Shown here in pieces: positions 1-64,000 of a DNA stretch of 64,000 nucleotides. The notes beneath the pieces were generated by a model. That model made no database searches. It was not told the DNA's origin and saw nothing but the letters and a program-made list of their open reading frames with translations. The stretch covers positions 186,001-250,000 of the forward strand of contig NC_014632.1 of assembly GCF_000165505.1 (NCBI RefSeq), read 5' to 3'. Position 1 is the first letter of the stretch; the number at the start of each line of letters is the position of its first letter. The stretch is from Ilyobacter polytropus DSM 2926 (GTDB taxonomy: Bacteria > Fusobacteriota > Fusobacteriia > Fusobacteriales > Fusobacteriaceae). The translations under genes were made by a program, and so were the position numbers.

Positions 1-1363
1 ATGCGGAAAAAGAACAATAAACTATAGACTTAAAGACTGGGGAGTCTCTAGACAGAGATATTGGGGGACACCTATTCCTGCACTTTATTGTGAAAAGTGT
101 GGGACTGTTATGGAAAAAGACGAAAACCTCCCTGTAAAACTTCCTGGGGATGTAATCTTTAGTGGTAATGGAAATCCCATAGAAACATCAGAAGAGTTTA
201 AAAATGCAGTTTGTCCAGAATGCGGCGGGAAAGCTAAGAGAGAAACTGATACAATGGATACCTTTGTGGATTCTTCTTGGTATTTCTTGAGATACTGTGA
301 TCCTAAAAATACCGACCTTCCATTTGACAAAGATATAGCTGACGGATGGTTTCCTGTAGATCAATATATCGGAGGAGTAGAACATGCAGTTATGCACCTT
401 CTATATGCTAGATTTTTCCATAAAGTTTTAAGAGATCTAGGTCTTTTATCTACAAATGAGCCATTTAAAAGGCTTCTTACTCAAGGAATGGTTCTTGGTC
501 CATCATACTTCTCGGCCAATGAAAACAGATATCTTTACTCTGAAGAAGTAGAAATTTCTGGGGATAAAGTTTTAGCTAAAACAACAGGAGAAGAGTTGGT
601 TGTTAAGGTTGAAAAAATGTCTAAATCAAAAAACAACGGAGTTGATCCAGAAAATATAGTAGCTACCTATGGTGCAGATACAGCTAGATTATTTACAATG
701 TTTGCTTCTCCTCCTGAAAAAGAGCTTGAGTGGAATGAAAACGGACTGGCTGGATCTTACAGATTCCTAAACAGAGTTTGGAGAATGGTAAGTGAAAGCA
801 AAGCTTTCTTTGAGGCTGGATCTATAAACCTTGAAAATTTAAACAAGGCTGATAAAGCGATATTGAGAAAATTACACCAAACTATAAAAAAAGTTACTGA
901 ATCCATAGAAAACGATTACCATTTTAATACTTCAATAGCTTCAAATATGGAGCTTATAAATGAACTTCAGGACTATAAGGTGAATGTTTTAGAAAAGGGA
1001 GATATTACTTCAGAATCTAAAAAGCTGTTCACTGAAGCCGTAAATAAAATGGTTATTATGCTTTCGCCTTTTGTTCCTCATATATGTGATGAACTCTGGT
1101 CAGAGTTGGGGAATGAAGGTTTCCTTTTTGAAGAAAAATGGCCTGAACATGTTGAGGAATTAACTGTTTCAGACGAGGTATCTATAGCGGTGCAGGTAAA
1201 CGGAAAAGTAAGAGGAGCTGTGCAGGTAACTAGAGGAACTTCCAAAGATGAACTTGAAAAAATGGCTCTTGAAATGGAAAATGTAAAAAAACATATCCAA
1301 GATAAAAATATAGTTAAAATGATTATTATACCAGAAAAAATAGTAAACATTGTTGTAAAATAA
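1..1363 (+). CDS. leuS: Leucyl-tRNA synthetase, C-terminal part (5' end lies outside the window)
   Basis: Charges tRNA-Leu with leucine in the cytoplasm. The reading frame is open from base 2, so the gene starts upstream of the window and about 453 codons are seen. The segment YRLKDWGVSRQRYWGTPIP is typical of bacterial LeuRS. It is followed by a zinc-type cysteine pattern (CEKCG, then CPECGG about 40 residues later), the block FVDSSWYFLRY, the class I KMSKS motif at bases 614-628, and an alpha-helical anticodon-binding domain. The end (VAVQVNGKVRG-like, then IIPEKIVNIVVK) is the normal LeuRS C-terminus, so only the 5' end is missing. A weak hairpin follows and proB begins about 45 bases later. 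Any leucine-responsive leader would lie outside the window. Confidence 0.97.
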   Translation, partial: CGKRTINYRLKDWGVSRQRYWGTPIPALYCEKCGTVMEKDENLPVKLPGDVIFSGNGNPIETSEEFKNAVCPECGGKAKRETDTMDTFVDSSWYFLRYCDPKNTDLPFDKDIADGWFPVDQYIGGVEHAVMHLLYARFFHKVLRDLGLLSTNEPFKRLLTQGMVLGPSYFSANENRYLYSEEVEISGDKVLAKTTGEELVVKVEKMSKSKNNGVDPENIVATYGADTARLFTMFASPPEKELEWNENGLAGSYRFLNRVWRMVSESKAFFEAGSINLENLNKADKAILRKLHQTIKKVTESIENDYHFNTSIASNMELINELQDYKVNVLEKGDITSESKKLFTEAVNKMVIMLSPFVPHICDELWSELGNEGFLFEEKWPEHVEELTVSDEVSIAVQVNGKVRGAVQVTRGTSKDELEKMALEMENVKKHIQDKNIVKMIIIPEKIVNIVVK

Positions 1364-1386
1364 GGCTGCTTTTGCAGCTTTATTTT
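1362..1386 (+). terminator. Weak intrinsic terminator after leuS
   Basis: An 8-bp stem (core GCTGC/GCAGC, loop of four T) starts at the leuS stop codon and is followed by TTTATTTTAT. It is short and its T tract is broken, so read-through into proBA is likely. Confidence 0.5.
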
Positions 1387-1407
1387 ATATTTCCAAGGGA
1401 GTTGGTT

Positions 1408-2541
1408 GTGTTGGATAGAAAAAAACATATGAAAAAAATTAAGAGGATTGTTGTTAAAGTGGGAACCTCGACTTTAACACATGAAAATGGACTTCTTAAC
1501 ATTTGGAGAATAGAAAAACTGGTAAGAACTCTTTCGGATCTGGCTAATTTGGACTATGAAATTATCCTTGTTACATCTGGAGCCGTAGGTGCTGGGATGG
1601 GTGTCTTAAAATTGGATGAAAAGCCAAAGACTCTTGATGAAAAACAAGCCGTAGCGGCAGTTGGGCAGGTTTCTCTTATCCATCTTTACAGAAAACTTTT
1701 TTCTGAGTATGGAAAAAATATAGCTCAGCTTCTCGTCAATGGAGAAGATATATCTAAAAGAAACAGATATATCAATATAAGGAATACTTTTTCTGCTTTA
1801 TTTGACAAAAAGGTGATACCTATAGTTAACGAAAATGATGCAGTGGCCGTAGAAGAGATCAAGGTGGGAGACAATGATACCCTTTCAGCTTATGCTGCAA
1901 GTGCCGTAGATGCAGACCTTTTAATCTTGCTGTCTGATATAGACGGTCTTTATACATCAAATCCCAGACAAGATAAAAATGCTAAATTTATAAGTGTGGT
2001 GGAAGAGATAGATGAAAGTATCTATTCCATAGCTTCAGGTGCCGGCGGATCCAAATTTGGTACCGGTGGGATGCATACAAAGATTAAAGCCGGAGAAATA
2101 GCTACTAAACTTGGAGTCGATATGATAATCGCTAACGGAGAATGTCCGGAAATAATAAGGGACATATTAAATGGAGAAGAAAAAGGGACCTTATTTCTAG
2201 GGGAAAAAGATATAACAGCAAAAAAACACTGGATATGGTATGGTGGGAAAATTGAAGGAACTATCTATATAGACAATGGGGCTGAAAAAGCACTTTGTGA
2301 TAAAAATAGTCTTTTGCCAGTAGGTGTTATAAGTGTAGATGGTAGTTTCGCAGAGGGAGATATAATTGCCATAAAAAATTCTGAAGAAGAACTGGTGGCG
2401 AAAGGGATAGTCAACTATGCTTCGTCAGAGGTAGAGCTTATAATTGGGAAACACAGCGATGAAATAGAGGATATCCTGGGATACAAGGGATATGACTCTG
2501 TGGTACATATAAACAATCTACATCTATTAAAGGAGGTTTAA
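1408..2541 (+). CDS. proB: Glutamate 5-kinase
   Basis: Phosphorylates L-glutamate to gamma-glutamyl phosphate, the first step of proline synthesis, in the cytoplasm. The N-terminal amino-acid-kinase domain starts KRIVVKVGTSTLT, has the glycine-rich LVTSGAVGAGMG, the pair NENDAV and VGDNDTLSA, and GGMHTKIKAGEIA. A C-terminal PUA domain covers roughly the last 95 residues. With GTG at 1408 the product is 377 residues, close to the usual 365-375. This start (or TTG at 1411) sits 7-10 bases after an AAGGGA ribosome site at 1395-1400. The first ATG, at 1429, lacks one. The stop lies 1 base before the proA ATG, and the proA ribosome site is inside the proB end, so the two are translationally linked. 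The PUA domain is usual in bacterial ProB; proline feedback is a family property. Confidence 0.93.
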   Translation: MLDRKKHMKKIKRIVVKVGTSTLTHENGLLNIWRIEKLVRTLSDLANLDYEIILVTSGAVGAGMGVLKLDEKPKTLDEKQAVAAVGQVSLIHLYRKLFSEYGKNIAQLLVNGEDISKRNRYINIRNTFSALFDKKVIPIVNENDAVAVEEIKVGDNDTLSAYAASAVDADLLILLSDIDGLYTSNPRQDKNAKFISVVEEIDESIYSIASGAGGSKFGTGGMHTKIKAGEIATKLGVDMIIANGECPEIIRDILNGEEKGTLFLGEKDITAKKHWIWYGGKIEGTIYIDNGAEKALCDKNSLLPVGVISVDGSFAEGDIIAIKNSEEELVAKGIVNYASSEVELIIGKHSDEIEDILGYKGYDSVVHINNLHLLKEV

Positions 2542-2542
2542 G

Positions 2543-3790
2543 ATGGATAATTATATGCTTGAGATAGGTAAAAAAGCCAAGGAAGCATCAAAAATACTTG
2601 CAGGTATTGATACCAGGACTAAAAACAAGGCTCTGATGTCTGTGGTTGATGCGCTTCTTGAAAACTCAGAGCTTATTAAAGAAGAAAATGAAAAGGATCT
2701 AAAAGCCGCCAGAGAAAAAGGTATTTCAGAATCCTTTATAGACAGGCTAACCCTTACAGACGAGAGGATAAAGAGTATGGCTAACGGAGTTTGGGAAATT
2801 GCAAGCTTCAGCGACCCAGTCGGGGAGATAGTCAAAGGATTTCCACATGAAAACGGTATGAAAATATCAGAGGTTAGGGTTCCTTTGGGAGTCTTAGCGA
2901 TGATATATGAATCTAGACCTAATGTAACTGTAGATGCTGCAGCACTTGCTCTTAAATCTGGAAATGCAATTATCTTGAGAGGTGGAAGTGATGCATCTCA
3001 CAGTAATGGAATATTGGAAAAAATATTTGTGGATGCTATAACAAAAGAAGGTGTTCCAGAGGGTGCTGTTCAGCTTATAAAAAATCCTGATAGAGCTCTT
3101 GTGAATGAACTTGTCAGATTAAATGATTATGTAGATGTCGCTATCCCACGTGGTGGAGTAGGACTCAAAAAGGCCATAATTGCAAATGCCACAGTTCCTG
3201 TAATTGAAACTGGAGCAGGAGTATGTCATCTTTATATAGATTCTAGAGCGGCAATAGAGAAGGCTTTAAACATAGCAATAAATGCAAAGACTCAAAGACC
3301 AGGGGTTTGTAACGCAATAGAAACCCTGCTTATTCACGAAGAATCTCTAGGTAGAATTCTTCCTTTCTTGGCAGAAGGACTTGTGGCAAATGGAGTGGAA
3401 ATAAGAGCTGATGAAGAGGCTCTTCAATTTATCCCTGGAGCAAAAGCGGCTGTGGAAGAGGACTGGAGCACAGAGTACCTAAGTCTTGTAGTGTCTATAA
3501 AGACTGTGAGTGGTATAGCGGAAGCTATAAGGCATATAGACAAATATGGAACCAAACACTCTGAAGCAATAGTAACAGAAAGTTATGAAATGGCTGAAAA
3601 ATTTCTCAATGAAGTAGATGCAGCTGCAGTATATGTAAATGCCTCTACTCGTTTTACTGACGGAGGAGAATTTGGATTTGGGGGAGAGATTGGGATAAGT
3701 ACTCAGAAGCTTCATGCTCGTGGACCTATGGGAGTGAGAGCCCTTACAACAACCAAATATATAATCAGAGGAAACGGACAGATAAGATAA
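2543..3790 (+). CDS. proA: Gamma-glutamyl phosphate reductase
   Basis: Reduces gamma-glutamyl phosphate with NADPH to glutamate semialdehyde, which cyclises on the route to proline. The 415-residue product is full length for ProA. Recognisable blocks are VPLGVLAMIYESRPNVTVD, LRGGSDA, PRGGVGL, the catalytic cysteine region QRPGVCNAIETLL, and the C-terminal end FGFGGEIGISTQKLHARGP. The start ATG is 8 bases after a strong AGGAGG (2531-2536) lying over the end of proB. ProB and ProA work as a complex because the phosphate intermediate is labile, which fits the tight spacing. proC is not in the window. Confidence 0.97.
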   Translation: MDNYMLEIGKKAKEASKILAGIDTRTKNKALMSVVDALLENSELIKEENEKDLKAAREKGISESFIDRLTLTDERIKSMANGVWEIASFSDPVGEIVKGFPHENGMKISEVRVPLGVLAMIYESRPNVTVDAAALALKSGNAIILRGGSDASHSNGILEKIFVDAITKEGVPEGAVQLIKNPDRALVNELVRLNDYVDVAIPRGGVGLKKAIIANATVPVIETGAGVCHLYIDSRAAIEKALNIAINAKTQRPGVCNAIETLLIHEESLGRILPFLAEGLVANGVEIRADEEALQFIPGAKAAVEEDWSTEYLSLVVSIKTVSGIAEAIRHIDKYGTKHSEAIVTESYEMAEKFLNEVDAAAVYVNASTRFTDGGEFGFGGEIGISTQKLHARGPMGVRALTTTKYIIRGNGQIR

Positions 3791-4016
3791 AGTTTAAAAC
3801 TGACTTTTTTACAAAAAGTTATCATAAATATATTTACTTTATATAGAATTACCAACAAATCCAAGGTTAAATTTAACCTTGGATTTGTTGGTATAATACT
3901 TGCTGTAAGCAATTAAAACAACTGATTTATTTGACTTTTATCATTAAAAGAAGCTGCTTAGAAGGGTGCAGTGGAAATTTTTTAAAAAATAAAATAGAAA
4001 AAAATCAAAAAAATGT
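3791..4016 (+). other. Gene-free interval between proA and the rRNA promoter
   Basis: No gene is seen. It holds the 44-bp palindrome described separately, a TTGACT at 3931-3936 without a good -10 partner, and from about 3979 an A-rich stretch directly upstream of the rRNA -35 box that looks like an UP element. Confidence 0.7.
3850..3893. repeat. 44-bp perfect palindrome downstream of proA
   Basis: Bases 3850-3893 read identically on both strands, with left arm TACCAACAAATCCAAGGTTA and no real loop (centre AATT). As RNA it would form a long hairpin that could end proBA transcription, but no T run follows on either side. It may instead bind a protein as a dimer site. Its function is unknown. 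Confidence 0.85.
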
Positions 4017-4045
4017 TTGACTGAAAAAAGGATATGTGATAATAT
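4017..4045 (+). promoter_or_regulatory. rRNA operon 1 promoter
   Basis: TTGACT (4017-4022), 17 bases, TAATAT (4040-4045), with an A-tract UP-like stretch immediately upstream. This leaves a leader of roughly 165 bases before 16S. Confidence 0.8.
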
Positions 4046-4213
4046 TAATCCTGTCGCAAGGGGCCAGTAAAGCTCACGAGACAGAACAAAAGGACATTAG
4101 CAATTAAATAGAGAAGGAAGTCAAAATCGTCATCATAGATGACAAAGAAGTCCAAACAAGATTTGGACACAGTTAGGTGTTAATAATCTCGCAAGAGATT
4201 TAAATAAACTTTT
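4046..4213 (+). other. 16S leader with processing-stem arm
   Basis: The 5' arm of the 16S processing stem is about 4092-4117. It pairs with about 5753-5783 after 16S, with a strong core AATAGAGAAGG/CCTTCTCTATT. From 4085 onward it matches the leader of rRNA operon 2 almost base for base. Confidence 0.75.
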
Positions 4214-5735
<1,522 letters not shown>

Positions 5736-5937
5736 CTAAGGAGCACAGACGACCTTCTCTATTTATTTGGTATTGTTCTTTCCTGTAAAGGTTTGAATAA
5801 TTACTGAGATGGACATTGGAAACTATATAGTAGAGAAATCAACATAAAATTTTTTTTCTGAAGAAATTTTCGAGGATGGATTTATTTCATTCGAAGTAAA
5901 ATTTGCCAAGAAAGAGAGTTAGCTGATGAACAATTTA
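5736..5937 (+). other. 16S-23S spacer without tRNA
   Basis: A 202-base spacer with no tRNA genes. It holds the 3' arm of the 16S stem (about 5753-5783) and the 5' arm of the 23S stem (about 5810-5834), which pairs with 8872-8896 after 23S. These are expected RNase III sites. Confidence 0.8.
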
Positions 5938-8868
<2,931 letters not shown>

Positions 8869-8941
8869 AAATCTACTATATAGTTTTGAATGTCCATGAC
8901 AGACAAAAGAATATGATATCAATATATAAATGTTGATAACA

Positions 8942-9059
8942 GCTTGGTGAGAATAGCTGTAGGGGTACACCTGGTCACATTCCGAACCCAGAAGTTAAGC
9001 CTGCATACGCTGAAAGTACTTGAGGGGCAGCCCTCTGGGAGGATAGGTACTTGCCAAGC
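8942..9059 (+). rRNA. rrf: 5S ribosomal RNA, operon 1, first copy
   Basis: A 118-base 5S with terminal helix GCTTGG/CCAAGC and the loop sequence CCGAACCCAGAAGTTAAGC. It is identical by eye to the copies at 9174 and 37417. No T run follows, so transcription continues into the tRNA. Confidence 0.95.
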
Positions 9060-9071
9060 TTTTAAATATGT

Positions 9072-9147
9072 GCTTCCATAGCTCAGTTGGTAGAGCGCGC
9101 GACTGTTAATCGCGTTGTCGCTGGTTCGAGTCCAGCTGGAAGCGCCA
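9072..9147 (+). tRNA. tRNA-Asn (GTT)
   Basis: A 76-base tRNA: acceptor GCTTCCA/TGGAAGC, discriminator G, encoded CCA, anticodon GTT in GACTGTTAATC, and T arm CTGGTTCGAGTCCAG. It lies between two identical 5S genes and is expressed with the rRNA operon. Confidence 0.95.
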
Positions 9148-9173
9148 TTACAAAATAATGAATTTTTTATATA

Positions 9174-9291
9174 GCTTGGTGAGAATAGCTGTAGGGGTAC
9201 ACCTGGTCACATTCCGAACCCAGAAGTTAAGCCTGCATACGCTGAAAGTACTTGAGGGGCAGCCCTCTGGGAGGATAGGTACTTGCCAAGC
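9174..9291 (+). rRNA. rrf: 5S ribosomal RNA, operon 1, second copy
   Basis: Identical by eye to the copy at 8942. The closing helix is followed by CTTTTTTTATTT, which probably ends the operon. The 5S-tRNA-5S order suggests a duplicated 5S flanking the tRNA. Confidence 0.95.
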
Positions 9292-9357
9292 TTTTTTTAT
9301 TTGTTAAGCGTCAATAACGAGCAATTGAAAAAACTTCAAATAAAAAAATAAAAAAGG

Positions 9358-9386
9358 TTGACACAATTCCAAAACTATGTTATTAT
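9358..9386 (+). promoter_or_regulatory. Promoter of the rpmG-rpoC cluster
   Basis: TTGACA (9358-9363), 17 bases, TATTAT (9381-9386), with an A-rich upstream region. About 100 bases of leader follow, containing a small hairpin CCATAC/GTATGG at 9432-9449, before the rpmG ribosome site GGAGGTG. Confidence 0.85.
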
Positions 9387-9492
9387 TAATCTCGTCTTGG
9401 AAAGCAAAAGTGAAGCTCTATCAGTGAATGACCATACGAATTGGTATGGGAGGATAGTTAGTAATATCCGATAAGTGAGTGGAGGTGTAATA

Positions 9493-9645
9493 ATGAGAGT
9501 TAATATCCAATTAGAGTGTACTGAGTGCAAAAGAAGGAATTATAGCACTGCTAAAAACAAAAAGAACACAACAGACAGATTAGAAATGAACAAGTACTGC
9601 AAGTGGGATAAGAAAGTAACGCTACACAAAGAAACTAAAAAATAA
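9493..9645 (+). CDS. rpmG: Ribosomal protein bL33
   Basis: A 50-residue 50S subunit protein starting [17 protein letters not shown] and ending [11 protein letters not shown], typical of bL33. The ATG follows GGAGGTG at 9481-9487. The first zinc pair CxxC (C9, C12) is present. The second pair is degenerate: KYCKWDKK keeps one cysteine and has aspartate where the last cysteine is usual, so zinc binding may be weak or absent. It is the first gene of the cluster that continues through tRNA-Trp, secE and nusG, an order seen in many bacteria. Confidence 0.93.
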
Positions 9646-9674
9646 TCAATACAATAACTAAGTTTACAACGTGC

Positions 9675-9750
9675 AGGTCAATGGCTCAATTGGTAGAGCA
9701 TCGGTCTCCAAAACCGAGGGTTGGGGGTTCGAGTCCCTCTTGACCTGCCA
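9675..9750 (+). tRNA. tRNA-Trp (CCA)
   Basis: A 76-base tRNA: acceptor AGGTCAA/TTGACCT, discriminator G, encoded CCA, anticodon CCA within CTCCAAA. It sits between rpmG and secE, a common place for tRNA-Trp. Confidence 0.96.
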
Positions 9751-9781
9751 TTTTTTTATATTGAGTATTGAAGGTGGTCCT

Positions 9782-9964
9782 ATGAAATTTATCGAAGAGA
9801 TAAAAATGGAATATGCTAAGGTGACATGGCCTAACAAAGAGGAAGTGAAACACGCTACTATAATTGTTGCAGCTATGAGTGTCGCATTAAGTGTATATTT
9901 GGGAGTTTTCGACTTAATTGCTTCTAGACTTTTAGATATGCTCGTATCCAGTTTTGGAGGGTAA
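9782..9964 (+). CDS. secE: Preprotein translocase subunit SecE
   Basis: A small subunit that clamps SecY in the SecYEG channel of the inner membrane. The 60-residue product is the minimal single-span form: an amphipathic start MKFIEEIKMEYAKVTWPNKE with the conserved TWP, then one membrane helix (about residues 24-50). I chose the ATG at 9782, with AGGTGG 9 bases upstream, because the frame extended upstream runs through the tRNA-Trp gene. It is followed 3 bases later by nusG, its usual partner. Confidence 0.95.
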   Translation: MKFIEEIKMEYAKVTWPNKEEVKHATIIVAAMSVALSVYLGVFDLIASRLLDMLVSSFGG

Positions 9965-9967
9965 GGA

Positions 9968-10564
9968 ATGGAAAAAGCTATAGTAAAAAAATGGTTCATG
10001 ATCCACACTTATTCGGGGTATGAGAAAAAAGTGAAAACAGATCTTGAACAGAAAATAGAAACTCTCGAAAAAGGAGAGATCGTTACAAGAATTCTTGTTC
10101 CTGAAGAGGAAAGTGTGGAATTAAGAAGAGGTAAAAAGAAAGTTGTGGCAAGAAAACTTTTTCCTGGATATGTAATGGTTGAGATGATTGTTACTAGGGA
10201 AGAAAGTGCTGACGGCATAAACTTCAAAGTCGACTCTGATGCCTGGTATATCATAAGAAATACCAACGGAGTAACAGGTTTTGTAGGAGTAGGATCTGAT
10301 CCGATACCTATGGAAGACGAAGAAGTAGAAAATATATTTAGAGTTATCGGGCTTAATGACGGTGATGATAAAGAAGTAAAAGAAACGGTTCAAATTAACT
10401 TTAGTGTCGGAGATTATGTCGAGCTTCTTGAAGGTGGACTTTCTGGACACGGAGGAAAAGTAGCTGAAATCGACATGGAACATAAAAGAGTCAAAGTCAT
10501 GGTCGAAATGTTTGGTAGGATGACTCCTGTTGAAGTAGGTTTCGACGGTGTCAAAAAAGCCTAA
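9968..10564 (+). CDS. nusG: Transcription elongation/antitermination factor NusG
   Basis: Binds the RNA polymerase clamp and couples transcription to Rho or to ribosomes. The 198 residues contain the NGN domain (WFMIHTYSGYEKKVK, then LFPGYVMVEM and WYIIRNTNGVTGFVG) and a C-terminal KOW domain (FSVGDYVELLEGGLSGHGGKV). Its length is slightly above the 175-185 common elsewhere because of a charged loop around residues 75-85. It is closely spaced after secE and before rplK, as in most bacteria. Confidence 0.97.
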   Translation: MEKAIVKKWFMIHTYSGYEKKVKTDLEQKIETLEKGEIVTRILVPEEESVELRRGKKKVVARKLFPGYVMVEMIVTREESADGINFKVDSDAWYIIRNTNGVTGFVGVGSDPIPMEDEEVENIFRVIGLNDGDDKEVKETVQINFSVGDYVELLEGGLSGHGGKVAEIDMEHKRVKVMVEMFGRMTPVEVGFDGVKKA

Positions 10565-10580
10565 GCTACGCTTTCGGCAA

Positions 10581-10608
10581 GTGGGAGATAACAAATCAAT
10601 ATGACCAC
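10581..10608 (+). promoter_or_regulatory. Candidate L1 autoregulatory site in the rplK leader
   Basis: GTGGGAG, 14 bases, ATGACCAC: a stem GTGG/CCAC with the asymmetric GAG and ATGA elements. This resembles the L1 target in the 23S rRNA here (GTTGGGAG ... GGAATACCAAC). L1 repression of L11-L1 operons through such mimics is established in other bacteria; its use here is inferred. Confidence 0.5.
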
Positions 10609-10635
10609 AGATATTATGGAGGTGCAACTTAAAAA

Positions 10636-11061
10636 ATGGCAAAAGAAGTAATCGGATTAATTAAGTTACAATTACCAGCGGGAAAGGCTAATCCAGCTCC
10701 ACCAGTAGGACCTGCATTAGGACAACATGGTGTTAACATCATGGAATTCTGTAAAGCTTTCAACGCTAAAACTCAAGATAAAGCTGGATGGATTATACCA
10801 GTAGAAATTTCTGTTTATAACGATAGAAGTTTTACATTCATTCTAAAGACTCCACCTGCATCTGACTTACTTAAAAAATCTGCAGGGATCAAATCTGGAG
10901 CTGCTAACTCTTTAAAAGAGACAGCAGGAACAATCACTAAAGCACAACTTAAAGAATTAGCAGAAACTAAAATGCCAGACTTAAATGCTGGAACTATTGA
11001 AGCAGCTATGAACATTCTTGCTGGATCTGCAAGATCTATGGGAATAAAAATAGTAGACTAA
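10636..11061 (+). CDS. rplK: Ribosomal protein uL11
   Basis: A 141-residue 50S protein of the GTPase-associated centre. It starts [20 protein letters not shown] and continues with the proline-rich [22 protein letters not shown], then the RNA-binding C-terminal domain ending [10 protein letters not shown]. The ribosome site GGAGG lies at 10619-10623. The leader carries a candidate L1 site. Length and ends match the family. Confidence 0.98.
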
Positions 11062-11149
11062 TTTTTGGGAATCGGCTTTATTTATAGAGTGAAAATAAGT
11101 GGTAGGAACTAAAAATTCCGCTTAACCACAGAAGGAGGAAAGTTAAGGA

Positions 11150-11857
11150 ATGGCTAAAAGAGGTAAAAAATACTTAGAGATAGCTAAACTAGTTGAAATA
11201 GGGAAGCTTTATGATGTAAACGAAGCTTTAGAGCTTGTTGCAAAAACAAAAACTGCGAAATTCGTAGAAACTATAGAGGTTGCTCTTAGATTAGGAGTAG
11301 ACCCAAGACATGCTGACCAACAAATAAGAGGAACTGTTGTTCTTCCACATGGTACTGGTAAAAATGTAAAGGTTCTTGCTATAACTTCTGGAGATAATGT
11401 GCAGAAAGCTCTAGATGCAGGTGCAGATTATGCAGGTGCAGAAGAATATATCGAAAAGATCCAACAAGGTTGGTTTGACTTTGATGTAGTTATAGCTACT
11501 CCAGACATGATGCCTAAACTAGGAAAATTAGGAAGAGTACTTGGAACAAAAGGACTTATGCCTAACCCTAAATCAGGAACAGTAACACCAAACATTGCTC
11601 AAGCAGTATCTGAATTCAAGAAAGGGAAGCTTGCCTTTAGAGTAGACAAATTAGGATCTATTCATGTACCTATCGGTAAGGCAGATTTCGACGGTGTAAA
11701 AATCGAAGAAAACTTCAAAGCTTTTATGGCAGAGATCCAGAGGTTAAAGCCATCAGCTGCAAAAGGTCAATATCTTAAAACTGTAGCAATATCCCTAACA
11801 ATGGGACCAGGGATCAAAATGGATCCACTTCTTGTATCTAAGTACTTAGGTGCATAA
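11150..11857 (+). CDS. rplA: Ribosomal protein uL1
   Basis: A 235-residue protein of the ribosomal L1 stalk and expected repressor of its own operon. Key blocks are the N-terminal [38 protein letters not shown], and the C-terminal TMGPGIKMD. The 88-base gap after rplK contains a hairpin at about 11099-11129 (GTGGT/ACCAC with an inner GGAA/TTCC) just before AGGAGG. This might also be recognised by L1 or set translation of rplA separately. Confidence 0.98.
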
Positions 11858-11890
11858 TAGTATTAGTTGGATGAAAATTTAATATATATC

Positions 11891-12005
11891 CAAACCAAAG
11901 ACCGTAGGTGGCACAAGCCTTAAACATCCTACCGAGGTTGGGGCAAGTTATCACTAACCTCAAGTATGCTTTCAACCTCCGTTCCTGTCTTTGGATCGGG
12001 GGTTA
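11891..12005 (+). promoter_or_regulatory. L10 leader (autoregulatory element of rplJL)
   Basis: The 178-base gap before rplJ folds as the L10 leader: an outer pairing CCAAAGAC (11895-11902) with GTCTTTGG (11987-11994), and an inner helix GTAGG/CCTAC followed by GAGGTTGGGGCAAG. In other bacteria the L10-L12 complex binds this RNA and represses rplJL. Confidence 0.8.
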
Positions 12006-12035
12006 TTTTTCAGAAAAAGAGGAGGTGAATAGATA

Positions 12036-12548
12036 ATGGCAACTGAATTAAAAAAACAGGTTATAGATCAACTAAGCGAAAAGATCAAAAAATCTGATTC
12101 TATTGTTTTCATTGACTATAGAGGTTTAAAAGTTAATGAAGAAACAGAATTAAGAAAACAGATCAGAGAAGCTGGAGCAGAATACATCGTTGCTAAAAAC
12201 AGACTTTTCAAAATAGCTCTTAAAGAAGCTGGAGTGGAAGATAGTTTTGACGATGTATTAGAAGGAACTACGGCATTTGCATTTGGATATGGAGACGTTG
12301 TGGCGCCTGCTAAAGTAACTTATGAATTAGGAAAAGAATTAGCTCTTAAAAAGAGAGATATATTCAAAATAAAGGCTGGGTTACTTTCTGGAAAGAGAGT
12401 TGATGTTTCTGAAGTTGAAGCACTGGCTAAACTTCCATCAAGAGAACAACTACTTTCTATGGTGTTAAATGGTATGCTTGGACCTATCAGAAAACTTGCA
12501 TATGCAGCTGTAGCTGTAGCTGACAAGAAAGAATCTGCAGGAGAATAA
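12036..12548 (+). CDS. rplJ: Ribosomal protein uL10
   Basis: A 170-residue base of the L12 stalk. The N-terminal domain has FIDYRGLKVNEETELRKQIR and YIVAKNRLFKIAL. The C-terminal helix that carries L12 dimers ends in an alanine-rich stretch. The ATG follows GAGGAGG. Its expression is likely set by the L10 leader upstream. Together with rplL 69 bases downstream it forms the stalk unit. Confidence 0.97.
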   Translation: MATELKKQVIDQLSEKIKKSDSIVFIDYRGLKVNEETELRKQIREAGAEYIVAKNRLFKIALKEAGVEDSFDDVLEGTTAFAFGYGDVVAPAKVTYELGKELALKKRDIFKIKAGLLSGKRVDVSEVEALAKLPSREQLLSMVLNGMLGPIRKLAYAAVAVADKKESAGE

Positions 12549-12616
12549 TCTCCTTAAGATGAAAAGAACAATAAAAATCTTATTATAGAAGATAATAAAA
12601 AAGGAGGAATAATTAA

Positions 12617-12979
12617 ATGGCATTCGATAGAGAAAAATTCATCGCTGATTTAGAAGCAATGACAGTATTAGAATTAAAAGATTTAGTATCAACATTAGAG
12701 GATCACTTCGGTGTAACTGCTGCTGCTCCTGTAGCTGTAGCTGCTGAAGCTGGAGCTGCTGCTGCAGAAAAAACTGAGTTTGACGTAGTTATAACAAGCG
12801 CAGGTGCTAAGAAGATAGCAGTAATCAAAGAGCTTAGAGCTATCACTGGACTTGGACTTAAAGAAGCTAAAGACTTAGCTGAAGCTGGAGGAAATGTTAA
12901 AGAAGCTGTTTCTAAAGAGGAAGCTGAAGAAGTAAAAGCTAAATTAGAAGCTGCTGGAGCTACTGTAGAAGTTAAATAG
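12617..12979 (+). CDS. rplL: Ribosomal protein bL12 (L7/L12)
   Basis: A 120-residue stalk protein present in several copies per ribosome, recruiting translational GTPases. It has an N-terminal dimer domain, an alanine-rich hinge ([14 protein letters not shown]), and the C-terminal factor-binding domain with [20 protein letters not shown]. The ribosome site AAGGAGG is strong, fitting the high demand. A terminator hairpin follows, which would limit flow into rpoB. Confidence 0.98.
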
Positions 12980-13026
12980 TCTATTTTTTAACTTTTATTA
13001 AATCCTACTAACAATTTAAAAAAAAT

Positions 13027-13055
13027 AGGCACTCTTAATTAAGAGTGCCTTTTTA
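13027..13055 (+). terminator. Terminator/attenuator between rplL and rpoB
   Basis: Perfect stem AGGCACTCTT/AAGAGTGCCT (13027-13050, 4-base loop) followed by five T. It probably lets only part of the transcripts reach rpoBC. Confidence 0.85.
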
Positions 13056-13076
13056 CTCATTTATAGAGTAGTGGCC

Positions 13077-13208
13077 TTGAAATAAATAAAACGCGAAATA
13101 TTTTAAATATGAAGTTGATATCTAATCTGTGTAAAACAGTATTTTCAAACAGATTATTTTTAATAGGTTAGGTATCAACTATTAAGAACTAACAAGGGGT
13201 GTGAAGTA
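13077..13208 (+). promoter_or_regulatory. rpoB leader: weak promoter candidate and long-range hairpin
   Basis: TTGAAA (13077), 16 bases, TATTTT (13099-13104) could be a secondary promoter. Downstream, GTTGATATCTAA (13114-13125) can pair with TTAGGTATCAAC (13168-13179), and AATCTGT (13124-13130) with ACAGATT (13149-13155). The two pairings compete at their edges and end about 20 bases before the rpoB ribosome site AAGGGGTG. Confidence 0.45.
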
Positions 13209-16200
13209 ATGGGGAAACTTGTTAAAAGAATGAATTTTGGAAGAATAAAAGAAAGAGGAGCGATGCCTCACTTCCTAGAATTCCAATTAAATTCCTATGA
13301 AGATTTCCTACAAGCCAAAAAAGCTCCAAATACGAGAGAAGATAAAGGACTTGAATCGGCTTTTAGAGAAATTTTCCCTATTGAGTCTTCTAACGGAGAC
13401 ATCAAACTTGAGTACCTTTCTTATGAACTGCACGAAGCAGAGCCACCAATGAATGATGAGCTTGAGTGTAAAAAGAGAGGTAAAACCTATTCTGCCTCAT
13501 TAAAGGTAAGGCTTAGACTCATAAACAAGAAAAGTGGAAACGAGATACAAGAAACATTGGTATACTTTGGTGAGCTTCCTAGGATGACTGAGAGAGGGAC
13601 TTTCATAATTAATGGTGCAGAAAGAGTAGTAGTGTCACAGCTACATAGATCACCTGGTGTTTCTTTCAACAAAGAACAAAACATACAGACAGGTAAGGAT
13701 CTATTTTCAGGAAAAATTATACCTTATAAAGGTACATGGCTGGAATTTGAAACAGACAAAAATGACTTCTTAAGTGTCAAAATAGACAGAAAAAAGAAAG
13801 TTTTAGCAACTGTATTTCTAAAATCAGTAGATTTTTTCCAGGACAACTTGGAAATCATGGAAGAGTTCTTTAAAATAAAGGAACTTGACCTGACTAAATA
13901 TTATGAAAAGTATAAAGAGAGAGAAGAATTAGTAAGTATTCTGAGAACGAAGTTTGAAGGTAGCTTCGTAAAAGAAGATATATTCGACGAAGAAACTGGA
14001 GAAATACTAGCTGAGGAACAGACAGTTATTGATGAAGAGTTAATCGAAAAAATAGTAGATATGAAACTCGAATCAATAAATTACTGGGAAGTAAGACCAG
14101 AGGAAAAGATACTTGCAAATACCTTGCTGGCAGATACCAGTGAAAATAAAGATGAGGCTGTCACAGAGGTATTTAAAAAACTAAGACCTGGAGACCTTGT
14201 TACAGTTGATTCAGCAAGATCACTTATCAGACAGATGTTTTTTAATCCTCAAAGATACGACCTAGCTTCAGTAGGTAGATACAAAATGAATAAGAGACTG
14301 AGACTAGATCTTCCTGATGATCAAGTAGTATTGACAAGAGAAGACTTAGTGGCATCGATAAAATATGTTCTTGGACTTCATAACGGTGCAGGACACACAG
14401 ATGATATAGACAATCTTTCAAACAGAAGGGTAAGAGGAGTCGGAGAACTTCTGTTGATGCAGATAAGATCAGGACTTGTAAAAATGGGGAAAATGGTAAA
14501 AGAAAAGATGACTGTACAAGATGCAGGGACCCTTACTCCACAATCTCTTTTAAATACGAGACCTCTTAATGCATTGGTTCTAGACTTCTTTGGTTCCGGA
14601 CAGCTTTCACAGTTTATGGACCAATCCAACCCACTAGCTGAACTTACTCACAAGAGAAGGATTTCAGCGCTAGGACCAGGTGGACTTTCTAGAGAAAGGG
14701 CAGGATTTGAGGTACGTGATGTACACGATTCACATTATGGTAGAATATGTCCTATAGAAACTCCAGAGGGACCAAACATCGGTCTTATAGGATCTCTTGC
14801 TATCTATGCTAAGGTTAATAAGTATGGGTTTATAGAAACTCCATATATAACTGTAAAGGATGGTAAAGCGGATTTTGATGACATAAAATATCTAGCTGCT
14901 GACGAAGAGGAAGGACTCTTTATAGCACAGGCAGATACAGTTGTAGGAGAAGACGGAAACCTTGTAGGAGAAGTTGTTTGTAGATTTGGACATGAAATAG
15001 TTCATGTATCAGGTGAAAAAGTTGACTTCCTAGATGTTTCTCCTAAACAGGTTGTTTCAGTATCAGCTGGACTTATACCTTTCCTAGAGCATGATGATGC
15101 CAACAGAGCACTTATGGGATCAAACATGCAAAGACAAGCGGTACCATTATTGAAAGCAGAAGCACCTTTTATAGGAACAGGACTAGAAAGAAAAGTTGCT
15201 GTAGATTCTGGAGCAGTTGTGGTGTCAAAGGTTAAAGGGAAAGTTGTAACTGTAGATGCAAATAAAGTAGTAGTACTAGATGAAGATAAAAAAGAACATT
15301 CTTATAGACTATTAAACTTCGAAAGATCCAACCAGGCGATGTGTCTACACCAGAAGCCACTTGTTGATCTCGGAGAAGAGGTAGAAGTTGGAACTATACT
15401 AGCCGATGGACCTGCTACAAAAGGCGGAGATTTGGCACTTGGTAGAAATATCCTGATGGCATTCATGCCTTGGGAAGGATACAACTTTGAGGATGCGATT
15501 TTGATTTCTGATAGACTGAGAAAAGATGACGTATTCACGTCAATTCATATAGAGGAATATGAGATAGAAGCCAGATCAACAAAATTAGGTGATGAGGAAA
15601 TCACAAGGGAAATTCCTAATGTATCTGAAGAAGCTCTTAGAAACCTTGATGACAGGGGAGTAATCAGAGTAGGTGCAGAAGTAGGACCTGGAGATATACT
15701 TGTAGGAAAAACTACACCGAAAGGTGAAACAGAACCTCCTGCAGAAGAAAAATTACTCAGAGCTATATTTGGAGAAAAAGCAAGAGATGTAAGAGACACA
15801 TCTTTAAAAATGCCTCATGGAGCTAAAGGTACTATTGTTGAGATACTAGAGCTTTCTAGAGAGAACGGCGATGAACTTAAGGCTGGGGTAAATAAACTGA
15901 TAAGAATATTTGTAGCTGAAAAGAGAAAAATAACTGTTGGAGATAAGATGTCAGGAAGACATGGTAATAAAGGTGTAGTTTCTAGAGTACTACCTGCAGA
16001 AGACATGCCTTTCTTAGCTAACGGAACACATCTTGACGTAGTTATCAACCCTCTTGGAGTTCCTTCACGGATGAATATAGGTCAGGTACTAGAAGTACAT
16101 TTAGGACTTGCAATGGGAGACTTAGACGGCGGAACATACATAGCCACTCCTGTATTTGATGGTGGAAATGAAGCACAGGTAAAAGATTATCTTGAATCTT

Positions 16201-16706
16201 CAGGATTCAGCAGAACAGGTAAGGTAACACTGTTTGATGGTAGAACAGGGGATAAATTTGACAACCCTGTAACTGTAGGTAGGATGTATATGCTTAAACT
16301 TCATCACCTAGTAGAAGATAAAATGCATGCTAGAGCAATCGGTCCTTACTCACTAGTCACTCAACAGCCACTTGGAGGTAAAGCTCAATTTGGAGGACAG
16401 AGATTAGGTGAAATGGAAGTTTGGGCTCTTGAAGCTTATGGGGCAGCAAATATTCTACAGGAGATGCTAACTGTTAAGTCAGATGACGTGGCAGGAAGAA
16501 CAAAGACATACGAGGCTATTGTAAAAGGTGAAGAAATGCCAGAGCCTGACTTACCAGAATCATTCAAGGTACTACTTAAGGAATTCCAGGCACTAGCTCT
16601 TGATGTAGAACTCTTTGATACTGATAAAAATATTATAAATGTAAATGAAGAGCTAAACAAAGAAGAAACAATAACGGAGTTCTCTTTAGCAGACCTTAAA
16701 AATTAA
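13209..16706 (+). CDS. rpoB: RNA polymerase beta subunit
   Basis: The 1165-residue beta subunit forms one side of the active-site cleft. Landmarks in order are the start [33 protein letters not shown], the rifamycin region with [20 protein letters not shown], the fork region [15 protein letters not shown], the catalytic-side [16 protein letters not shown], and the C-terminal clamp [20 protein letters not shown]. In the rifamycin pocket D516, H526 and S531 (E. coli numbers) are present, while S522 is alanine. There is no large lineage insertion, so the protein is shorter than in E. coli. It is likely co-expressed with rpoC 77 bases downstream and limited by the rplL-rpoB attenuator. Confidence 0.98.
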
Positions 16707-16783
16707 GATTGTGGTCGTATGGAACACATAACTATTTGAGTGTATATAATACTTATCTCAAGTAAGGAGGCTTTGCAGTTAAT

Positions 16784-19700
16784 ATGGGAATTAAAAATTT
16801 CGAAAAAATCAGGATTAGACTAGCATCTCCGGAAAAGATTCAAGATTGGTCTTTTGGAGAAGTAACTAAACCGGAAACAATTAACTATAGAACACTTAAT
16901 CCTGAAATGGATGGTCTTTTCTGTGAAAAAATATTTGGTCCAACTAAGGACTGGGAATGCGCTTGTGGAAAATACAAAAGAATGAGATATAAAGGTCTTG
17001 TTTGTGAAAAGTGTGGAGTAGAAGTAACAAGAGCAAAAGTCAGAAGAGAGAGAATGGGGCATATTAATCTTGCCGCTCCAGTTTCTCACATCTGGTACTC
17101 TAAAGGTACTCCAAACAAGATGTCTCTTGTTCTTGGGATTTCCCCAAAAGAACTTGAATCAGTTCTTTATTTTGCAAGATATATCGTAATATCTACAGGT
17201 GATACGAATCTTAAAGAGGTAAAGATTTTAACTGAGAGAGAATACAAGCTATACAGACAGCAACACGGAAAAAGTTTTGAAGCTCAAATGGGTGCAGAAG
17301 CTATTCTTAAATTGCTACAAAAGATAAATCTTGAAGAACTTCAAGTAGAACTTGAAAAAGAGCTTGAAGATGTAACTTCTTCTCAAAAGAGAAAGAAGAT
17401 AGTAAAAAGACTTAAAATAGTAAGAGACTTCAGTGAGTCAGGTAATAAACCTGAATGGATGATACTAAAAAATGTTCCAGTGATACCAGCTGACCTTAGA
17501 CCAATGGTGCAGCTAGACGGTGGAAGATTTGCAACTTCAGATCTGAATGACCTTTATAGAAGAGTAATAAACAGAAACAACAGATTGAAAAAACTTTTAG
17601 AAATAAAAGCACCTGAAATCGTTGTAAAAAATGAAAAAAGAATGCTTCAAGAAGCTGTGGATGCCCTTATAGATAACGGAAGAAGAGGAAAGCCTGTAGT
17701 TGCACAAAACAACAGAGAACTTAAATCTCTTTCTGATATGTTAAAAGGTAAGCAAGGTAGATTTAGACAGAACCTTCTCGGTAAAAGGGTAGACTATTCT
17801 GCTAGATCGGTTATCGTTGTAGGTCCGTCCCTAAAGATGGATCAGTGCGGAATCCCTAAAAAAATGGCCCTTGAACTATACAAGCCTTTTATAATGAGAG
17901 AACTTGTAAAAAGAGAGCTTGCTTCAAATATAAAGACAGCTAAAAAACTTGTAGAAGATGCAGATGATAAAGTATGGGATGTAATTGAGGATGTAATCCA
18001 GGATCACCCAGTACTTTTAAACAGAGCACCTACTCTTCACAGACTTTCAATACAGGCTTTCCAACCTGTTCTTATAGAAGGAAAGGCTATCAGACTTCAC
18101 CCATTGGTTTGTGCTGCATTTAATGCCGATTTCGATGGTGACCAGATGGCAGTACACTTGATGCTTTCACCTGAGGCGATAATGGAAGCAAAACTTCTAA
18201 TGCTTGCACCAAATAACATTATATCTCCTGCAAATGGAGAACCGGTAGCTGTACCTTCTCAAGATATGGTTATGGGATGTTATTATATGACAAAAGATAA
18301 ACCTGGAGCTAAAGGTGAAGGGATGGTTTTTTCGAGCATAGATAAAGTTTTGACTGCTTATCAACTGGGAATGGTTGAAACTCATGCAATTGTAAAAGTA
18401 AGGATAAACTCTGAGCTTGTTGAATCTACTCCAGGTAGAGTACTTTTCAATGAGATGCTTCCTGTGGAAAACAGAATGTATAATGTTACTTTCGGTAAGG
18501 GACCTCTTAAGAAGCTTATTGCAAAACTTTATGAGATGCATGGATTTACTATAACGGCAGAACTTATAAATGACATTAAAAACTTCGGATATCATTACGC
18601 TACGTTTGCTGGAATAACTGTAGGTATAGAGGATCTTGAAATTCCTGAGTCTAAAAAGTCGATTCTTGAAGAGGCTGACAACATGGTAGATCAAATCGAA
18701 CAGGATTACAGAGACGGTAAGATAATAAACGAAGAAAGATATAGAAAAACAGTAGCAGTATGGTCAAAAGCAACTGATGATGTAACAAAGGCAATGATGG
18801 AAAACCTAGACCAATTTAACCCGGTATATATGATGGCCAACTCAGGAGCAAGAGGATCTATCGCACAGATGAGACAACTTGGAGCCATGAGAGGACTAAT
18901 GGCAGATACACAGGGAAGAATCATAGAGGTACCTATCAAAGCAAACTTCCGTGAGGGTCTAACTGTATTAGAATTCTTCATGTCATCTCACGGAGCTAGA
19001 AAAGGTCTGGCAGATACAGCACTGAGAACTGCCGACTCGGGATACCTAACAAGAAGACTTGTAGATATTTCGCATGAAGTTATAGTAAACTCTGAAGACT
19101 GCGGAACACACGAGGGAATAGAAGTAGCAGAGCTTGTATCTGAAGGAAATGTAATCGAAAAACTTTCAGAAAGACTGAACGGAAGAGTCCTTGTAGAAGA
19201 TGTAGTACATGAGGGGGAGCTAGTAGCCTCTAGAAATACCATTATAGATAAAGAACTTATAAATAAAATCGAAGAGCTAGAAATTAAAAAAGTCAAGATA
19301 AGATCACCACTTACATGTAGCCTTGAAAAAGGAGTTTGTAAGAAGTGTTATGGTATGGACTTAGCAACTCATAAAGAGATACTTTTAGGAGAAGCTGTAG
19401 GAGTAATAGCGGCACAATCTATCGGAGAACCTGGAACTCAGCTTACAATGAGAACTTTCCATACAGGTGGAGTTGCCATGGCCTCAGCTGCAGCAACAAG
19501 CATAAAGGCTGAAAACAGTGGTAGAATAGCATTTAGAGAAGTAAAAATACTTGAAACTGAAGACAGTGATGATAAAGTTGTAGTTTCTCAGTCAGCTAAG
19601 CTGATAATAGGAAACTATGATTATGAGATCCCTTCTGGTTCGATTCTTAAAGTAGAAGAGGGACAGATGGTAGAAGCGGGGGATACCCTAGTGGTATTTG

Positions 19701-20728
19701 ACCCTTATAATATACCTATAATAGCTGACAATGATGGTGTAGCAGAATATAGAGAGCTATATGTAAAAGAGAGTTATGACGAAAAGTATGACGTAACAGA
19801 GTATCAGGCAATAAAACCGGTAGAATCTGGAGATATTAACCCTAGAATAATACTCTTTGATGACGATGGGAATAAAGTCGGAGTTTGTTACATACCATTC
19901 GGAGCCTTCTTAATGGTTAAAGAAGGAGACAAAGTTAAAAAAGGTCAAATCGTGGCAAAAATCATTCCTGAGGGAGCCGGAACAAAGGATATCACTGGAG
20001 GTCTTCCGAGAGTTCAAGAACTTTTTGAAGCTAGAAATCCAAAAGGAAAGGCCACTCTTTCTGAGATAGACGGTAAGGTAGAGATTACCGGTAAAAAGAA
20101 AAAAGGTATGAGAGTAATCATAATAAAATCAACTAGTGACAGTGACTTATTCAAAGAATATCTTGTTCCTGTAGGGGAACACCTTGTTGTTACAGATGGT
20201 ATGCTTGTAAAATCTGGAGATAAGATCACAGATGGAGCTATTTCTCCACATGACGTACTTTCTATAAAAGGTCTTGTTGCGGCAGAGCAGTTTATACTAG
20301 AGTCTGTTCAGCAAGTATATAGAGATCAAGGGGTAACGGTAAATGATAAACATATAGAGATTATCGTTAAGCAGATGTTTAAGAAAGTCAGAATAGTAGA
20401 TTCTGGTTCATCACTTTTCTTAGAAGATGAAGTTGTAGAGAAGAGGTTAATGGATCTTGAAAATGAAGTGTTAAGAGCAGCTGGTAAACGTGAGATACAG
20501 TATCAACCGATTATCCAGGGAATAACTAAAGCAGCAGTAAATACTGGAAGCTTTATTTCTGCGGCATCATTCCAAGAGACGACAAAAGTACTTTCTAACG
20601 CAGCAATCGAAGGAAAAGAAGACTATTTAGAAGGTCTTAAAGAAAATGTAATTATAGGAAAAATGATTCCTGCTGGAACAGGATTCACTTCTTATAAGAC
20701 GATAGAACCTAAGAAACTTCAAGACTAA
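16784..20728 (+). CDS. rpoC: RNA polymerase beta' subunit
   Basis: The 1314-residue subunit carries the catalytic magnesium loop [12 protein letters not shown] (about residues 446-457). The N-terminal zinc site is CACG with CEKCG near residues 60-80. The second zinc site uses CGTHEG and the cysteines of [13 protein letters not shown] near residues 840-870. The bridge helix/trigger-loop region includes [10 protein letters not shown]. The C-terminal part ends with the omega-binding region. The start ATG follows AAGGAGG. A strong terminator follows the stop, closing the cluster that began at rpmG. Confidence 0.98.
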
Positions 20729-20729
20729 T

Positions 20730-20760
20730 AAAATAGGCGACTTTTGTCGCCTATTTTGAT
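20730..20760 (+). terminator. Terminator after rpoC
   Basis: Stem AAAATAGGCGAC/GTCGCCTATTTT with loop TTTT (20730-20757), just after the rpoC stop. It ends in a T-rich arm. Confidence 0.85.
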
Positions 20761-20865
20761 ATTTTTTACTCTTTATAAAATAAAAACACCGAATATCCTA
20801 TAACAGGAATTAATCTAAAATTTTATCAATGAAAGATCAACTTTGAGAGAGAGGGTGGGTTTCCT

Positions 20866-21744
20866 ATGAGAAGTATGACTGGTTATTCTAAGGAATTATT
20901 TGAAAATGATGACTTTAGAGTAAAAATAGAGATAAAAAGTGTGAATAACAAAAATTTAAATCTAAAAATAAAGTTACCTTATATATTGAATTTTATGGAA
21001 AATAAAATCAAAACAGAGGTAGCTTCGAGAGTTTTTAGAGGGTCTGTAGATCTTAGGATTGACTTTGAAGATAAGAGAGAACTCGGAGATCTATTTGAAT
21101 ACAACAGTAATTTAGCTTCATCTTACATGAAAGTATTGGAAAAACTAGAAGAGGATTTTAGTGAAAAATTCTCCAATAAACTTGATATTCTGATCAAACA
21201 GCCTAATGTAGTAAGAAAAAATGAGCTGGAAATAGACGAGGCTGAATATTCTGATATTGTTAAAAAGACACTTCATAAAGCCATAGATTCCTTCTTGGAA
21301 ATGAAAGAGGGAGAGGGTTCTAGACTTAAACTATATTTTGAAGATCGGATAAAGTCTATAGAGGAAAAAGTTGTTCAGATAATAGAAAAAAAAGAAGAAG
21401 TTGCAGAAGACTACAGAGAGAAACTCTTAGAAAGATTGGAGAAAGTTAGAAGAGATATTGAATTTAAAGAAGAGGATCTTTTGAAGGAAATATTATTATT
21501 TACTGACAAATCTGATATATCAGAAGAGACTTCGAGACTCGAGAGTCATTTAGAACAGTTTAAAATAGAACTTGAAAAAAATGAATCAAGTATAGGAAAA
21601 AAACTCGATTTTATTCTTCAGGAGATGTTTAGAGAGCTCAACACTACAGGAGTAAAATGTAATTTGTATGACATATCAAAACTGGTTGTAGAATGTAAAA
21701 ACGAGGTTGAGAAAATACGTGAGCAGGCCTTGAATATCGAATAG
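20866..21744 (+). CDS. yicC: YicC/YloC-family endoribonuclease
   Basis: A 292-residue member of the YicC family, described as endoribonucleases acting on RNA in the cytoplasm; the target here is unknown. Diagnostic parts are the N-terminal MRSMTGYSK and [12 protein letters not shown], a long charged coiled-coil middle, and the DUF1732 end ELNTTGVKC ... [13 protein letters not shown]. Length matches the family. It heads a run yicC-remA-gmk-rpoZ that is also found in Bacillus (yloC-remA-gmk-rpoZ), with gaps of 2-45 bases, so co-transcription is likely. No clear promoter was seen in the 105 bases after the rpoC terminator. Confidence 0.9.
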
Positions 21745-21755
21745 GAGGCAAAGAA

Positions 21756-21995
21756 ATGAGACCTATAAATATAGGCTTTGGAAACATGGTGATAGATGAA
21801 AGGATAATAGGGATAATAGCTCCTGATTCTGCACCGAGTAAACGTCTTAAAGAAGAAGCTAAAACTCAAAACAAATTAATAGATGCTACTTTTGGAAGAA
21901 AAACAAGAGCACTAATTATAACTGATTCAGACCATGTGATAATGTCAGCCATAAATCCGGAAACTATAGCAGTCAGAATCGAAAAAGGAGAATAA
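21756..21995 (+). CDS. remA: RemA-family DNA-binding regulator (DUF370)
   Basis: A 79-residue protein starting [20 protein letters not shown] and containing [19 protein letters not shown], the hallmark of RemA/YlzA. In Bacillus subtilis RemA forms an oligomeric ring that binds DNA and activates extracellular-matrix and osmoprotection genes. The role in this lineage is unknown. It lies 11 bases after yicC behind AGGAGG and 2 bases before gmk, the same neighbourhood as in Bacillus. Confidence 0.88.
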
Positions 21996-21997
21996 GT

Positions 21998-22552
21998 ATG
22001 AAGAAGGGTGATTTATTTGTAGTTTCGGGACCCAGTGGGGCCGGGAAATCTACTGTTTGTAAATTAGTCAGAAGGATGCTTGAAATAAATCTTGCAGTTT
22101 CTGCTACAACTAGAGCTCCAAGAGCTGGAGAAGTAGATGGAAGAGAATACTATTTTCTCACAATGGAAGAATTTCAAAATAAGATAAAAAACAACGAATT
22201 TTTGGAATATGCAAATGTACACGGCAACTACTATGGAACCTTAAAAAGTGAGGTAGAGGAAAGACTTAACGAAGGGAAGAATATAATTCTAGAGATTGAT
22301 GTTCAGGGGGGAATCCAAGCTAGAGAAGAATACCCAGATGTAAACTTAATTTTCTTTAAAACACCTACAAAAGAAGATCTTGAAGACAGGCTTAGGGGAA
22401 GAGGAACAGAGGATGAAGAAACAGTCAGAATTAGACTTGAAAACTCTCTAAAAGAGCTGGAATTTGAAAAGTATTATGACAAAACTGTAATCAACCACAG
22501 CATAGAACAGGCATGTTATGATCTTATAAAAATAATAAAAAAAGAAGCATAA
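21998..22552 (+). CDS. gmk: Guanylate kinase
   Basis: Converts GMP and ATP to GDP and ADP in the cytoplasm. The 184-residue product has the P-loop GPSGAGKST (residues 9-17), the GMP-binding stretch SATTRAPRAGEVDGREYYFL, and the lid region RLRGRGTEDEETVRIRL. It starts 2 bases after remA. In many bacteria gmk and rpoZ are joined, as here, and guanylate kinase is a known target of (p)ppGpp, which also binds omega-containing polymerase. Confidence 0.97.
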   Translation: MKKGDLFVVSGPSGAGKSTVCKLVRRMLEINLAVSATTRAPRAGEVDGREYYFLTMEEFQNKIKNNEFLEYANVHGNYYGTLKSEVEERLNEGKNIILEIDVQGGIQAREEYPDVNLIFFKTPTKEDLEDRLRGRGTEDEETVRIRLENSLKELEFEKYYDKTVINHSIEQACYDLIKIIKKEA

Positions 22553-22597
22553 ATATTAATTTATTAAAATATCTGAAATTACAAGGAGGAGTTTGAA

Positions 22598-22810
22598 ATG
22601 AAAAAAGGAATTACTTATGATGAATTATTGGATAAAATACCTAATAAATATGTTTTAGCTACAGTTGCAGGAAAAAGATGTAGAGAGATTGAAAGTGGGT
22701 CTGAATCATTGGTTAAGGGTCTAAAGAAAGATACAAATGTCCAAAAAACTTTTAGAGAGATATTGTCAGATAAAATAGGTTATGATATTCAGGAAACAAC
22801 TGGGGAGTAG
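22598..22810 (+). CDS. rpoZ: RNA polymerase omega subunit
   Basis: A 70-residue subunit that helps fold beta' and stabilises the core enzyme. It begins MKKGITYDELLDKIPNKYVL and has the conserved patch VAGKRCREIESG. The ATG follows AAGGAGG. It sits 45 bases after gmk and 3 bases before apbE, so apbE may be translated from the same message. Confidence 0.92.
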   Translation: MKKGITYDELLDKIPNKYVLATVAGKRCREIESGSESLVKGLKKDTNVQKTFREILSDKIGYDIQETTGE

Positions 22811-22813
22811 GCT

Positions 22814-23806
22814 ATGAAAAAGATCTTGTTTTTATTATTTTTGTCGGTAATAGGACTATTCGGATGTGGAAACAAAAGATCACAGAAAATTGAAAAGGAA
22901 CTTTTTTCATTTGGCACCTATATAAAAATAACTGTTTATGACGAAGACAGCAAAAAAGCTGAAAAAGCTATTGAGGCTGCCTTTAAAGAGATAGAGAGAA
23001 TCGACAGTAAATTAAATACTAAAAAAACTGGAAGTATAATAGATCAAATAAACAGCAGCAAGGATAAAAAAATAAAACTTGATTCAGAGGGAAAAGAAAT
23101 ATTTTCAAAAGTCGAAGAGCTATATGAAGTTTCAAACAAAAAATATGATATCACTATATCTCCTCTTATGGATGTATGGGGATTTACAACTTATGAATCA
23201 GAAAAGAAACTACCTTCTAAAAAAGAAATTGATAAAGCACTATCAAAAATAGATTACTCTAAAGTTTCTATAAAAGATGATTATCTTCTGTTTGAAAAAC
23301 CTGTTGAAAAAATAGACACGGGATCTTTTTTGAAGGGTTATGCAATCTCTAGAGCTAAGCTTATAATGAAAGATATGGGAATAAAGAGTGCCTTTATAAC
23401 TTCCATATCTAGTATAGAGACAATAGGGACAAAGCCTGGATCTAAAAAATGGAGGATAGGACTTCAAAATCCTTCAGATCCTACGAAAATCTTAGATGTT
23501 GCAAATTTAGATGATAAGGCTATGGGAGTTTCAGGAGATTATCAAACTTTTGTGGAAATAGATGGGAAAAGATATCATCACATACTAGATGTAAAGACTG
23601 GCTACCCTGTATCAGACAAAAAAATGGTAGTAGTAATATGTGAAGACGCCTTTACTGCAGATATGCTATCAACTGCTTTTTTTTCAATGCCAATAAAGGA
23701 AATCTTAAAATATGTAGAAGATAAAAAAAACGTAGATGTTTTTATAGTTGACGCTGATTCGAAAATAACAACTTCCACAGGATTTAATTATTTTCTTAAA
23801 AAGTAA
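22814..23806 (+). CDS. apbE: FAD:protein FMN transferase (ApbE), lipoprotein
   Basis: Attaches FMN covalently to threonine in targets such as RnfG/RnfD or NqrB/NqrC, using FAD, on the outer face of the inner membrane. The 330-residue product has a lipoprotein signal (MKKILFLLFLSVIGLFGC, lipid cysteine at 18), the start FGTYIKITVYDE, and the middle IDTGSFLKGYAI, a variant of the usual DLGGIAKGYA block. Near the C-terminus are HHILDVKTGYPVSD and the metal-site region TADMLSTAFF. No Rnf or Nqr genes are in the window. The link to Na+-pumping redox complexes is inferred from the family. Confidence 0.93.
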   Translation: MKKILFLLFLSVIGLFGCGNKRSQKIEKELFSFGTYIKITVYDEDSKKAEKAIEAAFKEIERIDSKLNTKKTGSIIDQINSSKDKKIKLDSEGKEIFSKVEELYEVSNKKYDITISPLMDVWGFTTYESEKKLPSKKEIDKALSKIDYSKVSIKDDYLLFEKPVEKIDTGSFLKGYAISRAKLIMKDMGIKSAFITSISSIETIGTKPGSKKWRIGLQNPSDPTKILDVANLDDKAMGVSGDYQTFVEIDGKRYHHILDVKTGYPVSDKKMVVVICEDAFTADMLSTAFFSMPIKEILKYVEDKKNVDVFIVDADSKITTSTGFNYFLKK

Positions 23807-23921
23807 TATTTTTGAATTTTTGTATAGTAGAAGAAACGTTTACGGATATATTGTAATGCAATACCAAGGTAATTTTATAACAAAGGATATACAAATTACT
23901 TAACTAAGGAGGACAAAACAG

Positions 23922-25913
23922 ATGGAGCAATTTATCTACATTGGAATCACAGGTGGGCTTTTGGCTTTGGTTGCATCATTCTTCTACTCTCAAAAGGTTC
24001 TGAAATATGAAATTGGTAATGAAAAGGTTGCTGAGATAACAGAGGCAATACGTGAAGGTGCCATGGCATTTCTGACAGCAGAGTACAAAATTCTTGTATG
24101 GTTTGTCGGAGGAGTGGCAATACTTTTATCGACTTTTCTGAGTATAGGGGTGGCAGCTACATTTATATTAGGTGCTTTTACTTCTGCTGTTGCTGGAAAT
24201 TTGGGAATGCGAGTAGCGACGAAAGCCAACGGAAGAACTGCTATTGCAGCAAAAGAGGGAGGCCTCGCAAAGGCTTTGGATGTAGCGTTTGCAGGTGGAG
24301 CAGTAATGGGACTTGCAGTAGTTGGACTTGGATTAATAGGTGTGTCTGTACTAACACTGGTTTTTAACTGGGATATGGGAGTTATAACAGGATTTGGTAT
24401 GGGTGCTTCTTCGATAGCTCTGTTTGCAAGAGTTGGTGGAGGAATATATACAAAGGCCGCAGATGTGGGAGCTGACCTAGTTGGTAAGGTGGAAGCTGGA
24501 ATCCCAGAAGATGATCCTAGAAATCCCGCAACAATTGCTGATAACGTAGGAGACAACGTTGGTGATGTGGCAGGAATGGGAGCCGACCTTTTTGAGTCGT
24601 ATATAGGTTCTATAATAGCAACGATGGCATTAGGAGCCACAATGGCAGCAACCACAGATATGCATGGTTATATGGTAGCCCCTATACTAGTGGCATCATT
24701 TGGAATATTAGCCTCTATAATAGCAACTCTTACAGTAAAAACAGATGACCCTAAAGAGGTATATCATAAACTTGAAAATGGAACTAGAATAGCAGGTCTT
24801 TTGGCAACAATAGCCGCCTTTATGATAGTTAAGTTTTTAGGTCTTCCTATGGGAGTGTTCTGGGCAATTGTTGCAGGTCTTGTAGCTGGTCTGGTGATAG
24901 CATTTTTCACAGGTGTCTATACTGACACAGGAAGAAAGGCTGTAAATAGAATAGCAGATGCTGCGGAAACAGGTGCTGCGACAACAATAATAGAAGGACT
25001 GGCTGTAGGAATGGAATCTACTGTGGCACCGCTTATTATAATATCATTAGCTATAATAGTGGCTCACAGTTTTGCAGGTTTGTATGGTATAGCTATAGCG
25101 GCAGTTGGTATGCTTGCAACTACAGGAATGGTAGTAGCAGTAGACGCCTATGGGCCCATAGCAGACAATGCAGGTGGAATAGCCGAAATGTCTGAACTTC
25201 CACCAGAGGTAAGAGAATGTACTGACCAGTTAGATGCAGTGGGAAACTCAACTGCAGCAGTGGGAAAAGGTTTTGCAATAGGTTCTGCTGCTTTGACAGC
25301 TCTCTCTCTATTTGCGGCTTATAAGGAAGCTGTTGAGTTAAAATCTGGTGCAGATCTTGTAATAGATGTTACTAATCCTAAGGTTATAGTGGGGTTATTT
25401 ATAGGAGGAATGCTGACATTCCTTTTCTCAGCTCTTACAATGACGGCAGTCGGAAAAGCTGCTATGGAAATGGTTGCAGAAGTAAGAAGACAGTTTAAAG
25501 AGATCCCGGGAATAATGGATAAAACAACAAAACCGGACTATAAAAGGTGTGTAGAAATATCTACACGTTCATCTCTTAGAGAGATGGTAATTCCTGGAGT
25601 ACTTGCAGTACTTGCTCCTGTAATTGTAGGAATGTGGTCAACTGAGGCTTTGGGTGGACTATTGGCTGGGGCTTTGGTGACAGGAATTCTTATGGCTGTA
25701 ATGATGGCAAATGCCGGAGGAGCATGGGATAATGCAAAGAAACAGATCGAAAGTGGATACAAAGGAGACGGAAAAGGCTCTAACAGACATAAAGCAGCGG
25801 TAGTTGGAGATACTGTGGGAGATCCTTTCAAAGATACATCAGGACCATCTCTTAATATTTTGATTAAACTGATGTCGATTGTTTCTCTTGTTTTAGTGCC
25901 ACTTTTCGTTTAA
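23922..25913 (+). CDS. hppA: Membrane ion-pumping pyrophosphatase, K+-dependent type
   Basis: Hydrolyses pyrophosphate and pumps H+ or Na+ across the inner membrane. The 663-residue product is a multi-span M-PPase. The substrate site is seen as [20 protein letters not shown] followed by [20 protein letters not shown] (about residues 183-222), with a second acidic set near [16 protein letters not shown] and a third near [28 protein letters not shown] has alanine where K+-independent enzymes have lysine, so it belongs to the K+-dependent group. Whether it moves Na+ or H+ cannot be decided by eye; Na+ is plausible beside a Na+ ATPase. A possible promoter TTGTAA-N17-TTTATA (23851-23879) precedes it. 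It is probably a single-gene transcript, with a terminator downstream. Confidence 0.95.
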
Positions 25914-25976
25914 AGAAGATCTTATTTAAAATTTTTTTGAATTAATTTAAAAGATATATTTTTTTAAAAATTGATT

Positions 25977-26009
25977 AAAAGTTTCGCTAATACAGCGAAA
26001 CTTTTTTAT
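25977..26009 (+). terminator. Terminator after hppA
   Basis: Stem AAAAGTTTCGCT/AGCGAAACTTTT with a 5-base loop and a T run. Confidence 0.88.
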
Positions 26010-26110
26010 TTTAAATCTTTTTGAAATTAAATCAGACTTTAAAAACTTTTATAGAACATAAAAAACCTATTTTTTCTTTACAAATATACTCAAAAATAAA
26101 TAGGGAATCA

Positions 26111-26139
26111 TTGATAAAATATAAAAAATATATTATAAT
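26111..26139 (+). promoter_or_regulatory. Promoter of dnaG-rpoD
   Basis: TTGATA (26111-26116), 17 bases, TATAAT (26134-26139), in very AT-rich DNA. It lies 70 bases before the chosen dnaG start. Confidence 0.8.
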
Positions 26140-26208
26140 ATAAAGTACCGACTTTGATTTTATTGAAGTTTATAAAGTTATGTATTTGAAAAAATGACGG
26201 GGAGAGTA

Positions 26209-28002
26209 ATGAGATATAATTCCGAAGATGTAGACAAATTGATCGAAGAATTAAATATAGTTGAAGTAGTCGGGGAATATGTAGATCTAAAGAGATCAGG
26301 AGCTAATTTTAAAGGACTATGCCCATTTCATAAAGACAACAACCCCTCATTTGTAGTCAGTCCTTCGAAAAATATATGTAAATGTTTTGTTTGTGGAGCT
26401 GGCGGTAATTCTATAAAATTTTACTCAGATTACAACAAAGTCCCATTTGGACAGGCAATTAAGGATCTTTCTGAAAAGTACAAGATCAAAGTGAAGCCTG
26501 TAAAGGGGTATGATGTATTAAGAGACACCAATAAAAAGTATTATGAAATTTTAAATGACGCACTTGAATATTTTTGTGAAAAAATATTTTCCAATGAAGG
26601 CAGAGATGCCTTGGAGTACCTATCAAAAAGAAAGTTCAAACCTGATTTTATATCTGAAAATAAAATCGGATTTGCCCCTAGGGGATGGAGCAACCTCTAT
26701 GACTACCTTTTGAATAAAGGTCACGAATTAAACGACATAGTGACACTTGGATTGGTGAAAGAGGGTGAAAAAGGACACTATGATGCCTTCAGAGACAGAA
26801 TCATGTTTCCGATATATTCTCCATCAGGGAGTGTAATCGCTTTCGGTGGAAGAAGCTTAGAAGACAGAAAAGATATACCTAAATATATTAATTCACCGGA
26901 AAGCCCTGTTTTTCACAAGGGACAAAACTTATACGGGATAAAAGAAAAAGGAAATATAATAAGAAGAAAAGCTTATTCAATAGTTATGGAAGGATATATG
27001 GATGTACTTTCAGCTCATTCCTTTGGATTTGACGTAACAGTTGCCTCGTTAGGGACAGCTTTTACAGAAGATCAGGCAAAATTACTGAAAAGATATACAT
27101 CTAATGTTATACTAGCTTTTGATATGGATAATGCAGGTAGAGTTGCTGCTGAGAAATCGGGAATAATTCTAAAGTCCCACGGATTCAATATAAGGGTATT
27201 AGAACTTGAAAATGCCAAAGATCCTGATGAATTCTTGAAAAAATATGGTAAAAATGAATTTTTGAAATCTGTAAAAGAATCAAAGGAAATATTTGATTAC
27301 TTATACGAGTTTTATTCCAAAGAATATGATCTGACAAACTTGATGGCCAAACAAAATTTTGTTGATAGATTTAAAAGTTTTTTTCAATCAGTGGAAACTG
27401 ATCTGGAAAAAAGTCTCTATATAGACAAACTATCAAAGTCACTAGAAATTGATAAAGAACTTTTAAATGATATTCTTATTATCAATAATAAAAAAAGTAA
27501 AAAGAAAATAAAAAGTGAAATTTATAAACAAAAAGATTTCGGTGAAAAACGAAGCGAGATAATAGACAAACTGGAAATGGATACACTGAAAATAATATTA
27601 ACAAAACCGGAATATTATTCTTATTTTCAAGAAAAAAAAATAAAAAGTAACCTTTTTCATAAAATCATTGTCTTTTTTAGTGAGGATCACACGTCTGGAA
27701 ATGGTGTAAAGATGATTTTAAATAGTGATTCTTTTGAAGAGGAGGAAAAAAAGCAAATTATAGAGATTGCTGCATCAAGCATTGAGTATTCAGATGAAAA
27801 AAAACTTTTTAAAGATTTTAAAGAGGTATATCTAGGTTGGTTCAGAAGAGAAATAAAAGAGACTCTTGAAAAATATAAGATACACGGAGATATAGTTTCT
27901 TTTTTTAAAATAAGAAAAATAAGTGACAACATAGAAAAAACAGACACTGATCTTGAAGAATTAAAAAATCTTTATCGTGAATTCAAAACTTTTAATATAT
28001 AG
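26209..28002 (+). CDS. dnaG: DNA primase
   Basis: Makes RNA primers at replication forks and works with the DnaB helicase. The 597-residue product has the N-terminal CHC2 zinc finger (C38, H41, C59, C62), the primase core, and a TOPRIM fold with [13 protein letters not shown] and [11 protein letters not shown]. The C-terminal DnaB-binding part is lysine-rich and divergent. I chose the ATG at 26209 because GGGGAG (26199-26204) lies 5 bases upstream. An ATG 15 bases earlier lacks a ribosome site. rpoD follows after 17 bases, giving the familiar dnaG-rpoD order (without rpsU here). Confidence 0.96.
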
Positions 28003-28019
28003 AGGAGGCACTTAAAGTA

Positions 28020-29246
28020 ATGAAAGACTTTATTAGGAATGAGAAGGCGCGTGCTTTGATAAGAAAGTCAATAGAGGAGAAAGTTATAACTTTTGAGGAA
28101 GTAAATGAAGCGCTACAAGATGATTTTCCAGTTGATAAAATAGAATTCCTTATAAACGGAATGATAGATCAGGGTATAAAAATCATCAGGAGAGAGGAAC
28201 TTGAAAAAGTAAAGTCTGAAGATAAGGATGGAAAAACCTCTGTGAAAGCTGCTACTCCTAAAGTTGCAGTAAAAGTAGACGAGAAACTGGATTCAGAACA
28301 AGTAGAGACAAATAAAAAAGTAAAAAAAGTAGAGGGAGATTTTAACCCTGCGGAAATAGAAGAAGTAACTGAGGAAGAGTTATCTCCAGAAAAGCTTATG
28401 ACAATAAGTTCCGGAGTAGATGTAGACGAACCTATTAAGATGTATCTAAGGGAGATCGGACAGGTACCATTACTTACTCATAAGCAGGAGATCGAGCATG
28501 CAAAGAATTCTGCCGAAGGTGATGAATGGGCAACCCAACAGTTGGTAGAAGCCAACTTGAGACTTGTTGTAAGTATAGCAAAAAAGCACACAAACAGGGG
28601 ACTGAAATTGTTAGACCTTATTCAAGAGGGAAACATAGGATTGATGAAGGCTGTTGAAAAATTTGAATATACCAAAGGATATAAATTCTCGACTTATGCA
28701 ACTTGGTGGATAAGACAAGCTATAACTAGAGCGATAGCGGATCAAGGAAGAACTATAAGAATACCGGTGCATATGATAGAGACGATAAACAAGATAAAAA
28801 AGGAAAGCAGAATATACCTTCAGGAGACAGGAAAAGATGCAACACCAGAGGTTCTTGCTGAAAGATTGGGAATGGAATCTGAAAAAATAAAGGCTATACT
28901 TGAGATGAATCAAGATCCGATATCCTTAGAAACTCCAGTTGGAAGTGAGGAAGATAGTGAGTTAGGTGACTTTGTAGAAGATAACAAAATGCTCAGCCCT
29001 TACGAGCAAACAAATAGAAATCTTTTGAAAGAACAACTAGACGATGTACTTCAGAGTTTAAGTGAGAGAGAGGAAAAAGTCTTAAGATTTAGATATGGTT
29101 TAGATGACGGATGTCCTAGAACACTTGAGGAAGTCGGTAAAATATTTAAAGTTACTAGAGAAAGAATCAGACAGATAGAGGTAAAGGCTCTTAGGAAACT
29201 AAGACACCCAAGCAGAAGAAAAAAATTGGAAGATTTTAAAATGTAA
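28020..29246 (+). CDS. rpoD: Primary sigma factor sigma-70
   Basis: Directs RNA polymerase to housekeeping promoters. The 408 residues include region 1.1 (about 1-65), a short charged linker, region 1.2 ([19 protein letters not shown]), region 2 with [20 protein letters not shown] and [17 protein letters not shown], region 3, and region 4 with the -35 helix [20 protein letters not shown]. The -10 contacts Q and T of WWIRQAIT are present. This agrees with the TTGACA/TATAAT-type promoters seen through the window. The ATG follows GAGGAGG. A terminator separates it from the second sigma gene. Confidence 0.97.
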
Positions 29247-29249
29247 AAA

Positions 29250-29279
29250 AAAATTAGGAGTTTTAACTCCTAATTTTTA
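29250..29279 (+). terminator. Terminator after rpoD
   Basis: Stem AAATTAGGAGTT/AACTCCTAATTT (29251-29274) followed by TTTAT. Its tail runs into the promoter of the next gene. Confidence 0.85.
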
Positions 29280-29280
29280 T

Positions 29281-29309
29281 TTGTTCTCAAATTATTATAG
29301 GTGTATAAT
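29281..29309 (+). promoter_or_regulatory. Promoter of the second sigma factor gene
   Basis: TTGTTC (29281-29286), 17 bases, TATAAT (29304-29309). It starts right at the end of the rpoD terminator, so the downstream genes can be controlled apart from dnaG-rpoD. Confidence 0.7.
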
Positions 29310-29337
29310 AAAAAATATTGCTTCAAGGAGTTGGAAA

Positions 29338-30327
29338 ATGTCTTTAAATATAAAAAAATTAAAGAAAAAAATTAAAGAAAAGGTACTTCTTCAGAAGGAT
29401 TTTGAAGAGTTTGTATGCCAAGAGTGCAGCGAAGAGAAGGATTTTCAGGACCTTATTGACCTTATTTTTAAAGAGAATATAGAAATACAGGAGAATGAAG
29501 AAAATTATGAAGATAATATAGGAGACGGTTATTATAGTGAAGAGATATTAGAACAGTATTTTCATGATATCTCACTGTATACTCCGATACCAAAAGAAAA
29601 AGAAAAAGATATAGTAAAAAAAGCTCAGGATGGTGATGAAGAGGCACGTGAGATGCTTGTAACTTCTAACTTGAAACTAGTCGCTAAGATTGCTATGAAA
29701 TATTCCAAATCAGGTGTTAATTACATTGACCTTATACAAGACGGAACAATAGGACTTATAGCTGCCATTGATAAATATGATCTTTCTAAGGGTCATAGTT
29801 TCACATCTTATTCTGTATGGTGGATAAAAAGGGAGATAATAAACTCTATAGCGAATAGAATAAATGCAATAAAAATACCTAGTTATGTCTATCTTATGAA
29901 TAAAAAAATAAGAATATTTGAAGATGATTTTATGGAAAGAAATAACAAGAAACCCAGCTATCAAGAAATATCTGAGGCATTGAATTTGTCATTAGAGGAA
30001 GTTGAAAAAATGAAAGAAGCATCTGAAATAGGTGTAGGCGGATTTGCAGATGGCAATGAACCAGATCTAGGTGACTTTAACACAGTTGATCAGATAGATA
30101 AGGAACTTAATCTTCTAGAAGAGAGAAGTAAAATATCAAATTTAATGAGAAAAATATCTCCTGAAGAGCAAAAGGTAGTGGAAATGTATTATGGTCTTGA
30201 TGACAATAAAAGATTAGGGTTCAAAGAGATATCCAAAATAATGGGTGTTTCAGTTGAGAAAGTTAAGTTTTTAAAGGAAAGGGCAATACTCAAGCTAAAA
30301 TGTGCTAATGAGAGGATGTGGGGCTAG
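29338..30327 (+). CDS. Second sigma-70 family factor, divergent in DNA-contact residues
   Basis: A 329-residue sigma factor of the RpoD type without region 1.1. It starts at the ATG after AAGGAG (29324-29329). An acidic N-terminal stretch (about residues 20-65) replaces region 1.1. Region 1.2 is EQYFHDISLYTPIPKEKE. Region 2 has YIDLIQDGTIGLIAAIDKYD and FTSYSVWWIKREIINSI. Region 3 and a region 4 ending KLKCANERMWG follow. Compared with the RpoD in this window, the -10 contacts Q and T become R and I (WWIKREII), and the -35 helix [14 protein letters not shown] becomes VSVEKVKFLKERAI. I infer a different promoter target. It could be a stationary-phase or stress factor, like RpoS or group 2/3 sigmas in role but not by clear descent. 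No anti-sigma gene is adjacent. Confidence 0.85.
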   Translation: MSLNIKKLKKKIKEKVLLQKDFEEFVCQECSEEKDFQDLIDLIFKENIEIQENEENYEDNIGDGYYSEEILEQYFHDISLYTPIPKEKEKDIVKKAQDGDEEAREMLVTSNLKLVAKIAMKYSKSGVNYIDLIQDGTIGLIAAIDKYDLSKGHSFTSYSVWWIKREIINSIANRINAIKIPSYVYLMNKKIRIFEDDFMERNNKKPSYQEISEALNLSLEEVEKMKEASEIGVGGFADGNEPDLGDFNTVDQIDKELNLLEERSKISNLMRKISPEEQKVVEMYYGLDDNKRLGFKEISKIMGVSVEKVKFLKERAILKLKCANERMWG

Positions 30328-31394
30328 TGAGGCTTTCTGAAATAACAAAGAAATTGGAAAAGGCTTTTCCTAAAGATATAGCAGAATCTTGGGATAATGT
30401 GGGACTATTAGTAGGTGAAAAAAACAAAGATATAAAAAAAATACAGATATCGCTAGATGCTACAGAAAAAGTGATAGAAGAGGCCGTCAAAAATAATGCA
30501 GACCTCATAATAACTCATCACCCTCTTATATTTTCACCATTAAAAGCAATAAATGATTCTACTCTACTTGGAAAAAAAATAATGAAACTTATAAAAAATG
30601 ATATAGCATTGTATTCGATGCATACAAATTTAGATTCGGCTGAAAATGGACTGAACAAATATGTAGCCGAAATTATAGGTGCTAGGGAATCTAAAATTAT
30701 AGCTGAAAACTACCGTGATGTCTATAAACTTGCTGTATATGTCCCGAAGGAAAATCATAAAGAGGTATTAAAAAAAGTCCAGGAAACAGGGGTTTCACTG
30801 GAAGGTTATGATGATGTGTCTTATTCTACCGAATGTATAGAAAGATACAGAATATCAGGAGAAGACAATGCACATACTGTCGATAATATAAAGGTTGAGG
30901 TTATAGGGGAAAAGGGAAAGATGTTTCAGCTTTTAAATGAAATAAGAAAGATACATCCCTATGACCAAGTTCCTTATGAAATTTTTTCTGTGGAAAACAG
31001 ATATCTAAAGGGGGGAATAGGAAGAGTATTTTCTCTTGAAAAGCCAGTTTTATTTAAAGAGTACGTCAACCTCGTAAAAGAAAAGTTATCAATAGAAAAT
31101 CTCAGAATAGTAGCAGAAAATGAGGAAAAGTCAGTAAAAAAAGTGGCAGTTGTAAACGGTTCTGGAATGAGTTTTTTTAAAAAAATAAAAAAACTAGGCG
31201 TTGATGTTTTTGTTACTGGAGATATAAAATACCATGAGGCTTTAGATGCAGCAGAAGAAGGACTGAACTTAATTGACCTGGGTCATTATGAGAGTGAGCA
31301 TTTTTTTAACCGTTTAGTTGTCCGTGAACTTATTGAACTTACAGATGTTGAAACTTATATTATGAATGAAAAACCAATTTTTAAATATAGATAA
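30327..31394 (+). CDS. NIF3-family dinuclear-metal protein (YqfO/YbgI type)
   Basis: A widespread cytoplasmic hexamer with a two-metal centre. It is sometimes named GTP cyclohydrolase 1 type 2, but its reaction is not settled. The 355-residue product has the N-terminal half with ESWDNVGLLVG and the metal ligands of ITHHPLIFSP and MHTNLDSAENGLN. A PII-like middle domain (about residues 130-235, as in Bacillus YqfO) is inserted. The C-terminal half has VFVTGDIKYHEALDA and LIDLGHYESEHF. The GTG at 30327 shares one base with the preceding TAG, a typical coupled start; a GTG 9 bases upstream is possible. It pairs with the sigma factor gene. In other bacteria NIF3 genes often follow rpoD, so this order is conserved. 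Confidence 0.9.
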   Translation: MRLSEITKKLEKAFPKDIAESWDNVGLLVGEKNKDIKKIQISLDATEKVIEEAVKNNADLIITHHPLIFSPLKAINDSTLLGKKIMKLIKNDIALYSMHTNLDSAENGLNKYVAEIIGARESKIIAENYRDVYKLAVYVPKENHKEVLKKVQETGVSLEGYDDVSYSTECIERYRISGEDNAHTVDNIKVEVIGEKGKMFQLLNEIRKIHPYDQVPYEIFSVENRYLKGGIGRVFSLEKPVLFKEYVNLVKEKLSIENLRIVAENEEKSVKKVAVVNGSGMSFFKKIKKLGVDVFVTGDIKYHEALDAAEEGLNLIDLGHYESEHFFNRLVVRELIELTDVETYIMNEKPIFKYR

Positions 31395-31405
31395 GGAGAT
31401 GCTTG

Positions 31406-31966
31406 ATGCGTAAAAAAATATTAGTTTTATTTATTTTGATTTTATCTGTGGTTAGTTTTTCTCAAATCACTGATAATCTAGGTTCTTTTTCAGATGAAGA
31501 GACAAAAAGAATAGAAACAAAAATGGAAGAAATATCTAAAAACAGTGAACTTGACTTGTATATTAATACATATAAGGCAGGGGAAAATACACAATTGAAA
31601 GTACTTGAAAAAAGTGTTATAATCGATATGGTAAAAGTAGATAATGAACATTTAAATGTAAAACTGAGTTTCAGTCAGGACATAGATATAAGCTCCTATC
31701 AAGAGGAGCTAGAAAATGTTCTTGGGAATTTGGGAAACCTTATTACCGAAGGAGAAAATGAAAAATATACCTTAGAACTCTTGAATAGCCTAGAAGACAT
31801 TTTTAAAAGAATGGGAGAAGATAAAGAAATTCAAAAAGAAAAATTTTCCAAAAGAGGGAATTTAAACGGAGTATTTTTGTTTCTTGTTTTTCTTGGGATA
31901 GGTGTTTTTGTAGGAAAAAATAAAAAAGTACGAGAGTTTTTTTCTAAAATTATTAAAAATAGGTAG
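31406..31966 (+). CDS. Small exported membrane-anchored protein, possibly TPM-domain-like
   Basis: 186 residues starting at the ATG after AAGGAG. An N-terminal signal segment (about residues 4-20, LVLFILILSVVSFSQ) and one C-terminal membrane helix (about 150-168, GVFLFLVFLGIGVFVG) are followed by a basic tail. The segment between, with SDEETKRIETKMEEISKNSELDLYI split over two lines, resembles the start of TPM/YgcG domains (turn-over/assembly proteins on the outer face). The usual TPM end is not recognisable, so this is tentative. It follows the NIF3 gene by 11 bases. Its last 5 bases overlap the RNase P RNA. Confidence 0.7.
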   Translation: MRKKILVLFILILSVVSFSQITDNLGSFSDEETKRIETKMEEISKNSELDLYINTYKAGENTQLKVLEKSVIIDMVKVDNEHLNVKLSFSQDIDISSYQEELENVLGNLGNLITEGENEKYTLELLNSLEDIFKRMGEDKEIQKEKFSKRGNLNGVFLFLVFLGIGVFVGKNKKVREFFSKIIKNR

Positions 31967-32294
31967 TAAGGTTAATCGCTGCCTGTGAAAACAGGGAGAG
32001 GAAAGTCCGGGCTCCGCAGGGCAGAGAGGGCAGTTAACGGCTGCTGAGGGAAACCTTAAGGAAAGTGCCACAGAAAATAGACCGCCACTTGCTGGTAAGG
32101 GTGAAAAGGTGGTGTAAGAGACCACCAGTTTCTTAAGAGATTAAGAAAGCTTGGTAAACCCCCTCTGGAGCAAGGCTAAATAGGAGAGAATATGGGCTGC
32201 TCGTCCACTCTCAGGGTAAGCTGCTAGAGTCGATAAGTAATTATAGACCTAGATAAATGATTAACTCAGACAAAACCCGGCTTATTTTACTACC
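31962..32294 (+). ncRNA. rnpB: RNase P RNA
   Basis: The catalytic RNA that trims the 5' ends of tRNAs. The ends pair as P1 (GGTAGTAA at 31962-31969 with TTACTACC at 32287-32294). The universal core is clear: GAGGAAAGTCCGGGCTCC near the 5' end and AGACAAAACCCGGCTTA near the 3' end. It overlaps the stop of the upstream gene. No convincing promoter was seen, so it may be made from the upstream transcript or a promoter inside the coding region. Confidence 0.95.
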
Positions 32295-32313
32295 TTTTTT
32301 AGATATAACTATG

Positions 32314-32338
32314 ACCACAGAATTTTCTGTGGTTTTTT
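32314..32338 (+). terminator. Terminator after rnpB
   Basis: ACCACAGAA/TTCTGTGGT with a short loop followed by TTTTTT. Confidence 0.88.
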
Positions 32339-32464
32339 AATTTTTTGGAATTTATTCATAAGAGGTTTTTATTAAAAACATGTTATAAAATTAGCTTTAA
32401 AAGAATAAATATCTAGGTTATAAAGGATTGAAATAAAAAATGTTAAAAAAAGATTAAAAAACTA
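32339..32464 (+). other. AT-rich interval upstream of rRNA operon 2
   Basis: No gene. The last 40 bases are rich in A runs just above the -35 box, like an UP element. Confidence 0.6.
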
Positions 32465-32493
32465 TTGACGCCCCTTTGCAGATATGTTATTAT
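32465..32493 (+). promoter_or_regulatory. rRNA operon 2 promoter
   Basis: TTGACG (32465-32470), 17 bases, TATTAT (32488-32493). It differs in sequence from the operon 1 promoter, so the two could be regulated differently. Confidence 0.8.
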
Positions 32494-32688
32494 ATTTCTT
32501 GTCCGCGAGAGAAAAGGACAGACGAAACTTCAGGTGGCAAGTCAGCTGGAGATTTGGAAAACAAAAGGACATTAGCAATTAAATAGAGAAGGAAGTCAAA
32601 ATCGTCATCATAGATGACAAAGAAGTCCAAACAAGGTTTGGACACAGTTAGGTGTTAATAATCTCGCAAGAGATTTAAATAAACTTTT
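32494..32688 (+). other. 16S leader, operon 2
   Basis: The first 65 bases are unique. From 32560 the sequence matches operon 1, including the 16S processing arm. One early difference is CAAGGTTTGG here against CAAGATTTGG in copy 1. Confidence 0.75.
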
Positions 32689-34210
<1,522 letters not shown>

Positions 34211-34412
34211 CTAAGGAGCACAGACGACCTTCTCTATTTATTTGGTATTGTTCTTTCCTGTAAAGGTTTGAATAATTACTGAGATGGACATTGGAAACTA
34301 TATAGTAGAGAAATCAACATAAAATTTTTTTTCTGACGAAATTTTCGAGAATGGATTTATTTCATTCGAAGTAAAAATTGTCAAGAAAGAGAGTTAGCTG
34401 ATGAACAATTTA
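34211..34412 (+). other. 16S-23S spacer, operon 2
   Basis: 202 bases without tRNA and with the same processing arms as copy 1. A few substitutions lie between about 34336 and 34382. Confidence 0.8.
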
Positions 34413-37343
<2,931 letters not shown>

Positions 37344-37416
37344 AAATCTACTATATAGTTTTGAATGTCCATGACAGACAAAAGAATATGATATCAATAT
37401 ATAAATGTTGATAACA

Positions 37417-37534
37417 GCTTGGTGAGAATAGCTGTAGGGGTACACCTGGTCACATTCCGAACCCAGAAGTTAAGCCTGCATACGCTGAAAGTACTTGAGG
37501 GGCAGCCCTCTGGGAGGATAGGTACTTGCCAAGC
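37417..37534 (+). rRNA. rrf: 5S ribosomal RNA, operon 2
   Basis: Identical by eye to the two 5S genes of operon 1. Followed directly by a run of eight T that probably ends the operon. No tRNA follows. Confidence 0.95.
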
Positions 37535-37573
37535 TTTTTTTTATTTTAAAGGGCTTATTTTTGCTTTAATAGA

Positions 37574-37602
37574 TTGACTTTATTGGAATATTATGATAAA
37601 CT
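37574..37602 (+). promoter_or_regulatory. Promoter of rplS
   Basis: TTGACT (37574-37579), 17 bases, TAAACT (37597-37602), in the 140-base gap between the 5S and rplS. Confidence 0.6.
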
Positions 37603-37674
37603 AATTAAGTTATTATACAAGGTATTCCGCTTTAATCTGAGGAATATTAAATGAATATCTTTGAGGAGGAAGAA

Positions 37675-38025
37675 ATGAAAGAAAAATTAATCCAATTAGT
37701 AGAACAAAACTACATTAGAACTGATGTGCCTCAGTTCAAAGCAGGGGACACAATTGTTGTTCACTACAGAGTAAAAGAGGGAGAAAAAGAAAGAATCCAA
37801 CTTTTTGAAGGTGTAGTAATCAGAGTCAATGGTGGAGGAGTAGCTAAAACTTTTACTGTTAGAAAAGTAACAGGAGGAGTTGGAGTGGAAAGAATTATTC
37901 CTGTAAACTCTCCAATGATCGAAAAAATCGAAGTTAAGAGAATCGGTAAAGTAAGAAGATCTAAACTTTACTACTTAAGAGAACTTTCTGGAAAGAAAGC
38001 AAGAATCAAAGAAATCAGAAAGTAA
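37675..38025 (+). CDS. rplS: Ribosomal protein bL19
   Basis: A 116-residue 50S protein at the subunit interface. Typical blocks are [48 protein letters not shown] and the end [21 protein letters not shown] chose the ATG at 37675, which follows GAGGAGG. An ATG 24 bases upstream would add residues not seen in the family and has no ribosome site. Single-gene unit with its own terminator; its usual trmD/rimM neighbours are absent. Confidence 0.96.
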
Positions 38026-38037
38026 TTATATCAAAAC

Positions 38038-38068
38038 TGTCCAGGGCGAATGCCCTGGGCTTTTTTGA
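38038..38068 (+). terminator. Terminator after rplS
   Basis: Stem CCAGGGC/GCCCTGG (38041-38058) followed by GCTTTTTT. Confidence 0.9.
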
Positions 38069-38231
38069 TTATCATAAAAAACATACAGAAAAAAATAACA
38101 TAGGAATAATTTTAATTATTTTAAAATAAAAAAATATCTAAAAATGATAATCGTATAGCAGTAAGAAATATTTTAAAATTAAAGTTTGTGAAAAATAGAA
38201 TATTGCAAAATAAGGAAAAAGATAACTATTA

Positions 38232-38260
38232 TTTACAGTTCTAAATAGATGAAATATACT
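38232..38260 (+). promoter_or_regulatory. Promoter of the small zinc-ribbon gene
   Basis: TTTACA (38232-38237), 17 bases, TATACT (38255-38260), 40 bases before the start codon. The 160 bases above it are AT-rich with no gene. Confidence 0.65.
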
Positions 38261-38300
38261 AGAAGGGTAAAGAAAAACTGTTAATAATTGGAGGGGTTTA

Positions 38301-38450
38301 ATGGAAAAAATCAAGTGTCCGCATTGTGGGAATCTATCAGGTGAGGTAGATTATGAAAGAGTTACAAAACATTTCGTTTGTAATGAATGTAGTTCTATGT
38401 TTCATACGATTCAGGAAAATGGGAAAATAAAAGTAGAACTAGAAGTATAA
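38301..38450 (+). CDS. 49-residue zinc-ribbon protein of unknown function
   Basis: A small gene with a ribosome site GGAGGGG 4 bases before ATG and its own promoter and terminator. Two zinc knuckles are clear: CPHC (residues 6-9) and CNEC (28-31), spaced by 18 residues, making one complete zinc ribbon. The rest is acidic (ENGKIKVELEV at the end). Such ribbons bind nucleic acid or protein. No family name is recognised and no partner is adjacent. The tidy independent transcription unit argues it is real. Confidence 0.75.
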   Translation: MEKIKCPHCGNLSGEVDYERVTKHFVCNECSSMFHTIQENGKIKVELEV

Positions 38451-38475
38451 GCCGGCATATGCCGGCTTATTTTAT
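38449..38475 (+). terminator. Terminator after the zinc-ribbon gene
   Basis: Perfect palindrome AAGCCGGCATATGCCGGCTT (38449-38468), starting in the stop codon, then ATTTTATTT. Confidence 0.85.
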
Positions 38476-38511
38476 TTCTCATAAGTATCAAAGACAATAG
38501 GGTAAAAAAAG

Positions 38512-38540
38512 TCGAAAAAAATAATTAATTATGTTAAAAT
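38512..38540 (+). promoter_or_regulatory. Extended -10 promoter of lepB
   Basis: TCGAAA (38512-38517), 17 bases, TAAAAT (38535-38540), with TG one base upstream of the -10, compensating for the weak -35. Confidence 0.55.
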
Positions 38541-38571
38541 GGTAAAGTAAAATACTGAAAGAGGTGCATAA

Positions 38572-39492
38572 ATGGAAAAAGAAAAAATAGTAATTAATGG
38601 AATTTTTTACCTATTTTTAACAACGTGTTTTCTTTTATTATGGATAAAAGAAAAGGAAGTGGTTGAACTCATTAAAGAGTATAGGGGAGCTTTCTCTCAA
38701 AAGGTAATTTCTATATTCAATATAGAGAGCCCCACAACTCAAAAGGGGGTAAAAAAGACTGTTAATTTTGTAGAAACAATAGGGTCTGCACTTATATTGG
38801 TTCTGATAATTCAAAAGTTTTATCTGGGAAATTTTCTTGTTCCAACGGGGTCAATGATACCCACAATTATGCCAAAAGACAGAATATTCGGAAACATGGT
38901 GGTTTATAGTTTTAAACAACCTAAAAGGGAAGATATAATCGTTTTTAGAGAACCAGTGGAAAATAAAGTATTATACACAAAGAGAGTCATGGGACTTCCA
39001 GGGGAAGAAGTAAAAATAGAGTTTGGACACCTCTACATAAATAACAAAAGAATAGATAGCAGAGAGTATTCTAATCTTGGATTTATACAGTATGACACTT
39101 GGACTATTCCCAAAAAAGGAGATACTGTAGAAATTGTTCCTGGAGCTGATTATACCTCTGAAATAAAAAGCGAGGATATAGAAGAAATTCAAGAATTTTT
39201 ACTTGAAAAGCCTGGGCAGTTAAAAGAAATACTTCCAGATGTTGATTTTTATGTAAATGGGAAAAAAACCGGAATGATTTTGGATTATATACATGATAAG
39301 GATATGCTAGATGATATTTTAGAAGGAAAAACTGTAAAAACTCAAATTGATGAAAATTATTATATGGTTTTAGGAGACAACACAGATGGAAGTTATGACT
39401 CTAGAATGTGGGGGTTTGTCGCTGAGAATAGAATAAAAGGAAAGGCATTTGTAAGATTCTGGCCGTTAAACAGGATGGGATTGGTCAAATAA
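38572..39492 (+). CDS. lepB: Signal peptidase I
   Basis: Removes signal peptides from exported proteins at the inner membrane. The 306-residue product has a first membrane segment (about 8-25), a second near 68-82, then the catalytic serine in PTGSMIPTI (S94) and the lysine in YTKRVMGLPGE (K137). The C-terminal box is YYMVLGDNTDGSYDSRMWG. Between the lysine and that box lies a long, acidic inserted segment of about 100 residues, larger than in short Gram-positive enzymes. ATG follows AGAGGTG. rimI follows 9 bases later. Confidence 0.95.
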   Translation: MEKEKIVINGIFYLFLTTCFLLLWIKEKEVVELIKEYRGAFSQKVISIFNIESPTTQKGVKKTVNFVETIGSALILVLIIQKFYLGNFLVPTGSMIPTIMPKDRIFGNMVVYSFKQPKREDIIVFREPVENKVLYTKRVMGLPGEEVKIEFGHLYINNKRIDSREYSNLGFIQYDTWTIPKKGDTVEIVPGADYTSEIKSEDIEEIQEFLLEKPGQLKEILPDVDFYVNGKKTGMILDYIHDKDMLDDILEGKTVKTQIDENYYMVLGDNTDGSYDSRMWGFVAENRIKGKAFVRFWPLNRMGLVK

Positions 39493-39501
39493 GGGGATAA
39501 G

Positions 39502-39933
39502 ATGCAAATAATTCAAGGTATGGATACAGACAATATAGAGGAACTTTACCAGTTGGAGAAAAAATACTTTCCTGGAAATTACTATAGCAGGGATTCTTTA
39601 TTTAAGATGCTTGAAAATAGCAGGTATTATTTTTGGGGAGTCTGGAAAAAGGAAAGATTAATAGGATATGTTATCCTTTTAGATAGTATCGATATTTTCG
39701 AGATAATCAAAATAGCTGTAAACACAAGTTGTAGGAACCAAGGTATAGGGGAGAAAATGCTAAGAACTATATTACAAAATGTTGAAAAAAATATACATCT
39801 AGAAGTCAGAGAAAGTAATCTGGCAGCTATAAAATTATATGAAAAAATGGGATTTAAAAATCTCTTTAAAAGGAAAGATTACTACGGTGATACAGGGGAA
39901 GATGCTTTGGTAATGGCACTAAGTAAACAATGA
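39502..39933 (+). CDS. rimI: GNAT acetyltransferase, probably RimI
   Basis: A 143-residue GNAT protein, most like RimI, which acetylates the N-terminus of ribosomal protein S18. The acetyl-CoA loop is seen as CRNQGIGEKMLR (about residues 76-87), followed by the RimI-like LEVRESNLAAIKLYEKMGF and a C-terminal KDYYGDTGEDALVMAL. The assignment rests on this last region. Another GNAT target cannot be excluded. It lies 9 bases after lepB. Confidence 0.82.
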   Translation: MQIIQGMDTDNIEELYQLEKKYFPGNYYSRDSLFKMLENSRYYFWGVWKKERLIGYVILLDSIDIFEIIKIAVNTSCRNQGIGEKMLRTILQNVEKNIHLEVRESNLAAIKLYEKMGFKNLFKRKDYYGDTGEDALVMALSKQ

Positions 39934-39996
39934 TCAAAATACCTATATTAACTGGGTCATTTAAAAAATAAATTATTTATGAAAGGGTGGAAAAAA

Positions 39997-41430
39997 TTGG
40001 AAAATAATGTTTATTCAAATCCATTGGTTGAAAGGTACGGATCAAAAGAGATGCTGGAGAATTTTTCTCCTGATAAAAAGTTTTCAACATGGAGAAAGCT
40101 TTGGATAGCTCTTGCAGAAGCTGAAAAAGACTTGGGTCTTAACATCACAGAGGAACAACTAGAAGAGATGAGAGCAAATGTAAATAACATCGATTACGAA
40201 CTTGCAAAGGCAAAAGAGCGTGAGTTCAGACACGACGTAATGGCTCATGTACATACATTTGGTACAGCGGCTCCTAAAGCTATGCCTATAATTCACTTGG
40301 GGGCTACAAGTGCTTATGTAGGAGACAACACAGATCTTATTCAAATCAAAGACGGACTTGAAATTCTAAAATCAAAGATGGTAAATGTAATTGACTCAAT
40401 GGCTAAATTCTCTATTGAGTATAAGGATCTTCCAACACTTGGATTTACACACTTTCAACCAGCTCAGCTTACTACAGTCGGGAAAAGATCAACCTTGTGG
40501 CTTCAGAGTCTGCTACTTGACTTTGAAGAGCTTGAATTTAGAGCGGAAACTCTTAGATTCAGAGGTGTAAAAGGTACAACTGGAACTCAGGCAAGTTATT
40601 TAGAACTGTTTAATGGTGAATTTGAAAAAGTTAAGAAATTAGATGAAATAGTGGCAGAAAAAATGGGATTCAGTAAAAGTTTCCTAGTAACTGGTCAGAC
40701 ATACGACAGAAAAGTGGACTCAGAGATTCTGAATCTGCTTTCAAATATAGCTCAGTCAGCACATAAATTTACCAACGATCTAAGACTTTTACAGCACCTC
40801 AAAGAGATAGAGGAGCCATTTGAAAAAAGTCAAATAGGATCTTCTGCAATGGCCTATAAAAGAAATCCAATGAGAAGTGAAAGAATTTCTTCCCTTGCTA
40901 AATTTGTGGTTGCAATGCAACAGAGTACTGCTATGACTGCTGCTACACAGTGGTTTGAAAGAACTCTAGACGACTCAGCAAACAAAAGACTTTCTATACC
41001 TCAGGCTTTCCTAGCAATAGATTCAATACTTCTTATCTGGCAAAACATAATGGATGGTCTTGTGGTATATCCTAAGATGATAGAGAAGCGTATCATGTCA
41101 GAACTTCCGTTTATGGCAACTGAATATATAATAATGGAAGGTGTAAAAAGTGGAGGAGACAGACAGGAGCTTCACGAAAGAATAAGAGTCCACTCAATGG
41201 AAGCAGCAAAAACTGTGAAACTAGAGGGAAAAGAAAACGATCTTATAGAAAGAATTATAAAAGATGACTATTTTAATATAGACAAGGAAAGATTATTAGA
41301 AATTTTAGATCCTAAAAATTTTGTTGGATTCTCTTCTGAGCAAACTTTAGAGTTTATTGAAAAAGATGTAAATCCTATTATAAAAAAATACGAGGCAATG
41401 ATCGGAATCGAAGCGGAGTTAAGAGTTTAG
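39997..41430 (+). CDS. purB: Adenylosuccinate lyase
   Basis: Cleaves SAICAR and adenylosuccinate in purine synthesis. With the TTG start at 39997 the product is 477 residues, and the ribosome site AAAGGGTGG lies 6 bases upstream. The ATG 18 bases earlier overlaps that site and has none of its own. Key motifs are the start of the fumarase fold, HLGATSAYVGDNTD, FTHFQPAQLTTVGKR with the catalytic histidine, and the signature SSAMAYKRNPMRSE (near residue 283) in the catalytic serine loop. The stop shares one base with the next gene. Confidence 0.95.
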   Translation: MENNVYSNPLVERYGSKEMLENFSPDKKFSTWRKLWIALAEAEKDLGLNITEEQLEEMRANVNNIDYELAKAKEREFRHDVMAHVHTFGTAAPKAMPIIHLGATSAYVGDNTDLIQIKDGLEILKSKMVNVIDSMAKFSIEYKDLPTLGFTHFQPAQLTTVGKRSTLWLQSLLLDFEELEFRAETLRFRGVKGTTGTQASYLELFNGEFEKVKKLDEIVAEKMGFSKSFLVTGQTYDRKVDSEILNLLSNIAQSAHKFTNDLRLLQHLKEIEEPFEKSQIGSSAMAYKRNPMRSERISSLAKFVVAMQQSTAMTAATQWFERTLDDSANKRLSIPQAFLAIDSILLIWQNIMDGLVVYPKMIEKRIMSELPFMATEYIIMEGVKSGGDRQELHERIRVHSMEAAKTVKLEGKENDLIERIIKDDYFNIDKERLLEILDPKNFVGFSSEQTLEFIEKDVNPIIKKYEAMIGIEAELRV

Positions 41431-41945
41431 TGTTAAAAAATAAAAGAGAGGGCTATCTGATTGCATTGGTTTTGATAGCTCTTTACTTTTCTCTTCTTGA
41501 GAATCTAATACCGAAACCATTTCCTTGGATGAAGATAGGATTAGCAAATCTTGCTACAATCATAGCTCTAGAAAAGTTTGATAAAAAGATGGCATTTGAA
41601 GTGGTAGGACTCAGGATAATAATACAAGGGCTGATGCTCGGAACCCTTTTTACTCCAGGTTTTTTTGTAAGCCTGACAGCAGGAACTGCAAGTACCGTAG
41701 TAATGGTATTTTTATATAATTTTAGAAAAAATCTTAGTTTGATGGCAATAAGTTCTTTTTCAGCTGTGGTGCATAATATAACACAGCTTTTTGTAGTTTA
41801 CTTTTTAATGTTTAGAAATATAGATGTTTATACTAAATCCATACTTAGTTTTGTACTACTTTTTCTGGCTCTTGGGTGGCTTTCCGGTATGGTAACGGGA
41901 TACCTGGGAGAGAGATTAAATTTGAGAAGGAGGATAAGAAATTGA
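41430..41945 (+). CDS. Gx transporter family / heptaprenyl diphosphate synthase component I-like membrane protein
   Basis: A 171-residue integral membrane protein with about five hydrophobic segments. The N-terminal PFPWMKIGLANLATIIAL and LGTLFTPGFFVSL are typical of the Gx transporter family, which annotations also call heptaprenyl diphosphate synthase component I. The fold is of the ECF-substrate-component kind and the substrate is unknown. The GTG start overlaps the purB TAG by one base, and the end overlaps glmM by 4 bases, so the three are translationally coupled. An apbE gene, often paired with such proteins, is elsewhere in the window. Confidence 0.8.
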   Translation: MLKNKREGYLIALVLIALYFSLLENLIPKPFPWMKIGLANLATIIALEKFDKKMAFEVVGLRIIIQGLMLGTLFTPGFFVSLTAGTASTVVMVFLYNFRKNLSLMAISSFSAVVHNITQLFVVYFLMFRNIDVYTKSILSFVLLFLALGWLSGMVTGYLGERLNLRRRIRN

Positions 41946-43297
41946 GAAAATATTTTGGAACTGACGGGATAAGAGGCGAAGCCAATAAGGAACTAACCGT
42001 TGATATAGCTTTGAGACTGGGATACGCCATAGGGCATTATCTTAGAAAAAAAAATCCAAATAAAAAATTAAAGGTTATAATGGGAACTGATACAAGAATT
42101 TCAGGATATATGCTGAGATCTGCTCTTTTTGCAGGTATGACCTCTATGGGGGTAGATATAGATTTTGTAGGAGTAATACCTACTCCAGGTGTCTCTTATC
42201 TAACCAGAAAACTCTCTGCTGATGCAGGTATAATGATATCAGCATCACATAATCCGGCAAAAGACAACGGTATAAAGATTTTTGCCTCTAACGGGTATAA
42301 ACTTCCTGACGAAGTAGAACTTGAATTAGAAAATCTTATGGATAGATTCGAAGAGATAAGTAAAGAGTGCATGCCTGGAGACAAGGTAGGGAAATTTAAG
42401 TATGCAGACAATGAGTATTATTTATACAGAGACTATATGATATCCACTGTAAAGGGAGATTTTTCAGGGATGAAAATAATCCTAGATACTGCAAACGGAG
42501 CTGCCTACCGAATTGCAAGACAAGTATTTCTGGCTCTAGGTGCTGAGATAGTTGTAATAAATGACGCTCCAAACGGGACAAATATAAATGTGAAATGTGG
42601 TTCTACACATCCTGAGATACTTGCTAAAGTTGTAACAGGCTATGAAGCTGATCTTGGTCTTGCTTATGACGGAGATGCAGATAGACTTATGGCAGTAGAC
42701 AAGAACGGGAATGTCATCGACGGTGATAAAATAATAGCGATCCTTGCCAAGGAAATGAAAAGTAAAGGAGAGCTCAATGATAACAGGGTCGTAACAACTG
42801 TTATGAGTAACATGGGATTTGAAAACTATCTGGATAAAAATGGAATTGGTCTCATAAGAGCCAATGTAGGGGACAGGTATGTACTGGAAAAAATGAAAGT
42901 AAATGGGTTAAATATAGGGGGAGAACAATCTGGTCACATAATTTTATTAGATTATAATACAACTGGAGATGGTGTGCTTACCTCTCTTAAATTAGTAGAA
43001 GCTCTGAGAGATAGTGAAAAAAGTCTAGATGAACACGTGGTTGATATTCGTGACTGGCCCCAGGTACTGATAAACATAAAAGTATCAAATGATAAAAAGA
43101 ACCTTTGGAATAAGAATAAAAAAATTATGGATATTATTCAGAAAAAAGAAGAAGAAATGTCCGGAATGGGACGTGTACTGGTTAGAACATCTGGGACTGA
43201 GCCGATAGTGAGAGTGATGGTAGAAGGTAAAAATCAAGAGATGGTAGACTCTGTAGCTATAGAAATTTCTGAGGTAGTAAAAAAGGAACTTTCTTAA
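41942..43297 (+). CDS. glmM: Phosphoglucosamine mutase
   Basis: Converts glucosamine-6-phosphate to glucosamine-1-phosphate for peptidoglycan and lipopolysaccharide. The 451-residue product starts at TTG (41942) after AAGGAGG, giving MRKYFGTDGIRGEAN, the exact family start. The phosphorylated serine is S102 in MISASHNPAKDNG. The metal loop is DLGLAYDGDADRLMAVD, and the sugar loops include GGEQSGHI. The C-terminal phosphate site is RVLVRTSGTEPIVRVMVE. It overlaps the preceding gene by 4 bases. No clear terminator follows. Confidence 0.96.
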   Translation: MRKYFGTDGIRGEANKELTVDIALRLGYAIGHYLRKKNPNKKLKVIMGTDTRISGYMLRSALFAGMTSMGVDIDFVGVIPTPGVSYLTRKLSADAGIMISASHNPAKDNGIKIFASNGYKLPDEVELELENLMDRFEEISKECMPGDKVGKFKYADNEYYLYRDYMISTVKGDFSGMKIILDTANGAAYRIARQVFLALGAEIVVINDAPNGTNINVKCGSTHPEILAKVVTGYEADLGLAYDGDADRLMAVDKNGNVIDGDKIIAILAKEMKSKGELNDNRVVTTVMSNMGFENYLDKNGIGLIRANVGDRYVLEKMKVNGLNIGGEQSGHIILLDYNTTGDGVLTSLKLVEALRDSEKSLDEHVVDIRDWPQVLINIKVSNDKKNLWNKNKKIMDIIQKKEEEMSGMGRVLVRTSGTEPIVRVMVEGKNQEMVDSVAIEISEVVKKELS

Positions 43298-43623
43298 AAA
43301 TCTTGAAATTTAATTTAAAATATTATATTCTAAGAGTAATGAAATTAAAATAATCACAAACTATATAAATCTTTTGTAAATATCTATTACATAAAGAATA
43401 CTTAACAAGTACCAAAAGTGTACACTGTCTATAAAATGTGGTTAAAAATTCTAAAAAAGTTTTTTTTGTTTCAAAAAAAAACAAAAAAATAAAAAAAATA
43501 AAAAAAATAATGCAAAAAAAAAAAAATGAGCTATGATGTATTATGTCACTGTGAAAATTAGTGATTTTTTGTGAAAATCTTATTGATTTTATCAATAATG
43601 TTAATTATATTTAGAGGTGAAAT
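43298..43623 (+). other. Gene-free, A-tract-rich interval before the methyltransferase/atp operon
   Basis: No gene or clear terminator. Bases 43453-43526 hold long A and T runs (A6, T8, A9, A7, A8, A7, A13), expected to be rigid or curved DNA. Downstream, TATTGAT/ATCAATA (43581-43597) is a short inverted repeat. TTGATT-N17-TATATT (43583-43611) is a possible promoter, though it would leave a very short leader before the ATG at 43624. Confidence 0.6.
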
Positions 43624-44337
43624 ATGTACCAGGAATTTGCAAAAGTTTATGACAAGTTTATGGAGTTAGCTGATTATGACGAATGGCATGACTTTGTATC
43701 CTATGTTATAGAAGGAAATAATCCCGGTGGAAAGACCTTGCTAGACCTGGGATGTGGAACTGGCGAAGTACTAAAAAGGTTTTTAGAAGAGTATGAGTGT
43801 ACAGGTGTTGACATTTCTGAGGATATGCTTTTGGTTACTAGAGAAAAACTGAACGATTTAGGAAAGGATGTTCCGTTACTGTGTCAAGATATGAAAGAGC
43901 TTAGTCTGGATAAAAAGTACGACATAGTAATATCTTTGTTTGACACTGTGAATCATCTTGTGAGTATAGGGGATTTAGAAAAACTTTTTGAGAGAATAAA
44001 AATTCATTTGAATACCAAGGGGATATACATATTTGATGTTGTAGACAGAAACTTCATGGATGAGATGTTTCCTGATGGATTTTTTATAGACCAACGAGAG
44101 GATATGACAGTGATCTGGGAACATTATTTTGAAGATCAACTAGATTGTATAGAGACAACTTTTTTTGTAGAAGAAAAAGAAGGCCTGTATAAAAAGTACA
44201 GGGAAAAGCACATTAAAAAAATTTATACTCATAAAGAGATACAGGAAGCTGCCGAGAAATCTGGACTTCATGTGGAAAATATCTATGAAGAAAGCAGTCT
44301 TGCTGGGGAGCGTTTTTTTTATGTAATAAAGAAATAG
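43624..44337 (+). CDS. Class I SAM-dependent methyltransferase
   Basis: A 237-residue cytoplasmic methyltransferase of unknown substrate. Motif I is LLDLGCGTGEV (about residues 39-49), the acidic end of strand 2 is GVDISEDML, the adenine-side motif is CQDMKEL, and motif IV region is YDIVISLFDTVNHL. The length and the LFDTVNHL segment match a group found beside F-ATPase or other conserved genes in Firmicutes and Fusobacteria. ATG follows GAGGTG. The next gene begins 28 bases later, so it may be the first gene of the atp transcript. Confidence 0.85.
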   Translation: MYQEFAKVYDKFMELADYDEWHDFVSYVIEGNNPGGKTLLDLGCGTGEVLKRFLEEYECTGVDISEDMLLVTREKLNDLGKDVPLLCQDMKELSLDKKYDIVISLFDTVNHLVSIGDLEKLFERIKIHLNTKGIYIFDVVDRNFMDEMFPDGFFIDQREDMTVIWEHYFEDQLDCIETTFFVEEKEGLYKKYREKHIKKIYTHKEIQEAAEKSGLHVENIYEESSLAGERFFYVIKK

Positions 44338-44365
44338 AAAACCAATTCAAAAGCTGGTGATTTTG

Positions 44366-44578
44366 ATGAAAAATCTTTATAAGGATATAGTTTACTATTT
44401 CTCTTTGCTCGGTTATCTGGGCTTTGTTATGGTTTTCAACATTCTTTTTTTTATAATTATTTATAAGATAATTGAAAAGTATTTTTTTTCAAGTGATTTG
44501 TTGTTTATAACCTTTACCCTTATAGGGATATTCAGTGGTTTTTATAACTCGTATAAGCTGATTATGAAAAAAAAATAA
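44366..44578 (+). CDS. AtpZ-like small membrane protein
   Basis: 70 residues with two membrane helices (about 10-33 and 44-63). The second helix with LIGIFSGFYNSYKLI fits the AtpZ family (ATPase_gene1), small proteins encoded ahead of F-ATPase genes and proposed to move Mg2+ or Ca2+ or to help assembly. The ATG at 44366 is preferred over a GTG 9 bases earlier; GGTGA lies upstream. It is followed by atpI, as expected. Confidence 0.7.
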   Translation: MKNLYKDIVYYFSLLGYLGFVMVFNILFFIIIYKIIEKYFFSSDLLFITFTLIGIFSGFYNSYKLIMKKK

Positions 44579-44610
44579 AGAGAAAAAATACTTAAATTTA
44601 TGGTGGTTTG

Positions 44611-44994
44611 ATGAATCAAGAGATAAAAAAAGTTCTTAAAAATTCAATTATCACAACGATAATTGTCCTTATCTATGGAATTTTGATAAGAAGTCCAATT
44701 ATATATATTGGAATGTTTGGGGGATGTGTAATTTCCTGTATGGGTTTTTACAGTATCTGCCTAGAGGCAGAGGCAGCTGTGAGAAATAATAATCCATTTA
44801 AAGTAACAGTTACAGGATATCTAAAAAGATATTTGATATACGGTATTTATTTGGGTCTACTTATAAAATTTTTAGGTATTCCCACTTTTTTAGGCGGGGC
44901 TATAGGTCTACTGAACATAAAGTTTAACATTGCACTTATGGCTATTTTAACCGTTATAAAAAAAATACAAAGCAGGTTAAAAAAATTAAAATAA
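44611..44994 (+). CDS. atpI: ATP synthase protein I
   Basis: A 127-residue membrane protein with about four hydrophobic segments, placed directly ahead of atpB. In Na+ F-ATPases of Propionigenium/Ilyobacter, AtpI is reported to help assemble the c ring. The sequence is poorly conserved, so the call rests mainly on position, size and topology (for example GGAIGLLNIKFNIALMAIL). The ATG at 44611 follows GGTGG. It leads into atpB 29 bases downstream. Confidence 0.78.
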   Translation: MNQEIKKVLKNSIITTIIVLIYGILIRSPIIYIGMFGGCVISCMGFYSICLEAEAAVRNNNPFKVTVTGYLKRYLIYGIYLGLLIKFLGIPTFLGGAIGLLNIKFNIALMAILTVIKKIQSRLKKLK

Positions 44995-45023
44995 TTTTAA
45001 AGAAAGGGGGTCAACGGAGAGTT

Positions 45024-45890
45024 ATGAAAAAATTTGGACCTGTAATACTTGCAGCAATAATAGCAGTTTTTACCTTTGCCATGAAGATGCTTGGAATTGT
45101 TCAGTTTGAAACTCCACCACTGGTAGAAGGGCCAAAGATAATGTTTTATGTGCCACTTCCACAGTCGATGCATGATTTTCCTTTTGCTTTAAAAATGGCA
45201 GAAGGCAGTTATGGATTTCCTGTAACAATAACAATAATCAGTACATGGTGTGTTATGTTATTCCTTATATTAATTTTTAGATGGGCATCGCAAAATCTAG
45301 AAATTATGCCAGGAAAAAAGCAGGCATTTTTTGAAACTGTATATGCATTCTTTGATGCATTGATAGGACAAATGTTAGGTGCTTGGAAGAAAAAATATTT
45401 CACTTATATCTCTACATTATTTTTATTTATACTTATTTCAAATATTGTTTCATTTTTTCCAATTCCAGGATTTTCTTTTGAAGGCGGTCTCTTAAAAATT
45501 GCACCTGCACTAAGGACACCAACTGCAGATCTTAACACAACAGTGGGTCTGGCTTTAATAACCACCTATAGTTTTATGGCTGCTTCATTTAGAGTATCAG
45601 GATTTTTTGGATTTTTTAAAGGTTTGTTTGAACCTATGCCGCTCATGTTTCCCATTAACCTGGCTGGGGAATTTGCAAAGCCGACAAATATTTCAATCAG
45701 ACTTTTTGGAAATATGTTTGCAGGAATGGTAATACTGGGACTACTTTATAAAGCAGCTCCAGCTTTGATACCGGCACCTATGCATCTATATTTCGACTTA
45801 TTTAGTGGTATTGTACAGAGTTTCGTATTTATAATGTTAACAATGGTATATATTCAAGGTTCCATTGGAGACGCGGAGTATGTTGATTAA
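45024..45890 (+). CDS. atpB: F-type ATP synthase subunit a (Na+-translocating)
   Basis: The 288-residue membrane stator that forms the ion path beside the c ring. The essential arginine is R226 in ISIRLFGNMFAG, the same number reported for the Ilyobacter enzyme. Other family blocks are FFPIPGFSF and the C-terminal helix with LFSGIVQSFVFIMLTMVYI. The N-terminus is extended and hydrophobic, as in this lineage. The start ATG follows AAAGGGGG. First of the eight structural genes atpBEFHAGDC. Confidence 0.97.
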   Translation: MKKFGPVILAAIIAVFTFAMKMLGIVQFETPPLVEGPKIMFYVPLPQSMHDFPFALKMAEGSYGFPVTITIISTWCVMLFLILIFRWASQNLEIMPGKKQAFFETVYAFFDALIGQMLGAWKKKYFTYISTLFLFILISNIVSFFPIPGFSFEGGLLKIAPALRTPTADLNTTVGLALITTYSFMAASFRVSGFFGFFKGLFEPMPLMFPINLAGEFAKPTNISIRLFGNMFAGMVILGLLYKAAPALIPAPMHLYFDLFSGIVQSFVFIMLTMVYIQGSIGDAEYVD

Positions 45891-45918
45891 ATTTTTTTAT
45901 TAGAAATATATTTTTTAA

Positions 45919-46203
<285 letters not shown>

Positions 46204-46305
46204 TTTTAGGAAGGTCGCTATCCTGAAAGGGATGCTGCCAAATTTTGACGAGAAAGCTTTGCGATTTATGCATAGAAATCGTTCCACAGAAAGGAGGTAG
46301 ACGAC

Positions 46306-46812
46306 TTGGCAACACAAAATATGCCTGCTGTGTCTATTGACATTAATATGTTTTGGCAGATCATAAACTTTTTGATTTTAATGTTTTTCTTTAAAAAATA
46401 TTTTCAAAAGCCGATCTCCAAGATGTTAGATGCTAGGAAAGAAAAGATAGCTAACGAGTTGAAACAGGCTGAAACAGATAGAAAAATGGCAGCTGAGGCC
46501 AATGAGGAAACCCAAGGGATCCTGAAAGCGGCTAAGGCAGAAGCTAATGAAATTCTTTTGAGGGCTGAAAAGAAAGCTGATGAAAGAAAAGAGACTATTT
46601 TAAAAGAAGCCAATGCTCAAAGAGAAAAGACTATAAAGTCTGCTGAATTAGAAGTCGAAAAAATGAAAAAACAGGCTAGAAAAGAACTTCAATCAGAAGT
46701 TACTGCTTTAGCGGTTAGTCTTGCTGAAAAGATGATTAACGAAAGACTTGATTCTAAATTGGGAGAAAACCTACTCAATGACTTTATTGAAGAGGTAGGC
46801 GAAGACAGATGA
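46306..46812 (+). CDS. atpF: F-type ATP synthase subunit b
   Basis: The 168-residue peripheral stalk. A single N-terminal membrane helix (about 12-30, MFWQIINFLILMFFFKKYF) is followed by a long charged coiled coil rich in A, E and K. It starts at TTG (46306) 7 bases after AAGGAGG. No ATG fits better. The end overlaps atpH by 4 bases (ATGA). Confidence 0.95.
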   Translation: MATQNMPAVSIDINMFWQIINFLILMFFFKKYFQKPISKMLDARKEKIANELKQAETDRKMAAEANEETQGILKAAKAEANEILLRAEKKADERKETILKEANAQREKTIKSAELEVEKMKKQARKELQSEVTALAVSLAEKMINERLDSKLGENLLNDFIEEVGEDR

Positions 46813-47333
46813 TAGAAGCGCAAGTAGGGAAAAGATATGCAGAAGCTATTTATGAAATGTCGGAATCTAATAAAAAAGTAAAAGAACTTTACGAGGAACT
46901 AAACCTTGTGATGGAGCTTTATAAAGGGGATAAGGAGTTTAAAAACCTTGTGGACCATCCTCTTATTAAAGTAGAAGAAAAAAAAGAATTCATAGGTAAA
47001 ATCTTTTCTAAATTTGAGGATTTTAGTCTAAATGTTCTTTTCTATCTTGTAGAAAAGAAAAGACTGTCTTACATAAAATCAATTGTTGCAGAATACCTGA
47101 AAATCTATTATACAAAAAACCAGATAGTAGACGTAGAAGCTATTTTTGCAATTGAACCTAGTGAAGAACAGAAAACTAAGCTTATCAAAAAACTGGAAAA
47201 GAAAACAGAGAAAAAAGTTAACTTGGTAGTTAGCATAGATAAATCCATTATTGCCGGTGGAATCATAAAAATCGGTGATGAAATAATTGACGGAAGCGTT
47301 AGAAGACAGCTTGATACAGTTGCTAACAACTAG
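46809..47333 (+). CDS. atpH: F-type ATP synthase subunit delta
   Basis: The 174-residue cap that joins the b stalk to the alpha/beta head. The N-terminal six-helix domain starts IEAQVGKRYAEAIYEM, and the C-terminal part has IIAGGIIKIGDEIIDGSVRRQL, the family hallmark. Translation is coupled to atpF through a 4-base overlap. Confidence 0.96.
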   Translation: MIEAQVGKRYAEAIYEMSESNKKVKELYEELNLVMELYKGDKEFKNLVDHPLIKVEEKKEFIGKIFSKFEDFSLNVLFYLVEKKRLSYIKSIVAEYLKIYYTKNQIVDVEAIFAIEPSEEQKTKLIKKLEKKTEKKVNLVVSIDKSIIAGGIIKIGDEIIDGSVRRQLDTVANN

Positions 47334-47369
47334 TATCTTGCCAGTTCGAAAGGTAGGAGGTGTAACCGC

Positions 47370-48872
47370 TTGAAGATCAGACCGGAAGAGATCAGCAGCA
47401 TAATAAAGACTGAGATCGAAAATTATAAAAAATCTTTAGATATTAAAACTTCAGGTTCTGTCGTAGAAGTAGGAGACGGAATCGCAAGAATATACGGTCT
47501 TAGTAATGCAAAAGCCGGAGAACTATTAGAATTCCCTAATGGAATAAGAGGGATGGTATTAAATCTTGAGGAAAACAATGTAGGTGCCGTATTACTAGGA
47601 GACCCTACAGGGGTAAAAGAGGGAGACGAGGTAAGAGCCACTGGAGAAGTAGCAGCGGTTCCAGCAGGAGAAGGTCTCTTAGGAAGAGTAGTCAACGCTC
47701 TAGGAGAGCCAATTGACGGTAAAGGTGACATAAAAACAGAAAGAATGATGACACTAGAAAGAAAGGCTCATGGAATAATCGCCAGAAAGCCGGTACATGA
47801 ACCACTTCAAACTGGTATCAAGTCAATAGACGGAATGGTACCAATCGGAAGAGGTCAAAGAGAACTTATCATCGGGGATAGACAGACTGGTAAAACAGCT
47901 GTAGCACTTGATGCAATCATAAACCAAAAAGGTACAGGGGTAAAATGTATCTATGTAGCTATAGGTCAGAGAAGATCAACAGTAGCTCAGATAGTAAAAA
48001 AACTTGAAAATGCAGGAGCGATGGAATACACAATCGTAGTAGCAGCAACTGCTTCAGAACCAGCTCCACTTCAATACATGGCACCTTACTGCGGTGTATC
48101 TATGGGAGAGTACTTCATGGATAAGGGAGAGCACGTATTAATAGTATATGATGACCTTTCTAAACATGCGGTTGCATACAGAGAGATGTCACTTCTACTG
48201 AAGAGACCTCCAGGAAGAGAAGCATATCCAGGAGACGTATTCTATCTTCACTCAAGACTTCTTGAGAGAGCGGCAAAACTATCTGATGATCTAGGTGCAG
48301 GTTCAATAACGGCACTTCCTATAATTGAAACACAGGCGGGAGACGTATCTGCTTTTATCCCTACCAATGTAATTTCAATTACAGACGGTCAGATATTCCT
48401 AGATTCTGAACTATTTAACTCTGGATTCAGACCGGCAATAAATGCAGGTATATCAGTATCAAGAGTTGGAGGATCAGCACAGATAAAGGCTATGAAACAA
48501 GTTGCTGCCAAAGTAAAACTAGAATTAGCACAGTACAGTGAACTTTTGACATTTGCACAATTTGGATCAGACCTAGACAAGGCTACAAAAGCTCAGCTTG
48601 AAAGAGGGCACAGAATTATGGAGGTCCTAAAGCAGGATCAATATAAGCCTTACAGAGTAGAAGAGCAAGTGGTTTCATTCTTTATGGTTTTAAATGGGTA
48701 TGTTGATGACACTCCTATTGAAGAAGTAAGAAGATTTGAAGAAGAATTAATAACACATCTGAAAGACAATACAGAAGTACTAAAAGAAATACTAGAGAAA
48801 AAAGCTCTTAGTGATGAAATAGAAGCTAAATTAAGAAAAGCCATTGAAGATTTCAAAAAAAACTTTAGTTAA
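47370..48872 (+). CDS. atpA: F-type ATP synthase subunit alpha
   Basis: The 500-residue non-catalytic head subunit. Walker A is GDRQTGKT (residues 169-176), and the signature [17 protein letters not shown] is near residue 350-370. It starts at TTG (47370) 9 bases after AGGAGG. The product starts [19 protein letters not shown], the normal alpha N-terminus. Confidence 0.97.
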
Positions 48873-48886
48873 AGAGAGGTGAGACC

Positions 48887-51189
<2,303 letters not shown>

Positions 51190-51191
51190 TC

Positions 51192-51596
51192 ATGGCTACC
51201 TTTAAGTTAGAAGTGATTACTCCAATTAAAAAGATTCTTGAAAAAGAAGTTGAAATGATTATCTTAAGAACCACTGAGGGGGATATGGGAGTTTTGGCAA
51301 ACCATGCTCCCTTCGTGGCGGAACTTGCTATCGGAGAGATGAAAATAAAATCTTCAGATGAAGAAGTGGCATACTTTGTATCTGGAGGTTTCATAGACAT
51401 ATCGAGAGAGCGGACCACAATTCTTGCTGATGAAGCTCTAGATGCAAGAGAGATAGATGTGGCAAGAGCAAAAAAAGATGCTGAGGTTGCTCAGGCTAAG
51501 CTGACGAAGCTCAAAGAGGACAGAGATATTGCTGCAACTCAAAAAGCGCTTCAGGATGCACTTACTAAGGTAAGAATAGCTGAACAATATCGTTGA
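51192..51596 (+). CDS. atpC: F-type ATP synthase subunit epsilon
   Basis: The 134-residue foot of the central stalk. The N-terminal beta sandwich has EGDMGVLANHAPFVAEL, and the C-terminal two-helix arm (about 85-134) can inhibit ATP hydrolysis in related enzymes. The ATG lies 2 bases after atpD. The operon ends at the terminator that follows. Confidence 0.95.
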   Translation: MATFKLEVITPIKKILEKEVEMIILRTTEGDMGVLANHAPFVAELAIGEMKIKSSDEEVAYFVSGGFIDISRERTTILADEALDAREIDVARAKKDAEVAQAKLTKLKEDRDIAATQKALQDALTKVRIAEQYR

Positions 51597-51598
51597 CT

Positions 51599-51629
51599 AA
51601 AAAGGCTGTGCTTCAAGCACAGCCTTTTT
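51599..51629. terminator. Bidirectional terminator between atpC and the convergent gene
   Basis: AAAAAGGCTGTGCTT, one base, AAGCACAGCCTTTTT: a perfect hairpin with a T run on each strand. It lies between the atpC stop and the minus-strand stop at 51630-51632, so it serves both. Confidence 0.93.
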
Positions 51630-54600
51630 CTATGGAGAGATGAAAATTACATCAGCTTGGGGATAAATTCTCTTTCCAGTGGAAACCTCTACTGAAATTC
51701 TATTGTCTAGAGATTTTTCCCTGAAATAAGTTATGATTTTTTCTTTTCTAGAGTTCATAAGTTCATTGACTTGGGATTCTAAATCTTTAGAATCCTTTGA
51801 GGACATAAGAATAATATCTTTTATGCTCTTTAGTCTAAGAAGCTCTGTCTCTCTGAAGAAGTCTGTATAGAGGATAAATTTGACATTTAATTCCTCCCTT
51901 TCTTTTAGCATCTTTGATATTTTTTCTAACTTTTGAATTTCAGTCAGAGCTAAATTATCTGAAAGAAAGATAAAGTTTATCTTTGATATTTCTTCAGACT
52001 CTATTGTTTTTGTAATAATATTTAGTGGAGATGTAACTGTTTTTATCAATATACTCTTTAAACTTTGTATAAAAATATCTCTAAGCTTAAATTGTGGATT
52101 ATTTAAGTCTCCTGAAATAGGTATCTTTAAATTAAAGTTTCCACTTTTATCAGAAAGTATTCCCACAGCTGTTTTCAAGGGGATGGAGGTGTTGTTTCCA
52201 GTTGATTGTCCTAAAGATATATTTTTGAAGGTTATGTCATTCGTTCCATTGAGTTTACCCTTTTCTATTTTGTAGCTTGCTTTCCAATCTGTTTTTCCAG
52301 AGTTTAGGTAATTTGGGAAATACAGTTCTAAAATATTCTTGTAGGGTGTGAGATCTAAGTTATTTAGGGTAAATTCTCCGTTAATATCCATTGTTTTGGG
52401 TGAAAATTCCCAGTCTTTTCTCAGAGAATATGAACCTTTTGCAGAAAGTGTTCCACCGGTTTTGATAACAGAATCAAGTATAATATCTGTTTTCTTATTT
52501 TTAGAAGTTGAAAAATCATTTAATTTCAGCAGTAGTTTATCAATAGGATAAGAACTACTTTTGGTCAAAAGATCGAGATACCCATCAGAGATATTTAATT
52601 TTTTTATATCTATTCTCATCTTTGATTTTTCTGATTTTTTAGTTTTTTCAATATTTTCTGTTTTCTTATTAATAACTACGTCAGGGTTTGAAATTATAAG
52701 CTCATCGGCATTAAATTCATCTTTATTCAGTCGGTTTAAAATTAAACTGATATTATTTCCTGAAAAAGATAAGTATTTATTTTTTCCGAAGATTCCTTTG
52801 AACTCATCGAGATTAAATTTACCTTTTGTAATATTGTATTTTTTATCTTTAATTTGAATAAGAAAGGATGATATTATTTTTTTTGTTGAAAATTCATCTG
52901 TGGATTCACTGGCATAAAGGTTCAAATTATCAATAGACAAAGAGTTCTGTGAAGAGAGACTGCCTTTACTGTATGATATGTCTGAATCTAATGTTGCAAC
53001 ACCTTCAATTTTATAGGGAATCTCTTTTAAAAATGGCTCTAGATCCTCTATACCCAGTGAATCTAGGCTTACCTTTCCCCTATACCCTATATCTTTAACA
53101 TCTTCAGTGAACTCTAAATCCTTATCTAACAGAATATCTCCTTTTATAGCCAAAGAAGTTTTATCATTTAATTTTCCAGCTAAGTTTACCTTTCCCTCTC
53201 CTTTTTTAGTAGATAAATTTTCAAATAAACCTTTGATCTCAGTCAGTGAAAAATTATCTGAAAGAATTTGGGAGTTTTGTATATCGAAGTTTGCGACTTT
53301 GATCCAGGGTATTTTATTTTTTTCTTTTTCTAAAATTTCTTTATTTTCTGTTTCTTTTGGTTTCGTGGTAAGGTCTAACTTTGCATTTTTCAGATTTATA
53401 GAATCTAAAATAAAAGATTCTTTTGATAATTCCTTTGAAAGAAAGGAAAAATCCCCCTCAAATAGATTTTTTTCTTTATCTGACTTGAAGAACATGTTTT
53501 TTATCTCTCCAGGGCCTGAAACATCCAATTTTTTATTCTCTATATGATAATGGATTTTATTTGACATTTCAATCTGATCCATGGAAAAACTAGATTCCTT
53601 ATCATTAAATCCCTCTAAACTTTTCATAGATATATCTGCAGCGGCAGAAATATTAGGATACTTGAAAAGAAAGTCCCCACCTATTGAAAAATCTTTGGAA
53701 CTCATTTTATAGGGAAGATTTTTAATATATTTAAGGAAATCAAGGTCACCTCCGTTGGCATTTAATTTTCCTTCAATAGTTATGAGCTGAAGTAAATCTT
53801 TTGGATTTTTTAATGTTTCTTTCAGCCTTAAAGTGGAATCTGTAGAAATGGATGTTTTTTCATCTAGGCTAAAGTATAACTGGATATCCGACTCACTATT
53901 TTTTTCATTTGAGATATTTTTTCCGCTGAGTCCGATCTTTGTTAACGAAGAATTGGAGGTCAAAATAACTGAGTCTGATAGATTGATTTCTCTGATTTTA
54001 AAGTCCGGGATTTCAAAAGATTTGTTGGATTTTGTTTTTTTATCTTCTGGAGATTGCTTATAGTCTGCCACAAAATTGTCCAAATTTATTTTGTCTATAT
54101 TTATACTTAATTTTGGAAAAGAGATTTCGTTTATATTTATATCTCCTGATTTAAAAGAAATGCTTTGAGTCTTATTTTTTATGTTGAAATTTTCTGAATA
54201 AACGTCACCTTTCAAAAGATAAACTTTATTTTTAAAATTCCCACTGAAAGGAATTTCTGCCTTTATGTTACCTGTGAGAGAGTCATAACCCTTTATCTTC
54301 TTTATTATAAAAGAATTTTCGTCTAAAGTAATGTTTTCAGCATTAAAAACTCCTTTGAAATCTCCTGTGGAGGTGTCCGCCTCTAAAGAAAGAGCTATAG
54401 AATCTTTTTTTGAAAGTTCCAGTCCAGATGAAAAATTTACTGTATTATTTTCATACTGGAATTTTGGAGATTTGAATTTCACCATACTGTCACCTTTTAT
54501 AGTTCTGTCTGAATAATATAAGGTGTATCTGTCTACAAGTATATTTCCTACACCTATTTTCTTGAAAAACATATCGTTTTCTTTTGATTCTATATTTTTA

Positions 54601-54983
54601 CCGGAACTCATTTTTTTTAATATATCATCAAAGTTTTTACCCTTATCAGAAACTTCATATCTGAAAGTGGGGTTTATAAGAGAGATTTCCTTGAAATATA
54701 GGGTTTTTACTATGAATTTTGTAGGATCTATATTTATATTGAATGAATCAAAAGAGAGAAATATATCTTTTTCATCGGCTTCCATAATTTGGAAATCCTC
54801 TAAATATATGGTTGCCGTGAGATGATTATATTTAAATTTTCCTGAATTTATTTTTCGTCCAAGGGTTTCTTCGAGTTTTTTAATAGCTGTATTTTTTATG
54901 TAAACAGGGAATTTCACAAGAAAAAAGAAAAGCATGAGTGTCAAAACCACACTGGTAATTATTATTTTTTTATTTGGTTTCAT
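51630..54983 (-). CDS. Large AsmA-like/DUF748 envelope protein
   Basis: 1117 residues on the minus strand, the only sizeable gene in that direction. One N-terminal membrane anchor (about 8-28) is followed by a huge periplasmic region of repeated beta-rich segments. Near residues 930-1000 comes the DUF748 hallmark: LKIPISGDLNNPQFKLRDIF, then SILIKTVTSPLNII. The last 110 residues (INFIFLSDNLALTEIQKLEK and SLDNRISVEVSTG) resemble the end of DUF748 proteins with an OmpA-like fold. Relatives (AsmA, TamB, YhdP, YdbH) are thought to bridge inner and outer membranes for lipid transport, which fits a diderm; the role here is inferred. Upstream on its strand lie GGAGG and a TATAAT. Confidence 0.82.
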   Translation of the reverse strand: MKPNKKIIITSVVLTLMLFFFLVKFPVYIKNTAIKKLEETLGRKINSGKFKYNHLTATIYLEDFQIMEADEKDIFLSFDSFNINIDPTKFIVKTLYFKEISLINPTFRYEVSDKGKNFDDILKKMSSGKNIESKENDMFFKKIGVGNILVDRYTLYYSDRTIKGDSMVKFKSPKFQYENNTVNFSSGLELSKKDSIALSLEADTSTGDFKGVFNAENITLDENSFIIKKIKGYDSLTGNIKAEIPFSGNFKNKVYLLKGDVYSENFNIKNKTQSISFKSGDININEISFPKLSINIDKINLDNFVADYKQSPEDKKTKSNKSFEIPDFKIREINLSDSVILTSNSSLTKIGLSGKNISNEKNSESDIQLYFSLDEKTSISTDSTLRLKETLKNPKDLLQLITIEGKLNANGGDLDFLKYIKNLPYKMSSKDFSIGGDFLFKYPNISAAADISMKSLEGFNDKESSFSMDQIEMSNKIHYHIENKKLDVSGPGEIKNMFFKSDKEKNLFEGDFSFLSKELSKESFILDSINLKNAKLDLTTKPKETENKEILEKEKNKIPWIKVANFDIQNSQILSDNFSLTEIKGLFENLSTKKGEGKVNLAGKLNDKTSLAIKGDILLDKDLEFTEDVKDIGYRGKVSLDSLGIEDLEPFLKEIPYKIEGVATLDSDISYSKGSLSSQNSLSIDNLNLYASESTDEFSTKKIISSFLIQIKDKKYNITKGKFNLDEFKGIFGKNKYLSFSGNNISLILNRLNKDEFNADELIISNPDVVINKKTENIEKTKKSEKSKMRIDIKKLNISDGYLDLLTKSSSYPIDKLLLKLNDFSTSKNKKTDIILDSVIKTGGTLSAKGSYSLRKDWEFSPKTMDINGEFTLNNLDLTPYKNILELYFPNYLNSGKTDWKASYKIEKGKLNGTNDITFKNISLGQSTGNNTSIPLKTAVGILSDKSGNFNLKIPISGDLNNPQFKLRDIFIQSLKSILIKTVTSPLNIITKTIESEEISKINFIFLSDNLALTEIQKLEKISKMLKEREELNVKFILYTDFFRETELLRLKSIKDIILMSSKDSKDLESQVNELMNSRKEKIITYFREKSLDNRISVEVSTGKRIYPQADVIFISP

Positions 54984-55760
54984 AATTATACCTCCGAAAA
55001 GATTACTTACTATTATTATACAATAGTGAGATTAGCTCTCCTGTATTAGATGGACTTAAATAATATTAAGTTTATATTTTTAAAAATTATTGAATTTCTC
55101 CAAAGTTCTGTTACTTTTCCTTGATGAAAAGTACCCCAAGGGCATTTCCTCCCTCTGGTCAGGGCATAACCAAAAATCAAGGCCTGTGAAAAATAAGCTA
55201 AATGCCTTCGGAAATCTAAGTAAAGTAATGATACTCAGAAATTAAGTTTCTGAGAACCATAAAATATACTCGTATAACTCGTTATTTTTTGGCTACTCGC
55301 TTCGCTCAGACAGTTGATTTTTTCTAGAGATTTCTCTCAGTCATTCTTAACGCTTATTTTATCAATGGCCAAAAAAATTTCAAAAGATTTAAAGAAAATC
55401 ATTTAAGATTTTGAATTTCCCCTTTAAAAAATGCCGTTAAGAAATCATCTTGTGAAATCCACTTTCATTGAAATAAGGAGGTTTACCGACTATATTTCAA
55501 TAGAAAGTTAGTTCAGAAGGGATTTGACTTAGAAAATAATGAGTGGAACGAATATATTTTCTAGTTCTTGTAAAATTTATTTTTACAAGTTTCATTAATT
55601 TTAATTGGGTGCCTTTTCTTTGGTTACTTTCTTTGGGCAAGCAAAGAAAGTAACACAGGTTTTCAGATAAATTCAATAATTTATTTTAGACAGGAACTTG
55701 AGTAAAAAATGTGTGGGTGCTATAATGAGTATATAATTATCTTATGAGGAGGTATCTTAT
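54984..55760. repeat. 777-base gene-free region with a hairpin-rich element (about 55108-55654)
   Basis: No gene on either strand. Bases 55108-55654 hold at least five inverted repeats: GTTACTTTTC/GAAAAGTAC (55110-55132); CTCAGAAA/TTTCTGAG (55234-55254); CTTTCATTGAAATA with TATTTCAATAGAAAG (55462-55507), whose loop contains AGGAGG; CTTGTAAAA/TTTTACAAG (55567-55589); and GTTACTTTCTTTG/CAAAGAAAGTAAC (55623-55654). The outer two share GTTACTTT, like the ends of one unit. It could be a non-autonomous mobile repeat, a decayed element or a structured RNA. Which is not known. Confidence 0.65.
55698..55726 (+). promoter_or_regulatory. Strong extended promoter of the small unknown gene
   Basis: TTGAGT (55698-55703), 17 bases, TATAAT (55721-55726) with TGC directly before the -10. 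Confidence 0.85.
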
Positions 55761-55958
55761 ATGACAAAAGAGGAATTTTTAAAATCTATAAATATCACAG
55801 AAGAGACTCTGAGAGCAGAGGGAAAAGAGGTTGTGAAGTTTGATGACGGTGACCCAGAATGCCTAGGGTGGGAAGTGAGATACGTAGATAAGGAAAATAT
55901 AGAGGTTATATTAGGATGTAAATGTAGTGACACAGGGAGTATTCATACTAAGATGTAA
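55761..55958 (+). CDS. 65-residue protein of unknown function
   Basis: Starts at ATG after GAGGAGG with a near-consensus promoter and its own terminator, so it is very likely expressed. The protein is acidic, soluble and without membrane segments. It carries three cysteines: one in DPECLGW, and two in LGCKCSDTG near the C-terminus. I do not recognise the family. The spacing of CKC and the single C could hold a metal, but this is a guess. It sits between the hairpin-rich element and the binding-protein operon and shares no clear link with either. Confidence 0.75.
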   Translation: MTKEEFLKSINITEETLRAEGKEVVKFDDGDPECLGWEVRYVDKENIEVILGCKCSDTGSIHTKM

Positions 55959-55961
55959 AAG

Positions 55962-55987
55962 AATCTGGATTTTTCCAGATTTTTTTA
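55962..55987 (+). terminator. Terminator after the 65-residue gene
   Basis: Stem AATCTGGA/TCCAGATT (55962-55981) followed by TTTTTT. Confidence 0.85.
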
Positions 55988-56037
55988 TTGGTTACTTTTA
56001 GATGGGAAATTGTTTTTAATATATATATAAACTAGTA

Positions 56038-56092
56038 AACTATTGTAATTATTACAATAGTTATCGGTTACATCTTGTTATTGTTGCAATAA
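56038..56092. promoter_or_regulatory. Two palindromic operator candidates
   Basis: AACTATTGTAAT, T, ATTACAATAGTT (56038-56062) is a 25-base perfect inverted repeat. TTATTG, TTG, CAATAA (56078-56092) is a second. The first lies just above the -35 box and the second overlaps it and the spacer of the promoter at 56075-56103. Both share the half-site core ATTG/CAAT. This is a typical layout for a dimeric regulator; the regulator is unknown. Confidence 0.6.
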
Positions 56093-56103
56093 TAAAATAT
56101 AAT
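56075..56103 (+). promoter_or_regulatory. Promoter of the binding protein-diguanylate cyclase pair
   Basis: TTGTTA (56075-56080), 17 bases, TATAAT (56098-56103), about 70 bases before the start codon. Confidence 0.8.
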
Positions 56104-56171
56104 TAAGTGTCTTAAAAAATTTTAATTTAATCGTGATTAATGAATATTTTTAATTATAGAGGGGTGTTCTT

Positions 56172-57329
56172 TTGAAAAAAGTAATTGTTATTTTGATTGT
56201 GGTCCTATCAGGACTTTTTTTATGTAAGGAGATAAGCAATAGAAATACTATAAGTATAGGGGTGATTACCACACTTTCTGGAGAGGAATCTAGCTTGGGA
56301 ATATCAGTGTTAAATGGTATAGCAATGGCTGCAGAAGAGTTTAACAAAGACAAAAAGTTTTATGAAAAGAAAGTTATTTTGACAATAAAAGATGATAAAA
56401 ATGACTTTGAAGAATCAAAAAAATCTGCGGAAGAACTCATAGATGCAGGGGTTGTAGCTATACTGGGACCTGCCTTATCTGAGGCTGGGATAGCAGTAAG
56501 TGAAGTGGGGAATAAAAGAGAAAAGCTCATAATAAGTCCTACAGTGGCAACCAAAAAACTTTCTGGTAAGGACGACTATTTTATAAGAGTGACGCCTTCT
56601 GTAGATAGAAATGCAGTATCTCTTGCAGAGGTATCTAGAGATTATATGGGTATGAAAAAAATATTACTTATTTATAATGAGAAGAATTTGGCTTATACAG
56701 AATCTTTTAAAGATAAGTATATAGAAAAATTCACAGAAAATTCTAATTACGAGAATTTTGTTTATATAAAAAAGTCTTCAGAAAAAATAGCTTCCTATTT
56801 TACCAAGATAAAAGATGAGATCGACGGAGTGGTAATAATAGCAAGTCCAATAGATACAGCAGAAATAACACAGAAGATAAAGAAAATAAAAAGAGATATA
56901 AAAATATTGGCTTCAGACTGGGCATATCATCAGAATTTTATAACCTATGGTGGGAAGTACGCAGAAGGGGTATATATCGCTGTTAATTATGATGATGCTT
57001 ATTTTAAAAAAGAGAAAGGATATTTAGATGAAAGATTCAAAAATTTTAAGAAAAACTACATAAATAAGTTTAAAGAAGATCCCAATAACGGATCTCTTAA
57101 TGGGTATGAAAGCTTTAATATTTTGGTTTATGCAATAAGAAGAAATAAAGGGAACAGCGAGAATCTAAAAAGAGAAGTGTTATCCACTGAATCAGAAAAA
57201 TATTTTTTACAGCCTGGAAAATTTGATAAATATGGTGACTGTGAAAGAGATACCTTTGTATTTCAGGTAAAAAATAAAAAGTTCAAAAGGTGGAATTTTA
57301 GAAAAACTGAAATATCTGGGAAAATTTAA
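56172..57329 (+). CDS. Periplasmic amino-acid-type binding protein (LivK-like), no transporter nearby
   Basis: 385 residues of the Peripla_BP_6 kind that bind branched-chain amino acids or similar ligands. An N-terminal signal (VIVILIVVLSGLFLC) ends in a possible loose lipobox with cysteine near 17. The first lobe begins ISIGVITTLSGEESSLGISV, with AAEEFNKD and the hinge AILGPALSEAGIAVSE. The second lobe has ILASDWAYH and GYESFNILVYAI. The start is TTG (56172) after GAGGGG. No permease or ATPase is adjacent. Instead a membrane sensor with a GGDEF domain follows after 25 bases, so I infer that it feeds ligand information to that sensor. Confidence 0.85.
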   Translation: MKKVIVILIVVLSGLFLCKEISNRNTISIGVITTLSGEESSLGISVLNGIAMAAEEFNKDKKFYEKKVILTIKDDKNDFEESKKSAEELIDAGVVAILGPALSEAGIAVSEVGNKREKLIISPTVATKKLSGKDDYFIRVTPSVDRNAVSLAEVSRDYMGMKKILLIYNEKNLAYTESFKDKYIEKFTENSNYENFVYIKKSSEKIASYFTKIKDEIDGVVIIASPIDTAEITQKIKKIKRDIKILASDWAYHQNFITYGGKYAEGVYIAVNYDDAYFKKEKGYLDERFKNFKKNYINKFKEDPNNGSLNGYESFNILVYAIRRNKGNSENLKREVLSTESEKYFLQPGKFDKYGDCERDTFVFQVKNKKFKRWNFRKTEISGKI

Positions 57330-57354
57330 AATCTGAAACTAAGGATGGATTAAA

Positions 57355-59646
57355 ATGAAGAAAAAAAGTTTAAAGGAGTTTTTATTTAAAAAAATAATTA
57401 TCATGGTGATTCTTCCCATGTTTATATTAAGCTGTGCATCTATATTGATATCTGTGAACAGCATAAGAAAGAGAATAGAAAGAAAAAATATAGCAGTAAT
57501 AAATATGGTAAATCATTTTGTGGATCATTATGAAGAGCTAATTATGCAGGTGGGGGAAGTTTTTTATGAAAAGCATGTAGTTGAATCTGAAAAAAATAAC
57601 TATCTCAATACTTTGGTAAAGACTCATCATATTTTAGGTAAAATTGAGATTTTGAATTTAAAAGGGGTTATAAAGTATTCCTCTCAAGGTTCTGAAAAAA
57701 TTGGATATGACATGTCTAACTTTGAATTCGTAGAAAAGGCTATAGAAAATGATGAATACCACTGGTCAGAGGTGATGCAGTCTTCATCAGATGGAACTCA
57801 AGAAATTATGCTTGCCAAAAGACTCGGGGAAAATATTCTTGTGGGATACGTAAATATTGAAAATCTTAATATCATTTTGAAAGAAAGTCTTAAAAATACA
57901 GGAAGTAAAATGGTTGTATTGGACAACATCGGAAATATAATTTTTTACGATATAGATGGAATGGATTCTGAGAGAAAAAGTGAAATCAAATACAAATATA
58001 TATCGGCATTGGAAAATAATAATTCAAAAAACGAAAATTTTATAAAGGGAAGAGACACCATAATAGAAAACTATGGTAGAATTGGAAAAACAGGGTGGGA
58101 TATACTATTAGTAGAAGATGTAAGCAAAGGTTTTATCTTTTTATGGGATTTTTATAGACAGATAGTTTTTGGTATCGGGCTGTTTACCTTGATTATAATT
58201 TATATTTCTTATTCTGGACTTGATAAACTTTTGAAAGATATGAATAAATTGAAACTTATCTCCGAAAAGGTATCTGCCGGAGAGTTGCCTGAGACATTGA
58301 ATTATGAAATATCAGAAACAGAGGATTTGGCAGGCAAGTTCAGACTCATGGGAAAAGTGGTTTTAGAAAGAGAGAAAAATATAAAGGAAAAAGCTGCCTT
58401 TCTCCAAAATCTACTAGATACGATACCTAGCCCCGTTTTTTATAAGGATAAAAATCACGTTTACTTGGGTTGTAATAAGGCCTTTGCAGAGTACATAGGA
58501 GTAAAAAAAGGGGAACTTCCAGGTAAAGGTGTATATGATGTATCCCCGAAAGATAAGGCGGATATATACAAAGAGGCAGACGATAAACTCCTAGAATCTG
58601 GAGAGGAACAGGTTTATCATTCAAAGCTAATGGACAAAGATGGTAAAATAAAGGATGTGAAGTTTTATAAGTCTGTATTCAGAGATCTAAATGGACAAAA
58701 AAATGGAATTATAGGAGTCATACTAGATATAACGAATCTAAAGGAAGCTATAAGAACTGCAGAGAAGAAAGAAAGGATGATAGAGATTCTTTTAGATACT
58801 GTTCCTCTTCCTATCTATTACCAGGACAAGGACGGGAAATATATAAACTGCAACAAGGCATTTGAAGAGCTTGTGGGAATGAAAAAAGATAAAATTAAAG
58901 GTAACTTACAAGAGAGTGTTTGGGGAGAAAAGCTGGCAGGTTGTTCTGCCAAAAGAGATATGGATCTTCTCAAGAATAAAAAACATCTGAAGAGTGAAAA
59001 CAATATAATAGATAAAAATAGCGAAGCCAGGATTGTAGTATTTGATAAGACTCTTTTTTATACTGAGGAAGGGGAGATCGGAGGAATAATAGGTGCAATA
59101 TCAGATATTACAGATATAAGGCACATGCAAGAAGAACTAAAAGTTTTATCGATAAAAGACAGTCTGACAGGGATATACAACAGGCGTGGATTTGAAGAGA
59201 TGTCTGAAAGGATTTTCAAGGAATCTTTAAGAAATAAAAAAAATGTTTCAATTATTATGCTGGATATAGATAAGTTTAAATTGTACAATGACCATTATGG
59301 TCATCAGGCTGGAGATGAGTGTCTGAAAAAGATAGCTGAAAAACTTGAGAAATCCTGTAAAAGACCTTCGGATATTGTAGGTCGTTATGGGGGAGAGGAG
59401 TTTATAATTTTTCTTCCGGATACGACTTTAGAGGGGGCTAGAACTGTGGCAGAAAAAATAAGGAAAAATATAGAAAATATGGAAATAGAGCATGTAAAGT
59501 CAAGACACGGAGGTGTAGTTACAGTCAGCCTAGGGATATCAGCCACTGTACCAAATAATGAATATGAAATGGAAAAACTAATCGGTAAGGCAGATAAAAT
59601 GCTTTACCAGGCAAAAGAGCTAGGAAGAAACAGAGTTGAGGGATAG
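57355..59646 (+). CDS. Membrane diguanylate cyclase with sensory, PAS-PAS and GGDEF domains
   Basis: 763 residues. Membrane helix 1 (about 12-32), a large outer sensor (about 33-265, CACHE-like, with KGVIKYSSQGSEKIGYDMSN), helix 2 (about 270-290), a HAMP-like linker (290-340), PAS 1 (about 345-460, NLLDTIPSPVFYKDKN), PAS 2 (about 470-590, LLDTVPLPIYYQDKDG), then GGDEF. The catalytic motif is GGEEF (679-683). The inhibitory site RPSD (670-673) stands exactly 5 residues before it, so product feedback is expected. The DSLTGIYNRRGFEE block opens the domain. It should make cyclic di-GMP in response to an outside signal, perhaps through the binding protein encoded just before. Confidence 0.93.
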   Translation: MKKKSLKEFLFKKIIIMVILPMFILSCASILISVNSIRKRIERKNIAVINMVNHFVDHYEELIMQVGEVFYEKHVVESEKNNYLNTLVKTHHILGKIEILNLKGVIKYSSQGSEKIGYDMSNFEFVEKAIENDEYHWSEVMQSSSDGTQEIMLAKRLGENILVGYVNIENLNIILKESLKNTGSKMVVLDNIGNIIFYDIDGMDSERKSEIKYKYISALENNNSKNENFIKGRDTIIENYGRIGKTGWDILLVEDVSKGFIFLWDFYRQIVFGIGLFTLIIIYISYSGLDKLLKDMNKLKLISEKVSAGELPETLNYEISETEDLAGKFRLMGKVVLEREKNIKEKAAFLQNLLDTIPSPVFYKDKNHVYLGCNKAFAEYIGVKKGELPGKGVYDVSPKDKADIYKEADDKLLESGEEQVYHSKLMDKDGKIKDVKFYKSVFRDLNGQKNGIIGVILDITNLKEAIRTAEKKERMIEILLDTVPLPIYYQDKDGKYINCNKAFEELVGMKKDKIKGNLQESVWGEKLAGCSAKRDMDLLKNKKHLKSENNIIDKNSEARIVVFDKTLFYTEEGEIGGIIGAISDITDIRHMQEELKVLSIKDSLTGIYNRRGFEEMSERIFKESLRNKKNVSIIMLDIDKFKLYNDHYGHQAGDECLKKIAEKLEKSCKRPSDIVGRYGGEEFIIFLPDTTLEGARTVAEKIRKNIENMEIEHVKSRHGGVVTVSLGISATVPNNEYEMEKLIGKADKMLYQAKELGRNRVEG

Positions 59647-59658
59647 TAAAAAATCTAG

Positions 59659-59680
59659 AATCCAGAGTGGATTATTTTTA
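59659..59680 (+). terminator. Possible terminator after the diguanylate cyclase
   Basis: AATCCA/TGGATT with a 3-base loop followed by ATTTTTAT. Short stem. Confidence 0.5.
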
Positions 59681-59762
59681 TCCAGTCTTTAAAAAATAAT
59701 CTGGAAATTATAAAAAAATTAAAAGACAGAGGTAAAATATAGATAAATTTAGGAGGAAGCAG

Positions 59763-60341
59763 ATGATCATCGGTCTGACTGGAGGGATAGCCTCTGGAAA
59801 AAGTACAGTATCTAAAATATTGAGTAAGATGGGAATAATAGTTGTAGATGCTGATATAGTAGCTAGGGAAGTAATGGAGTCAAAAGAAGTGATAAAGAGA
59901 ATTTCAGATGAGTTCGGGGAAAATATATTAGATAAAAAAGGTAAATTGGACAGATCAAAGCTGAGAGAGGTTGTTTTTTCATCTAAAAAAAGTGTGGGGA
60001 AACTAAATTCTATAGTTCATCCCACTGTGATAGAAAGATTTGAAAATGAGAGAAAAAAATCTATTATAACAGGGGAGATGCTTGTTTTTGACATACCTCT
60101 TCTTTTTGAAGCAAAGATGGAAGATCTGTGTGATAAAGTAATAGTGGTCTATGTGGACATCGAAACTCAAATAAAAAGAGTGATGGAAAGAGACGGAAGT
60201 AAAAGAGAAACTGCCATAAATATAATAAAAAACCAGATGCCTTTGTCTGAAAAATTAGAAAGAGCAGATATAAAAATAAAAAATGACGGAACAATTGAAG
60301 AGCTTGAGAAAAAGATAAAAGATGTTTTTTCAAAAGTTTAA
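59763..60341 (+). CDS. coaE: Dephospho-CoA kinase
   Basis: Last step of coenzyme A synthesis, phosphorylating dephospho-CoA in the cytoplasm. The 192-residue product has the P-loop GLTGGIASGKST at residues 4-15, DADIVAREVM, the lid HPTVIERFENE, and VFDIPLLFEAKME. ATG follows GGAGG. It is probably transcribed alone; 150 AT-rich bases separate it from the next gene, which has its own promoter. Confidence 0.96.
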   Translation: MIIGLTGGIASGKSTVSKILSKMGIIVVDADIVAREVMESKEVIKRISDEFGENILDKKGKLDRSKLREVVFSSKKSVGKLNSIVHPTVIERFENERKKSIITGEMLVFDIPLLFEAKMEDLCDKVIVVYVDIETQIKRVMERDGSKRETAINIIKNQMPLSEKLERADIKIKNDGTIEELEKKIKDVFSKV

Positions 60342-60454
60342 AAGATATATTATGAAATATATTAAAAAAAACCTAAGAAAATATTTATAAAAATCAAGGT
60401 TAATTGTAATACAGAAATAGAATAATATTTAGTTAAGTATAGGTTACCAAAGTT

Positions 60455-60483
60455 TTGCAAAATCAAATCCCCTGTGATATAAT
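60455..60483 (+). promoter_or_regulatory. Extended promoter of the U32-pgpA-cinA unit
   Basis: TTGCAA (60455-60460), 17 bases, TATAAT (60478-60483) with TGA just before the -10. A start near 60490 would exclude the ATG at 60492 as a normal start. Confidence 0.82.
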
Positions 60484-60524
60484 TAGGGATAATGTTATGT
60501 TTCGATACAGAGGAGAGAGAAGTT

Positions 60525-62690
60525 ATGAACATAGTGGCTCCAGCAGGAAATATGGAGAGATTTTACGCCGCTGTAAAGGCAGGGGCCGATGAAATATATA
60601 TGGGTATCAAGGGGTTTGGAGCCAGGAGAAATGCTGAAAACTTTACTCTAAGTGAATATATGGAAGCCCTTGATTATGCTCATGAAAGAGGGGTAAGGAT
60701 TTTTCTTACCTTGAATACTGTGATGAGAGATAAGGAGATTGAAGCCCTTTATGAAAATATAAAGGTTTTATATGAGCAAGGGTTAGACGCAGTTATAGTA
60801 CAGGATTTAGGACTATTTAGATTTATTAAGGATAATTTTCCAGATATTTGTATACACGGAAGTACTCAAATGACTGTGGCTAATCATATAGAGGCAAATT
60901 ATCTAAAAAAAATAGGGTTTTCAAGAGTTGTTTTATCAAGAGAGCTCTCTTTCAAAGAGATAAAGTCAGTAAAGGAAAATACTGAGATAGAGCTTGAAAT
61001 ATTTGTTTCAGGTGCTCTTTGTATATCTTATTCTGGAAACTGTTATCTGAGCAGCTTTATAGGTGGTCGAAGCGGAAACAGAGGACTTTGTGCCCAGCCT
61101 TGCAGAAAGGAATATACAAATTCTCAAGGAGAAAAAGGGTATTTCCTGAGTCCTAAGGATCAGCTTATGGGACAGGAAGAGATAAAAAAATTGAAAGAGA
61201 TAGGAATAGAATCCATTAAATTAGAAGGAAGAATGAAGAGTCCCCATTATGTTTTTGAAACTGTGAGCTACTATAGAGGACTAATAAAAGAGATAGGTGT
61301 AACTGAAAGAACCTCCCATCTATTTAACAGAGGATATTCAAAGGGATATTTTTACGATGAAAAAAATAAGATAATAAATTCAAAATTTTCCTCTGATTTC
61401 GGAAAGTTTATAGGGAGTATAGAGGGGAAAGAGTTAAAAATAGCTGAAGATCTAATGCTTGGAGACGGGATTTCCTATGTATCAAAAGACTACGAGAAAC
61501 TGGGCGGAGAGAATGTCAGTAAAATAAAAATAAAGGGTAAAACAGAAAATCAAAAGTCTGCACAAGCTAGAGACAGAGTTTTGTTAGATAAAGTCCCTAG
61601 AGAAGCCAAGTATGTATATAAAAATTATTCTAAAAGTCTTAATGATGAGATATCAAGAGGGATAAAACAAAATAAAAAAACAATAGACATAGACGGTGTG
61701 TTTTACGGTAAAATAGGGGAAAGAGCCACATTAGAGCTAATATGTAAAAATAATAAGGGAGAAAATATTTCAGTTATAGAAAATTCAGAAATATTTTTGG
61801 AAGAAGCTTCAAAAAGAGTAATAAGTTCTGAATATATAAAAATAAAACTCAGCGAGACCGGAGAAACTACTTTTTCTATAAATAATCTAAAGGTGAATTT
61901 TGACGGAAAGGCATTTATTCCACTTAGTCTCATAAAAAAAATGAGACGAAATGCTACAGAAGTTCTCAGAGAAAAACTAATATTAAGCCACCGTAGACAA
62001 GCTAAAAAAGATATAAAAAAAATAGATTACAGCAGATCAAATAATAAAAATATGAAATTTTCAGTAATTGTCTCAAACTCCTCTCAAAGAGATACAGCTG
62101 TGAGGTACGGGATAGAAAAAATATATGAAAAAGGTCTGGATGTGGCAAAAGAATCACAGCTAGGAAGAATCGATTTAGAAAGCAAGTTGGCATGGAATTT
62201 ATATCAGCTTCTTGAAAATAAAAATAATGCCGTAACTGTCAATTGGAATCTAAATATAACCAATACTTATGCTTTAGAGGAAATAAGTAAGATACCAGGT
62301 GCAGACACTGTGATAATATCACCTGAACTGAATCTAGACAGAATAAAAGAGATAGGTGAAACAGGGATTAGAAAAGGACTCATGATATACGGTAAATTAA
62401 AGGGAATGTTTATAGAGGTACCGATTTTTCAGGAAAATAAAGTTACAATTACAAATGATCAGGGAGATCAATTTGATGTAATTAAAAATTCTATAGGGAA
62501 CAGTGAATTGTACCTTGAAACCCCTATGAATCTTATACCAAATTTAGAGAAACTTCTAGATGCCGGAATAGATGAACTGGTACTTTTATTTACTGATGAG
62601 TCAGAAGAAGAAACAGAAAAGATTTTGAACTCACTAAAAACTAAAACAGGAGAGTACAACCCTTATAATTTTCAAAAAGGGGTTTACTAA
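60525..62690 (+). CDS. U32 peptidase-family protein, RlhA-like
   Basis: 721 residues. The N-terminal U32 domain (VAPAGNMERFYAAVKAGADE, YMGIKGFGARRNAENF) and the cysteine-rich block with SGALCISYSGNCYLSS, GLCAQPCRKEY are clear. U32 proteins of this size with a DUF3656-like middle include RlhA (YdcP), which hydroxylates C2501 of 23S rRNA, and collagenase-like proteins; they are now thought to modify RNA rather than cut protein. RlhA is the best guess. The ATG at 60525 follows AGGAGAG. An ATG 33 bases upstream would be almost leaderless from the mapped promoter. Confidence 0.82.
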   Translation: MNIVAPAGNMERFYAAVKAGADEIYMGIKGFGARRNAENFTLSEYMEALDYAHERGVRIFLTLNTVMRDKEIEALYENIKVLYEQGLDAVIVQDLGLFRFIKDNFPDICIHGSTQMTVANHIEANYLKKIGFSRVVLSRELSFKEIKSVKENTEIELEIFVSGALCISYSGNCYLSSFIGGRSGNRGLCAQPCRKEYTNSQGEKGYFLSPKDQLMGQEEIKKLKEIGIESIKLEGRMKSPHYVFETVSYYRGLIKEIGVTERTSHLFNRGYSKGYFYDEKNKIINSKFSSDFGKFIGSIEGKELKIAEDLMLGDGISYVSKDYEKLGGENVSKIKIKGKTENQKSAQARDRVLLDKVPREAKYVYKNYSKSLNDEISRGIKQNKKTIDIDGVFYGKIGERATLELICKNNKGENISVIENSEIFLEEASKRVISSEYIKIKLSETGETTFSINNLKVNFDGKAFIPLSLIKKMRRNATEVLREKLILSHRRQAKKDIKKIDYSRSNNKNMKFSVIVSNSSQRDTAVRYGIEKIYEKGLDVAKESQLGRIDLESKLAWNLYQLLENKNNAVTVNWNLNITNTYALEEISKIPGADTVIISPELNLDRIKEIGETGIRKGLMIYGKLKGMFIEVPIFQENKVTITNDQGDQFDVIKNSIGNSELYLETPMNLIPNLEKLLDAGIDELVLLFTDESEEETEKILNSLKTKTGEYNPYNFQKGVY

Positions 62691-62702
62691 GGAGTGGAAT
62701 AG

Positions 62703-63200
62703 ATGAAGAAAAAAACAGTAAAAAATCTGGCTACATGCTTTGGACTTGGAGATCTTCCAAAGGCTCCTGGAACCTTTGGAACCTTAGGAGGGATACCGAT
62801 ATTTATAGGGCTCACCTTTATCAGAAGGTTTTTTCCAAACAATATGGTATACAATTCCTTTTATTTTATGTTTCTTATAACTCTTTTTGCAGTGGCTGTA
62901 TATGTGTCAGACATATGTGAAAGGGAGATATATAGAGAGAAGGACCCTCAAAATGTTGTAATAGACGAGGTGTTAGGATTTCTGACGACACTATTTCTTG
63001 TCAATCCAGTAGGCGTGGTACAGAATATAGGGGCAATATTTTTAGGGTTTGTCATATTTAGAATACTTGATATAACAAAGATAGGGCCTATATATAAATC
63101 ACAGATGTTTGGACACGGTGTAGGTGTGGTCTTAGACGACTTTTTGGCGGGAATAATCGGAAACTTTATCATGGTGTGTATCTGGAGTTTTTTCTTTTAA
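62703..63200 (+). CDS. pgpA: Phosphatidylglycerophosphatase A
   Basis: Removes phosphate from phosphatidylglycerophosphate to make phosphatidylglycerol at the inner membrane. 165 residues with about four membrane helices. The family blocks are LGDLPKAPGTFGTLGG near the start, VIDEVLGFL in the middle, and HGVGVVLDDFLAGIIGN near the end, holding the acidic catalytic residues. It starts 12 bases after the U32 gene, and cinA follows 18 bases later, an arrangement (pgpA-cinA) common in bacteria. Confidence 0.93.
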   Translation: MKKKTVKNLATCFGLGDLPKAPGTFGTLGGIPIFIGLTFIRRFFPNNMVYNSFYFMFLITLFAVAVYVSDICEREIYREKDPQNVVIDEVLGFLTTLFLVNPVGVVQNIGAIFLGFVIFRILDITKIGPIYKSQMFGHGVGVVLDDFLAGIIGNFIMVCIWSFFF

Positions 63201-63218
63201 TAAAGGTGGAGTAATGGC

Positions 63219-64000
63219 ATGAAAGCATTTATTATTTTGGTAGGAACAGAACTTCTAAGTGGTATGACAGTGGATACAAATAGTTTATTTATGGCAGAGG
63301 AACTGAATAAATACGGTATTGAAATATCTTCTAAAATAACTGTTGGGGATAATATAAAAGAGATAATAAAGGCCATAGAATTTGGCAAAAGTCAAAGTGA
63401 CCTCATAATAATGTCAGGTGGACTAGGCCCTACAATGGATGATTTGACCAAGGAGGCCATCGCCAAATATCTTGGAAAAGAACTGGTGGTAGACCCAGAA
63501 GAATACAGAGAGCTTAAAAAAAAGTTTGATAAACTGGGAATAGAGTTTCTAGACAACAATGTAAAAGAAGTGGAAAAACCAGAGGGAGCAGTAAGTTTTG
63601 GAAACGGCGCCGGAATGGCTCCAGGAATATATATAGACAGGATAGCGGCTTTTCCAGGAATACCAAGAGAGCTATATAATCTGTTTCCGAAATTCATGGA
63701 TTACTACGCAAAAGAAAATAAGCTAGAGGATGAGATTTATATAAAGGATATTCTAGTCTGGGGAATCCCGGAATCACATCTAGAAAAAAGAATAAAGAAC
63801 TTCTTTGATGAAAAAGATATTTTTTATGAGTTCCTGGCCAAGGACTACGGAATAGTTGTCAGGCTTCAGGGGAAAGAAAGTTCAAAAAATCTAGTAGAAA
63901 AAATAGTAGAAAAAATATATAATGAAATAGGTCATTATGTAATAGGTGAGGATGGAAAAAGAGTTCAAGACAGTGTAGTGTCTCATCTAAAAACACTAGG
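63219..64000 (+). CDS. cinA: CinA-family protein, 5' part (runs off the window)
   Basis: The frame is open from the ATG at 63219 to the end of the window, giving 260 codons of a protein usually about 400-420 long. The N-terminal molybdopterin-binding-like domain starts MKAFIILVGTELLSGMTVDT and includes IMSGGLGPTMDDLTKEA and FPGIPREL. The C-terminal amidase domain is only beginning (RVQDSVVSHLKTL). Family members hydrolyse NMN and ADP-ribose and are linked to pyridine nucleotide recycling; in some species they are competence-linked. The start follows GGTGG. A nearby in-frame alternative is not seen. Confidence 0.93.
   Translation, partial: MKAFIILVGTELLSGMTVDTNSLFMAEELNKYGIEISSKITVGDNIKEIIKAIEFGKSQSDLIIMSGGLGPTMDDLTKEAIAKYLGKELVVDPEEYRELKKKFDKLGIEFLDNNVKEVEKPEGAVSFGNGAGMAPGIYIDRIAAFPGIPRELYNLFPKFMDYYAKENKLEDEIYIKDILVWGIPESHLEKRIKNFFDEKDIFYEFLAKDYGIVVRLQGKESSKNLVEKIVEKIYNEIGHYVIGEDGKRVQDSVVSHLKTL

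What the first reader, a model, noticed from the sequence alone, without database searches (positions are those of the whole stretch)
29338..30327. Second RpoD-type sigma factor with changed promoter-contact residues
Next to rpoD, behind its own promoter, lies a sigma-70 family gene without region 1.1. The residues that read the -10 and -35 boxes in RpoD are changed: Q and T of region 2.4 become R and I, and the -35 helix [10 protein letters not shown] becomes VSVEKVKFLK. Core-binding regions are well kept. It may drive a separate, unknown regulon, perhaps one tied to the NIF3 and envelope genes behind it.
Basis: partly seen in the sequence, partly recalled or inferred. Interest (0 to 1): 0.65.

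Follow-up and report, generated by a model that had tools for sequence, protein, structure and literature searches.

The report
Second sigma factor beside rpoD
A second RpoD-like transcription factor sits next to rpoD across the phylum Fusobacteriota, looks like a working sigma factor with altered promoter reading here, and has lost its DNA-reading parts in several relatives while natural selection still keeps the gene.

Summary
The gene is real: a 329-aa sigma-70 family protein (29338-30327, +) with its own conserved TATAAT promoter behind the rpoD terminator, and promoter-contact residues changed as described (Q437R, T440I, H455Y, E458L, R584V, Q589F in E. coli numbering). "No region 1.1" does not hold: a diverged 1.1-like domain shows by profile comparison. 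It is not a local oddity. An orthologue lies beside rpoD and/or nif3 in 27 of the 28 Fusobacteriota genera inspected; those tested form their own clade (100/98), outside RpoD, RpoS and RpoH. In Ilyobacter and six other genera, DNA-melting residues are invariant and the new contact residues largely shared, which fits a true sigma factor of changed specificity (prediction: C at -12, A at -31, no TGn). Elsewhere the protein has eroded, probably at least three times. The Fusobacterium/Cetobacterium type keeps region 2 and loses region 4 (34/34 vs 0/34); the Leptotrichia type mostly does the reverse (3/15 vs 12/15). dN/dS stays at 0.04-0.20, so the eroded forms still do something, plausibly as RNA-polymerase-binding regulators. 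The link to NIF3 is inherited gene order, also seen in Bacillota. Targets and activity are untested.

The parts
29249..29278 (+). intrinsic terminator of rpoD, separating the two sigma genes
   Evidence: 13-pair stem followed by a T-rich tail; a hairpin lies in the same place in most of the orthologous loci printed
29281..29309 (+). promoter of the second sigma gene: TTGTTC - 17 nt - TATAAT
   Evidence: hexamers and spacing identical in three genomes of the genus, L008-L010; looks RpoD-type, so autoregulation is not indicated
29325..29330 (+). Shine-Dalgarno AAGGAG
   Evidence: read directly
29338..30327 (+). SIG2: second RpoD-like sigma-70 family protein, 329 aa
   Evidence: Pfam and NCBIfam, solved-structure sequence matches, AlphaFold model with RpoD/RpoS matches
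29359..29496 (+). diverged region 1.1-like domain (residues ~8-53)
   Evidence: hhalign E 3e-5 and 1.7e-6 against RpoD N-termini, controls >= 0.059; helix-strand-helix-helix-strand order in the full-length model
29656..29853 (+). sigma region 2 (residues 107-172)
   Evidence: PF04542, 4.8e-18
29722..29769 (+). region 2.2 core-binding motif YIDLIQDGTIGLIAAI (residues 129-144)
   Evidence: aligned on RpoD; D403, Q406, G408, G411 equivalents invariant in the 11 intact orthologues
29800..29853 (+). regions 2.3/2.4: melting residues Y158 W161 W162 kept; Q437->R165, T440->I168
   Evidence: alignment and counts
30130..30312 (+). sigma region 4 (residues 265-325)
   Evidence: PF04545, 1.1e-11, residues 270-321
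30247..30276 (+). -35 recognition helix VSVEKVKFLK (residues 304-313); R584->V306, Q589->F311, E585 kept, R588->K
   Evidence: alignment and counts
28020..29246 (+). rpoD, with regions 1.1 to 4, the paralogue used for comparison
   Evidence: Pfam and NCBIfam
30327..31394 (+). nif3/DUF34 gene; its GTG start overlaps the SIG2 stop by one base (TAGTG)
   Evidence: PF01784, 3.5e-87; sequence
26194..28002 (+). dnaG, upstream neighbour in the conserved order
   Evidence: Pfam

Best explanation
SIG2 is a sigma-70 family protein found here only in the Fusobacteriota, old enough to be shared by almost all genera of the phylum, and kept beside rpoD and nif3. In the genome of this window it most likely still works as a sigma factor: it binds core RNA polymerase through region 2.2 and region 4.1, melts DNA with the kept Tyr/Trp/Trp residues, and reads a promoter that differs from RpoD's. 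From the known effects of single changes in E. coli sigma-70, the prediction is a -10 box with C instead of T at -12, A instead of C at -31 with G still favoured at -33, and no use of an extended -10 TGn. The gene itself is driven by an RpoD-type promoter. In Fusobacterium/Cetobacterium, in the related genus g14 and in Leptotrichiaceae, the orthologue has independently lost parts of the DNA-reading machinery and is inferred to act there through polymerase binding rather than promoter reading. Shown: presence, gene order, residue pattern, clade, purifying selection, loss of recognisable domains. Inferred: promoter sequence, polymerase binding, activity and regulon.
For: Sigma regions found. In 11 intact orthologues down to 30% identity, the equivalents of Y430, W433, W434 and of the core-binding residues D403, Q406, G408, G411 are invariant; Q437 is K/R in 11 of 11, T440 is I in 10 of 11, H455 is Y in 9, E458 is L in 10, R584 is A or V in 9. 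Literature: Q437H and T440I suppress a -12 T-to-C change, R584A prefers A:T at -31, H455/E458 read TGn (PMC2613000). Own clade 100/98 outside RpoD, RpoS and RpoH. dN/dS 0.08-0.11 in intact pairs. Eroded members are tied to the intact ones by full-length profile comparison, 4.6e-38 and 3.1e-20, and by gene order.
Against: No activity, binding or target data exist for the intact type in the sources held. A crude whole-genome count of TTGA-N18-20-CATAAT against a wrong spacing shows no clear excess (own genome 65 vs 53, three-species genus 150 vs 127), so the predicted promoter is not supported by computation. The substitution here is Q437R, whereas the E. coli result is for Q437H. Relatives keep the gene after losing promoter-reading parts, so promoter reading may not be its main task here either.
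Confidence: 0.62

Rival explanations
1. SIG2 is, in all lineages including this one, mainly a regulator that sits on core RNA polymerase: it competes with RpoD or parks polymerase, using the region 1.1-like domain, region 2.2 and region 4.1, and promoter reading is dispensable.
For: The region 2.2 Q406 and G408 equivalents are invariant in 34 of 34 Fusobacterium-type proteins although the W433, Q589 and other DNA-contact positions are scattered or replaced; DNA-reading parts lost probably three times with dN/dS 0.04-0.20; FN1317 and FN1318 of F. nucleatum are both listed as sigma factors found by proteomics, with FN1319 under DNA replication (PMC4234264).
Against: In the intact genera the DNA-melting residues are invariant across sequences only 30-60% identical, which needs an explanation if DNA is not touched. 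Leptotrichia-type proteins keep region 4 and mostly lose a recognisable region 2, which does not fit one common binding mode.
Confidence: 0.2
2. SIG2 is an ordinary group 2 sigma factor that uses the same promoters as RpoD.
For: Closest named families are RpoD/RpoS-type group 1 and 2 sigmas, and it has 1.1- and 1.2-like parts.
Against: Group 2 sigmas keep the promoter-contact residues (general knowledge); here both -12 readers, both TGn readers and two -35 readers are replaced, largely the same way in seven genera.
Confidence: 0.07
3. The eroded forms have become decoys for an anti-sigma factor, as PhyR does in alphaproteobacteria.
For: Sigma-like proteins without DNA reading have a known precedent in PhyR sigma-factor mimicry (papers listed); Fusobacterium-type members keep a recognisable sigma region 2 only.
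Against: No receiver domain in the Pfam scans and no anti-sigma gene recognised beside it; Leptotrichia-type members keep the other domain.
Confidence: 0.06
4. A decaying duplicate without function.
For: High divergence in many genera.
Against: dN/dS 0.04-0.20 in 24 pairs, in the range of nif3; kept in 27 of 28 genera inspected.
Confidence: 0.02

Closest known systems
RpoD / SigA (group 1 primary sigma factor)
   Same: Domain order 1.1-like, 1.2, 2, 3, 4; core-binding region 2.2; melting Tyr/Trp/Trp; lies next to dnaG-rpoD
   Different: Promoter-contact residues of 2.4, 3.0 and 4.2 replaced; about 29% identical; separate clade; a joint clade with Fusobacteriota RpoD rejected, p-AU 0.005
RpoS and other group 2 sigma factors
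   Same: Length, no long non-conserved region; scores about like RpoD with RpoS models
   Different: Not in the RpoS clade; DNA-contact residues not RpoD-like
Duplicate rpoD-like genes in tandem in Clostridia (L107, L138, L142)
   Same: Second RpoD-like gene directly beside rpoD after dnaG
   Different: These keep RpoD's promoter-contact residues (WWIKQA/RQS, TRERVRQIE)
PhyR sigma-factor mimicry
   Same: A sigma-like protein that no longer reads promoters, as supposed here for the eroded orthologues
   Different: PhyR is an ECF-like domain fused to a receiver (general knowledge); SIG2 has no receiver

Membership tests
sigma-70 family | Region 2 and region 4 present | tested here: met
   PF04542 and PF04545 over cut-off; 11 of 11 intact orthologues
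sigma-70 family | Core-binding residues of region 2.2 | tested here: met
   D403, Q406, G408, G411 equivalents kept; N409 is T
sigma-70 family | Directs promoter-specific initiation | not testable with these tools
   needs in vitro transcription
group 1 (RpoD/SigA) | Region 1.1 | tested here: inconclusive
   Pfam PF03979 not found in this protein, but profile-profile match E 3e-5 / 1.7e-6
group 1 (RpoD/SigA) | Curated equivalog score | tested here: not met
   TIGR02393 149 bits against a cut-off of 354
group 2 / RpoS | DNA-contact residues like RpoD | tested here: not met
   Q437, T440, H455, E458, R584, Q589 all replaced
group 2 / RpoS | Position in the RpoS clade of a tree | tested here: not met
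   own clade 100/98
group 3 (RpoH, SigB/F/G type) | Curated family score and position with RpoH in a tree | tested here: not met
   rpoH_proteo 101 of 323 bits, SigBFG 116 of 234; not beside E. coli RpoH, which is a very long branch
ECF (group 4) | Regions 2 and 4 only, region 3 absent | tested here: not met
   region 3 found in 11 of 11 at E <= 10; 8.1e-5 in this protein though below the curated cut-off

The most novel reading that the evidence does not exclude
A phylum-wide second sigma factor that has, several times independently, been turned from a promoter-reading factor into a sigma-shaped regulator of RNA polymerase that no longer reads promoters, with different lineages discarding different domains (region 4 in Fusobacterium/Cetobacterium, region 2 in Leptotrichiaceae) while the gene stays in place and under purifying selection.
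Probability: 0.45. Interest if true: 0.78.

Novelty: new variant of a known kind. Interest (0 to 1): 0.6.

Why it matters
Fusobacteriota include Fusobacterium nucleatum, which is linked to periodontitis and cancer, and I found no paper describing what its second rpoD-adjacent 'sigma factor' (apparently FN1317) does. If the eroded orthologues bind core polymerase without reading promoters, they would be a natural, repeated experiment on how a sigma factor can lose DNA recognition and stay useful. The intact form in Ilyobacter gives a concrete promoter prediction that can be tested in a tube.

Tried and rejected
(1) Promoter search: TTGA-N18-20-CATAAT against a wrong spacing in 11 genomes gave no clear excess and cannot separate SIG2 from RpoD use; not pursued. 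(3) A single-sequence model of the N-terminal 60 residues was poor, pLDDT 61, two helices only, so the region 1.1 claim rests on profiles. The full-length model was built on an alignment that contains RpoD sequences, so its fold match is not independent. (4) NIF3/envelope regulon: rejected, same order in Bacillota without SIG2. (5) Recent duplication of the Fusobacteriota rpoD: a joint clade is rejected (p-AU 0.005), but long branches limit this.

Full report
What is there. Genes run dnaG (26194-28002), rpoD (28020-29246), SIG2 (29338-30327), nif3 (30327-31394) and a small gene that starts with a signal-peptide-like stretch (31403-31966), all on the plus strand. An intrinsic terminator (29249-29278) closes rpoD. 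SIG2 then has its own TTGTTC-17-TATAAT promoter, identical at these positions in three genomes of the genus. The SIG2 stop and the nif3 start overlap by one base (TAGTG).

What the protein is. Pfam finds sigma regions 2 and 4 over their cut-offs, with region 3 just below. NCBIfam gives RpoD- and RpoS-type models far below their equivalog cut-offs, and the general sigma-70 superfamily model above its cut-off. The best solved-structure matches are SigA proteins. The claim that region 1.1 is missing is not: residues about 8-60 match RpoD region 1.1 by profile comparison (E 3e-5; 1.7e-6 against Bacillota RpoD), while 13 control windows give 0.059 or worse. In Fusobacterium- and Leptotrichia-type orthologues the direct comparison with RpoD fails, but their N-termini align with the intact type in the full-length comparison.

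Phylum-wide occurrence. Searching 98 Fusobacteriota genomes and reading about 70 loci around rpoD or nif3 shows an orthologue between rpoD and nif3, or directly before nif3 where rpoD has moved away, in 27 of the 28 genera inspected. The members of genera g23, g26, g27 and of family f6 are so diverged that position carries most of the identification. Genus g28 has rpoD without it, and no nif3 was found there; g17 was not inspected. Other genus names used here (Fusobacterium, Leptotrichia and so on) are my inference from genome sizes and groupings, not a test.

Kinds of orthologue. Intact type (genera g1, g8, g9, g10, g13 and one genus in each of two further families): 11 of 11 have sigma regions 2 and 4, the melting residues are invariant and the changed contact residues are largely shared. 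Fusobacterium/Cetobacterium type: 34 of 34 match region 2 and none matches region 4. Group g14 is alike, 7 of 7 and none. Leptotrichia type: 12 of 15 match region 4 and 3 of 15 match region 2. Full-length profile comparisons tie them together: intact against Fusobacterium type 4.6e-38, intact against Leptotrichia type 3.1e-20, and the two eroded types against each other 6.6e-17. On an rpoD+nif3 species tree the label needs four changes; three rows with little data sit out of place, and without them three erosions remain: g14, the Fusobacterium/Cetobacterium clade, and Leptotrichiaceae with f6 (short search, no bootstrap, and its strongly supported branches alone force only one change, so 'three' is likely rather than shown). 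I take the intact state as ancestral because it shares its melting residues with RpoD.

Selection. Nei-Gojobori dN/dS for SIG2 in 24 species pairs is 0.04-0.20, including eroded ones, against 0.01-0.12 for rpoD and 0.07-0.33 for nif3. The eroded orthologues are therefore not pseudogenes. In F. nucleatum, FN1317 and FN1318 are both called sigma factors and reported among regulators that changed in a proteomics study, and FN1319 is listed with DNA replication (PMC4234264); gene order suggests that FN1317 is the orthologue, an inference.

Place in the sigma family. In a careful maximum-likelihood tree with RpoD, RpoS, RpoH and other sigmas, SIG2 (11 intact and 3 g14 rows; the most eroded were left out) is one clade at 100/98. 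Holding SIG2 with Fusobacteriota RpoD is rejected at p-AU 0.005, with long branches as a caveat. The other alternative sigmas of the phylum are separate. Outside the phylum, no hit stands out above ordinary RpoD-level similarity.

How it most likely works. In E. coli, Q437H and T440I suppress a T-to-C change at -12, R584A prefers A:T at -31, E585 and R588 bear on -33, and H455 and E458 read TGn (PMC2613000). Applied to SIG2 this predicts C at -12, A at -31, G kept at -33 and no TGn. This is inference; a crude motif count did not show it. Because the melting residues are kept over deep divergence, I judge the Ilyobacter protein a working sigma factor of changed specificity. The eroded relatives argue that the family can also act without promoter reading, most simply by binding polymerase.

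What the neighbours say. Bacillota and Mycoplasmatota loci without SIG2 also have rpoD followed within about 1 kb by nif3 (L100, L103, L105, L113, L115, L122, L126, L135), with what looks like a TrmK-type methyltransferase after rpoD in L138 (my reading). The SIG2-nif3 pair is therefore inherited order and gives no evidence for a regulon.

Noticed in passing
L015 and L016, between rpoD and SIG2: In genus g10 two tRNA genes (Thr-TGT and Glu-TTC) sit between rpoD and SIG2.
   Followed up: partly
window 31960-32300 and 32689-37534: RNase P RNA (class A) lies directly after the small gene that follows nif3, and a complete rRNA operon (16S, 23S, 5S) comes next.
   Followed up: partly
L006 and L007 (own genome, C1:184111 and C2:242304): Two similar short sigma factors (open frames of 209 and 223 aa) that look SigH-like, one on each large contig; the name is from memory, not tested.
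   Followed up: no
G003:C1:186243, C6:4649, C6:8669, C6:25910: One Cetobacterium genome carries four sigma genes with identical match scores, three of them on one contig, as if on a repeated element.
   Followed up: no
L107, L138, L142: Clostridia genomes with two rpoD-like genes in tandem after dnaG, both keeping RpoD-type promoter contacts.
   Followed up: partly
L040, L045, L046, L066, L094: Several eroded orthologues carry histidine-rich stretches (such as HHHEHTHEEEQHH), in most of them in the linker between the region 2 and region 4 parts, perhaps metal-binding.
   Followed up: no
window 31403-31966: Small protein with a signal-peptide-like start and no Pfam or NCBIfam match, kept after nif3 across much of the phylum.
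   Followed up: no
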